Shown here: in pieces, positions 1-57,622 of the stretch | Numbering within the stretch: position 1 is the stretch's first letter | Layout of the letters: each line of letters starts with the position of its first letter | Source: Scytonema hofmannii PCC 7110 | GTDB taxonomy: Bacteria; Cyanobacteriota; Cyanobacteriia; Cyanobacteriales; Nostocaceae | Assembly (NCBI RefSeq): GCF_000346485.2 | Contig: NZ_KQ976354.1 | Coordinates: 7,124,151 to 7,181,772 of the forward strand | Length of the DNA: 57,622 nt | Direction: 5' to 3' | The notes under the pieces: model-generated | What the model saw: the letters and a program-made list of their open reading frames with translations, nothing else | The model's database searches: none | What the model was told of the DNA's origin: nothing | Made by a program: the position numbers and the translations under genes

Positions 1-53
1 GGTGCCCTCTTGTCTGTCAGAATCTGATGTTGACTCTGGTGTCTCTCAAAATC

Positions 54-118
54 GGTTGAGTACGATCGCCTGTCTATCGGATTGGGTTGAGTACGATCGC
101 CTGTCTATCGGATTGGGT
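54..118. repeat. 31-bp direct tandem duplication
   Basis: A 31-base unit containing TACGATCGCCTGTCTATCGG occurs twice back to back (54-84 and 85-115), and three more bases match the start of a third unit. A GGGGGT/ACCCCC hairpin with a 3-base loop follows at 235-249. No convincing gene was seen in 1-321. The open frame across this stretch has no family signature and partly overlaps the repeat. Confidence 0.85.
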
Positions 119-321
119 ATTGAGCACATCCCCACCACCGCGCAAGTCATATCAAGAATGCGTTTGCCAAGGTAGCCCGCCCGCACTTGATTCGAGTTTC
201 GTAAATCCTGATTCTATATTCTCATTAGAGAATAGGGGGTCTGACCCCCCATTCGCCAGCTGTATCCTTAAAGAAGTCGGGGATCTTGCAGCACATCAAA
301 AATAACGTGGTCAAGTACTAG

Positions 322-765
322 TTACCAACCATATACTTTCGGATAAAGGCTATGTTGTTCTCTTATTCTTGGACGCGATATTCCTCTGTAATAAGGTGAA
401 TAGTATAATGGGCGATCGTTAACAATCACGGGATTAATCACCGTTGAGTTTCTAATTTGAGGATTAACTAAAACTGGGTTGACAATCGTGGAGTCAATAA
501 TCTTGTATCCCCCTTGTGGGTAGGGGTAATAACCTTGTGGATACGAATTATAGTTGTGTTTCAGTGGTAATCCTGTAGCGGGATTTACGGGTATAGGAGT
601 AGAAATAGGGCTACCGTAAATATAATTACCGACAGTAGGTGCTTGAGGAACGACGTAAGTAGTACCGCCTTTAATATCTACCCAGTTAGCTGAAACAGGA
701 ACAGGTGTGACTGCTACTATTGCTGCGATCGATCCCAGCCCAAGTAAACTTTGTTGCCAGTACAT
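322..765 (-). CDS. small secreted protein rich in Pro, Tyr and Asn (unknown)
   Basis: This 147-residue protein starts with a plausible signal peptide: Trp/Gln, then a hydrophobic stretch LLGLGSIAAIVAV, then a likely cleavage after VSA near residue 26. The mature part is low in charge, with PQGYYPYPQGGY-type segments and a short internal repeat of NPVLVN / NPVIVN (about residues 96-116). Beyond the signal peptide no domain is recognisable. It is probably a small exported or surface protein of cyanobacterial type. The gene stands alone and faces away from the kinase gene downstream. Function unknown; the coding call rests on signal peptide, composition and intact frame. Confidence 0.6.
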   Translation of the reverse strand: MYWQQSLLGLGSIAAIVAVTPVPVSANWVDIKGGTTYVVPQAPTVGNYIYGSPISTPIPVNPATGLPLKHNYNSYPQGYYPYPQGGYKIIDSTIVNPVLVNPQIRNSTVINPVIVNDRPLYYSPYYRGISRPRIREQHSLYPKVYGW

Positions 766-1145
766 AATTTTAAGTGTTTTTTCTTAAATAAGAATATTTA
801 ATTAAATATATCATTTTTAGTTCCTAATGGTAATAATACGTAGTTTGTTAGCATCTTAATGTCTAATAGTTCGCGCAGGCGGACTTTACCTGTATAGTAG
901 CTCATTATATTCGCCAAAACTTTTCAAATATCCTCTTACATATTTTCAGCAAAGGGATAGGCAGAATCCTGCAATTTGTGTTTCTCAGCTTTGCAAGTGA
1001 ATGTACACAAAATGATATTCCCACAGATATTTACTATTTCTATGATAACAGTCAAGGCAAAAGTCAGTAATGCTAATAAGCATTTTGATTGCAAGCACCC
1101 ACGATCTATGGGGTTTACTTCATCCTTTAGTAAAGGTAGATTTCA
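766..1145. other. 380-bp intergenic region
   Basis: This divergent region between the small secreted protein and the kinase-like gene holds a degraded copy of the interspersed inverted-repeat element at about 866-917. It should also carry both promoters, but no convincing promoter motif was identified. Confidence 0.5.
866..917 (-). repeat. degraded copy of the 121-bp inverted-repeat element
   Basis: The segment GCAGGCGGACTTTACCTGTA followed by TAGTAG and ATATTCGCCAA matches the reverse complement of the complete element at 22802-22922. It covers the hairpin arm, the TATAGTAG junction and the terminal ATTCGCCAA. Only one end is present, and the GCGAATTC core of the terminus has mutated. Confidence 0.55.
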
Positions 1146-2360
1146 ATGCTAAAAGAAAAAGAGACTTTAGTCAGGCGTTATGAAATAATTCAGCATCTTT
1201 GTAGTGGGGGATTTACAGAAACATATTTAGCTGAAGATAAATTTTTACCTGATAAACCTCGCTGCGTAGTTAAACAACTCAGACTGCGATCGCTCGACCC
1301 CGATACCCTTAAAAAAGCTAGAGAGTTATTTGAAGCAGAAGCTCAAGTCTTGGATAAATTGGGAACTCATGACCAAATTCCACAACTCCTAGGTTACTTT
1401 GAAGAAAACCAAGAATTTTATCTTGTTGAAGAATATATCGATGGCGAGAATTTAGAAAAGGAACTAGCACAGGTAAAAAAACTGAGTGAAGAGAAAGTTT
1501 TAATTCTGTTACAAGAAGTATTGGAAGTTGTCAAATTTGTACATCAAGAAAATGTCATTCATCGCGAGATCAAACCTGCAAATATTATTCGTCGCAAAAC
1601 TGATAACAAAATAGTGCTGACAGGTTTTGGTGCAGTTAAACAAGTTCAGACACAAATAGTGACTGCTGAGGGAGAAACGAGCTTTACCATACCTGTTGGA
1701 ACTAAAGGTTATATGGCTAATGAAGTTTTAGGTGGTAAACCTCGTCGTAGCAGTGATATCTACGCTTTGGGAATAACAGCCATTCATGCGCTGACTGGAA
1801 AAGACCCAGGAAAGGACGATCCACCTGAATTAGAACAAGATCCTCGTACTAGAGAACTTATCTGGCGCAAGCACGCTAACGTCAACAACCGACTCGCTAC
1901 AATTTTAGACAAAATGATTAAGTCACACTTTAGAGACCGCTACCAAGTGGTAGATGAAGTGTTAGAAGATTTGCAGAAGTTACAAAACTCTTGGGAAAAT
2001 ACAGTCAGTACGTTTACCTCGACGATCGCCACCAAAAAATTACCTTCTTTACGGCTACCAAAGTTTAAGTATGTCTTTGCTATTTTAGTCGCCATTGGTA
2101 TAGTTTCTGCAATCCCCCAACTTTTACCATCTCTTCCTAAACTATCGGTTGTTCATTTATCAAGCAACACTGAAGCACTATTCCAAGAAGGAAAGAAACT
2201 TGCTACAGATGGTAAGTATGAAGAAGCTATTCGCGTATATGATAAAGCTCTAAAACACAATCCAAAGAACGCTCATGATATTTGGGAAGCAAGAGCGATC
2301 GCTTTATTCGGTTTAGAAAAATACGAAGATTCTTTAACATCTATTGTCATTTGTCAATAG
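1146..2360 (+). CDS. Ser/Thr kinase-like protein with TPR tail; catalytic residues altered, 3' end interrupted
   Basis: This protein has the layout of a cyanobacterial Pkn2-type kinase. A glycine-rich loop (CSGGFTETYLAED) is near residue 19, the ATP lysine is in VVKQL (K43), and there is a C-lobe with SSDIYALG, a membrane segment near residues 308-328 and a TPR near 345-385. Two catalytic motifs are abnormal. The HRD motif reads HRE (E141) and the DFG motif reads GFG (T159-G160-F161-G162), so both catalytic aspartates are missing and phosphotransfer is unlikely. The frame ends inside a second TPR at ICQ, just after TTGTCATTTGTC-like repeat DNA. Decayed TPR coding sequence resumes at 3477-3716, so an HNH gene cassette probably split an older, longer kinase gene. 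Confidence 0.75.
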   Translation: MLKEKETLVRRYEIIQHLCSGGFTETYLAEDKFLPDKPRCVVKQLRLRSLDPDTLKKARELFEAEAQVLDKLGTHDQIPQLLGYFEENQEFYLVEEYIDGENLEKELAQVKKLSEEKVLILLQEVLEVVKFVHQENVIHREIKPANIIRRKTDNKIVLTGFGAVKQVQTQIVTAEGETSFTIPVGTKGYMANEVLGGKPRRSSDIYALGITAIHALTGKDPGKDDPPELEQDPRTRELIWRKHANVNNRLATILDKMIKSHFRDRYQVVDEVLEDLQKLQNSWENTVSTFTSTIATKKLPSLRLPKFKYVFAILVAIGIVSAIPQLLPSLPKLSVVHLSSNTEALFQEGKKLATDGKYEEAIRVYDKALKHNPKNAHDIWEARAIALFGLEKYEDSLTSIVICQ

Positions 2361-2581
2361 TCATTTGTCATTGGTATGATTTGCGCTCCCCTGGATTTCT
2401 TACAAATATTTAAACGACTTACCCAAAATGTTAATGCCACTTAGATTTGAGATAAAATACCCCGTCAACGTAGTGTTATAATTCGCACTGTGTCTAAAAC
2501 GCTTAAACTCTATAAAGGATAAAGGTTTTGGTAATAGCGCTAATATTGAAAGTATAAACAACTTACGACATCCAGCAACCA

Positions 2582-3001
2582 ATGGCAACGCAAAAAGTCA
2601 CGGTTGAACTTCCACAAGCCATTTTTCAACAATTGGCTCGTATTGCCTCAGCAACCCAACAGCCTTTGGAAGTCCTGGCTGCTCAAAGCATTGCCAGTAA
2701 CTTACCCCCAACGCCTGACAATGCCCCAGTAGAAATTCAGGCAGAACTTTTGCAAATGCAAACGTGGGATAGTAAAGAATTGATAGCGATCGCCCAAAGT
2801 CAAACGACTCCAGAACAGCAACAACGTCATATAGAATTATTAGAGAAAAATCAAAATGGCGAACTTACCTATAGCGAACGTCGAGAACTTAGCGAGTTAA
2901 GGATAGCAGCTGACCGCTTGATGTTACAAAAAGCTTATGCTTGGTCAATTCTCCGTTGGCGAGGACACAGAGTCCCTGCTTTAAATGAATTACCCGAATA
3001 A
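2582..3001 (+). CDS. conserved hypothetical protein paired with HNH endonuclease
   Basis: This 139-residue, soluble, Gln/Leu/Glu-rich protein has an N-terminal VTVELPQAIFQQLARIA segment resembling a ribbon-helix-helix strand and helix, followed by mainly helical sequence. It ends two bases before the ATG of the HNH gene, so the two are almost certainly co-transcribed and translationally coupled. From memory, this pair recurs in filamentous cyanobacteria. Its function is unknown; a DNA-binding or antitoxin-like accessory role for the nuclease is inference. The pair sits inside the disrupted kinase gene and so appears to have moved as a cassette. Confidence 0.7.
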   Translation: MATQKVTVELPQAIFQQLARIASATQQPLEVLAAQSIASNLPPTPDNAPVEIQAELLQMQTWDSKELIAIAQSQTTPEQQQRHIELLEKNQNGELTYSERRELSELRIAADRLMLQKAYAWSILRWRGHRVPALNELPE

Positions 3002-3003
3002 TC

Positions 3004-3429
3004 ATGGCAATTCCTGACAAAATTCGTTCTGAAGTGTTAGCAAGGGCAGGCTTTAGGTGTGAGTATTGCAAAACTTATTCCCGCTTGATTGGTATGCCTT
3101 TGGTAATGGAGCATATCCTTCCTAAAGCTGCTGGAGGTAAAGATGAATCTGAAAATTTGGCAGCTTCCTGTTATCGGTGTAACGAATTTAAAGGTGCAAA
3201 AACCCATGCAATTGATCCACAAACAAGTCAATTAGTGCCGTTATTTAATCCAAGGCAACAATCTTGGCGAGAGCATTTTAATTGGGTAAATGGTGGAACT
3301 CATGTTGCTGGTCTAACACCTATAGGTCGCGCAACTGTAATTGCTTTGCGACTAAATAACGAGTACATAACAGAGGCGAGAGTATTGTGGATTGAGAGTA
3401 ATTGGCATCCTCCTTCAAAGGAATTCTAG
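3004..3429 (+). CDS. HNH endonuclease
   Basis: This is a compact HNH nuclease of 141 residues. It has a first zinc-ligand pair C19-x2-C22, the catalytic segment MEHILPKAAGG with H37, N51 in ENLAASC, and a second CxxC (C56, C59) followed by N60. This is the standard zinc-supported beta-beta-alpha metal fold, expected to nick or cut DNA. The C-terminal part (LFNPRQQSWREHFNW) is typical of the cyanobacterial branch of these proteins. It is coupled to the upstream gene with a two-base gap. Its biological target (homing, restriction or other) cannot be told from sequence. Confidence 0.88.
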   Translation: MAIPDKIRSEVLARAGFRCEYCKTYSRLIGMPLVMEHILPKAAGGKDESENLAASCYRCNEFKGAKTHAIDPQTSQLVPLFNPRQQSWREHFNWVNGGTHVAGLTPIGRATVIALRLNNEYITEARVLWIESNWHPPSKEF

Positions 3430-3476
3430 AGAGAGCTATTATCCAGTTGAATATTGCGTGAATTTTTGAGAAGAAA

Positions 3477-3716
3477 TATATTGTTAGAAAAGCAATTGCT
3501 TTATACAAATTAAAAAGATATGAAGAAACCATTACAGCATTAGACCAAGTTACAGTATATAAACCAGATAATGCATTTGCCCGGTATGGTAAAGGATAAG
3601 CCCTCTCTAATTACAAAAATATCAGGAAGCAGTCGAAGCTTATAATAAAGCGCTGAAACTCAAGCCAGACTACACCTAAGCAAAAGAAGCAAGGCAAAGA
3701 ATTGTAGCAAAACTCT
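3477..3716 (+). pseudogene. decayed TPR remnant, probable 3' end of the kinase gene at 1146
   Basis: Translation from 3486 gives RKAIALYKLKRYEETITALD, then a stop at 3597-3599. A one-base shift restores YQEAVEAYNKALKLKPDY at 3620 onward, followed by another stop and KEARQRIVAKL. These are clear TPR helices (YxEAVxAYxKALxLxPDY). They match the style of the truncated TPR that ends the upstream kinase-like gene. The simplest reading is that the HNH cassette (about 2340-3470) inserted into the TPR-coding end of the kinase and the stranded 3' part then decayed. Confidence 0.7.
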
Positions 3717-3764
3717 AGTCAAAAGCATGAATCCATAGAACAGTAATAATGTTGGAACATTGGA

Positions 3765-5799
3765 GTGTATATGTTAGGACGAGTTTTACGTAGAACTTCT
3801 TTCCAGCGAAGTTGGTCTTGGCAGTTATTAACAAGTTCGGTTTTCCTTACAGGAACAGTTGCAGTTTGGGATTGTGCTCGTGCTCAGCTCGCAACCGATA
3901 CCACTTTAGGGAATGAAAGTTCTATCGTGACTCCTAACGTCGTTATTAATGGTTTACCAAGCGATCGCATTGATGGTGGTGCAATTCGAGGTGTCAACCT
4001 TTTTCATAGCTTTAGTGAATTTAATGTTGGTGAAGGACGGGGTGTTTATTTTAGCCATCAACCTGGAACTGAGAACATTTTGAGTCAGATAACAGGAAAT
4101 AACCCCTCCAACATTCTAGGGACGCTAGGTGTCACAGGAGGAAATGCTAACCTGTTTTTGATAAATCCGAATGGAATTATTTTTGGAACCAATGCTAGTT
4201 TGGATGTTAAGGGTTCGTTTGTAGCCACAACAGCTAACGGGATTCAGTTTGACAATCTGGGCTTTTTTAGTGCGACGAATCCAGAAGCACCTTCATTGTT
4301 GCTAACGATTAATCCAAGGGCTTTGTTTTTTAATCAGATTAATCAAAATGCAGTCATTCAAAATAATTCCATTGCACCAGCAGGTATAGATCCAGCAGGT
4401 TTTAATGCTCTAGGTTTAAGAGTACCAGATGGGAAAAGTTTGCTGCTAGTGGGTGGTAATGTCACCATGGATGGCGGGAAATTAAGTGCTTATGGTGGGA
4501 GAGTTGAGTTGGGGGGGTTAGCAGCACCTGGAAATATTACATTGAGTATAAATGGTGATAGTCAGAGCTTAAGATTTCCTGAGAATGTGACTCGTGCAGA
4601 TGTATTGCTTAGCGATCGATCTGCAATAAATGTAGAAGGATCTGGCAGTGGTAATATTACAATCAATGCCCGAAATGTAGAGCTTTTGAAAGAAAGTGCC
4701 CTTTTCGCTGGTATTGGGGAAGGTTTGGGGACACCTGAAACTGTCGCTGGGGATATTACCCTCAATGCTACTGGAGAAATCAAAGTTGCTGGTAGGAGCA
4801 GGATTGCAAATTTTGTATTCTCAGGAGCAAAAGGTAATGGAGGTAATATTACCATTGATGCTGGTTCGTTGTCATTACCAGATAACGCTCAACTTACTGC
4901 CGTAACTTTCGGACAGGGAAATGCGGGGAATGTGACAGTGCGGGCAAAAGGTGCTGTTTCTCTTGTAGAGGGTGACATCCTCAGCACGGTGGAAGCAGGA
5001 GGTGTGGGTAAGAGTGGCAATATCGATATCAATGCTGCTTCACTATCACTAATTAATAGCGCTCAACTGCTAACTTTTACTCGTGAAGCTTCTGATACCC
5101 AACCAGCAGGACAGGGGGATGCAGGTAATGTCAATGTTAAAAGGTAAACTCAACGCCGAATCTGCATCCGGTAACGGTGGTAACATCAACCTCAACAGCA
5201 ATTTACTTTTACTCCGTCGTAGTGCTCAAATCTCCACTACCGCAGGAACAGCCGAAAAAGGTGGCGATGGCGGTAATATCAATATCAACTCAAAATTTAT
5301 CGTCGCTGTCCCTAACGAAAACAGTGACATCACAGCTAACGCTTTCACAGGTCGAGGTGGTAACATCAACATTCGCTCTCAGGGAATATTTGGTATGGAA
5401 GCACGTCCCAAAGCATCAGACATCACAAACGATATTACTGCTAGTTCCAATTTTGGCTCATCGGGTATTGTCGATGTCGTTTCCCCCGACAACAGTTCCA
5501 TTCAAAACAACCTCGCTGAGTTGTCGCAAACTCCAATTGATACTAACGCTCTGATTGCCAATAGTTGCATTGTTCGCACTAACTCTCAAAAAGGTACATT
5601 TATCATCACTGGTTCTGATGGTTTGCCTAACCGTCCTGGGGATGTTTCAGTTTCAACCTATCCCACGGGTGATGTTCGTAACGTACAAGCTGAGAATATA
5701 TCGCGTCCCTGGCAAAAAGGCGATCCAATTGTAGAACCATCTGGTGTTTTTCAACTGGCTTCAGGACAACTGGTATTAAGTCGCAAGTGTTCTCAATAA
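3765..5799 (+). pseudogene. filamentous-haemagglutinin-type secreted protein (TpsA-like), frameshifted
   Basis: The N-terminal half (3765-5147) has a signal peptide and the two-partner-secretion domain, with INPNGIIFGTNASLDV (NPNG motif), followed by GNITI/GGNI beta-helix repeats. At 5139-5142 there is a run of four A. Dropping one A joins GNVNVK to GKLNAESASGNGGN and continues in frame to 5799 (tail QLASGQLVLSRKCSQ). The whole would be about 678 residues. Intact members of this cyanobacterial family are secreted through an Omp85/TpsB pore, which is not in this window. The break may be real decay, phase variation or a base-call error. A second, truncated paralogue lies at 7574-8461. Confidence 0.8.
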
Positions 5800-5888
5800 A
5801 TTGGCAATCTGATACGACTGGAGGCAATTTCCATAGCTGACAAACGCTTCAAACAATATTTAGAAAATTTACACCAAAGGAACCAGCA

Positions 5889-6133
5889 ATGAAATCTGAT
5901 CAAGAAAAAAGAACGCAGTTTTCAGCAGAGGCTCAAAAACGCATAACTGCTCGGGCGCAGGAAATAAAGAACGAACTTCACATCCTTAAGACGAGATAAC
6001 ATTACGCTTGCTACAAAGCGCGAATATCATCCGTGCTCTTGGTGGTTCTATAGAGATCGCAATTCATCTTCCCGAGCGGGAGCCTGTGAAGTTAACTTTT
6101 CCTTTTTACACTACAATTGTAGTATATAGTTAA
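5889..6133 (+). pseudogene. remnant of HigA-like XRE-family antitoxin
   Basis: An ATG at 5889 starts MKSDQEKRTQFSAEAQKRIT, which stops at 5999. Overlapping it in another frame is TLRLLQSANIIRALGGSIEI, continuing AIHLPEREPVKLTF. The segment I(I/R)ALGGSIEI...LPEREPVKL matches the usual tail of HigA/XRE antitoxins (YxxALGGxLEIxxxFPDxEPVxL). The central helix-turn-helix seems to have been lost by deletion plus frameshift. No partner toxin is adjacent. Confidence 0.55.
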
Positions 6134-6153
6134 GAAAATTTCAGGAGAAAGAG

Positions 6154-6582
6154 ATGGCGGGCGAAACCGAGCAAAGAGGAAGTTGCCTATGCGGGGCAGT
6201 TCGCATTGCAATAAAGACAATAAAGAACAGTGTGGATGCTTGCCACTGCAATATGTGCCGGAAATGGGGAGGTGGTCCTTTGCTCGCGATTGAGTGTGGG
6301 AGCGATGTGCAATTTGACGGCACTGACAGTATATCGATCTTCAGTTCTTCGGACTGGGCTGAGCGCGGCTTCTGTAGCAAGTGTGGAAGTCATCTGTTCT
6401 ACCGTCTAAAAAAATCCGGGCAATACGCGATTCCTGTTGGACTGCTTGATGACAGTGAGCAATGGGTCTTTAATCAGCAGATTTTTATCGATGAGAAGCC
6501 GCCGTTCTATGCGTTCGTGAACGAAACTAAAAACCTGACCGGAACCGAAGTTTTTGCACAGTATTCCGAGCTTTTAGAATAA
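6154..6582 (+). CDS. GFA-domain (Mss4-like) zinc protein
   Basis: This 142-residue protein has the cysteine pattern of the glutathione-dependent formaldehyde-activating (GFA) family. It has C11-x-C13, then C30-x-C32-x2-C35 in CHCNMCRKW, and C74-x2-C77 in GFCSKCGSHLFYR. These bind structural and catalytic zinc in the Mss4-like fold. Family members are proposed to act on S-hydroxymethyl-glutathione or simply to bind zinc, and the specific reaction cannot be assigned. The start is ATG 6154 with AGGAGA about 9 bases upstream. The protein is full length for the family, apparently monocistronic and unbroken, in contrast to its decayed neighbours. Confidence 0.85.
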   Translation: MAGETEQRGSCLCGAVRIAIKTIKNSVDACHCNMCRKWGGGPLLAIECGSDVQFDGTDSISIFSSSDWAERGFCSKCGSHLFYRLKKSGQYAIPVGLLDDSEQWVFNQQIFIDEKPPFYAFVNETKNLTGTEVFAQYSELLE

Positions 6583-6709
6583 GGAGGTTACTGACAGTCC
6601 CGCGACTATCTGGTAGAGTATCATCACACTTCTTAAAAGTTTCTGTAATAGAGCAATGCATATCTCGATTCAGTTTGGTTCTGCAAAAAATAATTTTTTG
6701 TCCTTTTGA

Positions 6710-6922
6710 CTACCGGAGTTGATGAAAATCTTCTTCGGTAATCTCCAATTGTTTGAGGATTTCGTGGAATAACCAACCACCGATTTCGGCATTGCCATGA
6801 GTTGGGATTGTCGTTGCTCGCCCATCAGGATGTTTCCAACGCGCATGACTACCTTTTTGTCGAGCCTTGACAAATCCCAATTTCCGTGCAACTTTCTCTA
6901 TTTCTACGGCTTTAGCAGGCAT
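6710..6922 (-). CDS. hicA: HicA-family mRNA interferase toxin
   Basis: This 70-residue protein has the HicA double-stranded-RNA-binding-like fold. It has an N-terminal helix EIEKVARKLGFVKARQKGSH with the conserved glycine and catalytic histidine (H26 in GSHARW), then the TIPTHGNAEIG strand and turn. HicA toxins cleave mRNA and are neutralised by HicB. The reading frame overlaps the end of the upstream hicB by 11 bases, so the two are co-translated. The order is antitoxin first. Both genes look intact. Confidence 0.85.
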   Translation of the reverse strand: MPAKAVEIEKVARKLGFVKARQKGSHARWKHPDGRATTIPTHGNAEIGGWLFHEILKQLEITEEDFHQLR

Positions 6923-7133
6923 TGGCTACGACTAACTCAACATCTTCAGGTAGCGATCGCCCAGTTTCTTGATATTCTTCCCGAATCATCTCAAAAACGT
7001 ACACTAGCTCACTATGTGCCTCATCTTGGGTTTTTCCCCATGCATGACAGCCTGAAATTGCGGGAATGTATGCAACAAAGGTGCCATTGTCGTCAGGACG
7101 GATAACAGTTGTGTAGTCTTGCAAAGACTTCAT
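6912..7133 (-). CDS. hicB: HicB-family antitoxin
   Basis: This 73-residue protein starting MKSLQDYTTVIRPDDNG has the HicB fold: partially degraded RNase-H-like, with FVAYIPAISGCHAWGKTQDEA and a following helix. The start is placed at ATG 7133 because upstream in-frame sequence has no family similarity. No C-terminal DNA-binding domain is present, so autoregulation by this short HicB is uncertain. The last codons overlap hicA, which it should neutralise. Confidence 0.85.
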   Translation of the reverse strand: MKSLQDYTTVIRPDDNGTFVAYIPAISGCHAWGKTQDEAHSELVYVFEMIREEYQETGRSLPEDVELVVANAC

Positions 7134-7170
7134 AAATACTGATTTTAAGCATATTTCTTTGAACCCAATG

Positions 7171-7282
7171 CTAACATAAATTGCTAGTATTTTGGTCAAG
7201 CCAAGCAATTAAATTGGAATACATGAGAAAAATTTAGCAATTCTTCTCCCAAAGTTTCTATTTGTTCTTTGGTGAATACTCG
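7171..7282 (-). pseudogene. possible DUF4351 / Rpn-family C-terminal scrap
   Basis: On the minus strand the segment FTKEQIETLGEELLNFS is followed, after a one-base frame change, by LIAWLDQN and a stop. This resembles the DUF4351 tail of cyanobacterial Rpn-like nucleases (EQLExLGEALLDFxxxxDLxxWL). No N-terminal nuclease part remains. The rest of 7283-7573 shows nothing recognisable beyond HIP1 sites and A/T-rich DNA. Confidence 0.4.
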
Positions 7283-7573
7283 AATTCACTCAATTATGGA
7301 TGAATCTATCTCCCCAAAACGATGATTTAATCAACAACTAAGAAACTAGAAAGCTTCCTTATTTTCCTCCTGCAAAATATCTTGCTCGAATTCGCTCCGC
7401 CTGCGATCGCTGTGAAAAATAACAACATCATGCTCAAGAATAACAGACCCGATCTCACTGGGCGCAAAATATGCGCCACAATCTATAAATACAAAGAGTT
7501 CAAACACGAGAGGATCTGATGCAATCGGCGTTACGGATCGAAACCAAAGTTCTACCGGGCAATAAGATTGAAA

Positions 7574-8461
7574 TTAACTTGCCTGCGGAACTATCTCAAC
7601 CTCTGTCGGACAAACCATTGAGGTCACATTCTCAGGAAATCCCAACCTCAAATTATCCCCATCAAACAGAAGATTGATATTTCCAGCTTCCACCAACCCT
7701 CCCAGATCTACTCTTCCACCAAGAGCATTTAAGCTGACATTACCACCAATAAGCAGCAAACTCTTACCATCCGGAACGCGTAAACCAATTGTGTCAAAAC
7801 CTGCTAAGTCTTTTCCTGCATCTGCAATTGAATTATTTTGAATCGATGCAGTTTGATTAATCTGATTAAAAAACAATGCCTTTGGATTAACAGTCAGCAA
7901 CGACGAAGGGACTTCTGGATTGATAGCACTAAAAATGCCCAGATTTCCAAACTGAACCCCGTTTGCTGTTGTCGCCACAAACGAACCGCTCACATTTAAA
8001 CTGGCTTTTTCTCCAAAAATAATTCCATTCGGATTGATCACAAATAAATTCAGTGGCGAATTGCCAAAAGTACCCAGGATTCCCAAAATTTCGGAGCGAT
8101 TATTTCCTGTGACCCGCGCCAAAATATTCTGAATTTCTGTATTTGGACTCAAAAAATATGCCTCTCGCCCCGCACTGACATTAAATTCCTGAAAGCTGTG
8201 GAAAAGATTGTTACCCCTAACTGCTCCCCCGCTAATTGCATCTACAGCAAAACCGTTAGTATCAAGTGGTACAACCTGCGATCGCTCATCACCCAAAGTC
8301 TCATCGGGTACAATATTACTCTGAGCAACAGCGTGATTCAGAGAATATACCACCGTCTGCAACACAACTCCACTTAGGGTTGTTAGCACCCTCAAACGCC
8401 AATCATAAATATTTACCATCTTTTTGTCTGACTTGAGATAATTCAGATCCAACCGTGTCAT
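7574..8461 (-). CDS. truncated two-partner-secretion exoprotein (filamentous-haemagglutinin N-terminal domain only)
   Basis: This 295-residue product contains a signal peptide and nearly the complete TPS domain (INPNGIIFGEKASLNVSGSF near residues 145-165; NPKALFFNQI; VPDGKSLLLIGGNV). It ends shortly after the LGFPENVT segment, where the long beta-helix would begin, with an unrelated tail (SMVCPTEVEIVPQAS). Intact relatives continue for hundreds of residues. The domain is about 65-70% similar by eye to the one at 3765 on the opposite strand. It is probably a truncated paralogue, and whether it is still secreted is unknown. A later ATG (MVNIYDWRLR) may be the real start. Confidence 0.75.
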   Translation of the reverse strand: MTRLDLNYLKSDKKMVNIYDWRLRVLTTLSGVVLQTVVYSLNHAVAQSNIVPDETLGDERSQVVPLDTNGFAVDAISGGAVRGNNLFHSFQEFNVSAGREAYFLSPNTEIQNILARVTGNNRSEILGILGTFGNSPLNLFVINPNGIIFGEKASLNVSGSFVATTANGVQFGNLGIFSAINPEVPSSLLTVNPKALFFNQINQTASIQNNSIADAGKDLAGFDTIGLRVPDGKSLLLIGGNVSLNALGGRVDLGGLVEAGNINLLFDGDNLRLGFPENVTSMVCPTEVEIVPQAS

Positions 8462-8675
8462 CTGCTGGGATATGACCGAATAATTCGTAATTCATAATTA
8501 AAAATTTAGGAATTATGTTTTCATTTGGATGCACGCCTCATACATCCGCATTGTCTAATGATTTGAGATGAAAAAGCAATAATATTTGTGACTGTGAAAT
8601 TTACTGTTATCTCAAGACCTTCAACTGCTACACCTAGCTAACTTTTTTTTTAAGTAACCATTCAGACAAGGGTTT

Positions 8676-9302
8676 ATGAATAAATTAATTAATGAAACAC
8701 GAGTGATTTTAATTGGCGGTTCCTCTCATGTAGGTAAATCAACTCTTGGGCAAGCAATGGCTGTGAAGCTTGGTTGGAGTTATCGTTCTACGGACAAAAT
8801 CGCTCGGCATCCCGGACGTCCTTGGGTAGGTGCAAATGGTTTGGCGATTCCGGAGCACGTAGCAGAACATTATAGGGATTTGTCTGTCGATGCTCTTTTT
8901 TTAGACGTATTGTCGCATTATGAGAAAAATGTATTTCCACAAGTCGAGGCTATTGTTCGTTCTCATGCCACTGATTTATCAAAGGAATGCCTTATATTTG
9001 AGGGATCGGCGTTATGGCCAGGATTTGTAGCGAATTTAATTAACAAAAATGATGTTAAAGCAATTTGGCTTACAGCTAAAGACCAACTCTTCCAACAACG
9101 AATCAAGCGTGAAAGTAATTTTTGTAATGTTTGTAAGTATGAAAAACGCTTAATTCAAAAGTTTCTAGATCGTACCCTATTCTACAACAAACATATGAGG
9201 AAAGAAGTTGAGCGTCTTGGATTTATGTGTATTGATGTAGAATCTGTGTCAACAGTAGACGAACTTTCAAAGAAATGTATGGAATTGATAGAGGCTTTGT
9301 AA
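8676..9302 (+). CDS. P-loop NTPase, small-molecule-kinase-like
   Basis: This 208-residue protein has a strong Walker A near its N terminus (GGSSHVGKST, residues 14-23), then a conserved-looking STDKIARHPGRPW segment, and LIFEGSALWP in the position of a Walker B/substrate strand. The overall plan (P-loop, short lid, C-terminal helix) resembles adenylate-kinase-like or 2-phosphoglycerate-kinase-like enzymes. The substrate cannot be assigned. It is a stand-alone gene on the plus strand with ATG start and no obvious operon partner. Confidence 0.7.
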   Translation: MNKLINETRVILIGGSSHVGKSTLGQAMAVKLGWSYRSTDKIARHPGRPWVGANGLAIPEHVAEHYRDLSVDALFLDVLSHYEKNVFPQVEAIVRSHATDLSKECLIFEGSALWPGFVANLINKNDVKAIWLTAKDQLFQQRIKRESNFCNVCKYEKRLIQKFLDRTLFYNKHMRKEVERLGFMCIDVESVSTVDELSKKCMELIEAL

Positions 9303-9358
9303 ATAAGCGATCGCTACCGTTATTCATTTTGGGAATTTCTAAGAAATAAATTCTTCAT

Positions 9359-9412
9359 CTTGTGGGACGGGCGTCCTCGCACGTTCTTTATCAGTGACGG
9401 GCAGTGAGAGTG
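9359..9412. repeat. REP-like palindromic repeat, degraded copy
   Basis: CTTGTGGGACGGGCGTCCTC starts a copy of the dispersed family seen complete at 30818-30889. The 3' half is degraded. It is followed at about 9438-9473 by another dispersed short repeat with tandem CATCTGCG/CATCAGCG units. Confidence 0.5.
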
Positions 9413-9470
9413 CATACCAAAAAAATAGGTAAAGTTCCATCAGCGTTCATCTGCGTTCATCTGCGGTTCC

Positions 9471-10692
9471 TTAACTCTCAACCTTTAGGCCAACGCCCAA
9501 TCCAGACACCACCTCGAAAGCGCCAACGGGGAAAAAATAAACGCATAACCACCCAAGTTTTTTACTCCGCATATCTTTAATCTCAAAATCATTCGCCACG
9601 TCCAACCGCCCAAACTGATTTAAAGGGAGTTGGTAACGCTCAATCATATCTTTCAACACGGGACTCGCACTAGGATTTGCTTCTAATCCCGTTGCATCAA
9701 TAATAAAATCTGCGGCTGGAATATCAGTTGTAATTTTGTTGTCAGAGGCGTTACCCGCAATCGAGACTTTTAACTTACCTTGTTCGTTGCGCTCAACTCG
9801 ATCCACTTGACCAAAATAAATCCGATACCATTGTTCCTGACTGTTAAGTCCTTGGTGAATAAGTCGTCGCCAGTCCCGTCGATCTGCTGTTGTTGTACCG
9901 CCCCAATCTTGTAAAAGTTGGTAACGTTCTGGTGGTTTCGCGGCTTCTAGTATTTTACGCATATCTCCACCCCATGCAGCTTTTGGCCAGTTAAAGGGTT
10001 GAAATTCCCAATGATTTTCTACAAAACGTTGGGCTGGACCAAATTTATTTCCTCGGGGATTTGGCGATCGCATCAAGTGAATAATAGAAACCTGGTGCTT
10101 CTTATTTTGTCCGCGTACTTCATTAAGTTGTTGAATAATGCGAGAAGCAACAATACCTCTACCCCGAACAATAACTATACCTCCTTGCTTCTTTAAATGC
10201 TGATAGATATGTTCGTGATTTTCATAAGCATTGACCACCGATTTTCGGTCATCATAAGTTTCTCGATATGTCAATAAATCTGGTAGAAATTGTACTGAGG
10301 GATAACCAACAGATAAATGAACATATTTAGCAACCAAAACTTTATACTCATGTTCTCTTATACCAGGAGGAGAATAAACAATCACATAGCGTCTATCATC
10401 CGTTTTGCGGATAACTTTAATGTCCCCTGCACTCCACATATGTCGCCAACCAATGCGCTTAGCTTCCCTATCTATGGATTCATAAACATTACCTGCGATA
10501 GGAGTTTAAGTATCTGTACCTAGTAAAGGTTCAGCAAATACTTGCCACAGACATTTACCAGTATTGCGGAGATTACCAACAAAAAGACTTCTCCAAGCTT
10601 CTCTCAAAGCATACCCCGGCCAACCCCAAATGTTATCCGGACAGGAATCAGAATTAGAACGAATCCGTTCGTACTTCTCTGGTATTTGAGAA
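9471..10692 (-). pseudogene. FAD/NAD(P)-type oxidoreductase remnant, interrupted
   Basis: The main open part (9471-10439) has VIVRGRGIVASRIIQQL (dinucleotide-binding-like G-x-G-x2-A) and DFIIDATGLEANPSASPVL. That ATG motif is typical of flavin-dependent monooxygenases and related flavoproteins. Upstream in the same frame are NSDSCPDNIWGWPGYALREA and EPLLGTDT, then a TAA stop at 10506-10508, then TPIAGNVYESIDREAKRIGW, so a nonsense codon splits the gene. The N terminus with the first FAD fingerprint is absent at the DUF4058 junction near 10692, and the C-terminal tail (VVSGLGVGLKVES) looks like an altered frame. The gene is non-functional as written. Confidence 0.65.
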
Positions 10693-11427
10693 TTAAGACA
10701 CAGCAGACGATAGCGGTGGAGGTGGAGCGCTGTAGTTGATGAAGTAGTCCTAGCCCAGTTGCTCGTAAAGTTCATCAACCAACTTTTGTAAATCCACAAT
10801 AGGAGCGGCGTCTTCAGCTCGCACGGGAAGTTCAAACGAAGGGATGCGATCGCCAAGGTCGAACGGGTACAAGTCGGCTGTGGGTCGCGTCTCTGAGCGA
10901 CTGACTAAAATGCGATAATGACTGATGGTGTTACTTAGGAAAGGTAAAGGTTCTCCATCTCGAAGCAAGTCAACTTCCACCAGATGAGTCAAGCTGTCCA
11001 ACACTAGCTGTCGTTTAGATTCATACTTCTGTCATCCGTCTCCTCTTTTGTTAGCAGGGGAGAGAATTTCAATAGCTGTCACTACCTCTTTTGTCGTCGC
11101 ATCTTTCACCTCAATATAAGATTGTCGGACTTCTTGAAGTAGCGGAACGGTAACTTTGACTGGTAAAGCTTGTGGTTCTGTCATAGTAACAGTCGTCGTG
11201 ACTTGTTCCCGTCTTCGGTTCTGCTGAACTGTCAAGTCTGGTCTACCAATAGCGATTGCCATGTCACCGCTCACTTTGTATACCCATTTGTCCGTTACCA
11301 CTCGATATTTTGGTAACAATTTGGGAATCAAGTCCTTAGCTAGCGCCGCTATCAAGTGGTTGTGGAAATCTGACCAGTAATCTGATTGTTCGAGATAAGG
11401 ATTCATCCCAGGAAATGGGTTAGGCAT
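10693..11427 (-). pseudogene. DUF4058-family protein with two internal stop codons
   Basis: The frame begins MPNPFPGMNPYLEQSDYWSD, the characteristic DUF4058 start, and continues to ILSPANKRGDG. A TGA at 11032-11034 interrupts the expected KRxGxGRxxYxxKRxxVL motif; the following codons in the same frame read QKYESKRQLVLDSLTHLVEV. It then runs to YEQLG, where a TAG stands at 10750-10752, followed in frame by DYFINYSAPPPPPLSSAVS and a final TAA at 10693-10695. Two point nonsense changes in one unshifted frame indicate true decay more than sequencing error. The biochemical function of the family is unknown. Confidence 0.8.
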
Positions 11428-11602
11428 ATTTCAACTCACTGGTTAGGTGGTCGCTGGTCACTGGTCACTATTTAAAATGCTAGCAAAACCTCCATTGATA
11501 TAGCCAATGGCTTAAGAGCATCCCAGTCAGTGAAAAAAATATGACTACCAATAGTCTCCACTGTTGGCAAAATAGAGAGAGTGCCGATTTTTTGTATGCA
11601 AA

Positions 11603-12127
11603 GTGAGTTCTGAAAGTTTAGAAATAGCTAAAACCAGGTATCAAGCTGGGAGAATTGCTTTTGAGAAAGGGCAATATCGGGAAGCCGTCGAACAACTCTC
11701 AAAAGCAAGCGACCTCCTAGCCCCTAATTCTCGTCTTGCTGGGGAGGTGAAACTTTGGCTTGTCACGGCTTATGAAGCGGCTGGACGATCCGAAGAAGCA
11801 CTTGACCTTTGCGAACAACTCAAGCGCCATCCTCATCTTGAAACCAGCAAGCAAGCGAAAGAATTGCACTACATTCTCAAAGCACCCAGGTTACAACGTC
11901 CAAAAGAATGGATGACTGAAATTCCAGACTTGGGAGCAATAGCCGATAATGAAACCAACACTCGTTTCACTGTCAAGCCTAGTTCTTCCCCAAAGCAGAT
12001 GCGACCCGAACCAGAATTCGTCGATCTCAGTCAGGTAAATACTAAAGATAATCGATTTATCTGGGTGGCGTTAGTTGCGATCGGTTTAACCTTAGGTGGG
12101 TTGCTCTGGATGGGTTTGTCAGGTTAA
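11603..12127 (+). CDS. TPR protein with C-terminal membrane anchor
   Basis: This 174-residue protein has two to three TPR-like helix pairs (residues 7-70; GRIAFEKGQYREAVEQLSKA and AYEAAGRSEEALDLCEQL). A Pro-rich linker around EWMTEIPDLG follows, and there is one C-terminal transmembrane segment (FIWVALVAIGLTLGGLLWMG). It is probably tail-anchored with the TPRs in the cytoplasm, acting as a protein-interaction adaptor. The start is GTG 11603 in the context AAAGTGAGTTCTG, with no in-frame ATG before the first TPR helix. The protein looks like a conserved cyanobacterial one of unknown role, and no operon partner is obvious. Confidence 0.75.
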   Translation: MSSESLEIAKTRYQAGRIAFEKGQYREAVEQLSKASDLLAPNSRLAGEVKLWLVTAYEAAGRSEEALDLCEQLKRHPHLETSKQAKELHYILKAPRLQRPKEWMTEIPDLGAIADNETNTRFTVKPSSSPKQMRPEPEFVDLSQVNTKDNRFIWVALVAIGLTLGGLLWMGLSG

Positions 12128-12325
12128 CTCGCTCTGTTGTTGAACCTCCAGCTATCGTAGAATGAAGATTCTAGTGGCATATATGCCCGCTTCACAGCTA
12201 AGGAGCTATGTACTTACCATCAATCTCTAATGTTTGCTCGAGATTTAACTGTAGAAAAGTAAAAGATTTTAAAGTGGTCTTGTAGCCTTACAATTAAGTA
12301 AGGCGCATTTGTAAGGCTTATTGCT

Positions 12326-12550
12326 ATGTCCATTGCAACAGTCACAATTAAAGGACAAGTTACTATTCCCAAGGAAATCCGAGATTATCTGAAACTAGAA
12401 ACTGGCAGCAAAATTGAATTTATAGTGGATGAAAATGGTGATGTCAAGCTCGTGGCGCTGAATGTCCCGATTGAAGCGTTGTCTGGATTTTTGCATCGTC
12501 CTAATATGACGACTGCAACAATAGAGGACATGGAAGCAGCGATAAGCTGA
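12326..12550 (+). CDS. AbrB/MazE-type antitoxin (VapB)
   Basis: This 74-residue protein has an N-terminal swapped-hairpin AbrB DNA-binding domain (VTIKGQVTIPKEIRDYLKL, then GSKIEFIVDENGDVKLV). Its C-terminal tail GFLHRPNMTTATIEDMEAAI is suited to wrap a PIN toxin. It is the antitoxin and autorepressor of the VapC-like gene that follows. The pair is usually overlapping or nearly so, but here about 65 bases containing two hairpin repeats separate them, beginning inside the last codons of this gene. Confidence 0.85.
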   Translation: MSIATVTIKGQVTIPKEIRDYLKLETGSKIEFIVDENGDVKLVALNVPIEALSGFLHRPNMTTATIEDMEAAIS

Positions 12551-12593
12551 GTACAGCTTGCGCTTCGCGATAAGCCGGGTACGGCTTGCGCTA
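12539..12593 (+). repeat. two tandem hairpin repeats between vapB and vapC
   Basis: Two near-identical units lie in tandem. Unit 1 has the stem AAGCTG-AGTA-CAGCTT and unit 2 AAGCCG-GGTA-CGGCTT, each flanked by GCGAT and GCGC. The T-A pair of unit 1 is C-G in unit 2, a compensatory change that keeps the stem. They overlap the last codons of the antitoxin gene and separate it from the toxin start. Confidence 0.7.
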
Positions 12594-12615
12594 AGAGCGA
12601 TCGCAGAGGGTGCTC

Positions 12616-13002
12616 GTGATTGGACTTGATACAAATGTTCTGGTTCGATATCTTACCAAAGATGACGTTAACCAATGGGAACAAGCGTCTCAAATCGTTC
12701 AGGAAAATCAACCTTGTTTTATTAGCAATGTTGTCTTAAGCGAAGTCGTGTGGGTTTTAAGAGGACGACCTTATCAATTTGGAAAAGATGAAATCATTGC
12801 CACCTTAGAGATGATATTGCAAAGCTCGGGCTTTGAATTTGAAAACCGTTCCATAGTTTATCAAGCACTACAACGTACTAAGCAGGGACGATCTGATTTT
12901 TCGGACTATTTAATTGGAGCGATCGCTCAACAGGTTAGCTGTACTGAAACGGTAACTTTTGATCGAAAATTGCGAGGAGATAAAGGATTTCGTTGCCTTT
13001 AA
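12616..13002 (+). CDS. vapC: VapC-type PIN-domain ribonuclease toxin
   Basis: A PIN domain of 128 residues. The first acidic residue is in IGLDTNVLVRYL (D5), the second in LSEVVWVLRG, and the third and fourth in SDFSDYLIGAIA and TVTFDRKLRG, forming the Mg-binding active site. GTG 12616 is preferred over GTG 12610 because MIGLDTNVLVRYL is the normal family N terminus. It should cleave RNA and be held by the AbrB-type antitoxin upstream. The intact four-acid site suggests a functional toxin. Confidence 0.87.
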   Translation: MIGLDTNVLVRYLTKDDVNQWEQASQIVQENQPCFISNVVLSEVVWVLRGRPYQFGKDEIIATLEMILQSSGFEFENRSIVYQALQRTKQGRSDFSDYLIGAIAQQVSCTETVTFDRKLRGDKGFRCL

Positions 13003-13089
13003 ATCACAAACAGCAAAGTGAATGTTCCACGCATCCTAACGGATAGCAAATTGAAAAAAGACTTATTGATTTTTGGAGATATTTATAGC

Positions 13090-13950
13090 ATGAAATGGTC
13101 TATATTTCAAAATTATAACCGCATATCTACGCATATACACGCAGAAAAACCAGAAAATCATCAGCGTTCGTCAGCGTTCATCAGCGGTTCAAAAACAATA
13201 ATTGTATGGACTGTACTGTTGATATCTCTACTTCTCTCAGGATGTGTGAAATACGATCTAGGTGTTAACTTTAACAATTCCAATCATGGCGAACTGGTGC
13301 AGCATATAAAACTAGAAGAACGGCTGCTAAGTTTCAGTGGCGACTCTGTCTATGAATGGTTAAATAGCATAGAACGCCGCGCCCGCAAATTAGAAGGCAA
13401 AATACGGCGACTTTCCAAAGAAGAAATTTTTGTATCCATACCTTTCAGTAATGGTCAAGAATTACAAACAAAGTTCAACGAATTTTTCCAACCGAATGGC
13501 TCTCAAAAATCTGAACCAGTAACCAATGAATCTAACGCGGAACTGCCAAAAATTGAATCAAATATACTCTTGTTTCAAAACAATTTTTTACTCTTAGTTA
13601 GAAATCGGTTGATATATGATTTGGATTTGCGATCGCTAGGTCTAATTTCCAGCAAAGGTTCTGTCCTGTCTAATCCTGCTTCCATTCTCGACTTAGAATT
13701 TGGCTTAAATACTCCTTGGGGTGCAAAAACTGTGGAGAAAACTGAGAATGCGATCGTGCCAGAAAAGAATGGCAATCAACTTGTGTGGAGACTTAACCCC
13801 GGAGAATTAAATCATATAGAAGTTGTGTTTTGGCTTCCCAGCCCTCTTGGAATTGGTACATTGTTCATTATTTTATTTGTAGTGGGAGGGCTGTACCTAA
13901 GATACAGTTTTATGCCTGACCCTAGAGTTCAGTTTGCTTCAAAAGGCTAA
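13090..13950 (+). CDS. DUF3153-family membrane lipoprotein
   Basis: The protein has a hydrophobic segment ending in a lipobox (LLLSGC; IIVWTVLLISLLLSGC). A mainly beta extracytoplasmic domain follows (VKYDLGVNFNNSNHGELVQH), then a C-terminal transmembrane helix (GIGTLFIILFVVGGLYL). This is the layout of cyanobacterial DUF3153 proteins, whose role is unknown. The segment before the signal sequence (HQRSSAFISGS) is encoded by a dispersed repeat of CGTTCGTCAGCG/CGTTCATCAGCG type at about 13159-13192. That repeat seems to have extended or displaced the original N terminus, so the true start may lie after it. ATG 13090 is used here; an in-frame GTG-like start near 13204 is an alternative. Confidence 0.7.
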   Translation: MKWSIFQNYNRISTHIHAEKPENHQRSSAFISGSKTIIVWTVLLISLLLSGCVKYDLGVNFNNSNHGELVQHIKLEERLLSFSGDSVYEWLNSIERRARKLEGKIRRLSKEEIFVSIPFSNGQELQTKFNEFFQPNGSQKSEPVTNESNAELPKIESNILLFQNNFLLLVRNRLIYDLDLRSLGLISSKGSVLSNPASILDLEFGLNTPWGAKTVEKTENAIVPEKNGNQLVWRLNPGELNHIEVVFWLPSPLGIGTLFIILFVVGGLYLRYSFMPDPRVQFASKG

Positions 13951-14089
13951 TGGCTAATACCATTTTGGATTTTAGATTTTAGATTTTGGATTGACTTGAT
14001 TGCAGCCAAATATCTGTCGCATTGTTTTTTCAAATTGGTATAACTTGAATTATTGTGTGGGGAAGGAGGGGACGCCCTCCCTGTTTTCC

Positions 14090-14740
14090 TTAAGGCGATA
14101 ACCGTTCAATCTTCCAACTGCCATCATTTATACGGGTATAGCGCAGGCGATCGTGCAGCCGATTGGGACGTCCCTGCCAAAATTCAATTTCTACGGGGAT
14201 CACTCGCAAGCCACCCCAATGTTGGGGACGAGGAACATCTTGATTTTGATATTTGGCTTGAAGTTCCTGTATTCGCTGTTCGAGGACTGCTCGACTTTCT
14301 ATCGCTTCACTTTGATTGGAAGCCCATGCACCCAAGCGACTGTTGAGAGGACGGCTATAAAAATATTCATCTGACTCCGCATCGGAAATTTTTTCCACAC
14401 GTCCAGAGATGCGGATTTGGCGTTCTAGTTCTGCCCACCAAAAAACAAGAGATGCTTGGGGATTTTCTGCTAGTTCCTGCCCTTTTTGGCTATTGTAGTT
14501 TGTAAAGAACACAAAACCTCTTTCATCAAAACCTTTAAGCAGTACCATTCTTGCAGATGGCTTACCCTCTCGTGTCGTAGTTGCAAGCGTCACGGCATTT
14601 GGTTCCACAAGTTGGGCGGCTATAGTCTGGTCGAACCATCGTTTAAACTGTATAAAAGGATTGGGGTCAACATCAGTTTCGCTTAAACCTTGCAAGGTAT
14701 AATCTTTGCGAAGGTCAGCAATATTTTTATCCATTTTCAT
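14090..14740 (-). CDS. pdxH: pyridoxamine 5'-phosphate oxidase
   Basis: This 216-residue FMN enzyme oxidises pyridoxine or pyridoxamine 5'-phosphate to pyridoxal 5'-phosphate. Family signatures are present: the N-terminal [12 protein letters not shown], the FMN/substrate segment [39 protein letters not shown], and the C-terminal signature around [16 protein letters not shown] with the catalytic RLHDR. The length is normal. The gene is preceded by a block of GTGACCA heptamer repeats shared with the divergent AI-2E transporter gene. Confidence 0.95.
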
Positions 14741-14774
14741 CTTCCTGTATTAAAAAGTCCGGAGTTGGGGCTAA

Positions 14775-14812
14775 CAGTGACCAGTGACCAGTGACCAGTG
14801 ACCAGTGACCAG
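14775..14812. repeat. short tandem GTGACCA heptamer repeats
   Basis: About five head-to-tail copies of CAGTGAC lie in the promoter region between the divergent pdxH and AI-2E transporter genes. The same heptamer recurs at 15866-15927 and 20811-20843. Confidence 0.9.
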
Positions 14813-14832
14813 TTAACCAAAGTTAAAATAAG

Positions 14833-15885
14833 ATGCGCCGTTCAGCCTCACTTCAACGTCTTTTAATATATGGTCTGAGTGGTCCAATTATCGCTCTCAA
14901 TTTCTGGTTGCTGTATTTGATTTTTCGTTTATTCCAGCACCCCATCACTATTGTGAGCATTGCAGCAATTTTGGCTTTTTTACTGAACTACGCGGTTAAG
15001 TTCTTTGAGCGTGTTGCTCTTAGCCGCTCTCTATCGGTGACGATTGTATTACTGCTGACACTCACACTTTTGATTGTTTTGGGCGTTACACTCGTGCCAA
15101 TAGTGATTGACCAAACAATTCAACTTTTAGATAAGATTCCAAATTGGTTGGCAACCAGTCAAGCCAATCTAGAGTATTTTGAAGCCATAGCCAAAAAGCG
15201 ACGTTTACCTTTAGATCTCACAGTTGTCAGCAATCAAATCAATGCCAACATTCAAAGTATGGTACAGCAGATCGCTTCTACTGCTGTCGGATTTGCTGGA
15301 ACAGTCCTTTCAGGGTTACTGGATGTGATATTGGTCGTTGTCTTGGCATTCTATATGCTTTTGTATGGCGATCGCGTTTGGTTTGGGTTATTTAACCTTT
15401 TACCAGTTTATATTCGAGTCCCATTGAGAACGTCCTTACAGCGTAACTTTCACTACTTTTTCCTCAGCCAACTTTTACTGGCGGTGTTTATGGTAGTCAT
15501 TATGACTCCAATTTTCCTCGTTCTCAAGGTTCCTTTTGCGCTGTTATTCGCTATAGTTATTGGCATATCGCAACTTATACCTTTTATTGGAGCAACATTG
15601 GGGATTGGGTTGGTCACATTTTTGGTGTTGTTACAAAGTTGGTGGTTAGCTGTGCAGGTGGCTGTAGCTGCAATCTTTGTACAGCAAATCAAAGATAATT
15701 TACTCAGTCCCAAGCTACTTGGCGATTTCATCGGAGTTAATCCTATATGGATTTTTGTAGCTATTTTAATGGGTTTTGAGATCGCTGGTTTGTTAGGGAC
15801 ACTTGTTGCAGTTCCCATTGCCGGAACGATCAAAGGAACTTTCGATGCCATTATGAATAGTAAATCAGTGACCAGTGACCAGTGA
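14833..15885 (+). CDS. AI-2E family (PerM-like) transporter
   Basis: This 350-residue membrane protein has about eight hydrophobic segments: paired helices at the N terminus, a polar stretch about residues 95-145 and a C-terminal cluster. The C-terminal signature QQIKDNLLSPKLLGDFIGVNP plus PIAGTIKGTFDAI is typical of the AI-2E exporter (UPF0118) family. Members export small molecules, and the substrate here is unknown. The last codons (SVTSDQ and stop) are encoded by the GTGACCA heptamer array, so the original C terminus has been replaced or extended by repeat DNA. Only the tail is affected. Confidence 0.88.
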   Translation: MRRSASLQRLLIYGLSGPIIALNFWLLYLIFRLFQHPITIVSIAAILAFLLNYAVKFFERVALSRSLSVTIVLLLTLTLLIVLGVTLVPIVIDQTIQLLDKIPNWLATSQANLEYFEAIAKKRRLPLDLTVVSNQINANIQSMVQQIASTAVGFAGTVLSGLLDVILVVVLAFYMLLYGDRVWFGLFNLLPVYIRVPLRTSLQRNFHYFFLSQLLLAVFMVVIMTPIFLVLKVPFALLFAIVIGISQLIPFIGATLGIGLVTFLVLLQSWWLAVQVAVAAIFVQQIKDNLLSPKLLGDFIGVNPIWIFVAILMGFEIAGLLGTLVAVPIAGTIKGTFDAIMNSKSVTSDQ

Positions 15886-15927
15886 CCAGTAATCAGTGAC
15901 CAGTGACCAGTGACCAGTGACCAGTGG
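15866..15927 (+). repeat. short tandem GTGACCA heptamer repeats
   Basis: About eight imperfect CAGTGAC units, one of them changed to AATCAGTGAC. They overlap the 3' end of the AI-2E transporter gene and provide its stop codon. Confidence 0.9.
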
Positions 15928-16240
15928 TTATTTTTGAGACTAGCAGTGTGTATAAAAATATCATGGTATACTGGATTCCAAAAACGAAATATTCTGATAC
16001 GTTTTACTCTCTATGTACAGCGCTAACGATTTTGAAATCGTTTAGATGGTAATTTACACGGTAACTAAACTACCAAAATGTCATATGTAATAAGTTTCAC
16101 CGGAAGCATCAAGCGATCGCAAGGGTAAAATTTGTTATTAGTTAGTAGGGGCGCAATGCAAAAGCGCCCGTACAGTAGTTAGTAGTTCTAACCACTAACC
16201 CCTACTCCCCACTCCCCACTCCCTACTCCCCAACTATTTA
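15928..16240. other. intergenic region before scpA
   Basis: It contains a perfect AACGATTTTGAAATCGTT palindrome near 16024, a short GGGGCGC/GCGCCC-type hairpin near 16148-16170, and a tract of ACTCCCC repeats (about 16201-16230) directly before scpA. No coding sequence was recognised. Confidence 0.55.
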
Positions 16241-17059
16241 ATGGACGCTGCTGAGCTATTAGAAACAATTACGTTGCTCATTTACCAGGCTGAACAAGGG
16301 GAAATTGACCCTTGGGATGTCAAGGTGATTGAAGTTATCGATAGTTACTTAGAGCTCATGGCACCGGAAACTGCAACAAGAGGGTATGAAACCGATTTAT
16401 CACAATCGGGACAGGCTTTTTTGTCGGCATCAAAACTGGTATTATTTAAGGCAAACACTTTGATGCAGTTGCAAGCAGCTGCAGAGGAACAAGAAGCTAC
16501 TGAAGAAGCTCTATTGGAAAGTGAAGATGGAGTCACTTCTCGCCATCAGCGCTTGCCATTAGAACGTCATCTGCGCCGTCGCCTGCAAGCTATGCCCCCA
16601 CCGAAGCGCCGCGTGACTTTGCAAGAACTTATAGAACAGCTGCAAGTCATGGCAAAACAGTTGCAGCTAGTAGAAAAAGCAAGTAAGCCTGCTCGTACTC
16701 GACGCCAACCGAGCCTTCAGTCTATGAAGGCTGCTTTAGAATTGGCTCACCAAGAAAATCTGACAGAAGTGGCTTCAGAACTCGAGCAGGTTTTACGCCT
16801 TATGACTCCAGAATTAAATTTGGAGAAAAATTGGTTAAATCTAGAACAACTGGTGGAATTATGGACTCAAGCAAAGCAACAGCAACACAAGAGTACAAGA
16901 GAGCATTCGCACGAAAACCATATAATTAGCGTTTTTTGGGCATTACTATTGCTTTGTGCTCAGTCTAAAGTGGAACTTGTTCAAGAAGAATTTTACCAAG
17001 ACCTAAAAATCAGGTTACTCACTGATTCGCCAAGCACTATGGATATACCCTTAAATTAA
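16241..17059 (+). CDS. scpA: segregation and condensation protein A (kleisin)
   Basis: This 272-residue ScpA-like kleisin bridges SMC heads with ScpB in chromosome condensation. The N-terminal signature is clear (LLETITLLIYQAEQGEIDPWDVKVIEVIDSYLE), followed by SASKLVLFKANTL. An acidic linker and a C-terminal winged-helix-like segment (VFWALLLLCAQSKVELVQEEFY) come next. Cyanobacterial ScpA proteins tend to carry an extended charged middle like the one here (residues 85-150). No scpB is adjacent. The start is ATG 16241. Confidence 0.9.
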   Translation: MDAAELLETITLLIYQAEQGEIDPWDVKVIEVIDSYLELMAPETATRGYETDLSQSGQAFLSASKLVLFKANTLMQLQAAAEEQEATEEALLESEDGVTSRHQRLPLERHLRRRLQAMPPPKRRVTLQELIEQLQVMAKQLQLVEKASKPARTRRQPSLQSMKAALELAHQENLTEVASELEQVLRLMTPELNLEKNWLNLEQLVELWTQAKQQQHKSTREHSHENHIISVFWALLLLCAQSKVELVQEEFYQDLKIRLLTDSPSTMDIPLN

Positions 17060-17425
17060 GGATATACAACATTGTCATATGGGCGTTCGCTATGATGACT
17101 TCAGCAAACCTTAAAATCTAATTAAATTGGAAAAATGACCAATACAAATTATAAAGGATGAAGGATAAGGTATGAAAGATGAAAAAAGTATAAAGTATCG
17201 AGGTTATTAGCTGAGGTATAAAATTTTCATACTTGGCAACTCGGATTTTATGCTTTTTTTATACTTGATACCTTACACTTCATATTTGGTTCTTATGCCT
17301 ATCATTGCGCTGATGTGCAATAGCTGCATTCAGTGGTTTTAGGGATGACGAAAAAGCGGAAATACACTGATGATAAAGTATCAATTGATAACAGTAAACT
17401 GGCTTGTGTTGAGGAATAAAGATAT
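17060..17425. other. 366-bp intergenic region
   Basis: It lies between scpA and the NDP-sugar pyrophosphorylase gene and presumably carries the promoter of the latter. It includes imperfect repeats of the GGATGAAGGATAAGG and TATGAAAGATGAAAAAAG kind. No ORF or RNA gene was recognised. Confidence 0.5.
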
Positions 17426-18598
17426 ATGAAGGCGATGATTCTTGCGGCAGGTAAAGGTACTCGCGTCCGGCCGATTACCTACACGATGCCCAAACCGATG
17501 ATGCCCATCATGCAAAAGCCAGTAATGGAATTTTTACTGGAACTTTTACGTCAGCATGGGTTTGACCAGATTATGGTCAACGTTAGCCATTTAGCAGACG
17601 AAATCGAAAATTATTTCCGTGATGGTCAACGGTTTGGCGTACAAATTGCCTATTCTTTTGAAGGTCGCATTGTTGACGGTACCCTTGTAGGGGAAGCTGT
17701 GGGATCTGCTGGAGGAATGCGGAAAATTCAGGATTTCTACCCATTTTTCGACGATACCTTTGTGGTGTTGTGCGGTGATGCTCTGATTGACCTAGACTTA
17801 ACAGCAGCAGTGAAGTGGCACAGAGAAAAGGGGGCGATCGCCACCATCATTATGAAATCTGTTCCACTAGAAGAAGTTTCTAGCTATGGTGTCGTGGTTA
17901 CAGATGAAGATGGTCGAGTCAAGGCTTTCCAAGAAAAACCCAAGGTAGAAGAAGCTCTTAGCACGAATATTAACACGGGGATCTACATTTTTGAGCCGGA
18001 GATCTTCAATTATATTCCCTCTGGAGTAGAGTATGACATTGGTGGTCAGCTATTCCCAAAATTGGTTGAAGTTGGTGCTCCTTTCTACGCTATTCCAATG
18101 GACTTTGAATGGGTAGATATTGGTAAAGTCCCAGATTACTGGCGAGCAGTTCGCGGTGTGCTGTCGGGAGAAATCAAAAATGTCCAAATCCCAGGGCATC
18201 AAGTCGCTCCTGGAATTTACACTGGCATGAATGTTGCTGTCAACTGGGACAAAGTGGATATCACAGGTCCAGTCTACATTGGCGGTATGACCCGAATTGA
18301 AGATGGTGCAAAAATTGTTGGCCCTACAATGATCGGTCCCAATTGCTGGGTGTGCAGTGGCGCAACAGTTGAAAATAGCGTCATCTTTGACTGGTCTCGA
18401 TTGGGACCGGGAGTCAGACTGGTTGATAAATTGGTATATGGTCGTTATTGTGTGGACAAGACTGGAGCGACGATAGACGTGCAAGCAGCAGCTTTAGATT
18501 GGCTGATTACTGATGCTCGTCAAGAACCACCATCCCATACTCCAGTCGAACGACAAGCGATCGCTGAATTGTTAGGAACAAATGCTCCTGTAACGTAA
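17426..18598 (+). CDS. NDP-sugar pyrophosphorylase (mannose-1-phosphate guanylyltransferase-like)
   Basis: This 390-residue nucleotidyltransferase makes an NDP-sugar from a sugar 1-phosphate. The N-terminal signature MILAAGKGTRVRPITYTMPK, PMMPIMQKP, and the metal aspartate in LCGDALIDLDL are present, with EWVDIGKVPDYWRA completing the catalytic domain. Residues 260-350 form left-handed beta-helix hexapeptides (GPVYIGGMTRIEDGAKIVGP). The exact base and sugar (GDP-mannose versus dTDP- or UDP-glucose) cannot be fixed by eye. The gene converges on speA, and an inverted-repeat array between the stops may end both transcripts. Confidence 0.88.
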   Translation: MKAMILAAGKGTRVRPITYTMPKPMMPIMQKPVMEFLLELLRQHGFDQIMVNVSHLADEIENYFRDGQRFGVQIAYSFEGRIVDGTLVGEAVGSAGGMRKIQDFYPFFDDTFVVLCGDALIDLDLTAAVKWHREKGAIATIIMKSVPLEEVSSYGVVVTDEDGRVKAFQEKPKVEEALSTNINTGIYIFEPEIFNYIPSGVEYDIGGQLFPKLVEVGAPFYAIPMDFEWVDIGKVPDYWRAVRGVLSGEIKNVQIPGHQVAPGIYTGMNVAVNWDKVDITGPVYIGGMTRIEDGAKIVGPTMIGPNCWVCSGATVENSVIFDWSRLGPGVRLVDKLVYGRYCVDKTGATIDVQAAALDWLITDARQEPPSHTPVERQAIAELLGTNAPVT

Positions 18599-18599
18599 T

Positions 18600-18667
18600 T
18601 TGTTAGTGGTTAGTGGTTAGTGGTTAGTAGTTTACATACAACTAACAACTAACAACTAACAACTAAC
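18600..18667. terminator. inverted TTAGTGG / AACTAAC repeat arrays between convergent genes
   Basis: Three copies of TTAGTGG, then about 14 bases, then four copies of AACTAAC. The two halves are mutually complementary (GTTAGT/ACTAAC) and can form a long imperfect hairpin between the convergent stops at 18598 and 18663. It may act as a bidirectional terminator; the fold is inferred, the repeats are seen. Confidence 0.55.
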
Positions 18668-20681
18668 TAGCCAAATACGTATATCTTCGTAGACTCTGTT
18701 CGTAAGTTTGTAATAGTTTTTGAGATTCTGCGAGAGTAATTCGATTTTCAATCAAAGCTTGCTCGCATCTCTGACGGATATTTTCCAGCATATCCTCAGA
18801 GTCATACTGTACGTAGCTCACGACCTCGCTCATGGTGTCCCCTTTGACAACGTGTTGGATTTGGTAACCCTTGGGCGTCAAGTGGATGTGAACCGCGTTG
18901 GTATCACCAAAGAGGTTGTGTAAATTCCCCATAATTTCTTGGTAAGCTCCATTGAGGAACATCCCCAAGAAGTAAGGGTCTCCGGGCTTGAACTTGTGCA
19001 GTTCCAAAACAGATTTGACATCGCGCAAGTCAATAAAACGGTCTATTTTGCCATCGCTATCGCAGGTTAGGTCTGCAAGGATTCCTCTCTGTGTTGGTTC
19101 TTCACCCAAGCGGTGTATGGGCATGATTGGGAACAATTGGTCAATTGCCCAGCAATCTGGTGCGGATTGAAACACGGAAAGATTGACGTAGTAGATGGAA
19201 GCCATAATTTTTTCAAGGTCTTCCAAGTCGTCGGGTACGTATTCTTGCTTGCGAGTGATATCAAGAATTTTTTGACAGCAAGCCCAGTAAAGACGTTCCG
19301 CTTTGGCACGTTCTCTCAGACTTAAAATACCTAACTTGAAGCGGCTGATTGCCTCTTCTTTAAATTGGGTCGCATCGTGGTAAAACTCTTGATAGTTCTC
19401 TTCGTTTAACGATTGATAGGTTTCCCACATATAGGTAATGATGGGCGACTCTCCTTCTTGGGGAGGGTCTGGTGGATCTCCGGGGATTTCGCTGGTACTG
19501 AGAACGTCAAAAATTAAAACAGATTGATGAGATGCGATCGCACGTCCACTTTCACTAATCAGTGTTGGTACGGGGAGATTCTTCTCCGCACAGGTATCTT
19601 TTAGTTCAGCAACTATGTCATTGGCATAGTTCTGCATATTGTAGTTTTTTGAAGCGTAGAAGTTGGTTTGAGAACCGTCATAATCTACACCCAAACCACC
19701 GCCAACATCAAGATATTTCATATTTGCCCCTTGAGTCGCCAATTCTACGTAGATACGACCGGCTTCTTGGATGGCATCTTTAATCACATGAATGGCAGAA
19801 ATTTGCGAACCAATGTGGAAATGAAGTAACTGCAAGGATTCCAATAAGTTAGCATCGCGTAACTTGTCAATGGCTTGTATGATTTCTGGAATGGTTAGAC
19901 CAAATTTAGCGCGATCGCCACTGGAAGTTCCCCACCGTCCCATTCCTTGAGTGCTCAGTTTAGCTCTCACGCCAACAATCGGTTTGATCCCCAACTGCTG
20001 GCTGACCTTAATCACAAGATCCACCTCTTCAACTTGTTCTAGAACGATAATCGGCGTTTGTCCCAGTCTTTGAGCCAGCATAGCCGTTTCAATGTATTCC
20101 TGGTCTTTGTAGCCGTTGCAAATCAACAGTGCTCCTGGGGTGTCCAGTAGAGCCAAAGCAATCATTAACTCTGGCTTGGAACCTGCTTCTAAGCCAAATT
20201 GATGGGGTTTGCCAAACCGCACTAAATCTTCAACTAAGTGCCGTTGCTGGTTGCACTTGACAGGAAATACGCCACGATAAACGCCAGGATAGTTATAGCG
20301 GGCAATAGCTTTGGCGAAACAAGCGTTTAACCGTTCGATCCTGTCTTCCAGAATATCAGAAAACCGTATCAACATGGGAAGCCCCAAGTTACGCTGCTTG
20401 AGAGCATTCACCAGTTCGTACAAGTCTAGAGAACCACCGCGATCGCCCTTAGGAGAAACAGTGATATGACCCGCAGCATTGATGGAAAAGTAGGGTTCAC
20501 CCCAACCTTCTATCCGATAAAGTGCTTCGCTATCTTCAATTTTCCAGATGCGAGTTCCATCTGCTGTAGTAGTCATTGGCAGCAGTTTTTGTTGTTTTTG
20601 TGCTTTTATTTCGGCTTTGGTTGCATTGGAGGGAGGTTTCACCACCTCGTCTGATGTAGTAGTCGTTAAATCACCACGCAT
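18663..20681 (-). CDS. speA: biosynthetic arginine decarboxylase
   Basis: This 672-residue PLP enzyme of the SpeA type converts arginine to agmatine for polyamine synthesis. The PLP-lysine segment is GVFPVKCNQQRHLVEDL. A glycine-rich phosphate loop is in YLDVGGGLGVDYDGS, and HFHIGSQIS and SESGRAIASH are conserved. The C-terminal part (EEPTQRGILADLTCDSDGKI; GAYQEIMGNLHNLFGD) completes the barrel and beta domains. Length and motifs are normal and the protein should be active. A Lys/Gln-rich N-terminal extension of about 30 residues precedes the core. The neighbour upstream (ndk) is divergent. Confidence 0.96.
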   Translation of the reverse strand: MRGDLTTTTSDEVVKPPSNATKAEIKAQKQQKLLPMTTTADGTRIWKIEDSEALYRIEGWGEPYFSINAAGHITVSPKGDRGGSLDLYELVNALKQRNLGLPMLIRFSDILEDRIERLNACFAKAIARYNYPGVYRGVFPVKCNQQRHLVEDLVRFGKPHQFGLEAGSKPELMIALALLDTPGALLICNGYKDQEYIETAMLAQRLGQTPIIVLEQVEEVDLVIKVSQQLGIKPIVGVRAKLSTQGMGRWGTSSGDRAKFGLTIPEIIQAIDKLRDANLLESLQLLHFHIGSQISAIHVIKDAIQEAGRIYVELATQGANMKYLDVGGGLGVDYDGSQTNFYASKNYNMQNYANDIVAELKDTCAEKNLPVPTLISESGRAIASHQSVLIFDVLSTSEIPGDPPDPPQEGESPIITYMWETYQSLNEENYQEFYHDATQFKEEAISRFKLGILSLRERAKAERLYWACCQKILDITRKQEYVPDDLEDLEKIMASIYYVNLSVFQSAPDCWAIDQLFPIMPIHRLGEEPTQRGILADLTCDSDGKIDRFIDLRDVKSVLELHKFKPGDPYFLGMFLNGAYQEIMGNLHNLFGDTNAVHIHLTPKGYQIQHVVKGDTMSEVVSYVQYDSEDMLENIRQRCEQALIENRITLAESQKLLQTYEQSLRRYTYLAS

Positions 20682-20810
20682 TTCTTTCCTGACCTTTTTG
20701 TTTCACCCACGAGAATACAATGTATCGCATTCATCTCGAAGCGCATATGCATTCGGAGATACTTTCTGCGATAATTTCAGATTGTCATTTGTCCTTTGTC
20801 ATTTGTTAAT

Positions 20811-20843
20811 AACCAGTGACCAGTGACCAGTGACCAGTGACCA
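20811..20843. repeat. short tandem GTGACCA heptamer repeats
   Basis: Four to five units of CAGTGAC lie in the divergent promoter region between speA and ndk, preceded by GTCATTTGTC-type repeats. It is the third array of the same heptamer in the window. Confidence 0.9.
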
Positions 20844-20868
20844 ATTTACTTAATTTGAGGAGATAGCT

Positions 20869-21318
20869 TTGGAACGCACATTTTTAGCAATTAAGCCCGA
20901 TGGCGTACAGCGTGGACTAATCGGTGAAATTATCCGCCGCTTTGAGACTAAAGGCTTTACCCTCATTGGTTTAAAGCTTGTAAAGGCTTCCCGAGAATTG
21001 GCTGAACAACATTACGATGTTCATAAAGAAAGACCTTTCTTTGGCAGCCTGGTCGAGTTTATCACTTCCGGCCCGGTTGTGGCGATGGTCTGGGAAGGAG
21101 AGGGCGTTGTCTCCTCAGCTAGAAAGTTGATTGGCGCAACAAATCCCTTAACAGCAGAACCAGGAACAATCCGAGGTGACTTCGGCATTAGTATTGGTCG
21201 CAACCTCATCCACGGTTCCGATGCTATTGAAACAGCACAACGGGAAGTTTCCTTGTGGTTTAAGGAAGAAGAATTGGTTGCTTGGCAACCTCATTTGACA
21301 CCTTGGTTGCACGAGTAG
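20869..21318 (+). CDS. ndk: nucleoside diphosphate kinase
   Basis: This 149-residue enzyme transfers the terminal phosphate of ATP to NDPs through a phosphohistidine. The active site is H115 in NLIHGSD, preceded by [14 protein letters not shown]. The N terminus [16 protein letters not shown] is diagnostic. Translation starts at TTG 20869, supported by a GAGGAG ribosome-binding site 6-12 bases upstream and absence of any ATG before the conserved ERTF. Full length and intact. Downstream (21362-21405) lies a palindromic repeat that may end the transcript. Confidence 0.97.
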
Positions 21319-21361
21319 TTTCCACTCTCAGGCTTTTGGTAAAGCATTAGCCATTAATACA

Positions 21362-21405
21362 GCCTCCCCTCATCCCCAACCCCCTCTCCCACGGGGAGAG
21401 GAGGC
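21362..21405. terminator. palindromic CCTCTCCC/GGGAGAGG repeat
   Basis: GCCTCC and CCTCTCCC face GGGAGAGG and GGAGGC around the triloop ACG, forming a two-part GC-rich hairpin after ndk. It lacks a clean U-tract. The motif family recurs at 22571-22600 and 46586-46608. Confidence 0.55.
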
Positions 21406-21544
21406 TTGTTGAGCTTACAAGATAGGTAATTGATTTTTTGGAAATCTCTTGTTTACTGAACTCAATAAACAGTCAGCCAATCCTTGAGCTTCATAGTATA
21501 GCGTACATTTTTCTACTTGTGTAGAATTGCTTTATTCTCTATGC

Positions 21545-22294
21545 TTATTGTTGAACTTCAGTTTTTTCTGGTTCCTTTATTGTAGTTTCATCGTCTGAAA
21601 CTTTACGTTTGGAGAACCCCCAAGCTAAAATCAGGGCAATAGAAGTAATCATTACCCATTGTGGTGGTACAAAGGAGTCGTTCACAACTTTCAAAAACAA
21701 GCGCAAGCCCACAAAGGCAACTGTAATGTAACCGGCATCTTCCAAGTAGACGTATTCATCCAACCAACGAATAAACAGACCTGCCATAAAGCGCAGAGTT
21801 ACAACACCAATGGTAGTTCCTGTTAGTACCAACCAAGTCTCATTAGATACAGCGATCGCAGTGGTTACACTATCAAGAGAAAATGCTAAATCTGTCAGGG
21901 CGATAACGGGGATCGCTTGCCAAAGGGAATTAAATCGAGGCCCGTGGTGTTGATTATCTTCACCTTCTTCAGAGGTAAAATGTTGGAATACTAGCCACAG
22001 TAGATAAGCTGCACCTAACAATTCAAACTGCCAGAACTGTTGTACCCAGGTAGCAGTTAGAAGTAACGTGATTCGCAGAACATAAGCAACGACTAAACCA
22101 ATGTTCAGCGCCTGACTTTCGAGTTTCTTGTTTTCCAGACCTTGAGCGATAGCCGCAAGAGCGATCGCATTATCTGCAGAGAGTACCGCCTCTAAAAAAA
22201 TGAGGAGCAGCAAGACTATAGATGTTTCTAAACTAGGATGAAAGTGGAGGTAGTCAAATATTTGGTCTAGCATTCCTGTTTTCTCAAGCAGCAA
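21545..22294 (-). CDS. TerC-family integral membrane protein
   Basis: This 249-residue membrane protein has about seven hydrophobic helices. The two TerC hallmark segments are FLEAVLSADNAIALAAI (acidic residues near 35-38) and LTDLAFSLDSVTTAIAVS (near 133-148), which place conserved aspartates in the membrane and suggest metal-ion binding or transport. In cyanobacteria and plants TerC relatives are linked to manganese handling or thylakoid biogenesis, and which applies here is unknown. A charged C-terminal tail (DDETTIKEPEKTEVQQ) follows. ATG 22294 is used, but a later ATG (MLDQIFDYL) is also possible. Confidence 0.85.
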   Translation of the reverse strand: MLLEKTGMLDQIFDYLHFHPSLETSIVLLLLIFLEAVLSADNAIALAAIAQGLENKKLESQALNIGLVVAYVLRITLLLTATWVQQFWQFELLGAAYLLWLVFQHFTSEEGEDNQHHGPRFNSLWQAIPVIALTDLAFSLDSVTTAIAVSNETWLVLTGTTIGVVTLRFMAGLFIRWLDEYVYLEDAGYITVAFVGLRLFLKVVNDSFVPPQWVMITSIALILAWGFSKRKVSDDETTIKEPEKTEVQQ

Positions 22295-22570
22295 AAATTA
22301 AAAGTGATCGGCAAAAGAGGGCTTAGTATACAAAACGTAATAAAAAGCTACTCTCTCCAGCTTAACGTGTAGTTGGTAAATTCTGTTCAAGTTGTACCGA
22401 CAATATTCTATACTTTGAGTTGCATAGCATCTCAAAAAAGTATAAATTAATACATATAACGATTTTGTAGGCTGGGTTGAGGAACGAAACCCAGCAAATG
22501 GAGATTAAAAGTTCTGGTGGTGCGGGCATCTTGTCCGCCTTTAATAAGGGACAAAAACCCTCACCCCCAA

Positions 22571-22600
22571 CCCCCTCTCCCATTGGGAGAGGGGGCTTTT
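22571..22600 (+). terminator. terminator-like palindrome with T-tract
   Basis: CCCCCTCTCCC-ATT-GGGAGAGGGGG forms a perfect 11-bp stem followed by CTTTTT. It has the form of an intrinsic terminator, but it is also a member of a dispersed repeat family, so its role at this site is uncertain. Confidence 0.55.
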
Positions 22601-22801
22601 TAAAGTCACAATCTCTTCTTGGTTCGCATAATAGTAAGTCAACGCTGCATCAACTTGTGCTAAATTCAAATGCATTCTTTTCTTTACAATTTCTTCTAAA
22701 GACTTTTCGGCGTTATAGTCAATAATAATGTTTTGAACAGATATTTTGGTTCCGGCAATATGTGGATATCCTCCACATCATTCCAGTTTTGGCGAATAGT
22801 T

Positions 22802-22922
22802 TTGGCGAATAGAATTCGCTACTATACAAACAAAGTCCGCCTACGCGGACTTACGAAAAATCAGGTTTCTCAAACCCACGGAGGTGGGTTTCGCCTGTGT
22901 AGCCGCGAATTCTATTCGCCAA
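22802..22922. mobile_element. 121-bp MITE-like element with perfect 18-bp terminal inverted repeats
   Basis: The ends TTGGCGAATAGAATTCGC and GCGAATTCTATTCGCCAA are exact reverse complements. Inside are two further hairpins: AGTCCGC-CTAC-GCGGACT and AAACCCAC-GGAG-GTGGGTTT. No coding capacity. Degraded partial copies lie at 866-917 and 36635-36713. A GGCGAATAG fragment directly before the left end (22791-22799) may be another partial end. No clear target-site duplication is visible. Confidence 0.75.
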
Positions 22923-23000
22923 GGCTTGGGTATTTCACACAAACAGAGATGTTGCAGTTTCCCCAATCCAAAATCCACTCATCTAAAATCCAAAATCATA

Positions 23001-25511
23001 TTATTGTTCCCTCAACTTTTTCAACTCATCTGTTGTGAAGGGATTCTTTCCTGCATTTAAGGCATTAATCCAGCGTTGACGCTGCGATTTTTGCTCAGAA
23101 TTATCAGACCATTTGATAAAAGCTTGGAAGTCTTCAATCGCTCCTTTGCTATTACCAGTTAGCGCTTTAGCTAGTCCTCGACTATCAAGAATATATCCCT
23201 CTTTTGGAGAAAGAGCAACTGCTTTTTCACAAGCAAATATGACATCTTTCGCAAAGCCCCGCAAGCTACCACCCCAACAAAGAGAATTCCAGTCAACGGC
23301 AGAAATGGTTAAAGAGGGATCGAGTTTTTGAGCATCTTTGTAAAGAGCGATCGCTTCTTTGAATTTATCCTGCTTTATCAGTGTTTCTCTTCGTATAAGA
23401 AAAGCTACTGCTTTTGGATTATTTTCTATAGCTTTTGTTTCTGGATTCAAGTCAATATTTCGATCCAGTTGTTGTGCTTTTTTAAACTTAACTAATGCTA
23501 CCTCAATTTCTCCTTCTTGCGCGAGTTCTATGCCTTGGACAACTATAGCTGGTGCTGCTTTTACTTCTGAATTGTAGTTTAGTTGAGAGTTCCACATTTT
23601 AGCTTTATTAAACTTAGCAACTGCCCGCTCAAAATTACCCTCAGTTGCTAATTTCTCACCTTGTTTCACGAAAGTCGAGGCGGCGGCAATCTGGAGAGGC
23701 TTTGTTTGACATACCTGAAGTTCTGCCAATGTCTCAGGATGCTGGGGCAAATAGTATTTGAGCCAATCGCATCCCAACACAAGTAAATTTTTTAGATCCA
23801 AATTCCATAGTTTCACCGTCTTGTCCGAACTTGCAGAAGCGATGGTCTTGCCGTCGGGGCTGAAGCTGACGCTCAAAACCGAGGCGTCATGCCCTTTGAG
23901 GGTTTTGAGTTCTCTGCCTTTTGACTCATACACTGCTTGCCGTAAAGCAACAACAACTTGATTGCGGGTATTGGCTTCCATCCACTTTGACCAAATTGTC
24001 TGTTGCAGTTTGTCTCCTGCTTTAATACCTTCTACCAAAGCTTCTTCTTGAACATTAGCAGTAAAAAGTGCTTCGGAAGAAGAAACAAGAGCGCTGATTT
24101 GGGCATTTGTTTCACCAATTGTTGACTTGACTCCAAATGTCACAGCGACGGCTGTTAATGCTACCAACCCTACCCCTGCACCAGAAGCTATTCTTAATTG
24201 CTGTTTTAAAACCTGATTTAACTTGGCTTCTGCTAATTGACGTTTTTGTTTTTCTCTTTCTAATTCTGCTAATAATTCGGCACCTCGTTGTTGGCGAATA
24301 AAAGATACTAGATAATCATGAACAAGTTGATAGCGATCTGCTGGAGATTGCGGTATCAAGAAGACTATCCCTGATGTCACTAAAATCTTTAAAACTAACT
24401 CTAGTTTATCAACTTCGGCTGCTAAGACTGCTAGAGCCTCTACTAATTCAGCGTAGGTTTTCAACGGGCGGGTGTTATTCTCATCGGTGAGTAAATACAA
24501 GACTAATTGAGCAGCACGTTCGTTTTCTTGTCCGCAATCTTTCACAACTTCTTCTAAATACCTTTGGACAAGCTGTTCTTTTGGTCCTTTTTCCTGATAC
24601 TGTTCCAAGGTAGTAATTTTCTCTGTTTCCAGTTGCGAACCCACGACTTGCAACTCAATAGGGCGAACCTCTCCTTCTTCTGCAGCTAAATCTCGCACCA
24701 ATTCGTCAATCAGTGCTGGTTCCAAAGAAGAGGAACGTTGGGTTAAACTTTTAATGACCTTTCTCGCACCTTCTGGAGAAAAGTTGCCGAAATAGTAGCG
24801 AATTCCTTTATTCAGGATATCATTTTTTGTGACTTCTAAATTTGTGATGCGATCGCACTCTAATAAATAATGCAAATAATCTTCTCGTAAAGCAAGAATC
24901 ACTTTCACATAGGGAATATCTAAACTATCCAAAGAGAGTTTCAAAAACTGCCAAAACTCTTTTCGTTGAGATGGTTGAGAACAGTTAAAGAAAAACTCCT
25001 CAAATTGGTCAAAAATCAGAATAGTTAAGAAATTGCGAGTTGCATTTTGCCGTAATTTTTGAACAATCTCATGACTATTTTGGATTTTGGATTTTGGATT
25101 TTGGATTGAAATAGATTCACTTGGACTTGATTCTACCCAACTATCTGTTGTGTCACGAAGCACTTTACCCAATTCCTGCTGCCAATCGTTGTAAAATCTG
25201 ACTATTACAGGCAAAGGAATCCGACTATCAATTGCAGGTATGTCCTGTAATGCTGGTACTAATCCTGCTGTCAGCAGCGAACTTTTTCCAACTCCAGAGG
25301 GACCATAAATCACGACTAATTTTTGGTCATCCCGACTGATACGCTGGATTAATTGTTTAACATCTTCCTCTCGCCCAGATGCAACAATTTCTTGAGCAAT
25401 GGTTCCTTGCTGAGAAGTTGTTTCGACAGCATCACCATACAATTCAGTTGAACCAACCGTTATTAAAGCAGGATGAATCACCTGTCGCTGAGATTGCAAT
25501 CTCAGCTGCAT
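23001..25511 (-). CDS. nSTAND1-type NTPase with one residual WD repeat and TPR tail
   Basis: The predicted 836-residue STAND NTPase has Walker [10 protein letters not shown] (about residues 70-78), Walker [14 protein letters not shown] and a winged-helix-like region. A hydrophobic segment ([16 protein letters not shown]) is near residue 445. Only one WD unit follows ([20 protein letters not shown] through [20 protein letters not shown]). Then come TPR-like repeats to the end. Relatives usually carry many WD units before this WNLDL-LLxxGCxWL terminator, so the propeller appears collapsed. Residues near 150 ([10 protein letters not shown]) are encoded by a dispersed ATTTTGG repeat. The frame opens inside the previous gene, and MQLRLQ is probably not a natural start. 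It probably forms one protein or one operon with 25444-26091. Confidence 0.8.
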
Positions 25512-26091
25512 CCATACCTATTTTTAATGCAGCATTGTCTAAAAATCTGTCTCCACCTGTTTCTAAAATTTTGGAGAATAACCCATCTGCTTTTTTTTGG
25601 AGAACTTGAATTAAGTCAGTGTTAGAGATGGCAAATCTAATTGGTACGCCAGCATAAGTATAGAAATCTGGTGCTAATTTTATGAACTTTTGCAGCACCA
25701 AATCGTTAATCCAGAAGACTACGGGAAATGAAAAACTTTGAGGAAAATCATCCCGGACTCGATTCATGGAAATCAACAGATCGTCAATTGCCGTAACTGA
25801 CTGTAACCCCAATACCATAATGGCATTGGTAACAGATAATCTGTCAATTGTCAACTTTTCTTGAATAATTGAATATAGATTTGTGGCTGACTTATCTAAA
25901 GTTACTTCTAGTACTTGTAATTCAGGGTTTTGGCGCAACTGTTCTAGAATTTGTTCTTGCAGATGTGCGTAGTTGCAGCGCACTAAAATTAGGGAAAAGC
26001 GACCTTGAGAACGAGCGATCGCTCTGACAAGAGTCGCTAGCGATCGCTCATTTTGCACGGAAATCTCTTCGGGATTTATCGGTTCGCTCAT
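25444..26091 (-). CDS. N-terminal module of the STAND system (P-loop-like, unknown)
   Basis: The 215-residue product has alternating hydrophobic strands ([51 protein letters not shown]) as in a Rossmann/P-loop fold, but no clear Walker A. It begins two bases after the stop of the ATPase gene upstream. The last 20 residues ([14 protein letters not shown]) look out of frame. In the alternative frame the sequence AAEIAIS would run on into [13 protein letters not shown] of the next gene, so one indel near 25490 may have split a single protein of about 1,040 residues. In related cyanobacterial loci this module often precedes the STAND domain (from memory). Confidence 0.65.
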
Positions 26092-26093
26092 AC

Positions 26094-27335
26094 CTATAAT
26101 TGCTTGGCTTCTGCTAATACGGGATTAATACCAAACCAGCGTCCCTGTTTGTCCTGATATTCAAAGACAAACAAACTTCTTAATAAAGTTTGGTAATCAT
26201 CTTCACCACTCACACTTTGCTGCTGAACGACTTGACGCAGTAATTCCCACTCGTATTTTGTAATAGATAGCACTAAGGTTTCGCGGTATTCGCGGATAGC
26301 ATTTTCCAGACATTCCTGCGACAAAGGGGGATCTTCTGACTGAAGACAACTGTAGAGCAGTCCCAATAAATTTCGCACGTGACCCCCACTGATTTCGCAA
26401 AGCCTGACTAATGTATCTGGAGTATCGAAAACTTCTGCAATCAAACCCAACCTCAGTTCGGAGTTAACTGTGGGAAAAGCTCTCGCTAATACTATCTGTT
26501 GCAACAGCGCCATACCTTCAGAGCATGGACTTCCATCACGTAACTGCACGGGAACTATCGGTAGTATCTTGGGACCCACTCCACCGCCCAAACGATTTTT
26601 CATCGTCTCATATTCATTAGAGAATACCAAAGCCAGAGGTATTGTGTAAACAACATGGCACTTCAGTTTGCGTAACTCTTCGCCGCGATCGACAAACAAG
26701 TGTTCTGGTTGCGATCGCTCTCGGTTTTTCGCCCTGGGATCGACTCGATCCAAATTGTCCACAATCACCACCAACCCTTTCTTACCCTTATCTTTAAGTT
26801 CCTGGTTAGCACGAGTTAAGAATTCTTCATTCAGAGATTCCAAAATATTATTAGTGCGAGGTTCCAGATATTGCCTCAACTGACTTCGCAAAAGAGGACT
26901 ATCTTTTGTTTTAGCGCTAATTTTAGCAATACCTACAGATAACTCCCCCGCAAGTTCTTTGGGAGTTTGTAAAAATTCATGAATTTCACCTAATAGTTTC
27001 GCAAAATATCCCGGTCTGAGTTTAATTCCCACTGCTTCTAAACTTTCACTCACTGACCTAGCGATTGCAAGTAATATATCTGTAACATCTACATCAGCCA
27101 TGTCTAGGTCTTGTGTAGACTCAAAATATACCACATGAAAACCTTGCTGTTGTAACTCTGCTTCCAATTTTCGCAACTCTGTCGATTTGCCACAACCAAT
27201 ATGACCGGTAAATAATTGGCATGTTGGTTTATCTGGTGAAAGGCGTGTAATTGTTCGCCCAAGTGCTTCAATTACTTTAGAACCACGCACAGAAGCAAAG
27301 TCTACATAGTACTGTCTATCTTGAGGATTTGCCAA
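26094..27335 (-). CDS. P-loop ATPase, first gene of the STAND cluster, probably 5'-truncated
   Basis: This AAA/STAND-like ATPase has Walker A GHIGCGKST (residues 44-52), Walker B KGLVVIVDNLDRVD near 190-203, and a sensor-like arginine region around ISGGHVRNLLGLL. The C-terminal part WFGINPVLAEA is typical of this family. Translation is placed at TTG 27335 (LANPQDRQYYVDFASVRG). The similarity-like frame continues upstream only to CNPSRTLV before meeting the truncated TnpB gene, so the usual N-terminal leader of about 20-30 residues and the native promoter seem to have been lost. It is followed with a two-base gap by the STAND module genes, suggesting one operon for a signal-transducing NTPase complex. 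Confidence 0.75.
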   Translation of the reverse strand: MANPQDRQYYVDFASVRGSKVIEALGRTITRLSPDKPTCQLFTGHIGCGKSTELRKLEAELQQQGFHVVYFESTQDLDMADVDVTDILLAIARSVSESLEAVGIKLRPGYFAKLLGEIHEFLQTPKELAGELSVGIAKISAKTKDSPLLRSQLRQYLEPRTNNILESLNEEFLTRANQELKDKGKKGLVVIVDNLDRVDPRAKNRERSQPEHLFVDRGEELRKLKCHVVYTIPLALVFSNEYETMKNRLGGGVGPKILPIVPVQLRDGSPCSEGMALLQQIVLARAFPTVNSELRLGLIAEVFDTPDTLVRLCEISGGHVRNLLGLLYSCLQSEDPPLSQECLENAIREYRETLVLSITKYEWELLRQVVQQQSVSGEDDYQTLLRSLFVFEYQDKQGRWFGINPVLAEAKQL

Positions 27336-27354
27336 GACTAGAGTTCTGCTGGGG

Positions 27355-28557
27355 TTGCAACTGTCAAAAAATCAATGTTTTACAACTTATCCCGAACTAG
27401 ATAAAATTCTTAAGGACAATCCACATTACAAGGCTTTGGCTGCACAGGCTGCACAGCAAACATTGAAAACTGTAGGAGAGTCAATTACTAGTTACAACGG
27501 ATTAGTTAATGCATATTACAAGGGAGAGGTTGATAAACCATCATTACCACAATATAGAAAAAGTGGTGGACTTGCGGCAGTTACGTTCCCACGACAAGCA
27601 CTGACCTATAAAGATGGTTGTTTTTATCCATCAATTAGTAGAGAAACTAAGCCACATCTGCTAACTGAAATTGCTTTACCATTACCAGAATTCATTGATT
27701 CAGATTGGGTTAAGGAAGTGACAGTGCGTCCTTGTTACGGTCAGTTGTGGATTGATTGGGTAATCGATGATGGTAAACAGGTTGTTGAAATTAATCCCAA
27801 TCTTGATTACACGCAAGCTTGGAGTTTTGACCATGGTGGAACGAATTGGTTAACAGGTGTTTCAACACTGGGACAAAGCTTAATCATTGATGGTCGCAAA
27901 TTGAAATCAATGAATCAGGGCTATTGCCGTCTTGTTGCTAAATATAAACAAGGGAAATCGGAGTTTTACTGGGATTCTAATCTTGATAGAGTCCAACTTA
28001 AACGCAATAACCAGATGAGAGATGCCATCAATAAAGCAGCAAGATTCATTATTAATCGATGCCTCGCTGATGGCATTGGCAATCTTATTATTGGTTGGAA
28101 CGAGGGACAGAAGAATGGTTCCGATATGGGCAAGCGTAGTAACCAAAATTTTGTACCAATTCCGACTGGTAGACTTATTGAACGTCTTAAACAACTTTGT
28201 CCTGAATATGGAATTGTTTTAACAATTACTGAGGAATCTTATACGTCGAAAGCGTCTTTTCTGGATGATGATTTCCTACCTACTTTTGGTGAGAAACCCA
28301 ACGGATGGAAGCCTTCAGGTGAAAGAATTGAACGTGGTCTTTACAAAACCAAAAAAGGTTTTTTAATCAATGCTGATTGCAACGGAGCCGCCAACATTGC
28401 AAAGAAAGTAGCCACACAGCTAGGACTTGTTCTAGTTAAGGTGGGTAGAGCAGTTTTGAGTCTGCCACATCGGTATGATTTGTTCCAAAGTCTAAAGAAT
28501 TCATTTCGTAATACGTTACGGAGTGTGGCTTTAGCCCACGGAGAAACATCCATGTAG
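27355..28557 (+). CDS. TnpB-like protein of IS200/IS605 element (zinc-finger-less type), 5'-truncated
   Basis: The RuvC-like nuclease core is present: D159 in SFDHGGTNWL (RuvC-I), E250 in LIIGWNEGQK (RuvC-II) and D341 in INADCNGAANI (RuvC-III). ITEESYTSKASFLDDDF is typical of the IS891/IS1136-like TnpB branch that lacks the C4 zinc finger. TnpB proteins are RNA-guided DNA nucleases using RNA from the element's right end. The frame opens at TTG 27355 with QLSKNQCFTTYPELDKI. The expected first 45-60 residues and the left end of the element are missing at the junction with the ATPase gene, so activity is doubtful. No tnpA is present. Confidence 0.82.
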   Translation: MQLSKNQCFTTYPELDKILKDNPHYKALAAQAAQQTLKTVGESITSYNGLVNAYYKGEVDKPSLPQYRKSGGLAAVTFPRQALTYKDGCFYPSISRETKPHLLTEIALPLPEFIDSDWVKEVTVRPCYGQLWIDWVIDDGKQVVEINPNLDYTQAWSFDHGGTNWLTGVSTLGQSLIIDGRKLKSMNQGYCRLVAKYKQGKSEFYWDSNLDRVQLKRNNQMRDAINKAARFIINRCLADGIGNLIIGWNEGQKNGSDMGKRSNQNFVPIPTGRLIERLKQLCPEYGIVLTITEESYTSKASFLDDDFLPTFGEKPNGWKPSGERIERGLYKTKKGFLINADCNGAANIAKKVATQLGLVLVKVGRAVLSLPHRYDLFQSLKNSFRNTLRSVALAHGETSM

Positions 28558-28590
28558 AATCCCCCGTGTTTCAACCGGGGGAGAACTCAA
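28465..28590 (+). ncRNA. right end / omega (reRNA) region of the TnpB element
   Basis: The end of the TnpB gene and following bases contain GTGTGGCTTTAGCCCAC, a short stem, and then CCCCCGTGTTTCAACCGGGGG, a strong hairpin ending in GAGAACTCAA. This is the usual form of an IS200/IS605 right end, from which the guide scaffold is transcribed. The element would end near 28590, and the bases after it would serve as guide. The exact end is inferred. Confidence 0.55.
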
Positions 28591-28777
28591 GATGCAGTCA
28601 TGATTAGTCATCGCACCCCAAATTCAAAAAACAAAATCCTTTTTTGTAAAGTAGAGATATAGCATACCAAGTCCCTACTCTGTTAATTTCCATACATCTT
28701 AACGAAAATCAACCACACTTCTGGTAATTTTACGTACACAATAGTTTTCAGTTGGAACGCCAATAACAGAAACCATC

Positions 28778-30748
28778 ATGTCCCAAATCACCATAGAATC
28801 CATCCTTCAAGAAAAGCGTTTATTCCATCCCAGTCAGGAATTTTCTCAAAACGCTCACATCAAAAGTCTTGAAGACTACCAGCGCCTCTACGATAAGGCT
28901 AAGGCAGATCCTCAAGCATTCTGGGCAGAATTGGCTGAACAGGAGTTGCACTGGTTCCAAAAGTGGGACACGGTGCTAGACTGGCAACCACCTTTTGCTA
29001 AGTGGTTTGTTGGGGGAAAAATTAATATTTCTTACAACTGTATTGACAGACACTTGACAACTTGGCGCAAAAATAAAGCTGCGATTATTTGGGAGGGGGA
29101 ACCAGGTGATTCCCGCACTCTCACTTATGCCCAATTACATCGGGAAGTTTGCCAGTTTGCAAATGTGCTGAAGCAGTTGGGTGTGAAAAAAGGAGATAGG
29201 GTTGGCGTTTATATGCCAATGATTCCTGAAGCAGCAATAGCAATGCTGGCTTGTGCTAGAATTGGCGCACCCCATAGCGTTATTTTTGGTGGTTTTAGTG
29301 CAGAAGCATTGCGCGATCGCCTTGTGGATGCCCAAGCAAAACTTGTCATCACGGCTGATGGTGGTTGGCGCAAGGATGCGATCGTTGCTCTCAAGGATCA
29401 GGTAGATAAAGCTTTGGCTGATGGGGCTGTTCCTTCGGTGGAAAATGTCTTGGTTGTGCAGCGTACCAACCAGGAAATCCATATGGAATCGGGACGAGAC
29501 CACTGGTGGCATGAGTTACAAAAAGGTGTATCTGCTGATTGTCAGGCTGAACCTATGGACAGTGAAGACATGCTGTTCATTCTCTACACTTCCGGTAGCA
29601 CGGGTAAACCGAAGGGTGTTGTCCATACAACTGCGGGTTATAACTTATACACCCACATGACCACGAAATGGATTTTTGACTTGCAGGATACCGATGTATA
29701 TTGGTGTACTGCGGATGTAGGTTGGATTACAGGACACAGTTACATCGTCTACGGTCCTTTGTCCAACGGTGCAACAACTCTTATGTATGAAGGTGCGCCC
29801 CGTGCTTCCAATCCGGGCTGTATGTGGGACGTTATTGAAAAGTACGGGGTGAATATCTTTTATACCGCACCTACTGCAATTCGTGCCTTTATCAAAATGG
29901 GCGAACAGCTACCGAAAGCAAGAAATCTTTCTTCTCTGCGCTTATTGGGAACTGTAGGCGAACCAATTAACCCAGAAGCTTGGATGTGGTATCACAAAGT
30001 GATTGGTGGGGAACGCTGTCCAATTGTTGATACTTGGTGGCAAACGGAAACGGGCGGTATTATGATTACACCGTTACCTGGTGCTATTCCTACAAAACCT
30101 GGTTCTGCAACTCGTCCTTTCCCTGGAATCTTAGCTGATGTTGTGGATTTGGATGGTAACCCTGCGGGTGATAATGAAGGTGGCTACTTGATTGTCCGGC
30201 ATCCTTGGCCTGGTATGATGCGAACAGTCTATGGCGATCCAGACCGTTTCCGCCGCACTTACTGGGAACACGTTCGCCCTCAAGATGGGCAATCTGTCTA
30301 CTTTGCTGGCGATGGCGCAAGACGCGATGAAGATGGATATTTCTGGGTGATGGGTCGTGTCGATGATGTGATTAATGTAGCTGGTCACCGTCTCGGTACA
30401 ATGGAAATTGAATCGGCTCTCGTTTCCCATCCTGCGGTTGCTGAAGCAGCAGTCGTGGGTAAGCCGGATGAACTTAAGGGAGAGGAGATTGTTGCTTTTG
30501 TGACTCTAGAAGGAGGAAGTACAGCAACGGATGACTTGAGCAAGGAACTCAAGCAACATGTTGTTCGGGAAATTGGTGCGATCGCACGTCCGGGAGAAAT
30601 CCGCTTTACCGATGCTTTGCCTAAAACTCGTTCTGGTAAGATTATGCGGCGATTGCTGCGAAATTTGGCTGCAGGACAAGAAGTTTCTGGGGACACTTCT
30701 ACTTTGGAGGATAGGGGTGTTTTGGATAAGCTGCGGGAAGGTGCTTAG
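28778..30748 (+). CDS. acs: acetyl-CoA synthetase (AMP-forming)
   Basis: This 656-residue adenylate-forming enzyme activates acetate to acetyl-AMP and acetyl-CoA. The phosphate loop [15 protein letters not shown], the acyl-adenylate core [24 protein letters not shown] and the C-terminal regulatory lysine segment [14 protein letters not shown] are all present. The N terminus ([11 protein letters not shown] ... [21 protein letters not shown]) is standard Acs. Normal length, intact, monocistronic. The lysine in SGKIMRR is the site that is acetylated in other bacteria; no modifying enzyme is encoded nearby. Confidence 0.97.
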
Positions 30749-31227
30749 GAATTTTGAACCGCAGATGAACGCTGATGGACGCGGATAAAGCAGTGTTCGA
30801 GTCAATAAACTACTGCATTTTCTTGTGGTGCGGGCTTCTAGCCCGCCACAAATGAAAGACGGGCGAGGACGCCCGTACCACAAGAAATTGTGACAGATTT
30901 TTTGGCCTTACTTCTGACTATTCCCTTTCCGCCCGAAGATTACCTATTTAAATGAACCGCAAAGACGCAAAGAGCGCAGTGATTGCACTGAAGATAGTTG
31001 CAATGTTTTTGACGTTTGGCTGTTGTTATGCAGGTTCATGTTGACTGAAAAATATATGGAAAAATGAAAAAGCTAGTGAAGTAGAGTGTCCACTTGCACT
31101 AGCCTTGGTAGAAGTCACGACTATCCTAGCTAGAAGGATTTGTTGATAAGAGTATTTAGTTGTGGTTTGACCCCAGAACTCCAGTTTTTTCAACCGTGTA
31201 GTGTTTGTGGATGAGAAATGAGTGAGT
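30749..31227. other. 479-bp intergenic region with dispersed repeats
   Basis: It contains a GAACCGCAGATGAACGC-type repeat at 30757-30785, the REP-like element at 30818-30889, and an AACCGCAAAGACGCAAAGAG repeat near 30956-30976. It also has an imperfect GCTAG-rich stretch before the minus-strand two-gene unit. No gene was recognised. Confidence 0.6.
30818..30889. repeat. REP-like element with CTTGTGGT...ACCACAAG ends
   Basis: The ends TTTCTTGTGGT-GCGGGC and GCCCGT-ACCACAAGAAA are inverted, with one change. Inside are GCGGGCTTCTAGCCCGC and ACGGGCGAGGACGCCCGT hairpins. Related copies are at 34571-34625 and 49404-49466, with degraded ones near 9359 and 22513. Confidence 0.75.
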
Positions 31228-31533
31228 CTAATTGGTATTGTTTTGGGTTCCTCCTGATTTTAAAAACTCAATCAAATCTTGCATTTGCTCTTTGTTGAGA
31301 ACATAACGTTGACTGGGAACTCCTTCATGAATGAGTGCATACTTTTTTGTACTACCGTTGTTTCTCACGGTTTCGATAACAAGACTTGAACGACTAAACC
31401 CCGTACCTTGAATAGTTTTTTCAAAAAACTCAGCTAGGTTGGACAAGAAGGCTTGACGTTGGTCTGGATTGTTTTGCTGATTTGGGCTGGGTTTCATGCC
31501 AATCTTTATGATGTCCCTAACGTAAGGATTCAT
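31228..31533 (-). CDS. conserved hypothetical soluble protein
   Basis: This 101-residue protein has no recognised domain. Helical sequence RQAFLSNLAEFFEKTIQGTG is followed by a beta segment SSLVIETVRNNGSTKKYALIH and the helix LNKEQMQDLIEFLKSGG. The small alpha/beta layout could bind a partner protein. It overlaps the preceding membrane-protein gene by 17 bases in a different frame, so the two are coupled. The start is uncertain: ATG 31533 (MNPYVRD) or ATG 31497 (MKPSPNQQ). Confidence 0.6.
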   Translation of the reverse strand: MNPYVRDIIKIGMKPSPNQQNNPDQRQAFLSNLAEFFEKTIQGTGFSRSSLVIETVRNNGSTKKYALIHEGVPSQRYVLNKEQMQDLIEFLKSGGTQNNTN

Positions 31534-31744
31534 GAATCATTGTTATTGCTAATAAGGACAGCAAAATAGCTCCCACACGCACAATCAGACCTCCTAATAA
31601 CGGTAGCAGTGGGTTCATAAGATGAATTGCACCAAAAGTTATTGACACCAAAAAGACGATTCCAAAACTTGCTAGTGCTAGCAAAAAATATTTGAGCGAC
31701 GTAGAAATCACTCTGAATAGAAGATTAGGCTCATTTTCTGTCAC
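31517..31744 (-). CDS. small membrane protein with two transmembrane segments
   Basis: This 75-residue protein has two hydrophobic segments, about residues 16-40 (YFLLALASFGIVFLVSITFG) and 44-68 (LLPLLGGLIVRVGAILLSLL), with a short loop. No family was recognised. The end overlaps the start of the downstream gene by 17 bases. Together they form a two-gene unit of unknown role beside the large gene-free region. Confidence 0.6.
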   Translation of the reverse strand: MTENEPNLLFRVISTSLKYFLLALASFGIVFLVSITFGAIHLMNPLLPLLGGLIVRVGAILLSLLAITMIHESLR

Positions 31745-33204
31745 AGTTTTACACCTACAATAGTTCAGTTGAATTCTGGAGAGGGCATTGCTGAATTAAG
31801 CTGTGATTGGTGGGTAGTGCGATCGCTTTGACATTTGAAGTCATATATGAGTAACCAAACAAGTCGTTTCAGCCTTTTTAAGAACTCGTTGATGTAGTCG
31901 AGCTACGTCATGTCTAAAACGGCTATCCTCGCCCTCTATACTTGTCAGATAAGTCTTGCTAACAATTTGGTTGCTAGCATCAATTAGGTTCTACTGGGTT
32001 TGTTGAATTATGCTCAGTTAGCCCTGAACTAAAGTATGCGCTGAGGCGCACGCTAACGCGAAAGGGCTAAAAGCTCTTTATCTAAGGCTATCTCAGCCAA
32101 AGGCTCTATCCCATTGTCATGGGTTTGGTGCTGCTCAATGTGAAATTTATTTCACATCTGAGTGCCAACGAAAATCTCTCTAACTCCCCACGACCCAAAA
32201 CCAGGGTCTTTCACCACAATTTCAAATTGTGTTTCTCAATACTTAGCTAAAACACTGTGTGGATTATTGTTTACAACTATCCACAGCTTTATTTTGTTGT
32301 GTCAATAATTCAGGTAATACTTTCCTTGTGATACTAAATTACTAGTGAATTGGCACAGAATCTTGAAGTCTAAAATCCTTGGATAACAAGGGTTTTACAT
32401 CTAGCTATTCCATGCATCTTCACATGAGGTATTACAAGGATTTTTACAGAGTCAGATACCGAAAATCTGCGATAGCGATCGCAATTTGCTAGAGTACCCT
32501 ACTTTTGAGATTGATGCCCAACCAGATTGGTAAAGTCTTAGTTCTTGCTTTCATATAAACTTGTCCTTTAAAGACAGTTTTTAGCGATCGCTGTAACTTT
32601 ACATTACCTGCGAGGAAAAGCTATTTAGTTTAAACAAACCGATCTACAAGATACCCATCGGACATCTTTACCCGAATTGTTATAAAGCAGTTGCCTGCTG
32701 TTGCTTCGTATGCTGTCTTTCTAGGACAGTCTATACTTTTTTTACTTTATAGGTATATTATCCATTTTTGCTTCAAGTGTCAAGCTTTTAACGTCAGTCA
32801 CGATTTGCAGATTTTTAAAGGTGAAATTAGCTTTGGGAGCGAGGAATACCAGGTTTTAGTGTAATTTGGTTGAGTTTAGCTAATTATGAAAAAATTTGAG
32901 AATATTTCTCTTTGTCAGTCGCTCGGTTCCAAATTGGTGTGCTTTTATGTAGATTGTTATTAAATAGTGCAAAATTTTGATAGTATAAAACCGTCATTTA
33001 AAGTTTGTCATGACAACCTTTAAATAATGTCATGACAATCATGCTCTTGACGTGCTTACTTCTGATGCAAAAAAACTGAGTTACCCGAACGCGAGTACAA
33101 ATGTACGCTGTGCTTTAGGGAAGGCAGAGTTATTTCTGGGTAGGTGCGCCTACCTTTTGTGACCACTTATAGGTGAAGAACTAAAAAATTCTATAAATGA
33201 GGAG
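31745..33204. other. 1.46-kb gene-free region upstream of the HTH/solute-binding regulator
   Basis: No ORF with coding character was found. Visible structure includes the hairpins GTGAAATTTATTTCAC (about 32141) and CACAATTTCAAATTGTG (about 32216), GCGATCGC sites, and the paired palindromes at 33006-33037. GTAGGTGCGCCTAC lies near 33140, close to the regulator start. The A/T-rich 3' part probably holds the promoter; the first kilobase is unexplained. Confidence 0.55.
33006..33037. promoter_or_regulatory. twin TGTCATGACA palindromes (candidate operator)
   Basis: Two exact copies of the 10-bp palindrome TGTCATGACA lie at 33006-33015 and 33028-33037, spaced 22 bp centre to centre. That is about two helical turns, so bound dimers would sit on the same DNA face. 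They lie about 180 bp before the HTH regulator gene. Autoregulation is inferred. Confidence 0.65.
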
Positions 33205-33216
33205 GTGGGTAATTTT

Positions 33217-34260
33217 GTGACACGTTCAACACGCAATCAATCTAAAAGCACTCCACCTAAGTCTGAGTTCGTTCAAGTTGTTGAAAAATACCTACAAGAA
33301 GCAGGATGGACTAACCAAGAGTTGATGAATGAAATCCAGGTTGGAGAAACACAGTTTTATCGGTGGGCACGCGGCGATAGCGTTCCGAGAAAAGCTATTG
33401 TTAATCGCATAGCAGTTTCTTTAGCACGGCGGCTGGATCAAACGCGCCAAAAGTTACCTCACGATCCCTTTCCAGCCTCTGATGAAATTGACGGAATCGT
33501 GAATGAGCTGCTCGAAGCTGCAGGATATAGATCTGCTGTCAAAGGCAAAGGCGCAGATTATAGCTGGCATGAAATAGCCAAAAACCAATCATGGACACTT
33601 GGATATACTGAGGTTCCAACTTGGTCCCAGATTCCAGATAAACCAGGTTCTCCCCCAACTGGTTTAGCCATTAAATACGCCGAGCAAATTGGTCGATTAT
33701 TGGGGATCAATACAATTTGGGAATATTTGACTTGGCAGGAAATGCCTTTGGCAATCCGAGAACGACGAGTTCATGGTATTGCACCTTTCTTTCTTGCACT
33801 ACCAGAGCGCTTTTTTGACTACCGATTCTCTCAGTCATGTAGAGAGGAACCTTTCAGTCTTTCTGCTGTCCTTGTTCCTGTGCAGGGCGAAAACTTTGCC
33901 ATGCTTGAAGACTTGCCTAATAGACGCGTTCAGTTGCTTCATGTAAGGGGTGAGATAGGAAGTTGGGCTGCTGCAGTGCTTAGCGATTCATATCAACATC
34001 AGGAATTTGAGGACAGAAAAAAAGCTATTAGCCACCTATTGGCAACCGCAGGAAGAGCGAACGATGTTATTCCTGTATTTTTGTCTGATAGTTTGACCTG
34101 TCAGTACATCTCCAATGAGAACAACTTACAGGTCATCAAGATCGAAAGATTGAAAAATATTAAGACGGCTCCAGCCTTTGCCTTTCATCCAGACGAAAAG
34201 AAATTGACTACGGCAGTTAATTCTGCTATAGAAATTCTTCCAAAGATTCAGATTAAATGA
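33217..34260 (+). CDS. HTH regulator fused to a family-3 solute-binding-protein-like domain
   Basis: The protein has an N-terminal XRE-like helix-turn-helix (about residues 20-60: TNQELMNEIQVGETQFYRWARG). The rest reads like a periplasmic amino-acid binding protein: WTLGYTEVPTW, GLAIKYAEQIGRLLGI, LALPERFFDYRFSQ (the TPERxxxxxFS position), DLPNRRVQLLHVRGEIGSWA and AFAFHPDEKKLTTAVNSAI (the AFAFxKxxxxLxxxVNxAI position). There is no signal peptide, so it should act in the cytoplasm as a one-component ligand sensor. GTG 33217 is preferred to GTG 33205 because AGGAGG at 33200-33205 is 11 bases before it and would overlap the earlier codon. A matching ABC importer lies 3 kb downstream. Confidence 0.72.
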   Translation: MTRSTRNQSKSTPPKSEFVQVVEKYLQEAGWTNQELMNEIQVGETQFYRWARGDSVPRKAIVNRIAVSLARRLDQTRQKLPHDPFPASDEIDGIVNELLEAAGYRSAVKGKGADYSWHEIAKNQSWTLGYTEVPTWSQIPDKPGSPPTGLAIKYAEQIGRLLGINTIWEYLTWQEMPLAIRERRVHGIAPFFLALPERFFDYRFSQSCREEPFSLSAVLVPVQGENFAMLEDLPNRRVQLLHVRGEIGSWAAAVLSDSYQHQEFEDRKKAISHLLATAGRANDVIPVFLSDSLTCQYISNENNLQVIKIERLKNIKTAPAFAFHPDEKKLTTAVNSAIEILPKIQIK

Positions 34261-34682
34261 CACAATAATATGGTGGTCTGCTTTGTCAAAAAATTACAAA
34301 GATAGTCCGGGTATAGGAGTATCTTTGTAAGTCAAAATAGGGTAGACAAATCTTGATAGCAAAGAAGTTATATAGAACATTTGATCGTAGGGAGGATAAT
34401 ACTCACCATATGAGGCTTTTGTTCAGCATAGCCCTATCTACAGTACTATAAAGATTTCATAAATCATCGATTATGATTTATAAATTCTATTATAAGTTCT
34501 ATAGTTATGTGCTTTAATGCATCTAAAATATAGCGATTTATAGTTGGCCACAATACATTTAAATGATTGTCTTGTGGAACGGGCGTCTCGCCCGTTTTAA
34601 GTGGGCAAGATGCCTGTCCTACAAGCACTGTATTAGATGCAAGTGAGAAGCGCTATATTTGTAGGTTTGACTTGTACAAATT
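34261..34682. other. 422-bp intergenic region with a REP-like copy
   Basis: It contains a REP-like copy at 34571-34625 (CTTGTGGAACGGGCGTCTCG ... CCTACAAG). That copy is enclosed by complementary flanks (GCATCTAA and AATATAGCG on the left; TTAGATGC and CGCTATATT on the right), so a larger imperfect inverted repeat spans about 34518-34660. No coding sequence was seen. Confidence 0.55.
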
Positions 34683-34700
34683 TTGAAAAATCACACTCAA

Positions 34701-35405
34701 ATGAATAGTAATGTTTTAGAAAAGATCGCATTATCCAGCCTAGTTGAATCAATCATCGCTCAAGAGGAAAGTATCTTAAGCGAATTAGAAGTAGAGCATC
34801 ATCTCTATAAATTAATAATGCAAGAAGAAGGTTTAAAACAATTTGCAGAAGCTTTCTACTTCGTGCGATATAACTTTTGCCATTTGAATTTTATATTAGG
34901 AGAACGATGTGGTATTAATGAGTTTTTATGGAGAGGTTTAGCAAGGAATTTAATAGAAGAATTAGGTGGAAGAAAAGGACCAAGTCATAACCAATTATAT
35001 AGAGATTTTTTATCCTGTGTAGGTATTGATTCAGAAGAGTTTTTACAAGACTCTATATTCTCGTATCAATTCAATGCTTCGTGGGAGAAATTTTGTAGAG
35101 ATGCACCTCTTTTGGAAGCGATCGCTGCTATTTCAGTCTATGAAGTTCTTGATAAACCAGATTATGCGCTCTTGCTACGTGTTCTTGAAAAATCTGGTGT
35201 TGACAAACGAGGTCTTCACTTTTTTCAAGTTCATGCAGTTGCAGAACATTTTGAGATGTTTGAAGATGTTATCTCCTGGTTAAGCAAACAGGAAAAAGGC
35301 GAGGAAATTATTAATAATGGGAGAAATTTTGTCTTTCGCATGCAAAGGATGATGTGGTTAGGGCTACTAAACACTTTGGAAGAGCTTTCCGAAAAGCGAA
35401 GGTGA
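34701..35405 (+). CDS. haem-oxygenase-like metal enzyme (iron-containing redox enzyme family)
   Basis: The protein is all-helical, with family-like metal-ligand positions. NLIEELGGRKGPSHNQLYRD gives a Glu and a His, SVYEVL a Glu, and FFQVHAVAEHFEMFED the final cluster. Relatives (PqqC, CADD, UndA and N-oxygenases) use two E-x-H...E...H-x3-D-x2-H sets for a di-iron or mononuclear site. Here the last set reads H-x3-E-x2-E with an extra His, so the site may differ. The substrate is unknown, perhaps an amino-acid-derived molecule given the neighbouring amino-acid importer (inference). ATG 34701 is used; an in-frame TTG 34683 is the alternative. Confidence 0.68.
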   Translation: MNSNVLEKIALSSLVESIIAQEESILSELEVEHHLYKLIMQEEGLKQFAEAFYFVRYNFCHLNFILGERCGINEFLWRGLARNLIEELGGRKGPSHNQLYRDFLSCVGIDSEEFLQDSIFSYQFNASWEKFCRDAPLLEAIAAISVYEVLDKPDYALLLRVLEKSGVDKRGLHFFQVHAVAEHFEMFEDVISWLSKQEKGEEIINNGRNFVFRMQRMMWLGLLNTLEELSEKRR

Positions 35406-35877
35406 CGATGATAGCTTCTATGTGTTATGGTCTGTAATTATAAATGCTCAAACCAACAATCAAGAATTTTTCAAATCAGGGTTATTGCAACTGAGATTAT
35501 GTTTCAGCCAGGACTATTTGCAAATGAACCAGAATTAACTGCAACTAGAAAGGTGTTAAGAAACTAGTGGAGTTGGTACTTCCATGTGAAGTTCCTATCT
35601 CAAGTATAAGCGGGGAGTGGAAGAAGTTATTGCTCTAGCCGCAGATTTGGGACAGGGTAATGAATTATATCAAGTCAGAGAGAACGTGCTGAGGTCGGGC
35701 GCAAGAGAATCTTTGGTAGCGGACGTTAGAGTTTTACCAAAGGTTAGGCTTTTCCGGCCATTTAAGCGAATGCTATCTATGAAAATTCCTATTTCCTAAC
35801 AACTGTCCTGTCCCTCTTCACTGATTGTTCAGTTTTTTTGAGAAATTTTTTTAGCCAAAATTAGGAGCACTATTAAC
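35406..35877. other. 472-bp region with no secure gene; possible decayed coding fragments
   Basis: Fragments such as EIMFQPGLFANEPELTATRK (near 35495-35555) and a 60-residue frame at 35617-35799 suggest former coding DNA. No family could be recognised and the frames do not join. The 35617 frame lacks a convincing ribosome-binding site and is not called as a gene. Confidence 0.4.
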
Positions 35878-36303
35878 ATGCAATCATTAACTTCTAAAAA
35901 CGAGCTATTGAAACAATGTGAATCCGATATTCTCCGCTTTGAGAAGGAAAAGCAATCACATTCTAAGTACGCTGACTACTGGGGTAAGACTTATCTAATT
36001 CTTGGAGTATCTGGAACCATTTTCTCTGCCTTATGTGCTGTACTGACTTTCTCGGAGTATAAAATCCAAATCGCCCTTTTAGCGGCGCTTAGTGCTATCC
36101 TAACAGGGCTTTTAGCTTTCTTGAATCCTAATCAGAGAGAACAAGATAGGCGAAAGGCAGCAAGAGATTGTAACAATTATGTCACCCGAGTTCAAGCTTT
36201 TGTTGCAGAAATTGGTTGTTATAAGACACCAGAAGAAATGTTGAAAGAGTATAAAGTTTTAACTAACGAGAGAAATGAACTGGTAAAAACAAGTAAGTAT
36301 TAA
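35878..36303 (+). CDS. SLATT-domain two-transmembrane protein
   Basis: This 141-residue protein has an amphipathic N-terminal helix (residues 5-35), two adjacent transmembrane segments (about 38-57 TYLILGVSGTIFSALCAVL and 64-83 IQIALLAALSAILTGLLAFL) and a cytoplasmic helical tail with REQDRRKAARDCNNYVTRVQAF. This matches the SLATT family, whose members are predicted pore-forming effectors in bacterial conflict systems. They are usually encoded with SMODS nucleotidyltransferases, SLOG sensors or reverse transcriptases, and none is adjacent here. The start is ATG 35878, preceded by AATTAGGAGCAC. Orphan effector, or part of the surrounding unit; unresolved. Confidence 0.75.
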   Translation: MQSLTSKNELLKQCESDILRFEKEKQSHSKYADYWGKTYLILGVSGTIFSALCAVLTFSEYKIQIALLAALSAILTGLLAFLNPNQREQDRRKAARDCNNYVTRVQAFVAEIGCYKTPEEMLKEYKVLTNERNELVKTSKY

Positions 36304-36634
36304 TTGTTCTTGAAGAACGAGTAGGACTCACGCTTTCTCGAAGACGGAGAGAATTGGTTACATTCTCGATTAAATCTACTAGAAGTTTTTTTGATTAAGC
36401 TAATTTCTCCTTGTTGAGAAACTGACTCGTGAAATTGACAGATATACAATAAATATAAATATTTTTAGCCTCTATATATATGGTCAATTTTTAGTGACTC
36501 CATGTAAGAGCGAAAATAATCATCAGATTCAGATAAATTCAAAATAATTAAGTCAATACTTAGTGACCAAATTTCTTCTAAAACATTAATAAATTTATCC
36601 TTGAATTCTTGACTAACATAAGGCTATATAGGCC

Positions 36635-36713
36635 AAACCTGTCTATGCAGGTTATTCTAGTAAAGTTCACGTAGGTGGATTTTGTTTATATAGTCGCGAA
36701 TTATATTCACCGA
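36635..36713 (-). repeat. degraded copy of the 121-bp inverted-repeat element
   Basis: AAACCTGTCTATGCAGGTT, then AAAGTTCACGTAGGTGGATT and TTGTTTATATAGTCGCGAAT, then ATTCACCG. This aligns with the reverse complement of 22802-22922, with hairpin arms partly mutated (GTTCACGTAGGTGGAT for GTCCGCGTAGGCGGAC). Confidence 0.6.
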
Positions 36714-36828
36714 AGCAGTCGGAAATTTCTTATTAATGATTTAGGATTGCTACAGTTTCGCCGGTTTCCTTTCTTATAGGCTCCTGATTCAAACGCTCCG
36801 GAGAGGAGACATATTAATACTCATAATT

Positions 36829-36903
36829 TGTCATAACATTTACAGACCTCACCTGGTATACTGTATTCTTAGATTCAGTAATACACTGTCCTGTAATGAC
36901 AGT
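36829..36903. promoter_or_regulatory. candidate regulator sites before the ABC importer
   Basis: TGTCATAACA (36829-36838) and TGTAATGACA (36892-36901) each match the palindrome TGTCATGACA at nine of ten positions. The second lies inside the inverted repeat ACTGTCCTGTAATGACAGT (36885-36903). They are 190-265 bp before the importer's first gene. A common regulator with 33006-33037 is inferred. Confidence 0.45.
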
Positions 36904-36953
36904 AAAAATTTATGAGTTGATACAATATTGACACATATTGGTTTGATGAGGAT

Positions 36954-37172
36954 ATGGAAATTCTCAATCATTTACAAGATAAAGAAACACTTTATCTCCT
37001 GGATAGCGTGTTTCTGAGGCTCAGTATTTTCCCTCAAATCAAACAGGATTGCTATAAGAGTTTATCTCATAGTTTTTTAAAACAAATTAAACATGAGTTA
37101 CAGCAAAAGTGGGCTTCGTCGTTTACTGACATTGGGTATTGCACTGGTTATTACTATTTTATTTTTTCTTAG
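36954..37172 (+). CDS. small ORF, doubtful
   Basis: A 72-residue frame starts at ATG 36954 with GAGGAT just upstream and overlaps the start of the binding-protein gene by 80 bases. The first 48 residues (MEILNHLQDKETLYLLDSVF ... KQIKHELQQKW) look protein-like and helical. The rest is the shadow of the next gene. It could be a leader peptide or a fragment of a lost gene. Confidence 0.25.
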   Translation: MEILNHLQDKETLYLLDSVFLRLSIFPQIKQDCYKSLSHSFLKQIKHELQQKWASSFTDIGYCTGYYYFIFS

Positions 37173-37956
37173 CTCGTGTACTAGCAATTCTCCACGAGTC
37201 AATGAGTCCACTTTGTCTGAAATATCCTCTACTGGAAGGTTAAAAGTTGGATATCTAATTTTTCCTCCAACAACTACGAAAAACCCTACTACTGGTGAGT
37301 TAGGAGGTCATCATGTTGAAACGATTAAAGAAATTGCTCGCTTGAATAAATGGAAGCTTGAGTTTATTGAGACAGATTGGGCAAACTTTGCAGCTGGGCT
37401 TAACTCTCATCGCTTTGATGTTTCAATAGTTCCTACTTTTGTAACTGTTCCAAGAGCGTTGTCTGTCTATTTTACTAGACCTCTTTTTTTTGCGGGTAAT
37501 AGTGCAGTAGTGCGGATTAACGATCGCCGTTTCACAAATCTTCAGAGTATAGACCAATCTGGAGTTGTAGTTGCAGTGACTCAAGGTGAAGCGGGAGATG
37601 AATATGCAAGAGCAAATTTTCAAAAGGCAAAGATTACTAGATATTCTGGTGGGGATCAATCACTTGTCTTCCAAGCAGTTATAAGTGGTCGAGCAGATAT
37701 TGCACTTGGTGACGCTTATGTAACATCTCAGTTTGTCAAAGCCAACTCAACGCGGGTGAAAGACTTATTTGCTGAATCTCCATATAATTTGACTCCTGTT
37801 TCATGGGCCGTACGTCGAGGAGATGATGAACTTCTTAACTTTTTAAATAGTAGTTTAGAGGCATTCGATTATCAAGGACAGCTTCTTGAATGGGAACGAA
37901 AAGCTGGCGCTAACTGGCTTCATCTTAAAAAAGTTTGGGAATTTAGTAAGAAGTAA
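37093..37956 (+). CDS. amino-acid ABC transporter, substrate-binding lipoprotein (family 3)
   Basis: This 287-residue protein has a lipoprotein signal (hydrophobic TLGIALVITILFFLSSC, lipidated Cys at residue 29). The family-3 solute-binding domain follows: GRLKVGYLIFPP, ADIALGDAYVTSQF and a C-terminal VRRGDDELLNFLNSSLEAF. It should capture a polar amino acid or a related small molecule at the outer face of the inner membrane and deliver it to the permease encoded 7 bases downstream. The RALSVYFTRPL segment corresponds to the usual TPERxxxxxFSxPY. Ligand specificity is not readable. First gene of a three-gene importer operon. Confidence 0.87.
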   Translation: MSYSKSGLRRLLTLGIALVITILFFLSSCTSNSPRVNESTLSEISSTGRLKVGYLIFPPTTTKNPTTGELGGHHVETIKEIARLNKWKLEFIETDWANFAAGLNSHRFDVSIVPTFVTVPRALSVYFTRPLFFAGNSAVVRINDRRFTNLQSIDQSGVVVAVTQGEAGDEYARANFQKAKITRYSGGDQSLVFQAVISGRADIALGDAYVTSQFVKANSTRVKDLFAESPYNLTPVSWAVRRGDDELLNFLNSSLEAFDYQGQLLEWERKAGANWLHLKKVWEFSKK

Positions 37957-37963
37957 TCTGCAT

Positions 37964-38638
37964 ATGGACTGGAATTTCTCTGTCGTTTGGAACAATCTTT
38001 TACCACTTTATTTTGCCTTTATAACAACAGCCTGGATTAGCATTGGAAGTATTACGTTAGGAACTATTATAGGTGTACTTTTAGGAGTTTTATCACTTAT
38101 TTCTTTCAATTTCATTTCATGGTCGGCTAGACTTTTAATTGAGCTTTTTCTTGCGGTTCCAACTCTTGTACTCCTTGTATGGCTATATTACAGTTTGCCA
38201 CTGATAATTCCTGGCTTAGTTATTGAGGGACAAAGTTGTGCTATTCTTGGTCTCAGTTTAAGTCTTTCCGCGTTTGTGGCTGAAATAATTCGAGGAGGAA
38301 TTAACTCAGTACCTATTGGCGAAATTGAGGTAGCTTATTGTACGGGAATGACTCGCCTTGAAGCAATTCGCTATATTCTTATCCCTCAGGTTATCCGTAA
38401 ATCTTGGCCACCTCTTATGGGACAGTACATAACAACCTATAAGTTTTCTACATTGGCATCAGTCATTGCTGTTCCGGAAATTCTACACACGGCAAACTCG
38501 ATTATTGCTCAAACATATCGACCACTAGAAATTTATTCTGCTGTGGCGATTATGTTTATGATTACTATAATTCCTCTTAATATTCTTCTAAGGCGAGTAC
38601 AACGTGTTAAACGATTAGGCGGAATTGAAAAAATATAA
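37964..38638 (+). CDS. amino-acid ABC transporter permease
   Basis: This permease of about 224 residues belongs to the His/Glu/Gln/Arg (HisM/GlnP) type. It has about five transmembrane helices and the cytoplasmic EAA loop EVAYCTGMTRLEAIRYILIPQ, which docks on the ATPase. SLSLSAFVAEIIRGGINSV precedes it, as in the family. ATG 37964 is chosen over an upstream in-frame ATG at 37886 because the latter lies within the binding-protein gene and encodes non-hydrophobic sequence. It lies between the binding protein and the ATPase genes, with 7- and 8-base gaps. Only one permease gene is present, so it probably forms a homodimer. Confidence 0.87.
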   Translation: MDWNFSVVWNNLLPLYFAFITTAWISIGSITLGTIIGVLLGVLSLISFNFISWSARLLIELFLAVPTLVLLVWLYYSLPLIIPGLVIEGQSCAILGLSLSLSAFVAEIIRGGINSVPIGEIEVAYCTGMTRLEAIRYILIPQVIRKSWPPLMGQYITTYKFSTLASVIAVPEILHTANSIIAQTYRPLEIYSAVAIMFMITIIPLNILLRRVQRVKRLGGIEKI

Positions 38639-38646
38639 CTTCTACA

Positions 38647-39321
38647 ATGGAAAACTCATTTCTAAATGTAAAAGATATAGGAAAAGAATTTAATCGCACT
38701 CAGGTTCTAAGTCATGTCTCTTTTTCTCTAGAAAAAGGTGAAAGTATGGTGATTCAAGGACCAAGCGGGTGTGGGAAGACAACTCTGTTACGATGTATTG
38801 CATTCTTAGAAGAAGTTAATCAAGGGCAAATCATTTTTAATGGAGAAACGGTTTCTAAGCCAGGGTTTATAAAACGCAATTTCGGTAAGCATCGCTTAGA
38901 AATTGGCATGGTATTTCAACAGCTATATCTTTGGTCTCATATGACCATACTTGAAAATGTGTCACTTCCTCTCTGGCTTCGTAATGGAAAAAGGAAGAAG
39001 ATTGCAGATAAAGTTGCAAAGGAAAAGTTAGCTCTCCTAGGTATTGAGCACAAAGCCAATGATTATCCAAACCAGCTATCAGGAGGTCAACGGCAAAGGG
39101 CTGCGCTTGCACGCGCACTTGTGCATTCTCCTCAACTTCTTTTATTAGATGAAATCACCGCAAATTTGGATTCAGAAACAGCTGACAAGGTTATAGCAAT
39201 TGTTGAAGAAATTTCAAAAAACACATCAGTGATATTAATCACACATTCTCATCTGTCTTTAGCCAATTGGTCATATGTTTTGTTCTTTGACGGTATACAA
39301 TGGAAGTTTAAAAAAACTTAA
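38647..39321 (+). CDS. amino-acid ABC transporter ATP-binding protein
   Basis: This 224-residue ABC ATPase has Walker A GPSGCGKTT (residues 38-46), a Q-loop MVFQQ, the signature LSGGQRQRAALARAL, Walker B LLLLDEITANLD and the H-switch LITHSH. It lacks the C-terminal extension found in many GlnQ proteins and ends soon after the H-loop. The gene is 8 bases downstream of the permease and completes the importer. In place of the more usual DEPTSALD, the Walker B tail reads DEITANLD, still compatible with activity. Confidence 0.9.
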   Translation: MENSFLNVKDIGKEFNRTQVLSHVSFSLEKGESMVIQGPSGCGKTTLLRCIAFLEEVNQGQIIFNGETVSKPGFIKRNFGKHRLEIGMVFQQLYLWSHMTILENVSLPLWLRNGKRKKIADKVAKEKLALLGIEHKANDYPNQLSGGQRQRAALARALVHSPQLLLLDEITANLDSETADKVIAIVEEISKNTSVILITHSHLSLANWSYVLFFDGIQWKFKKT

Positions 39322-39418
39322 TGAATTAGCGAGTGTCTTTGAATATTAAGGAGATAGATCTGGAAGTGGCGATCGCTGATAGCAATCTTCTTTGATTTGT
39401 GAAAATTTTCAGTGTTCC

Positions 39419-39451
39419 AGATCCCCGACTTATCAAAGAAGTCGGGGATCT
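39419..39451. terminator. perfect 13-bp hairpin after the ABC importer
   Basis: AGATCCCCGACTT and AAGTCGGGGATCT pair around a 7-base loop and are followed by AATTTTTCTC, the form of an intrinsic terminator. A half-copy (AAGAAGTCGGGGATCT) occurs at about 272, so it is also a dispersed repeat. Confidence 0.65.
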
Positions 39452-39516
39452 AATTTTTCTCGATTGATTTAGGATTGCTATTACAATAAAAATCAGATAG
39501 ATGACTGGTGAATCTT

Positions 39517-40353
39517 ATGACTTCTGTCACTACACCAACTGACTCAGTACTGAGTTTACCCGACCACAGGCAATTGCCTGACTCGGACGGGACATTTGTG
39601 AAAAACTTACAAGAACATCCTCAAAGTATTTTACTAACAGATTCGATTAAACCTGTTTTAGAAACTCTGCATCCTGACGGTCAATATTGTATCGGTCAAG
39701 ATTCTGGTATCTATTGGCGATTAATAGATCCCCCAGAGAGGGGGGCTGAAGCACCGGACTGGTTCTACGTCCCGAACGTACCGCCAACTCTTAATGGCAA
39801 AATGCGCCGTTCTTACGTTTTGTGGAAGGAGTATGTTGCACCATTGATTGCGATCGAATTTGTCTCAGGTGATGGGAGTGAAGAACGGGATAAATCTTCG
39901 CCATCACAAGGAGGAGAAGGGAAAGTTGGGAAGTTTTGGGTTTACGAGCAGGCGCTCCGCATTCCTTATTATGCGATTTATGAAGTCGAAAAAGCGGGGG
40001 TAGAAGTATACCGTCTCGTAGGTAATGCTTATCAGCTAATGACACCCAATGAAAGAGGTCATTATGCCATTACACCCATGGCAGTAGAGTTAGGAATTTG
40101 GCAAGGACGGTATCAAAATGCAGAATTGCCGTGGTTGCGCTGGTGGGATGCTGAGGGAAATTTACTTCTGACAGGTGAAGAACGTGCTGAGGTTGAGCAA
40201 CAAAGAGCCAATGCTGAGCAACAAAGAGCCAATGCTGAGCAACAAAGAGCTGAGCTTGAGCGACAAAAGCGGGAGGAAATTGTAGAAAAATTGCGATCGC
40301 TTTCTCCAGAACAGCTTAACGCATTGGGAATTAATCCAGAATTATTGGATTAG
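39517..40353 (+). CDS. Uma2-family nuclease-like protein, tandem copy 1
   Basis: A Uma2 (DUF820) restriction-endonuclease-fold protein. Sequence features include PERGAEAPDWFYVPNV (the PD position), APLIAIEFVSGDGSEERD (the E-x-V position) and GKFWVYEQALRIPYYAIYEV. These proteins are very common in cyanobacteria, and their biological function is unproven. The C terminus is a charged coiled coil with tandem RANAEQQ units and an EIVEKLRSLSPEQLNALGI end. It is nearly identical to the next gene and so is a recent duplication. The shared start context suggests ATG 39517; GTG 39508 is the alternative. Confidence 0.82.
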   Translation: MTSVTTPTDSVLSLPDHRQLPDSDGTFVKNLQEHPQSILLTDSIKPVLETLHPDGQYCIGQDSGIYWRLIDPPERGAEAPDWFYVPNVPPTLNGKMRRSYVLWKEYVAPLIAIEFVSGDGSEERDKSSPSQGGEGKVGKFWVYEQALRIPYYAIYEVEKAGVEVYRLVGNAYQLMTPNERGHYAITPMAVELGIWQGRYQNAELPWLRWWDAEGNLLLTGEERAEVEQQRANAEQQRANAEQQRAELERQKREEIVEKLRSLSPEQLNALGINPELLD

Positions 40354-40443
40354 CTGAAACTCTAAAAATGAGTAACGAGCAATAGAGGTTAATTTCCTAG
40401 TCCCCAATCCCTAGTCGCACCTAATAAAGAAATGGTAAATCTT

Positions 40444-41238
40444 ATGACTTCTGTCACTACACCAACTGACTCAGTGCTGAGTTTACCCGACCACACGCAA
40501 TTGCCTGACTCGGACGGGACATTTGTGAAAAACTTACAAGAACATCCTCAAAGTATTCTACTGACAGATTCGATTAAACCTGTTTTGGAAACGCTGCATC
40601 CTGATGGTCAGTACTGTATCGGTCAAGATTCTGGTATCTACTGGCGGTTAATAGATCCCCCAGAGAGGGGGGCTGAAGCACCGGACTGGTTCTACGTCCC
40701 GAACGTACCGCCAACTCTTAAGGGCAAAATGCGCCGTTCTTACGTTTTGTGGAAGGAATATGTTGCACCGTTGATTGCGATCGAATTTGTCTCAGGTGAT
40801 GGGAGTGAAGAACGAGATAAAACTTCGCCATCACAAGGAGGAGAAGGGAAAGTTGGGAAGTTTTGGGTTTACGAGCAGGCGATCCGCATTCCTTATTATG
40901 CGATTTATGAAGTAGAAAAAGCGGGGGTAGAAGTATACCGTCTCGTAGATAATGCCTATCAACTGATAACACCCAATGAAAGGGGTCATTATGCTATTAC
41001 ACCAATGGGAGTAGAGTTAGGAATTTGGCAAGGACGGTATCAAAATGCAGAATTGCCGTGGTTGCGATGGTGGGATGCTGAGGGAAATTTGCTTCTGACA
41101 GGTGAAGAACGTGCTGAGGCTGAGCGACAAAGGGCCGATATTGAGCGACAAAAGCGAGAGGAAATTGTAGAAAAATTGCGATCGCTTTCTCCGGAACAAC
41201 TGAATGCGTTAGGAATTAATCCAGAATTATTGGATTAG
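40444..41238 (+). CDS. Uma2-family nuclease-like protein, tandem copy 2
   Basis: This paralogue of the preceding gene differs at a handful of residues (for example LNGKM to LKGKM and RLVGNAYQLM to RLVDNAYQLI). It has a shorter coiled coil: the RANAEQQ units are absent and RADIERQ remains. The same PD/E-x-V features of the Uma2 nuclease fold are kept. ATG 40432 two codons plus earlier is in frame, but homology with copy 1 supports ATG 40444. Two intact copies suggest either recent duplication or retention under selection. Confidence 0.82.
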   Translation: MTSVTTPTDSVLSLPDHTQLPDSDGTFVKNLQEHPQSILLTDSIKPVLETLHPDGQYCIGQDSGIYWRLIDPPERGAEAPDWFYVPNVPPTLKGKMRRSYVLWKEYVAPLIAIEFVSGDGSEERDKTSPSQGGEGKVGKFWVYEQAIRIPYYAIYEVEKAGVEVYRLVDNAYQLITPNERGHYAITPMGVELGIWQGRYQNAELPWLRWWDAEGNLLLTGEERAEAERQRADIERQKREEIVEKLRSLSPEQLNALGINPELLD

Positions 41239-41605
41239 CTGAAACTTCAGAAAGGAACCTCGAAATGAAGATATTGAAACCAGTGGTCTATTGGTAGAAA
41301 AAGTGAAGTAAATTTTGTTTATGAAATATAATTTCATCGAAATAACGGAACCACACCAATATTCTGCTTTAGAAGTTTTGAAAAAAACTTACACTACGAT
41401 ATTTTCTAATGTCCATCCTCATCTTCTTTCCCTCTTACTTTGCGCTCTTTGCGTCTTTGCGGTTTTTTTCACTCGTCACTTGTGAGTTTACAGACTACTA
41501 GTAGTCCGCCACATAAATTCTGATAGGTCAAGCAATTCTTAAGCTTACTCTCTTCTTCTCCTCTGCGCCTCTGCAGTTTTTTATCCAAATAAAAGGAAAC
41601 TCGAA
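41239..41605. other. 367-bp intergenic region with a duplicated leader and dispersed repeats
   Basis: AAAGGAACCTCGAAATGAAG at about 41253-41272 nearly repeats AAAGGAAACTCGAAATGAAG at about 41591-41610, the leader and start of the following TPR gene. The first copy soon loses its frame. Between them lie TTTGCGCTCTTTGCGTCTTT-type and CTCTGCGCCTCTGCAG-type repeats. Confidence 0.6.
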
Positions 41606-42307
41606 ATGAAGATGTTGAAACTAGCAAAAGCAAAATTAACAAGTGGAATTTGTACCAGTTTATTTTTGACTTTTGCTTTGATTCCATCTTCTCTGGCTGC
41701 AAAGTCTGGTGGTGAGTACCGACAATTAGGGCTGTTGTATCGCCAACAAGGACGGTTTCCTGAAGCCATTACAGCAATGCAAAAATCTGTGGAACTCGAA
41801 CCGAAAAATATCATGGGACGCGTGAATTTGGGTTGGACACAGCATTTAGCAGGTCAGGAAAAAGATGCGGCTATCTCTTTATGGCAAGCTATCTATCAAG
41901 AACCGTTGTTTGTTCCTGCTTACAATGCTTTGGGAATTGTCTATTTAGTTGATGGCAATGTACCAGTCGCAACATTAGTTCACGCTTGGGCTGCTATTCT
42001 CAAACCGAATAATGAAATTGCTTACTTTAATTTGAGTTTGTCTTTACATCGGCTACAAGTTTATAACTTTGCTATTATTTGTGCTGAACGTGCTGCTACA
42101 TTAGAGCCTAGTAATCCTCATCCTTTGGTTGCTGCTGCGATCGCTTATTGGGATAATGGCGATAAAGATGCTGCTAAACAAGTCTATACAAAAGCTATAC
42201 AGTTGGATTCTAGGTATCGCGATCGCTCTTTTTTAAGTCATCTTAAGCAAGCGGCTTTTACTCAAGAACAAATTGAAAGAACAGAGCAAATACTGACTGC
42301 GATGTAA
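41606..42307 (+). CDS. exported TPR protein
   Basis: This 233-residue protein has a signal peptide (MKMLKLAKAKLTSGICTSLFL, cleavage near SLAA about residue 32). About five TPR helix pairs follow: YRQLGLLYRQQGRFPEAITA, VNLGWTQHLAGQEKDAAI, YNALGIVYLVDGNVPVAT, AYFNLSLSLHRLQVYNF and AIAYWDNGDKDAAKQVYTKA. It is likely a periplasmic or lumenal interaction protein; partner unknown. AAAGGAAACTC lies before ATG 41606. Intact. Confidence 0.8.
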   Translation: MKMLKLAKAKLTSGICTSLFLTFALIPSSLAAKSGGEYRQLGLLYRQQGRFPEAITAMQKSVELEPKNIMGRVNLGWTQHLAGQEKDAAISLWQAIYQEPLFVPAYNALGIVYLVDGNVPVATLVHAWAAILKPNNEIAYFNLSLSLHRLQVYNFAIICAERAATLEPSNPHPLVAAAIAYWDNGDKDAAKQVYTKAIQLDSRYRDRSFLSHLKQAAFTQEQIERTEQILTAM

Positions 42308-42484
42308 ATTCATAAAATTATTTCACGCAAAGGTGCAAAGACGCTAAGAAAGTTTTAGCATAATTGTTTGTTGATACTTATATCCTATATAGGACTCCTA
42401 TTTGATTTTTGAACTGTATGTAGGTAGGGCTAAAGCCCACCACATGATATTTTGTGCGGCATAGCCCTACTACTTTAAAATTTT

Positions 42485-43063
42485 TCATGATGGTTCTCCA
42501 GCTAAAGTAACATCTTCATAGATTGCTACTATTGGGCAACGAAAATCAACACTTGCTAAATGCACTTCTTCGTCTTTTTCAAACGAAAAAAGTTCCCATC
42601 GACCTTCCTGATTGCGGCGGAAACACTCCACAATCATTGTGTCTTGGGAAATGAGGACATATTCTTGAAGTGTTTCTAAGTGTCGGTAGTTAGCAAACTT
42701 TTTACCTCTGTCTAACGCTTCTGTTGAATCGGAAAGCACTTCTACAATTAAGCAAGGAAACTTTTTAAAGTATTCAAATTCTCTATCTCTTGCATCACAG
42801 GTAACCATGACATCAGGATAGTGGTAGCAATTTAAGGCTTCAATTTGTGCTTTCATATCAACCGCGTAAAGACGGCAACTGCTACCCCGAAGATGATTTC
42901 GCAAGAGGATTGATAAATTTATAGTGATGGTAACGTGAGCATCGCTTGCTCCCGTCATTGCAAAAACTTGCCCATCAATATATTCGTGTTTAATTTGACT
43001 GGATTTCTCAGCTTCTAAATATTCTTCTGGTGAAATGTAGTATTCGTGCCTGCTAGTAACCAT
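42485..43063 (-). CDS. Uma2-family nuclease-like protein
   Basis: This 192-residue protein is a typical short Uma2. It begins with YYISPEEYLEAEKSSQIKHEYIDGQVFAMTGAS, then HYPDVMVTCD (the PD position) and LIVEVLSDSTEALDRGKKFANYR (E-x-V and Lys of the PD-(D/E)XK site), with EYVLISQD as the last core strand. All catalytic positions are present. It differs from the tandem pair at 39.5-41.2 kb and is a separate lineage. It is preceded by a normal start and stands alone. Confidence 0.85.
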   Translation of the reverse strand: MVTSRHEYYISPEEYLEAEKSSQIKHEYIDGQVFAMTGASDAHVTITINLSILLRNHLRGSSCRLYAVDMKAQIEALNCYHYPDVMVTCDARDREFEYFKKFPCLIVEVLSDSTEALDRGKKFANYRHLETLQEYVLISQDTMIVECFRRNQEGRWELFSFEKDEEVHLASVDFRCPIVAIYEDVTLAGEPS

Positions 43064-43130
43064 TTTAGTGCTTTATTTATCTATAATTTAGTAGCCATTA
43101 TAAACTGATTGCACTATTTTAAAAAGTGAA

Positions 43131-44408
43131 TTATCCTTTGGCACTGACTACAATACCTTTTTCAACAAAAATTGGATAAACTAATTTTCTTAAGGAGGGT
43201 AACTGTCTGGCAAAATATATGGAACCTAAAATACAAACTATACCATCAATGATTAAAGTTGTAGGAACACCGATTTGACGAGCTAATGCACCTCCCACTA
43301 AATTACCAAAGGGGATCGTGCCTAAAAATGACATTGTATATAAGCTCATGACTCGTCCGCGCATATTTTCCTTAACAATGGTCTGTAAAACTGTGTTACC
43401 ACTGGCAATTTGAAGAATTGTGCCTAAACCAATCAACAGCATTGTGAGCAAAGAAATTGGAAGTAGGCGCGATATGGCAAAGGCAATTAAACCAATTCCT
43501 AAAACAGTCGGACCTAACACAATCAGTTTTCCAAGCCCTACGACGGTTGTTCGTGTTGCTAAATAAATCCCACCACTTAACGCTCCAACTCCCGAACCTG
43601 CCATTAAGAAACCTAAAGTTTCTGCACCACCTTTGAGGATTTGTTCTGCAAAAACTGGAGCAAGAACCGTGTATTGCATTCCAAAAAAGCTGACTAAAGC
43701 TGATATTAATAAGATAGCTCGAATGGGTGCAAACCCAAAAGCATAGGCAAATCCTTCTTTAATTTCTACTAGAGGGTTGCCATGAGTTGCTGTCATTCGT
43801 AAAGGCTTAATTTTCATTGCCAGTAAAGCTAGAATGACTGCTATATAACTCAACCCATCAATGAGAAAACAATAAGCAGTACCAACTCTGGCAATAAGTA
43901 ATCCCCCAATTGCAGGACCAATTAACCTCGCCCCATTAAACATGGTTGAGTTAATGGCAATAGCATTGGCTAAATCGTCTCTACGTTCCACTAACTCTGG
44001 CACAAATGCTTGTCTGGCTGGTGCATCAAAGGCATTAATAAATCCTTGAAACAAACTTAGAACAATGATGTGCCAAATTTGGATAGTCCCAGTAAATGCT
44101 AATACTGCTAACGCCAAAGACTGTATCGTTGCTAGTATTTGTGTACCAATGAGAGTTCGTTGACGGGAAAAGCGATCGACAAATACCCCACCAAAAGGAG
44201 TTAGAAAAAAGCTAGGAATTTGACTGGTAAAGCCGATAACACCTAACATAAAGGCGGAGTTGGTTAAATCGTAAACCAGCCAAATTGTAGCCAATTGAGT
44301 CATCCAAGATCCAATCAGAGAAATGCCTTGTCCAATAAAAAATAATTGATAGTTTTTTGACTTTAATGCGGGTGGCAGTAGTTTGCTTATGGGCGATCGC
44401 GTGTTCAT
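43131..44408 (-). CDS. MFS transporter (EntS-like, MFS_3)
   Basis: This 425-residue major-facilitator protein has about 12 hydrophobic segments. It begins with YQLFFIGQGISLIGSWMTQLATIWLVYDLT and has the loop motif GVFVDRFSRQRTL between helices 2 and 3. The N-terminal RQAFVPELVERRDDLANAIAIN is typical of the EntS/MFS_3 branch, which exports siderophores, drugs or metabolites. It lies directly downstream of a MarR regulator gene on the same strand. The 231-base gap contains two copies of the putative MarR site, so its expression probably responds to a MarR ligand. Substrate unknown. Confidence 0.87.
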   Translation of the reverse strand: MNTRSPISKLLPPALKSKNYQLFFIGQGISLIGSWMTQLATIWLVYDLTNSAFMLGVIGFTSQIPSFFLTPFGGVFVDRFSRQRTLIGTQILATIQSLALAVLAFTGTIQIWHIIVLSLFQGFINAFDAPARQAFVPELVERRDDLANAIAINSTMFNGARLIGPAIGGLLIARVGTAYCFLIDGLSYIAVILALLAMKIKPLRMTATHGNPLVEIKEGFAYAFGFAPIRAILLISALVSFFGMQYTVLAPVFAEQILKGGAETLGFLMAGSGVGALSGGIYLATRTTVVGLGKLIVLGPTVLGIGLIAFAISRLLPISLLTMLLIGLGTILQIASGNTVLQTIVKENMRGRVMSLYTMSFLGTIPFGNLVGGALARQIGVPTTLIIDGIVCILGSIYFARQLPSLRKLVYPIFVEKGIVVSAKG

Positions 44409-44468
44409 AAAAGGTTGGTTTTATACCTGTAACATATCTTCATAAATATCATCAGACTCTAACGCTAA

Positions 44469-44492
44469 CTGCTCTCTACGGGGAGAGAGCAG
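44469..44492 (-). terminator. hairpin between marR and the MFS gene
   Basis: CTGCTCTC and GAGAGCAG pair around TACGGGGA on either strand. It lies after the marR stop and before the MFS start, so it could limit read-through; no long T-tract follows. Confidence 0.4.
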
Positions 44493-44542
44493 TACCACTG
44501 CTTTTGGAAGAGATTGAATGCTGAATGATTTTTGGAAATTGT

Positions 44543-44593
44543 TTAGAGTGCGTAGTATTTATTGAGAAAAACTTATTTAGTATGCGTAATATT
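44543..44593. promoter_or_regulatory. two candidate MarR operator copies before the MFS gene
   Basis: TTAGAGTGCGTAGTATT (44543-44559) and TTAGTATGCGTAATATT (44577-44593) match at 14 of 17 positions and are 34 bp apart. The second differs at one base from the copy upstream of marR (45118-45134). Confidence 0.6.
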
Positions 44594-44638
44594 TTCCAAG
44601 GAAAATTTTCAGATCGCATCACCCAATCGGGTGTTTTT

Positions 44639-45106
44639 CTATGAAAGATTGTCAATTGCCTTACTAAGAAATTGGGAAAACATCTCGCGTTCGGCGTAGG
44701 AAATACCCCGCATTGCTTGCTCGCGAATCTCAACGGCGATGGGTGGTAACACCGTTTCGAGTTCCTTACCTGCGTCTGTTAACCAGATGCGCCAGATGCG
44801 GCGATCGCGAGAATCCCGTTCTCGACGAATCAATTTTCGTTCTTCCATTCTATCTAGGACACCAGTTAACGTACCGCCAACTTGTTGTAGTTTTTCCCCT
44901 ATACTAGATGTCGGTAACCCGTCTTCTTCCCACAAACAGCACAGAACAACCCAGTGAAAGGGTGTCAATCCAAACGGTTCCAAGCGTTCTGTAAATTTGC
45001 GAGCCAGGAGTTGTGAAAGAAGTTTGATGCGATAGCCAGTCCCATAGGGAGCGCGAACTTGCTGCCAAGACGCCAAATCTTGAGAATTGTGTGGCTTAGG
45101 GACCAT
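44639..45106 (-). CDS. MarR-family transcriptional regulator
   Basis: This 155-residue winged-helix repressor has N-terminal dimer helices (GYRIKLLSQLLARKFTERLEP), a wHTH (FHWVVLCCLWEEDGLPTSSI, then KLQQVGGTLTGVLDRMEERKL with the wing IRRERDSRDRRIWRIWLTDAG) and C-terminal helices. DSRDRR is the typical MarR wing DxRxxR. It likely represses itself and the MFS gene downstream, since both 5' regions carry TTAGTATGC(G/T)TAATATT. ATG 45106 is used. Intact. Confidence 0.92.
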   Translation of the reverse strand: MVPKPHNSQDLASWQQVRAPYGTGYRIKLLSQLLARKFTERLEPFGLTPFHWVVLCCLWEEDGLPTSSIGEKLQQVGGTLTGVLDRMEERKLIRRERDSRDRRIWRIWLTDAGKELETVLPPIAVEIREQAMRGISYAEREMFSQFLSKAIDNLS

Positions 45107-45117
45107 ATCTAATTACT

Positions 45118-45134
45118 TAGTATGCTTAATATTA
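45118..45134. promoter_or_regulatory. candidate MarR operator before marR
   Basis: TTAGTATGCTTAATATT is centred about 20 bases upstream of the marR start and differs at a single base from 44577-44593. The following ATTATACTATTTTAGTATT supplies inverted TAGTAT/ATACTA arms. Confidence 0.6.
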
Positions 45135-45194
45135 TTATACTATTTTAGTATTGATTAGCAAGAGATTGCCGTTATACCGCTCGGTAAAGTCTAC

Positions 45195-45365
45195 TCAGAT
45201 CTACTCACACATGAGCAAATCTCTTCAACCGGAAAGATAGCGGTCAATCAAACCTACCTTGAAGGATTTACACCTTCACAGACGGATGGGGAGTTGGACT
45301 CCCCTGCTTGTGCCGAAGCGCGTGGAAACCCAAGATTTCCGGTGTTCGCCAAGCCGTCACCCGCA
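45195..45365 (+). ncRNA. strongly structured RNA-like segment, possibly HEARO/IscB-omega-type remnant
   Basis: Within 170 bases there are several nested helices. CTTCAA pairs with TTGAAG. AAGG pairs with CCTT. GGGGAG-TTGGA-CTCCCC (45288-45304) sits inside CACA/TGTG. GGAAA-CCCAAGA-TTTCC is at 45324-45340, and GGTG pairs with CACC around CGCCAAGCCG. No open frame crosses it. The layout and the 3' segment CCAAGCCGTCACCCGCAGAA recall the RNA of IscB-type elements from memory, but no IscB gene follows. The structure is seen; the family assignment is weak. Confidence 0.4.
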
Positions 45366-45445
45366 GAAGAAAGTTAGAGTAGGTGTACCGAACCAAGCAT
45401 TACGAGAACCTAGCTTCAAGTAATGCTTATGGAAACGCTGCCAGT

Positions 45446-45779
45446 ATGCAAAGATCCGCAAATCTGAAGGGAACAATTCTACTAGAAAATCTTGCCTCCG
45501 GGCATGTTGCTGCTTCTGTATTTGAGTTGCCCGACTGTCGAGTAGAAGCACCAAACAGAGAAGAAGCTATTACCCAAATTAAAGCTGCATTTTTAGAACG
45601 GCTTAAGCATATTGAAACAATCTCGACCGGATGTGCCAGTTCAGGCTTCAGAACCTGCTTGGATAAAATTTGCGGGTGTTTTCAAAGACGATTCAGATTT
45701 TCAGGAAATTATGCAGACAATTCGAGCCGAGCGAAATAGTAATGATGAATCTGAAGTTGACCCTTCTTATTATTTGTAA
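45446..45779 (+). pseudogene. VapB-like antitoxin, frameshifted
   Basis: The start reads MQRSANLKGTILLENLASG, then HVAASVFELPDCRVEAPNREEAITQIKAAFLERLKHIE. After a frame change near 45625 the expected tail continues: DVPVQASEPAWIKFAGVFKD, DSDFQEIMQTIRAERN and EVDPSYYL, with stop at 45777-45779. This antitoxin type (KFAGVFKDDxDFxEIxxxIRAER) normally precedes a PIN toxin, and a truncated one follows 11 bases later. Confidence 0.7.
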
Positions 45780-45790
45780 AGGGAGTTTTA

Positions 45791-45883
45791 GTGTCTCTAC
45801 ATATTTTAGATACTGACTATGTTTCATTAATTCTGTACAATCATCCCTTAGCGATCGCAAACGCTGCTTGTCCTTCTTCTTAA
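45791..45883 (+). pseudogene. truncated VapC PIN toxin
   Basis: GTG 45791 starts MSLHILDTDYVSLILYNHPL, then AIANAACPSS and a stop. HILDTDYVSL is the first strand and acidic residue of a PIN domain of the VapC type; the other about 100 residues are missing. With the frameshifted antitoxin it forms an inactivated toxin-antitoxin pair. Confidence 0.7.
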
Positions 45884-45944
45884 CATATATATATATTTGT
45901 CAAGTTATATTAAAATGCGTTTGTCCCGTTAAAATAAACACGAT

Positions 45945-46277
45945 ATGCCCTATGAAATCATCCTAGCACCGGAAGCTGTAGAAGACTTACGCGGTCTTAG
46001 GGCAGATGTGCGTCAAAAAGTTAGAGAAGCGATAGAAACTTTTTTAAAATACGAACCAACAAAAGTTAGTAAAAGTAGAATTAAACGTTTACGAGGGATG
46101 TCTAGACCCCAATATCGTCTTCGGGTAGATGAAATACGAGTTTTTTACGACGTAACTGATGAGACTGTAGAGATTTTGGCGATTGTGCCAAAATTAGAAG
46201 CAGAAACTTGGTTAGCGCAAGAAGGAGAACCAGATGAAGGAAGTAGCCCTAGCGGAAATTCAGAGCGATCTATCTAG
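45945..46277 (+). CDS. RelE/ParE-family toxin
   Basis: This 110-residue toxin of the RelE/ParE fold has YEIILAPEAVEDLRGLRADVRQKVREAI, then SKSRIKRLRGMSRPQYRLRVDEIRVFYDVTDETVEILAIVPK. The RLRVDEIRVFYDV strand and IVPK end are typical of the active beta-sheet. Members cleave mRNA at the ribosome or poison gyrase. The gene precedes its antitoxin and overlaps it by 44 bases in another frame. The C-terminal tail (EEGSSPSGNSERSI) exists only because of that overlap. Confidence 0.85.
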   Translation: MPYEIILAPEAVEDLRGLRADVRQKVREAIETFLKYEPTKVSKSRIKRLRGMSRPQYRLRVDEIRVFYDVTDETVEILAIVPKLEAETWLAQEGEPDEGSSPSGNSERSI

Positions 46278-46479
46278 ATATTTAGAATTAGCTGAAAACG
46301 AAGAAATAGTTATTATCAATAATGGAAAACCAATTGGAATTTTGATTGGGTTACAGTCAGATGAAGATTTATTTGATTACCAACTAGAGAATGATTCACG
46401 TTTTTTAAAGCGGATTCAGAAATCGCGGCAAAGTTTACGTGAAGGGAAAGGTGTAAAACTGGAGGATTTAGATATTTAA
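46234..46479 (+). CDS. Phd/YefM-type antitoxin
   Basis: This 81-residue antitoxin has the N-terminal Phd DNA-binding fold: MKEVALAEIQSDLSRYLELA, then NEEIVIINNGKPIGILIGL. A helical toxin-binding tail follows (ENDSRFLKRIQKSRQSLREGKGVKLEDL). It overlaps the toxin gene by 44 bases, which couples translation. The reverse order (toxin first) is known for several RelE/Phd families. It should neutralise the RelE/ParE toxin and repress the shared promoter. Confidence 0.85.
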   Translation: MKEVALAEIQSDLSRYLELAENEEIVIINNGKPIGILIGLQSDEDLFDYQLENDSRFLKRIQKSRQSLREGKGVKLEDLDI

Positions 46480-46585
46480 TATTTACAAAAGTAATTGTAA
46501 GACGTGAAGCCAATAATGAAAGACGGCTTTATCCGTGGTGTATACCCACTTCCAACGTGGACTCTTCAGGAAATGAATGCTCGCT

Positions 46586-46608
46586 CCCTTCTCCCCAAGG
46601 GAGAAGGG
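46586..46608. terminator. palindromic CCCTTCTCCC/GGGAGAAGGG hairpin
   Basis: A perfect 10-bp stem with loop CAA lies between the convergent antitoxin and GT2 genes. It belongs to the same dispersed palindrome family as 21362-21405 and could terminate transcription from both sides. Confidence 0.5.
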
Positions 46609-46626
46609 TTGGGGATGAGGGGCAAT

Positions 46627-47541
46627 TTACCTTTTCCCACTACGTTTGTCAATCATATCAGCTAGTAAAGCAAACATACCCAATTGAGTAGCAGCAACAA
46701 AGAGAATCAAAGTACGCTCAGTTAAATCGCGTCTAATAAAGATATCTTGACAGAGTGTAATCAGAAAACAAGCGAAAAATAACCCAGCGACAGGTAAAAA
46801 AACGCGTAAAGGCGCAAAATACACTCCTACGCGCAGAATGAGTTGCACAAAACGTAAAGTATCCTGAATGGGTTTAATCTTGCTCTTACCTACCCGATGA
46901 TGGTAGTCAATAGGGACATAATGAACGATGTAGTGATTGGTAAGCATCGCTAATGTAATAGTGGTGGTAAAGCTGAAGGTATCAGGTAGGATATTTAAAA
47001 ATTCCTCAACGATGCTTTTACGGAACACCCTTAACCCACTATTCAAGTCTGGAATGCTCGTCATGGCAATCCATTCAGCAAAACGGACTAAAAACCACTT
47101 TGGGATTTTACGGAGTTGTGAGTAGGTGACATTGTTCCCTATTCTAGCTCCAACAATCATATCAGCCTGGTTGGTAAGAGCCACTAATTCTGGAATCCGT
47201 TCGTTAGGATAAGTCCCATCAGCATCAGTAATGACAATCAGAGGATACTTAGCTTGGCGAATTCCTGATTTTAGCGCTGCACCATATCCCCGATTTCTGA
47301 TATGGTCAATTATACGAATGTCACCGTGGGAGCTTAAAATATCACTAGTTTCATCTGTAGAGCCATCGTTAACCACAATGATTTCGTACTCACAATTAGC
47401 TAAGTTAAGGGTACGGCGCAAATTATTTAATGTTGCTGCAATGCTTTTTTCTTCGTTATATACAGGCAGAACAAGCGAAAAAGCTGGACATACAGATTGT
47501 GTAAATTGAGAATCTTTACCTGTTCGCGTGTCTGGCTGCAT
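46627..47541 (-). CDS. GT2 glycosyltransferase (polyprenyl-phosphate sugar synthase-like)
   Basis: This 304-residue protein has the GT-A fold of dolichol-phosphate-mannose-synthase-like enzymes: SLVLPVYNEEKSI, EIIVVNDGSTDETSDI, ITDADGTYPNERI (the DxD site) and DLNSGLRVFRKSI. Two C-terminal transmembrane segments (FAPLRVFLPVAGLFFACFLI and TLILFVAATQLGMFALLADM) anchor it in the membrane. It likely attaches a sugar to a polyprenyl phosphate at the inner face. It is divergently transcribed from a large membrane protein that could use such a donor. 80 bases separate the starts. Confidence 0.88.
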   Translation of the reverse strand: MQPDTRTGKDSQFTQSVCPAFSLVLPVYNEEKSIAATLNNLRRTLNLANCEYEIIVVNDGSTDETSDILSSHGDIRIIDHIRNRGYGAALKSGIRQAKYPLIVITDADGTYPNERIPELVALTNQADMIVGARIGNNVTYSQLRKIPKWFLVRFAEWIAMTSIPDLNSGLRVFRKSIVEEFLNILPDTFSFTTTITLAMLTNHYIVHYVPIDYHHRVGKSKIKPIQDTLRFVQLILRVGVYFAPLRVFLPVAGLFFACFLITLCQDIFIRRDLTERTLILFVAATQLGMFALLADMIDKRSGKR

Positions 47542-47621
47542 AATGATTTCGTAAAAGTTATATTATATTGACCAGTCAATTATATTATGTCTAATTATTT
47601 AAACATTAAACATTAACAAAA

Positions 47622-49373
47622 ATGGCAGCAACTGACATATATCATCCATTTACCGCTTTAACTAAAAAAACGAAAAGCTATACAATCTTTTGGTTGACGC
47701 TAAGTATAGCTGTGGCAACTATTTATAGTGTTATTGCTATATTACCAACCTTTCAGCATCAATACATCATTCAAGATGACGCTCGACAGCATATTTTTTG
47801 GATGCAACGATTTGTAGATAACGAATTGTTTCCAAAAGATTTGATAACCGATTACTTTGAATCCATTTCGCCACTAGGGTACAAAGCTTTTTATCAAATA
47901 CTAGCAATCGTAGGAATTAACCCAATCTTAGCTAGTAATATTGTACCAGTTCTGCTGGGTGTCATGACAACTGTGTATTGCTTTGGTGTTTGCGTTGAAA
48001 TTTTGCCAATACCAGTCACGGGCTTTATCGGTACGGTGATACTGAATCAGGGTTTATGGCTGGGAGACGATCTCCTTTCAGCAACATCTAGAGCTTTCCT
48101 ATATCCTTTTTTCTTTGCCTTTACTTACTATCTACTAAAACGCTCTTTATTTCCATGCCTTGTATTTCTAGCACTGCTGGGATTATTCTACCCTGGATTT
48201 GTGCTGATATCCGTTGGCGTTTTAATTTTGCAAATTTTTCAGGTTCAAAATGGTTTACCACGATTGTCTAGAGAACGTAGCGATTATTGGTTTTGCGGAT
48301 TGGGGATAGTGGTTGGATTGGGAAGTCTGCTTCCTTATTTTTTAGATGCTTCGCAATTTGGGCCCTTAGTCACTGTGAAAGAAGCAAGAACATTACCAGA
48401 GTTTCTTTCATCAGGAAGAATGAGCTTTTTTCATGATGACAATCCATGGCGATTTTGGTTGAGTGCAAGCCGTGCTGGGCTAAGAATATCGTTCAATCCA
48501 CCGATAGTTTTTCTGGGACTCTTTTTACCTCTGTTGCTGCGATTGAAAGAGCGTTTCCCACTCGTTCAACAGGTAAGAAAGAATATTTCTATACTGATTC
48601 ATCTAATAGTTGCTTCCTTATTTTTGTTTTTTGCAGCGCATATTCTGCTGTTCAAGCTGTATCTTCCAAGCCGATTCACAGTGCATAGTTCTAAAATTGT
48701 TCTAGCTCTAGCTACTGCGATCGCACTCACGTTAATATTAGATGCCGTTCTTAACACAAGTCGGAAACGCAAGCTTTTAGCAATTTTGTCAACAGTTATC
48801 ATTGGGGCATTCGTTGTTTTCTATCCCAATATTTTTTGGAACAATAACTTTCCCCGTAATACGTATGTAGTAGGTCAAACAACAGGTTTATATCAATTTC
48901 TGCAACAATATCCCAAAGATACCCTCATAGCATCTTTGGTAGGGGAAGCTAATAACATACCTAGTTTTGCTCAACGTCCTATTTTAGTTGGTAGTGAATA
49001 TGCGATCGCTTATCATGTTGGTTATTACCGCCAACTTCGCCAACGACTAGCTGATTTAATTCGCGCTCATTATAGTTCCGATCTAGCAGATACCCGAAAT
49101 TTGATTCAAAAATATGGTGTTGATTTCTTTTTAATAGAAAAAGGAGTCTTTGCTCCAGAATACATCACAAAAACAAAATGGTTGCGGCAGTATTTATCAC
49201 CAAAATTGCCAGATGATATGCTAGCAAAATTGATGAAAGAAACCTTAGAGAGTTTGCAAAAAGCAACAGTTCCCGCTTTAGCCAAGGTTGTGCAAGATTG
49301 TACTGCGTTCAGTGCTGGAGAATCGATATTGTTAGACGCAGAATGTGTTGCTAAAAAAACAAATTTTAATTAA
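47622..49373 (+). CDS. GT-C-type multi-spanning membrane protein (unknown)
   Basis: The 583-residue protein has about 10-12 hydrophobic segments. The first extracytoplasmic loop contains QDDARQHIFWM (D52, D53, R55, H57), matching the acidic first-loop motif of GT-C glycosyltransferases that use lipid-linked sugars. A soluble C-terminal domain (residues about 410-580) follows with FAQRPILVGSEYAIAYHVGY and VDFFLIEKGVF. The neighbouring GT2 enzyme would supply a polyprenyl-phosphate sugar. Glycan assembly is inferred from this pairing; acceptor and sugar are unknown. ATG 47622 is close to the divergent gene's promoter. Confidence 0.7.
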   Translation: MAATDIYHPFTALTKKTKSYTIFWLTLSIAVATIYSVIAILPTFQHQYIIQDDARQHIFWMQRFVDNELFPKDLITDYFESISPLGYKAFYQILAIVGINPILASNIVPVLLGVMTTVYCFGVCVEILPIPVTGFIGTVILNQGLWLGDDLLSATSRAFLYPFFFAFTYYLLKRSLFPCLVFLALLGLFYPGFVLISVGVLILQIFQVQNGLPRLSRERSDYWFCGLGIVVGLGSLLPYFLDASQFGPLVTVKEARTLPEFLSSGRMSFFHDDNPWRFWLSASRAGLRISFNPPIVFLGLFLPLLLRLKERFPLVQQVRKNISILIHLIVASLFLFFAAHILLFKLYLPSRFTVHSSKIVLALATAIALTLILDAVLNTSRKRKLLAILSTVIIGAFVVFYPNIFWNNNFPRNTYVVGQTTGLYQFLQQYPKDTLIASLVGEANNIPSFAQRPILVGSEYAIAYHVGYYRQLRQRLADLIRAHYSSDLADTRNLIQKYGVDFFLIEKGVFAPEYITKTKWLRQYLSPKLPDDMLAKLMKETLESLQKATVPALAKVVQDCTAFSAGESILLDAECVAKKTNFN

Positions 49374-49403
49374 GGGATGTCCAAAAAATAAATTATCCGG
49401 TGA

Positions 49404-49466
49404 TTGTGGAACGGGCGAGGACGCCCGTTCTAAATCAGTAGCGGGTTGTGAGCACCGCACTACAAG
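49404..49466. repeat. REP-like palindromic repeat
   Basis: TTGTGGAACGGGCGAGGACG ... CCCGTTCTAAAT ... GCACTACAAG. It is related to 30818-30889 with the same CGGGCG/CGCCCG hairpin and the terminal TTGTGG/CTACAAG. Confidence 0.65.
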
Positions 49467-49587
49467 AGAAAGTTGGATATTTTTTTATTTGGAAGTCCCT
49501 AAGCCTATTCGCGTAGCGGTTGCGATCGCAACCGCTCCAGTCACTGGGGAATAACTGACAACTCTTGCTATATAAGCAAGAGTCCTT

Positions 49588-52068
49588 TTACTTTAGTTGC
49601 ACAAACTCATAACCTGTGTCAGTGCGAGGATTTGATCTAACTTTGACTAAGATGGCATTACCATTGCTTAAAGTTTGACTTTGCATCGCTTGTTGGAGTC
49701 CTTCACGAGTAGTATTTTGCTGTAAACCTGTAATAATCGCCTTAGTCGCCTTATAAGCCATCGCCGTTCGCCATGTCACAAGTCCACCCCAAAGTTGCTT
49801 AGAATTTGTGAGAAATGAATTATCTGAAGTTGCCGTAGGATACCAAGTTACAACAAGTATTATGCCGTTGACATTGGCTTGCCCATCCTTTAGGGTTTGA
49901 TTTGTGTAAAGCGTGGAATTTCCAAATAGATCTAACCGTCTTTTACTGGCTTGATTAGCTTTTGCTAATTCTAGAGCTTTTTGAATTCTGTTTATATGAG
50001 GAGCTAAGAACAAGCCATCTGCTCCAGTGTTTATAGCTTGAGAAATGACTGCAATTGGATTGAAGTTTGAGTCAGAAAAATCACAATGTGTAGGATTAAC
50101 ATTGCGACCAGCAGCCTCTATTGTTTTCTTAAAAATAGTTTTGAAAGACTGAGCTTCGATAGATTTGGAATCGAAACAAATGGCAATATTGTTTTTGGCA
50201 ATTTTATTAGTAACGTAATTAGAAAGGGTAACAGCAAGAACATCACTCCTGGGAACAGTGCGGAATATATAGTTGCCAATCTCATCAGAGTTTAGTGCAA
50301 AACTGGTGGGAGAGATCATAACTAACCCTCTTTGTTGATACACTGGCGCAGCGGAAATGGAAGCCTCACTAGCGTTATGTCCCACTACAGCTAAAATGCT
50401 GGCATCATTGACAAACTGGGTAGCAATATTTTGGGCTAAGGTAGGTTCATTATTATCATTAGCGATCTCTACCTGTAATAGCTTGCCATTAATCCCGTTA
50501 TCGCGATTCACTTCATCTTGAGCTTGAGCCACACCGCGCAGTATCTCTTTTGCTACATTCGGGTTACGACCAATGGGTACACTGACTGCAATTGTAAGTT
50601 GAGCGACTCCCAGACGAGACTTAGCGTTGTTCAAGTAGATTAATGCTTCGGGGTCATTCCGATTGTCTTTCAGAGATGAATTGAAGTTTTGAATAGCGTT
50701 CTCACAATTCCCCTTAGCAAGTGCTTTAACCCCAGATTCTTTGTTAGGATTTCTATCTTCTTGCACTAAAATTTTATCACCCAAGCTAATATTATTGTCG
50801 CTTACATACTGCTTATTAGCACAGGAATTTATGAGAGGTGTATGAGACATTAAGGACACTACAGTGCCACCAATAATTATTCCCACGATTCCGATGCTCA
50901 ACACTCCTATATACTGTCTAAAACGTCTACGTATAGAAATGAGATAATTTTCATTTATAGGAGTGGCTACGTCTTTTTTTTCTTGTTCCGCAATTATATG
51001 AGTTTGAATAGGTTCTACATCTTCATTTCTAAGTCCTAAAATTTGCTGTAGACGTTGCAATTCGACTTGAGTATCACTACTAATAGGGTATTTTCGTTCT
51101 ACTTCTTTTACTAATGCTTGCTCATATTCTTGTAATCTTTTTTGGTACTCTCGGTAAGGTTGTAAAACCTCATTTTCAATTACAATAGCTTCTTCAGAGG
51201 ATAGTTTTAACTTAACTTGAAACTGCTCTAATGCTGTACGACCTGTGGGAGAAATTTCACCGCGACGAGAGAAAAGTTCAACTTCTTTACGATATCTAAG
51301 CCTTGGATCGCCAAGTGGTGCTTTAGCCAGTTTGATAGTAAAACCTTCTTTGACTGGATAAATTTCGGGTCTCATCCTTGGTGCAGCTTCTTGAACTTTC
51401 TTTTTTGCATACTCATGCAATTCGTCAACCGTAATTACACCGTTGTCATTTGTATCTGCTGCTCCAGTCTCAATACCCTCGACAAGATAACGAGTGTAGA
51501 TAGATAACTCCGATCCCTTTTGCTCAAAAGAATACTGTGTTGAAGTCGAAGAGGTGAGGATAGCCCTCCCCTCTCCACCCAGTTGATTTACGACATCGAC
51601 AGAACCATCATCTTTGACTCTCATGTCCTCAGCAAAAGCACCACTAAAGCAACAGTCCAGAATCACTACCTGTCGCTTAGAAGGACTCTTTCTCATGATT
51701 TCCTGCACAAAGCTAGCTGAAACTACTGTTGCCTGAACTAGCCCTCCCTTTTCATTTTTACGAGTGCTTCGAGTTGCAAAATAAAGCCTACCGTTTTCAT
51801 CTTTTATTCCATGACCAGAGAAGTAAAGCAGTACTAGGTCATTCTTCTGACGATCTTCAAATAAGGTTTCGATGGCTTCCTCCATTGCTTGTCGCTCGGG
51901 ATTTGGCAGAGACCTTACTGTAAAACCACCAATTTCTGAATTATTTAAAACTCTTTGCATTGCCTTTACATCTTTTATTGCGGCAGGCAACGGGGTAAGA
52001 CCAGATTCACTGACTCCAATCAGCAATGCAACTTTTACTCTTTCGTTATTCTCCCCTGTTTGTGACAT
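49588..52068 (-). CDS. caspase-domain receptor: caspase, EF-hand, transmembrane, type-1 periplasmic-binding domain
   Basis: Domain order in 826 residues is as follows. A caspase/C14 p20 domain has catalytic H86 (YFSGHG) and C140 (ILDCCFSGAF). An EF-hand loop DTNDNGVITVDE at 205-216 has all ligand positions. A helical region (300-355) and a single transmembrane helix (386-408, YIGVLSIGIVGIIIGGTVVS) follow. Then comes one TPR-like unit (445-485) and a branched-chain-amino-acid-type periplasmic-binding domain (490-820: LTIAVSVPIGRNPNVAKEIL, VGHNASEASISAAPVYQQRG). The caspase is therefore cytoplasmic and the binding domain outside. Both catalytic residues are kept, so it should be an active orthocaspase controlled by ligand and perhaps calcium (inference). 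Confidence 0.85.
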   Translation of the reverse strand: MSQTGENNERVKVALLIGVSESGLTPLPAAIKDVKAMQRVLNNSEIGGFTVRSLPNPERQAMEEAIETLFEDRQKNDLVLLYFSGHGIKDENGRLYFATRSTRKNEKGGLVQATVVSASFVQEIMRKSPSKRQVVILDCCFSGAFAEDMRVKDDGSVDVVNQLGGEGRAILTSSTSTQYSFEQKGSELSIYTRYLVEGIETGAADTNDNGVITVDELHEYAKKKVQEAAPRMRPEIYPVKEGFTIKLAKAPLGDPRLRYRKEVELFSRRGEISPTGRTALEQFQVKLKLSSEEAIVIENEVLQPYREYQKRLQEYEQALVKEVERKYPISSDTQVELQRLQQILGLRNEDVEPIQTHIIAEQEKKDVATPINENYLISIRRRFRQYIGVLSIGIVGIIIGGTVVSLMSHTPLINSCANKQYVSDNNISLGDKILVQEDRNPNKESGVKALAKGNCENAIQNFNSSLKDNRNDPEALIYLNNAKSRLGVAQLTIAVSVPIGRNPNVAKEILRGVAQAQDEVNRDNGINGKLLQVEIANDNNEPTLAQNIATQFVNDASILAVVGHNASEASISAAPVYQQRGLVMISPTSFALNSDEIGNYIFRTVPRSDVLAVTLSNYVTNKIAKNNIAICFDSKSIEAQSFKTIFKKTIEAAGRNVNPTHCDFSDSNFNPIAVISQAINTGADGLFLAPHINRIQKALELAKANQASKRRLDLFGNSTLYTNQTLKDGQANVNGIILVVTWYPTATSDNSFLTNSKQLWGGLVTWRTAMAYKATKAIITGLQQNTTREGLQQAMQSQTLSNGNAILVKVRSNPRTDTGYEFVQLK

Positions 52069-52072
52069 TTCT

Positions 52073-52177
52073 TTAGCTTCCTGTTACAAACTTTTGAGCT
52101 TGTTCAATCGCGGTAATTAATTTTTGCTGAGTGCTAGCTTTGACTTTGAGTTTTTTACCGTTAGCTTCGAGTTCCAT
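52073..52177 (-). CDS. 34-residue ORF preceding the caspase receptor
   Basis: ATG 52177 opens MELEANGKKLKVKASTQQKL, then ITAIEQAQKFVTGS, and stops at 52073, four bases before the caspase gene. The sequence reads as beta hairpin then helix (ELEANGKKLKVKAST - QKLITAIEQAQKF) and is amphipathic, so it looks like a real small protein or a relic domain. Its position suggests translational coupling. No family assigned. Confidence 0.45.
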   Translation of the reverse strand: MELEANGKKLKVKASTQQKLITAIEQAQKFVTGS

Positions 52178-52466
52178 TTTAATGGTTTTGTTTTAGGACT
52201 TAAGCACTCACACGAAAGAAACCGGGTTTCTGGGCAAAGACTCATGGCTGAAACGACAGTTTTTGGTAACGGGACTTTAGTAAAAAACTAGGCTCAGAAT
52301 AGCCTCAAACAAAGATTTGGTAAAGGTTTTACATCGATTTCTCTGTGGCTCTTGATTTAACTGAACTTGAGGCCTTTTTACCTAATTGACGTATTTCCCT
52401 TGGACAGCAAGAATTTCAGGTACTTTAAAATTTTGTTAAATATTGTGTAAATAATGTAATGATAAA
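52178..52466. other. upstream region of the caspase receptor
   Basis: It contains GAAAGAAACCGGGTTTCTGG (palindrome GAAACCGGGTTTC), an A/T-rich tract near 52430-52465, and the presumed divergent promoters. No gene apart from the 34-residue ORF was seen. Confidence 0.45.
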
Positions 52467-52911
52467 ATGACATACATTACTGAATACATCGAACTTCTAC
52501 AAGCTTTCCCCCCACGTCCTAATTAAATCTGAAGAAGATTTAGAAAAGACTCAAGCTGTAGTAGATTCTTTGCTTGATAAAAAAAAATTAAGTCAAGATG
52601 GAAAAGATTATTTAAGCCTCTTAGGAACGTTAATCTACTAAGATGAAGAAAAACAAGATATTATTCCGGATATACATGGAATAGTTCTTATCAAAGTTTT
52701 GATGGCAGAATTAAACCTTCGTCAAAAAGATTTAGTGCCTATTTTTAAAATGGAATCAATAGTTTGTCACGGATTAAATGGAAAGCGCAAACTAACACTT
52801 GAGCATATTCAAAAACTTGCAGATTATTTTCATGTTTCTCCTACAGTCTTCTTTCCTGTGAACCAATCATATCCAGCATCGTTGCTGGAATTACAAGAAG
52901 AACGCGAGTGA
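52467..52911 (+). pseudogene. HigA-type XRE antitoxin, degraded
   Basis: MTYITEYIELLQAFPPRP runs from ATG 52467 to a stop at 52524. In another frame the expected sequence continues: IKSEEDLEKTQAVVDSLLDK, DGKDYLSLLGTLIY, a TAA codon near 52639, then DEEKQDIIPDIHGIVLIKVL and MAELNLRQKDLVPIFKMESI, with the C-terminal XRE helices to 52911. This is the COG5499-type antitoxin. A frameshift and a nonsense codon leave only the C-terminal 70-residue helix-turn-helix translatable (52699-52911), if at all. The HigB toxin is absent. Confidence 0.65.
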
Positions 52912-53018
52912 ACTACAATTAAAATTAATTAAAATTCTTGTTTGTTAATGCTTTACACAAATAAGTCTTTTTTTGTTCAAAGTCCAAAAACTTCAAAAAA
53001 AATGTTAAAAAAACTCTG

Positions 53019-54119
53019 TTGATAACTTTAATTTGTTTCGTGCTTTTCTGTATTTCTGTACCCGCAGAAGCTATCAATATCCGAGAAGTTCCTAACCCTC
53101 ATTTAAACAATCAAGGTTGGGTGACAGATATGGCAAATTTACTTAGCCCGGAAACAGAAGCTCAATTGAATCAAGTTCTTTCTAATTTGGAGAAGAAAAC
53201 TGGAAATGAAATAGCTGTGGTGACAGTAACAGATACAGCACCTAGTTCCAGCCCAAAGCAGTTTGCAAGAGACCTTTTCTATCGCTGGGGACTTGGCAAA
53301 AGAGGAAAAACCTATGGTGTATTATTTTTAATTTCTCAAGATGACCGTAGAGTAGAGATTAAAACTGGGGAAGGAACTCCATCAGTTTTACCGAATAGAC
53401 GTGTGAAGGAAATTATTGAGTTACAAATCATTCCTCAATTTAAATTAGGAGAATTTTCTTCAGGGATAGTCGCTGGAACACAAGCACTTGTTTCTTCTTT
53501 AGAAGGCAATCAATCCCGTTATATGGAGGATATGGCTAAATATCATCCAGAAGTAATTTTCTTGGGATTGATAGGAATTGCTGTCATAGGAAGTGCAGTA
53601 GCGATCGCAAAAGCTCTAAGTCACCCTTTACTTGAACCAAATGGTCGTTCTCGGGTGAACAAAATTGAAAACGATGAAGCGGCAAAATGCGCTCAATGCA
53701 GACAGCCAATGGAGAAACTGAACTCATTATCGCTTATTTCTTACCTGAGCAAACCAGAGCAAGCTGCTCAAACATTAGGTAGCGTTAGTTTCGAGGGGTG
53801 GAGGTGTCCAAAATGTTATCCTAACCCTAGCAATTCAGGAATCCATATACGTGCTTATGCACCTGAGAGCCGTAAATTTACTATGTGTCCTACCTGTAAG
53901 GAATTAACTGTGGAACGTACATCACAGATTTTGCAACAAGCCACTGCAGCCAACCCTGGTCAAAAAATAGTGATTGAAAAATGCTATTGTTGCGACTATT
54001 ACAAGGCAGATGTCAAAACCATACCTGTAATTAGTTCTGACTATTCAAGTGGTTCTTATGATGGAGGTGGTAGTTCCGGTGGTGACTGTGGAGGCGGTGG
54101 TGATGGAGGGAGTTGGTAG
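53019..54119 (+). CDS. TPM-domain membrane protein with zinc-ribbon-like cysteines
   Basis: The protein has a signal peptide (ITLICFVLFCISVPAEA), then a TPM domain (residues about 30-165: VTDMANLLSPETEAQLNQVL, SNLEKKTGNEIAVVTV, YRWGLGKRGKTYGVLFLIS). A transmembrane helix follows (VIFLGLIGIAVIGSAVAIAKA), then a cytoplasmic zinc-ribbon-like region with four CxxC pairs (CAQC, CPKC, CPTC, CYCC) and a Gly-rich tail (SYDGGGSSGGDCGGGGDGGS). TPM proteins are linked to photosystem II repair in cyanobacteria and plants. The start is uncertain: TTG 53019 is used, but in-frame TTG 52974 would give FKSKNFKKNVKKTLLITL, a better signal-peptide n-region. Confidence 0.78.
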   Translation: MITLICFVLFCISVPAEAINIREVPNPHLNNQGWVTDMANLLSPETEAQLNQVLSNLEKKTGNEIAVVTVTDTAPSSSPKQFARDLFYRWGLGKRGKTYGVLFLISQDDRRVEIKTGEGTPSVLPNRRVKEIIELQIIPQFKLGEFSSGIVAGTQALVSSLEGNQSRYMEDMAKYHPEVIFLGLIGIAVIGSAVAIAKALSHPLLEPNGRSRVNKIENDEAAKCAQCRQPMEKLNSLSLISYLSKPEQAAQTLGSVSFEGWRCPKCYPNPSNSGIHIRAYAPESRKFTMCPTCKELTVERTSQILQQATAANPGQKIVIEKCYCCDYYKADVKTIPVISSDYSSGSYDGGGSSGGDCGGGGDGGSW

Positions 54120-54180
54120 ATAAAATGAGAGATAAAATAAATTTCTGTGAGTGAAAGCGTCTATAGTCGCAAGGAATTTT

Positions 54181-54747
54181 ATGCAGTCAACCACCACTAA
54201 TCCAGTTCGTTGGACTACTTATGACTTGCAAATTTTTGAAGGCGATCGCGTCAATCGCTACGAGATTATTGACGGAGAATTGTTTGTGACTAGAGCACCA
54301 GATTGGAAGCACCAAGCAGTTTGTATCAACATTGGAACCGTACTGAAGCTATGGTCAGACGAGAGTGGATTGGGACAACCTGCAGTTACCCCTGGCATTG
54401 TTTTTTCAGAATCAAATAATGTCATTCCTGATGTCGTTTGGGCAAGTAAGGAACGTTTGGAACGATTGCTAGATGAAGCAGGACATCTAACTGCAGCTCC
54501 AGAGTTGGTTGTTGAGGTGTTATCTCCTGGTAAAGCGAATGAAAAACGCGACAGGGAAGCTAAGCTAAAGTTGTACTCAGTACAAGGCGTTCATGAATAT
54601 TGGATTGTGAATCTTAAAGAACAAACGGTTGAGATTTACCGCCGTCAGAATGCGGTACTAAAGCTTATAGCTACCCTATACCGACAAGATGAGCTAACCA
54701 GCCCAATATTACCTGGGTTTAGCTGCTTAGTCAGCAAGTTTTTTTAG
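54181..54747 (+). CDS. Uma2-family nuclease-like protein
   Basis: This 188-residue Uma2 protein has TYDLQIFEGDRVNRYEIIDGELFVTRAP, VIPDVVWASKERL (PD position), LVVEVLSPGKANEKRDREAKLKLY (E-x-V and catalytic Lys) and EYWIVNLKEQTVEIYRR. All nuclease positions are kept. ATG 54181 is preferred over GTG 54151 because the ten residues between have no family match. Third distinct Uma2 lineage in the window; function unknown. Confidence 0.85.
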   Translation: MQSTTTNPVRWTTYDLQIFEGDRVNRYEIIDGELFVTRAPDWKHQAVCINIGTVLKLWSDESGLGQPAVTPGIVFSESNNVIPDVVWASKERLERLLDEAGHLTAAPELVVEVLSPGKANEKRDREAKLKLYSVQGVHEYWIVNLKEQTVEIYRRQNAVLKLIATLYRQDELTSPILPGFSCLVSKFF

Positions 54748-54768
54748 CACTCAGTTCCCTTACTTAAA

Positions 54769-54906
54769 TCAGTTGTTGCTTGAATGCGATCTGTCCTTTG
54801 CTTGCTCATCTTTAAGTTCAGCCAAAAGACGAGTCGCTATCTCATTCTGCTGTTCGTCCGGGAGTTTTTCAAGTTCTGCAATGACACGACGAAGGAGTTC
54901 AGTCAT
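54769..54906 (-). CDS. small helical protein (antitoxin-like fragment)
   Basis: The 45-residue product begins MTELLRRVIAELEKLPDEQQ, then NEIATRLLAELKDEQAK. Proteins with this N terminus (E.LPxxEQxxIAxxxLxEL) are common in cyanobacteria as small putative antitoxins of about 65-75 residues. Here the tail is shortened to DRSHSSNN. No toxin gene is adjacent. The start is ATG 54906. Confidence 0.45.
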   Translation of the reverse strand: MTELLRRVIAELEKLPDEQQNEIATRLLAELKDEQAKDRSHSSNN

Positions 54907-55329
54907 ATTTCAACACTAAAAGTATCGTAACGATAGGTAATTACTGAATCTTACCTGACACTCCAATGATTTGTCTCGCAATGAGCGGAAAGCGCCATCC
55001 CAAATTCAATGATTGGCTTTGACTGAAAGCTCGATCGCAAACTCAGTTCCCTCGCATAAGTTGGAGTTGACTGCGATCGCCCCACCATGTTTGTCAACAA
55101 TGATTTGACGAGCAATAGCTAGAAAAACTTCATGTAACTTTTGTGTTAGACGAGGCATGTGTTAAACACAGGTTTATTTTTCCTTTACCCTTTTCTCCAT
55201 GTTTCTTCAAAGCGTAGGCAATATATGTTATTTTCAATATTTATTAATCAAACTTACTTGATTATTTGAATTTCACACTTGTATATATGCTTTCTTGGCA
55301 GTACGTAAATTCAATGACTAAAAACCCTT
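54907..55329. other. 423-bp region holding a histidine-kinase scrap
   Basis: Apart from the kinase remnant at 55006-55150 and A/T-rich sequence before the next gene, nothing is recognisable. Confidence 0.5.
55006..55150 (-). pseudogene. C-terminal fragment of a sensor histidine kinase
   Basis: On the minus strand: EVFLAIARQIIVDKHGGAIA, then VNSNLCEGTEFAIELSVKAN and a stop at 55006-55008. This is the end of the HATPase domain (LAIARQIxVDKHGGxIxVxSxxGxGTEFxIxLP, G2 box). Everything upstream of it is missing. It is a residue of a deleted gene. Confidence 0.7.
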
Positions 55330-56241
55330 TTGACCAATTTTCGCTCGCAGTATTTTGAAGAATTTTTATCTCCCTTAGGTGAGGTAAGGACAAATTATGA
55401 AATTCCAGGGGAACCGAGGTTTGTTGATATTTGGTTTACGCCATCAACTCCAGAGACAACCTCTTCACAAGAATTAGGAATTTTAGCACGAATAGCAGCA
55501 ACACCCTGTTTACTAGAACCTTTTCGCAAACAACCAACTGAAAGAGAAATTCGTAGCTGTTTAGGAAAGTTAATTCACCTTGAAGCTGATTTGCAGCGTC
55601 AAGCGAATCGAGATGAAGAAACAATTGAGCCTGATGAACTACCACGATTGTGGATTATTGCTGCTGCAATTTCGGATAAGTTGCTAAATAAATTGATTGC
55701 CAGCGAGGATGAAACTTGGCTACCAGGTATTTACTTTCCGTCAAAAGTGTTTTTAACTGGGATTATTGCAATTGATAAGTTACCCCAAACTCCAGAAACT
55801 CTATGGTTGAGAATTTTAGGTAAAGGGCTAATTCAGCAACAAGCGATTGCCGAGGTCATGGCTCTACCGAAAGAAGACATTAGACGCTCTGCGGTTGTCA
55901 AGCTGCTTGCGACTTGGAAAGTTAGTATAGAAGTAAGTAGCTTTATTGATGCCGAAGAAAGGGAATTAATTATGAATTTATCACAAGCTTACTTAGAATG
56001 GGAACAACAGACCGAGCTGAGGGGAGTGGAGATCGGCAAGGAGATCGGCAAGGAGATCGGCAAGGAGCAGGAGCGGCGTGAAATTGTGGAAAACTTACTT
56101 AAAGCGCGTTTTGGTGAGTTTGACTCACAGTTAGCGACAATTGTTCAGCCAATATTAAATTTACCAGCTATTGAGTATGCGGGTTTGCTATTGCAGTTTT
56201 CGAGCTTGTCACGCGAGGATTTATTGGCGCGGTTTGAGTAG
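55330..56241 (+). CDS. Rpn-family / DUF4351-type nuclease-like protein, possible frameshift at start
   Basis: The protein has the cyanobacterial Rpn-like layout: SQYFEEFLSPLGEVRTNYEI, then EPRFVDIWFTP, a helical core and the C-terminal DUF4351 end LKARFGEFDSQLATIVQPIL / LPAIEYAGLLLQFSSLSRED. An EIGKEIGKEIGKE repeat at about residues 233-246 comes from nine-base units. The natural start appears to be ATG 55314 (MTKNPFDQF), but a run of four T at 55338-55341 puts it out of frame. Removing one T gives MTKNPFDQFRSQYFEEFL. As written, translation would need TTG 55330. Nuclease activity is inferred from family only. Confidence 0.65.
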   Translation: MTNFRSQYFEEFLSPLGEVRTNYEIPGEPRFVDIWFTPSTPETTSSQELGILARIAATPCLLEPFRKQPTEREIRSCLGKLIHLEADLQRQANRDEETIEPDELPRLWIIAAAISDKLLNKLIASEDETWLPGIYFPSKVFLTGIIAIDKLPQTPETLWLRILGKGLIQQQAIAEVMALPKEDIRRSAVVKLLATWKVSIEVSSFIDAEERELIMNLSQAYLEWEQQTELRGVEIGKEIGKEIGKEQERREIVENLLKARFGEFDSQLATIVQPILNLPAIEYAGLLLQFSSLSREDLLARFE

Positions 56242-56332
56242 TTTGATTTAAAGTAATTCAATAAATATAAACTCGGTAATGTTCAATATTTACGTTCATT
56301 GCCGAGTTTTTGTTTGAGCAAACCACAAACAT

Positions 56333-57118
56333 TTACCCCAATCGTTTGCTACCTAAGACTCTAGTAGTAAGGATAACAATAAGAGCGATCGCTAAAACTA
56401 TTGCCAAATTTCTTACAGTTTCCCTATCCCAATTTTTAACACCAACAGCAACCAACGCCCAAACTGTCACTCCCGTGTAAGCGCTGTCTTGATGCTGAAT
56501 TGCGAGCACTATAGCAACAACTGCTGCTACTATTAACAAAATCAACGTCCATACTTCCCCAGAAATTCCCCCTCCATTCCAATTTTGAGTATACAAAGCA
56601 CAAGCTACATTCACGATTGTTGCTACACTAATCCATCCCAAGTAAATACTAATAGGAAAGTACACGCACCACTTTTTGATACGAGAAACCGGATTTTTTC
56701 CAACTTCCAATCGCAGGTATGCAACAATTAGAGGTAGCAAAATTCCTAACATTGCTATTACTGAAAGAAAAAAAAGTCTATCTAGAAAAAGATACACCCA
56801 GATACTTTGAGCTAGACTGGCAATGACCAATAAATAACCTATATTGCGTAAATCTGAATCCTGCTTTTGATTGGGAAGAAACTGATAAACTGCAAACGCA
56901 AACAAACCCAGGTATATCAAACCCCAAATTGCAAAGGCATAGTTAGCAGGAATAATGAGAACATCTCGAAACAATGTATTAGAAATTTCACCAATACTTA
57001 GTCCATTCAATGGAAAGATATTAGAGATAAGATTCACTACAAAAGCAGCAATAATAGCAGCTAGTGTAAGAAGTTGACGAATAAAATCATTGTCTAATCG
57101 GAAGTTAGACTGCTGCAT
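56333..57118 (-). CDS. TspO/MBR-type tryptophan-rich sensory-protein homologue
   Basis: This 261-residue membrane protein has about seven hydrophobic segments. The family signature appears in PANYAFAIWGLIYLGLFAFAVYQFLPN and in WVYLFLDRLFF, WISVATIVNVACAL and VWTLILLIVAAVVAIV. It is longer than bacterial TspO (about 150-170), as is usual for the cyanobacterial group annotated as tryptophan-rich sensory protein. TspO proteins bind porphyrins or sterols; the ligand here is unknown. ATG 57118 is used. It lies 19 bases downstream of the GT39-like gene on the same strand. Confidence 0.75.
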   Translation of the reverse strand: MQQSNFRLDNDFIRQLLTLAAIIAAFVVNLISNIFPLNGLSIGEISNTLFRDVLIIPANYAFAIWGLIYLGLFAFAVYQFLPNQKQDSDLRNIGYLLVIASLAQSIWVYLFLDRLFFLSVIAMLGILLPLIVAYLRLEVGKNPVSRIKKWCVYFPISIYLGWISVATIVNVACALYTQNWNGGGISGEVWTLILLIVAAVVAIVLAIQHQDSAYTGVTVWALVAVGVKNWDRETVRNLAIVLAIALIVILTTRVLGSKRLG

Positions 57119-57137
57119 GGTTTTGTTTCAACAATAT

Positions 57138-57622
57138 CTATTTTTCTTTTAGCTTATCGTTATTCAGAAGTTGAATTAAATTTACCTTTTGTACAGTACC
57201 CACAAGACGATAAGGCTGAGATACCGAAGTCATTTTTTTTGTAGGAATCCAAGCATAGCTAGCAGGCGGAAGTTCAGAAACTTGTTGTACCTTCTCTCCG
57301 TGATGAGGAGTGTAGAAATTAAGCAAAACTCCAGTTTTTCCACCAGTCTGGACAAAATGAATGGCTGAAGAAGACAAAACTCGAGCAATCTCAGGCTGAT
57401 GAATAAAAGCTTTCATTTCCGGGTTATAGTCACCTATGATGCCAGTACCACCGGCTACAGCCAAAGTTAACCAAGCAGGAATTAACCACCCTGCTATCCA
57501 ATAGCGAACTGTTAAAAACTTTTGACCATAATGGTAACGAGCAATCCAAATTGCAGGCAAAATCAGCCAACCTATTCCCAATACCAATCCTATAGCAGCG
57601 TACTTGCGAACTTCCGCATCAC
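57138..57622 (-). CDS. C-terminal part of a GT39-type glycosyltransferase (ArnT/PMT-like), cut by the window edge
   Basis: The frame is open to the right edge (DAEVRKYAAIGLVLGIGWLI). Two membrane segments then precede YWIAGWLIPAWLTLAVAGGTGI, followed by a soluble end (GDYNPEMKAFIHQPEIARVL, NFYTPHHGEKVQQVSELPPAS). This is the tail of a cyanobacterial GT39 family protein. The N-terminal catalytic half lies outside. The gene precedes the TspO-like gene on the same strand. Confidence 0.65.
   Translation of the reverse strand, partial: DAEVRKYAAIGLVLGIGWLILPAIWIARYHYGQKFLTVRYWIAGWLIPAWLTLAVAGGTGIIGDYNPEMKAFIHQPEIARVLSSSAIHFVQTGGKTGVLLNFYTPHHGEKVQQVSELPPASYAWIPTKKMTSVSQPYRLVGTVQKVNLIQLLNNDKLKEK

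What the first reader, a model, noticed from the sequence alone, without database searches (positions are those of the whole stretch)
49588..52068. Transmembrane orthocaspase with EF-hand and extracytoplasmic ligand-binding domain
The chain joins an apparently active caspase (H86, C140), a complete EF-hand loop (205-216), one membrane helix and a periplasmic branched-chain-amino-acid-type binding domain. That is the plan of a ligand-gated protease receptor, and calcium could add a second input. Caspase-binding-protein fusions exist in cyanobacteria in automated annotation but, to my knowledge, lack functional description.
Basis: partly seen in the sequence, partly recalled or inferred. Interest (0 to 1): 0.75.

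Follow-up and report, generated by a model that had tools for sequence, protein, structure and literature searches.

The report
Membrane caspase with outside binding domain
A cyanobacterium-like genome encodes a caspase-type protease anchored in the membrane with a small-molecule-binding domain predicted outside; the design is already in print, but its relatives show that the outside sensor has been exchanged repeatedly and often comes with a small partner protein whose gene is cut short here.

Summary
In detail: one intact 826-codon gene encodes a caspase (His86, Cys140), an EF-hand-like loop (205-216), a helical linker, one membrane helix, a TPR-like pair and a LIV-type binding domain. The architecture is not new: caspases with ANF_receptor, PBP or Peripla_BP_6 tails are in print (2012, 2020, 2021), and ligand-triggered activation has been proposed. 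New here: (1) a ~125-aa gene adjoins 73 of 100 related caspase genes upstream and resembles EACC1, the partner in the two-gene EACC1-caspase system (hhalign 95%, E 4e-8); in the window only its last 39 codons remain. (2) The membrane-TPR-binding cassette also sits on kinases, CHAT proteases and STAND/AAA NTPases, and in the caspase tree the binding domain changed between type I and type II families four times, which supports a sensor role. (3) The EF-loop belongs to these caspases generally, not to the receptor. (4) The focal binding domain lacks a C-terminal segment kept by 25 of 25 comparable fusions, so this copy may be altered or decaying. Best reading: a ligand-gated initiator protease of an EACC1-type system; activity, ligand and metal binding are untested.

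The parts
49588..52068 (-). Caspase - linker - TM - TPR-like - type I periplasmic-binding-protein fusion, 826 aa
51319..52035 (-). Caspase domain, residues 12-250; His86 at 51811-51813, Cys140 at 51649-51651
   Evidence: Pfam C14, NF047832, AF2, Foldseek best matches MALT1, then metacaspases
51613..51615 (-). Lys152, K/R in 74 of 75 caspases, in a low-confidence loop after the catalytic Cys: proposed autocleavage site
   Evidence: the role is inference
51421..51456 (-). EF-hand-like loop, residues 205-216, between helices 190-201 and 214-228
50980..51315 (-). Helical linker, residues 252-363, shared by the cyanobacterial caspases compared; weak profile match to Tic110 repeats
50845..50913 (-). 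Single membrane helix, residues 386-408
   Evidence: hydropathy, charge bias
50611..50796 (-). Juxtamembrane segment and TPR-like helices, residues 425-486, part of the shared cassette; predicted outside
   Evidence: (TPR_11 only E 0.33)
49591..50601 (-). Type I (LIV-type) periplasmic binding domain, residues 490-826
   Evidence: Pfam, AF2, Foldseek
49663..49668 (-). Junction Ser801/Asn802 where the GATGxIxFxxSGDR-type segment of relatives is absent
   Evidence: alignment; 25 of 25 other fusions with this region keep it in some form
52076..52192 (-). Remnant of the EACC1-like partner gene (partner residues 87-125, 72% identity); now at most a 34-aa ORF 52073-52177

Best explanation
It is a single-pass receptor protease of the EACC1-caspase kind. 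The caspase and linker lie in the cytosol; the TPR-like pair and the type I binding domain lie outside. A small external ligand, not identified, closes the binding domain; the movement passes through the TPR-like segment and the membrane helix and brings two caspase-linker units together. Proximity lets the caspase cut a flexible loop after the catalytic cysteine (candidate Lys152) and become active on Arg/Lys sites of cytosolic targets. Metal at the EF-loop would stabilise the last helices of the caspase, as in its relatives. In most relatives a small EACC1-like protein encoded just upstream would take part; here that gene is reduced to a remnant, so the receptor works without it or with a partner encoded elsewhere. 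Shown: domains, fold models, conservation, partner linkage, cassette sharing, changes of binding family. Inferred: topology, dimerisation, autocleavage, ligand gating, metal binding, output.
For: Active-site residues invariant in 75 of 75; caspase fold, best PDB match MALT1, E 3e-11. Binding fold complete in the model, with branched-chain amino-acid binding proteins among the best matches. The same TM-TPR-binding cassette occurs in 35 of 40 family genomes on protein kinases, CHAT, STAND and AAA_35 proteins. In the caspase tree four rows inside the clade of the PBP fusions (L076, L100, L034, L028) carry the type II family PBP_like_2; type I against type II needs 4 changes, all 4 forced by well-supported branches, although the caspases are close (the L076 caspase-linker is 79% identical to the focal one). 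CHAT and cassette occur fused (L163) or as neighbouring genes (L168), as expected of coupled parts. EACC1-like partner directly upstream of 73 of 100 caspases.
Against: No activity, ligand or metal data. The focal binding domain has lost a segment kept in 25 of 25 comparable fusions and has Lys773 for Asp; the partner gene is truncated. The positive-inside bias holds in the focal protein but in only 12 of 28 fusions, one of these rows being an artefact. Orthocaspases made in E. coli are reported to process themselves without further activation, and MaOC1 without calcium (passages of PMC5756287 and PMC7475262).
Confidence: 0.45

Rival explanations
1. Effector-release model of Kaur et al.: the EACC1 partner is the membrane sensor, and the caspase cuts itself to deploy the variable C-terminal domain as effector; the binding domain would then be output, not input.
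For: This is the model printed for EACC1 systems, with TM-PBP named among the variable C-termini (PMC7159879 section 33); an EACC1-like gene adjoins most of these caspases.
Against: The same cassette is attached to kinases, CHATs and NTPases, where it reads as input; of 30 fusion loci the partner is absent upstream in 4, broken in 3 and a remnant in the window; a binding protein has no evident toxic output (inference).
Confidence: 0.2
2. The focal locus is a decaying or repurposed copy: the caspase is still intact, but the sensor no longer binds its ligand and the partner is gone, so it is constitutive, silent or on its way out.
For: Partner reduced to 39 codons; segment lost at 801/802 and Asp773Lys; binding-domain end branch 0.45 against a median of 0.21; another caspase of this genome has a partner gene split over two frames; the one other genome held of the genus has no full match.
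Against: 826 open codons, caspase signatures kept, confident model of the shortened binding domain; other fusions have end branches as long or longer (L061 0.45, L062 0.5, L068 0.73); the fusions L054 and L056 also lack the partner.
Confidence: 0.25
3. Calcium-controlled caspase in which the EF-loop is the main switch and the outside domain only anchors or localises the enzyme.
For: Chelating positions 1, 5 and 12 are Asp, Asn or Glu in 75 of 75 and position 3 is Asp or Asn in 70 of 75, while 2, 4 and 7 vary freely; the loop has EF-hand secondary structure.
Against: The loop is also present in caspases with WD40, FGE or GUN4 tails in this genome and in two Streptomyces caspases, so it cannot explain this architecture; MaOC1 is reported calcium-independent.
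Confidence: 0.1

Closest known systems
EACC1-caspase two-gene conflict system (Kaur et al. 2020, PMC7159879 section 33)
   Same: Caspase of the EACC1-associated type at the N-terminus, variable C-terminus, TM-PBP among the printed variants, small partner gene directly 5' in most relatives
   Different: Described there as prevalent in actinobacteria and sporadic in proteobacteria; the cyanobacterial partner is a divergent relative, found by the Pfam model in only 11 of 64 members; the partner is truncated in the window; the binding domain reads as sensor rather than effector
Cyanobacterial orthocaspases with ANF_receptor (PMC3501461) or Peripla_BP_6 (PMC8283722 Table 1, 8 of 473), and MaOC6 (PMC5756287)
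   Same: Same kinds of domain; receptor role suggested in print (PMC7475262 Fig. 6 legend)
   Different: The parts that I read mention no linker, partner gene, cassette sharing or change of binding family
Leu/Ile/Val-type periplasmic binding proteins (4mlc, 3td9, 1usg) and the related ligand-binding domains of metabotropic glutamate receptors
   Same: Two-lobed fold
   Different: Fused to membrane helix and protease; Phe at the position of the recalled carboxylate-binding Thr; C-terminal segment missing
MALT1 paracaspase and metacaspases
   Same: Caspase fold
   Different: About 12-19% identity in the structural matches listed; no receptor domain of this kind (recalled)

Membership tests
Peptidase C14 / orthocaspase | His-Cys dyad in a caspase p20 fold | tested here: met
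   H86, C140 invariant in 75 of 75; fold; distances not measured, no coordinates at hand
Peptidase C14 / orthocaspase | Arg/Lys-specific proteolysis | not testable with these tools
   D138 two residues before C140 is invariant, as in metacaspases (recalled)
Peptidase C14 / orthocaspase | No p10 domain (orthocaspases) | not tested
   definition seen in passages of PMC5756287
EACC1-caspase system | Caspase of the EACC1-associated type | tested here: met
   NF047832, 168.1 bits against 140
EACC1-caspase system | Intact 5' EACC1 gene at this locus | tested here: not met
   Only codons 87-125 remain; 21 of 30 fusion loci, window included, have a full-length one
EACC1-caspase system | Partner in relatives is homologous to EACC1 | tested here: inconclusive
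   For: hhalign 95%, E 4e-8 against 3 Streptomyces proteins in the same position, 2 of them above the Pfam cut-off. Against or weak: Pfam EACC1 found in 11 of 64 partners at E <= 1, best 4e-5, while DUF2604 is found in 17 of 64, best 0.0018; two single members gave no EACC1 match; own-genome best match E 0.055, below the cut-off, and in 9 of 14 control genomes matches at E <= 10 also appear, none over the cut-off
EACC1-caspase system | Partner spans the membrane | not tested
   Gly-rich central segment seen by eye only
Type I (LIV-type) binding protein | Family profile and two-lobed fold | tested here: met
   Peripla_BP_6 98.7 bits against 31.7
Type I (LIV-type) binding protein | Amino-acid carboxylate contact (Thr) and intact C-terminal segment | tested here: not met
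   F590 (F/Y in 16, Thr in 7 of 28 fusions); segment missing. The identity of the contact is recalled
EF-hand | 12-residue loop with chelators at 1, 3, 5, 9, 12 between two helices | tested here: met
   D205, N207, N209, T213, E216; helices 190-201 and 214-228
EF-hand | Profile above curated cut-off | tested here: not met
   EF-hand_5 11.7 bits against 25.9
EF-hand | Calcium binding | not testable with these tools
   no metal modelled

The most novel reading that the evidence does not exclude
Filamentous cyanobacteria use a plug-in system of outside chemical sensors for death- or defence-type outputs: one membrane-TPR-binding cassette, or a type II binding domain in its place, is mounted on caspases, CHAT proteases, kinases and STAND NTPases, and the caspase branch works with a divergent EACC1 partner. 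It would be a bacterial counterpart of death receptors that couple an external molecule to an initiator caspase.
Probability: 0.35. Interest if true: 0.82.

Novelty: new variant of a known kind. Interest (0 to 1): 0.52.

Why it matters
If right, an external small molecule directly switches a caspase-type protease in bacteria, and the set of exchanged sensors tells which domain is input. It would make the open question of what triggers cyanobacterial caspases testable with standard ligand screens on intact relatives, and it extends the EACC1-caspase system, as far as I read, to cyanobacteria with a divergent partner.

Tried and rejected
Rejected: the EF-loop as a special calcium input of the receptor (it is shared by related caspases). 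Rejected: a plain branched-chain amino-acid receptor (Phe590, missing segment). Considered and dropped: GUN4, FGE or WD40 as parts of this gene (they belong to paralogues). The linker gave no Pfam family beyond chance and only a weak match to Tic110 (E 1.2e-4). Promoter and terminator scans were no better than shuffles. The partner gene was missed by Pfam and NCBIfam for two single members; profile comparison linked it to EACC1. Positive-inside topology is not consistent over the fusions (12 of 28; the row L069 is an artefact of its shortened ORF).

Limits and a correction. One search scored only two candidates per genome, so its fusion count is a lower bound. The model A4 used was built from partners found beside caspases, so the linkage is not fully unbiased. 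Both trees are quick trees with SH-aLRT support only, and the caspase tree flags a join of long branches (L041 with L067). In one search I had labelled L066 and L073, two interrupted caspase fusions, as solitary, which gave 6 changes; with right labels it is 4. L041, inside the caspase clade, was not scanned for its tail.

Full report
What is there. The gene at 49588-52068 (-) is one open frame of 826 codons. Residues 12-250 are a caspase (Pfam C14 E 5e-23; NCBIfam caspase_w_EACC1 168 bits, cut-off 140). The AlphaFold2 model of residues 1-376 (75 sequences, pLDDT 85) has the caspase fold, with H86 after strand 78-84 and C140 after strand 132-138; its best PDB matches are MALT1, then metacaspases. 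Residues 252-363 form a helical linker common to the cyanobacterial relatives compared. A membrane helix at 386-408 follows, then a TPR-like pair and a type I binding domain (model of residues 381-826, 42 sequences, pLDDT 88.2).

EF-loop. DTNDNGVITVDE (205-216) lies between helices 190-201 and 214-228, with a short strand at 211-213, as in EF-hands. In 75 caspase-linker sequences, positions 1 and 12 are invariant, position 5 is D or N in 75, position 3 D or N in 70, while positions 2, 4 and 7 are highly variable. That is the pattern of a metal site. But the loop is also present in the five caspase paralogues of this genome with quite different tails and in two Streptomyces caspases (L205, L209); the more distant caspase of L206 lacks it by eye and the frame of L210 breaks off inside it. 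EF-hand motifs in archaeal orthocaspases are already in print (PMC6426788, passages). Metal binding is therefore a property of this caspase type at most.

Catalysis. D138, C140 and H86 are invariant in 75 of 75, and residue 152, in a low-confidence loop just after the catalytic cysteine, is K or R in 74 of 75. An autocleavage site there is my inference.

How common. Matches through both halves of the protein were found in 7 of 386 cyanobacterial genomes, with one more probable (G357, lower bound), and single frames with both domains in 22 of the 80 loci kept; in two more (L066, L073) the halves lie in separate frames. The genome of the window has five further caspase-linker genes, with WD40, FGE (two), GUN4 or a short tail, and at least six other copies of the binding cassette, one of them truncated.

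The cassette is a general sensor part. Searched alone, TM-TPR-PBP occurs in 35 of 40 family genomes. In the 40 loci fetched around a choice of its matches it is fused to protein kinases, to STAND-type NTPases often in tandem genes, to CHAT, or to AAA_35 with a CHAT-AAA_35 gene directly upstream, or stands alone, at times beside a kinase gene (BLAST labels; Pfam for a sample). In the tree of 96 binding domains the caspase label needs 4 changes, all 4 forced by well-supported branches (correcting). In the tree of 100 caspase-linkers, 31 rows form the clade that holds the focal gene (support 84): 25 carry the type I domain and four (L076, L100, L034, L028) the type II family PBP_like_2; of the other two, L101 has a 156-aa tail without a Pfam match and L041 was not scanned. 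Type I against type II needs 4 changes, all 4 forced. Keeping 'outside small-molecule binding' through changes of binding family argues that this part is the input.

The missing partner. In 21 of 30 fusion loci (window included) a full-length frame of about 125 aa ends at or close before the caspase start; in 3 it is broken, in 4 it is absent upstream (in two of these it lies downstream), in 1 the contig ends, and in the window only the last 39 codons remain. Over all architectures a match to it lies upstream of 73 of 100 caspase genes. A whole-genome search found it in 39 of 60 family genomes; 27 of 30 loci examined contain a caspase, and in 23 the caspase match starts within 50 bp of the partner match. 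Against three Streptomyces proteins in the same position (two above the Pfam EACC1 cut-off) the profile comparison gives 95% and E 4e-8 over 109 columns. Pfam's own EACC1 model matches 11 of 64 members at E <= 1, best 4e-5; DUF2604 matches 17, best 0.0018. The best EACC1 match in the window's whole genome, E 0.055 and below the cut-off, is such a partner gene; matches at E <= 10, none over the cut-off, also appear in 9 of 14 control genomes. I conclude that this is a divergent EACC1 relative, not proven by the curated model.

The focal copy. Among the 28 aligned fusions it is the only one that lacks the segment GATGxIxF..GDR where the region is covered; 25 of 25 others keep it in some form. 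It has Lys773 where the same 25 have Asp. Its branch in the binding-domain tree is long (0.45, median 0.21) but not the longest of the fusions. Residue 590, which aligns with the Thr that I recall as carboxylate contact in LIV-type proteins, is Phe (F/Y in 16, Thr in 7 of 28). So a changed or lost ligand must be considered.

Literature. PMC3501461 (passages) names an ANF_receptor metacaspase in one cyanobacterium; PMC8283722 (section 15) counts Peripla_BP_6 in 8 of 473 cyanobacterial orthocaspases; PMC5756287 (passages) describes MaOC6 as probably transmembrane with an outside receptor domain; PMC7475262 (section 11) proposes that ligands trigger autocatalysis of membrane orthocaspases; PMC7159879 (section 33; passages) mentions TM-PBP C-termini in EACC1-caspases and favours an effector role for the C-terminus. 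PMC8195603, PMC10907252 and PMC4933709 were seen in passages. Jiang 2010 was not read, only seen cited. In the listings and in the passages and sections read I saw no experimental test of such a receptor caspase and no EACC1 partner in cyanobacteria; the library lacks most subscription journals.

Verdict. The architecture is a known kind. The new points are the divergent EACC1 partner with its linkage, the repeated change of binding family, and the sharing of the cassette across effectors. The gene of the window itself is a somewhat altered member, and every functional step remains untested.

Noticed in passing
window 45945-46277 and 46234-46479 (+): Two overlapping small ORFs that look by eye like a RelE/ParE-type toxin and a Phd-type antitoxin in reverse order; no family search was run.
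   Followed up: no
G000:C1:10960990-10961358 (L203, L211) and G000:C1:4064492-4064864 (L012): The window's genome keeps one intact EACC1-like partner (before a caspase-FGE gene) and one split over two frames (before a caspase with a short tail).
   Followed up: partly
L163, L164, L165, L168: CHAT proteases with two binding cassettes in tandem; in L168 the CHAT part and the double cassette are separate neighbouring genes.
   Followed up: partly
L171, L175, L176, L180, L184, L178: Two-gene units: a CHAT-AAA_35 gene (trypsin-AAA_35 in L178) directly before an AAA_35-PBP gene, so the cassette may serve different protease outputs in trans. Pfam scans for L171 and the upstream gene of L178, BLAST for the rest.
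   Followed up: partly
L207 (NZ_CP026693.1): A 9174-nt gene annotated as caspase family protein on a conjugative Nostoc plasmid ends in the same binding cassette (36% identity).
   Followed up: no
L208 (NC_014502.1): Caspase and binding protein as overlapping neighbouring genes on a Gloeothece plasmid, with a CU044_2847-family gene next to them.
   Followed up: no
L206 (NZ_CP108083.1): Streptomyces unit of a Pfam-confirmed EACC1 gene and a caspase-nSTAND1-SBP_bac_3 protein: yet another binding family behind a caspase.
   Followed up: partly
window 50980-51315 (-): The linker profile matches repeats of a Tic110 structure (4bm5, E 1.2e-4); a related linker stands before CHAT in the own-genome protein of L020 (34% identity).
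   Followed up: partly
L191-L195: The closest kin of the focal binding domain are solitary 467-469-aa TM-TPR-PBP proteins; no kinase, caspase or CHAT neighbour was found by BLAST to own-genome references.
   Followed up: partly
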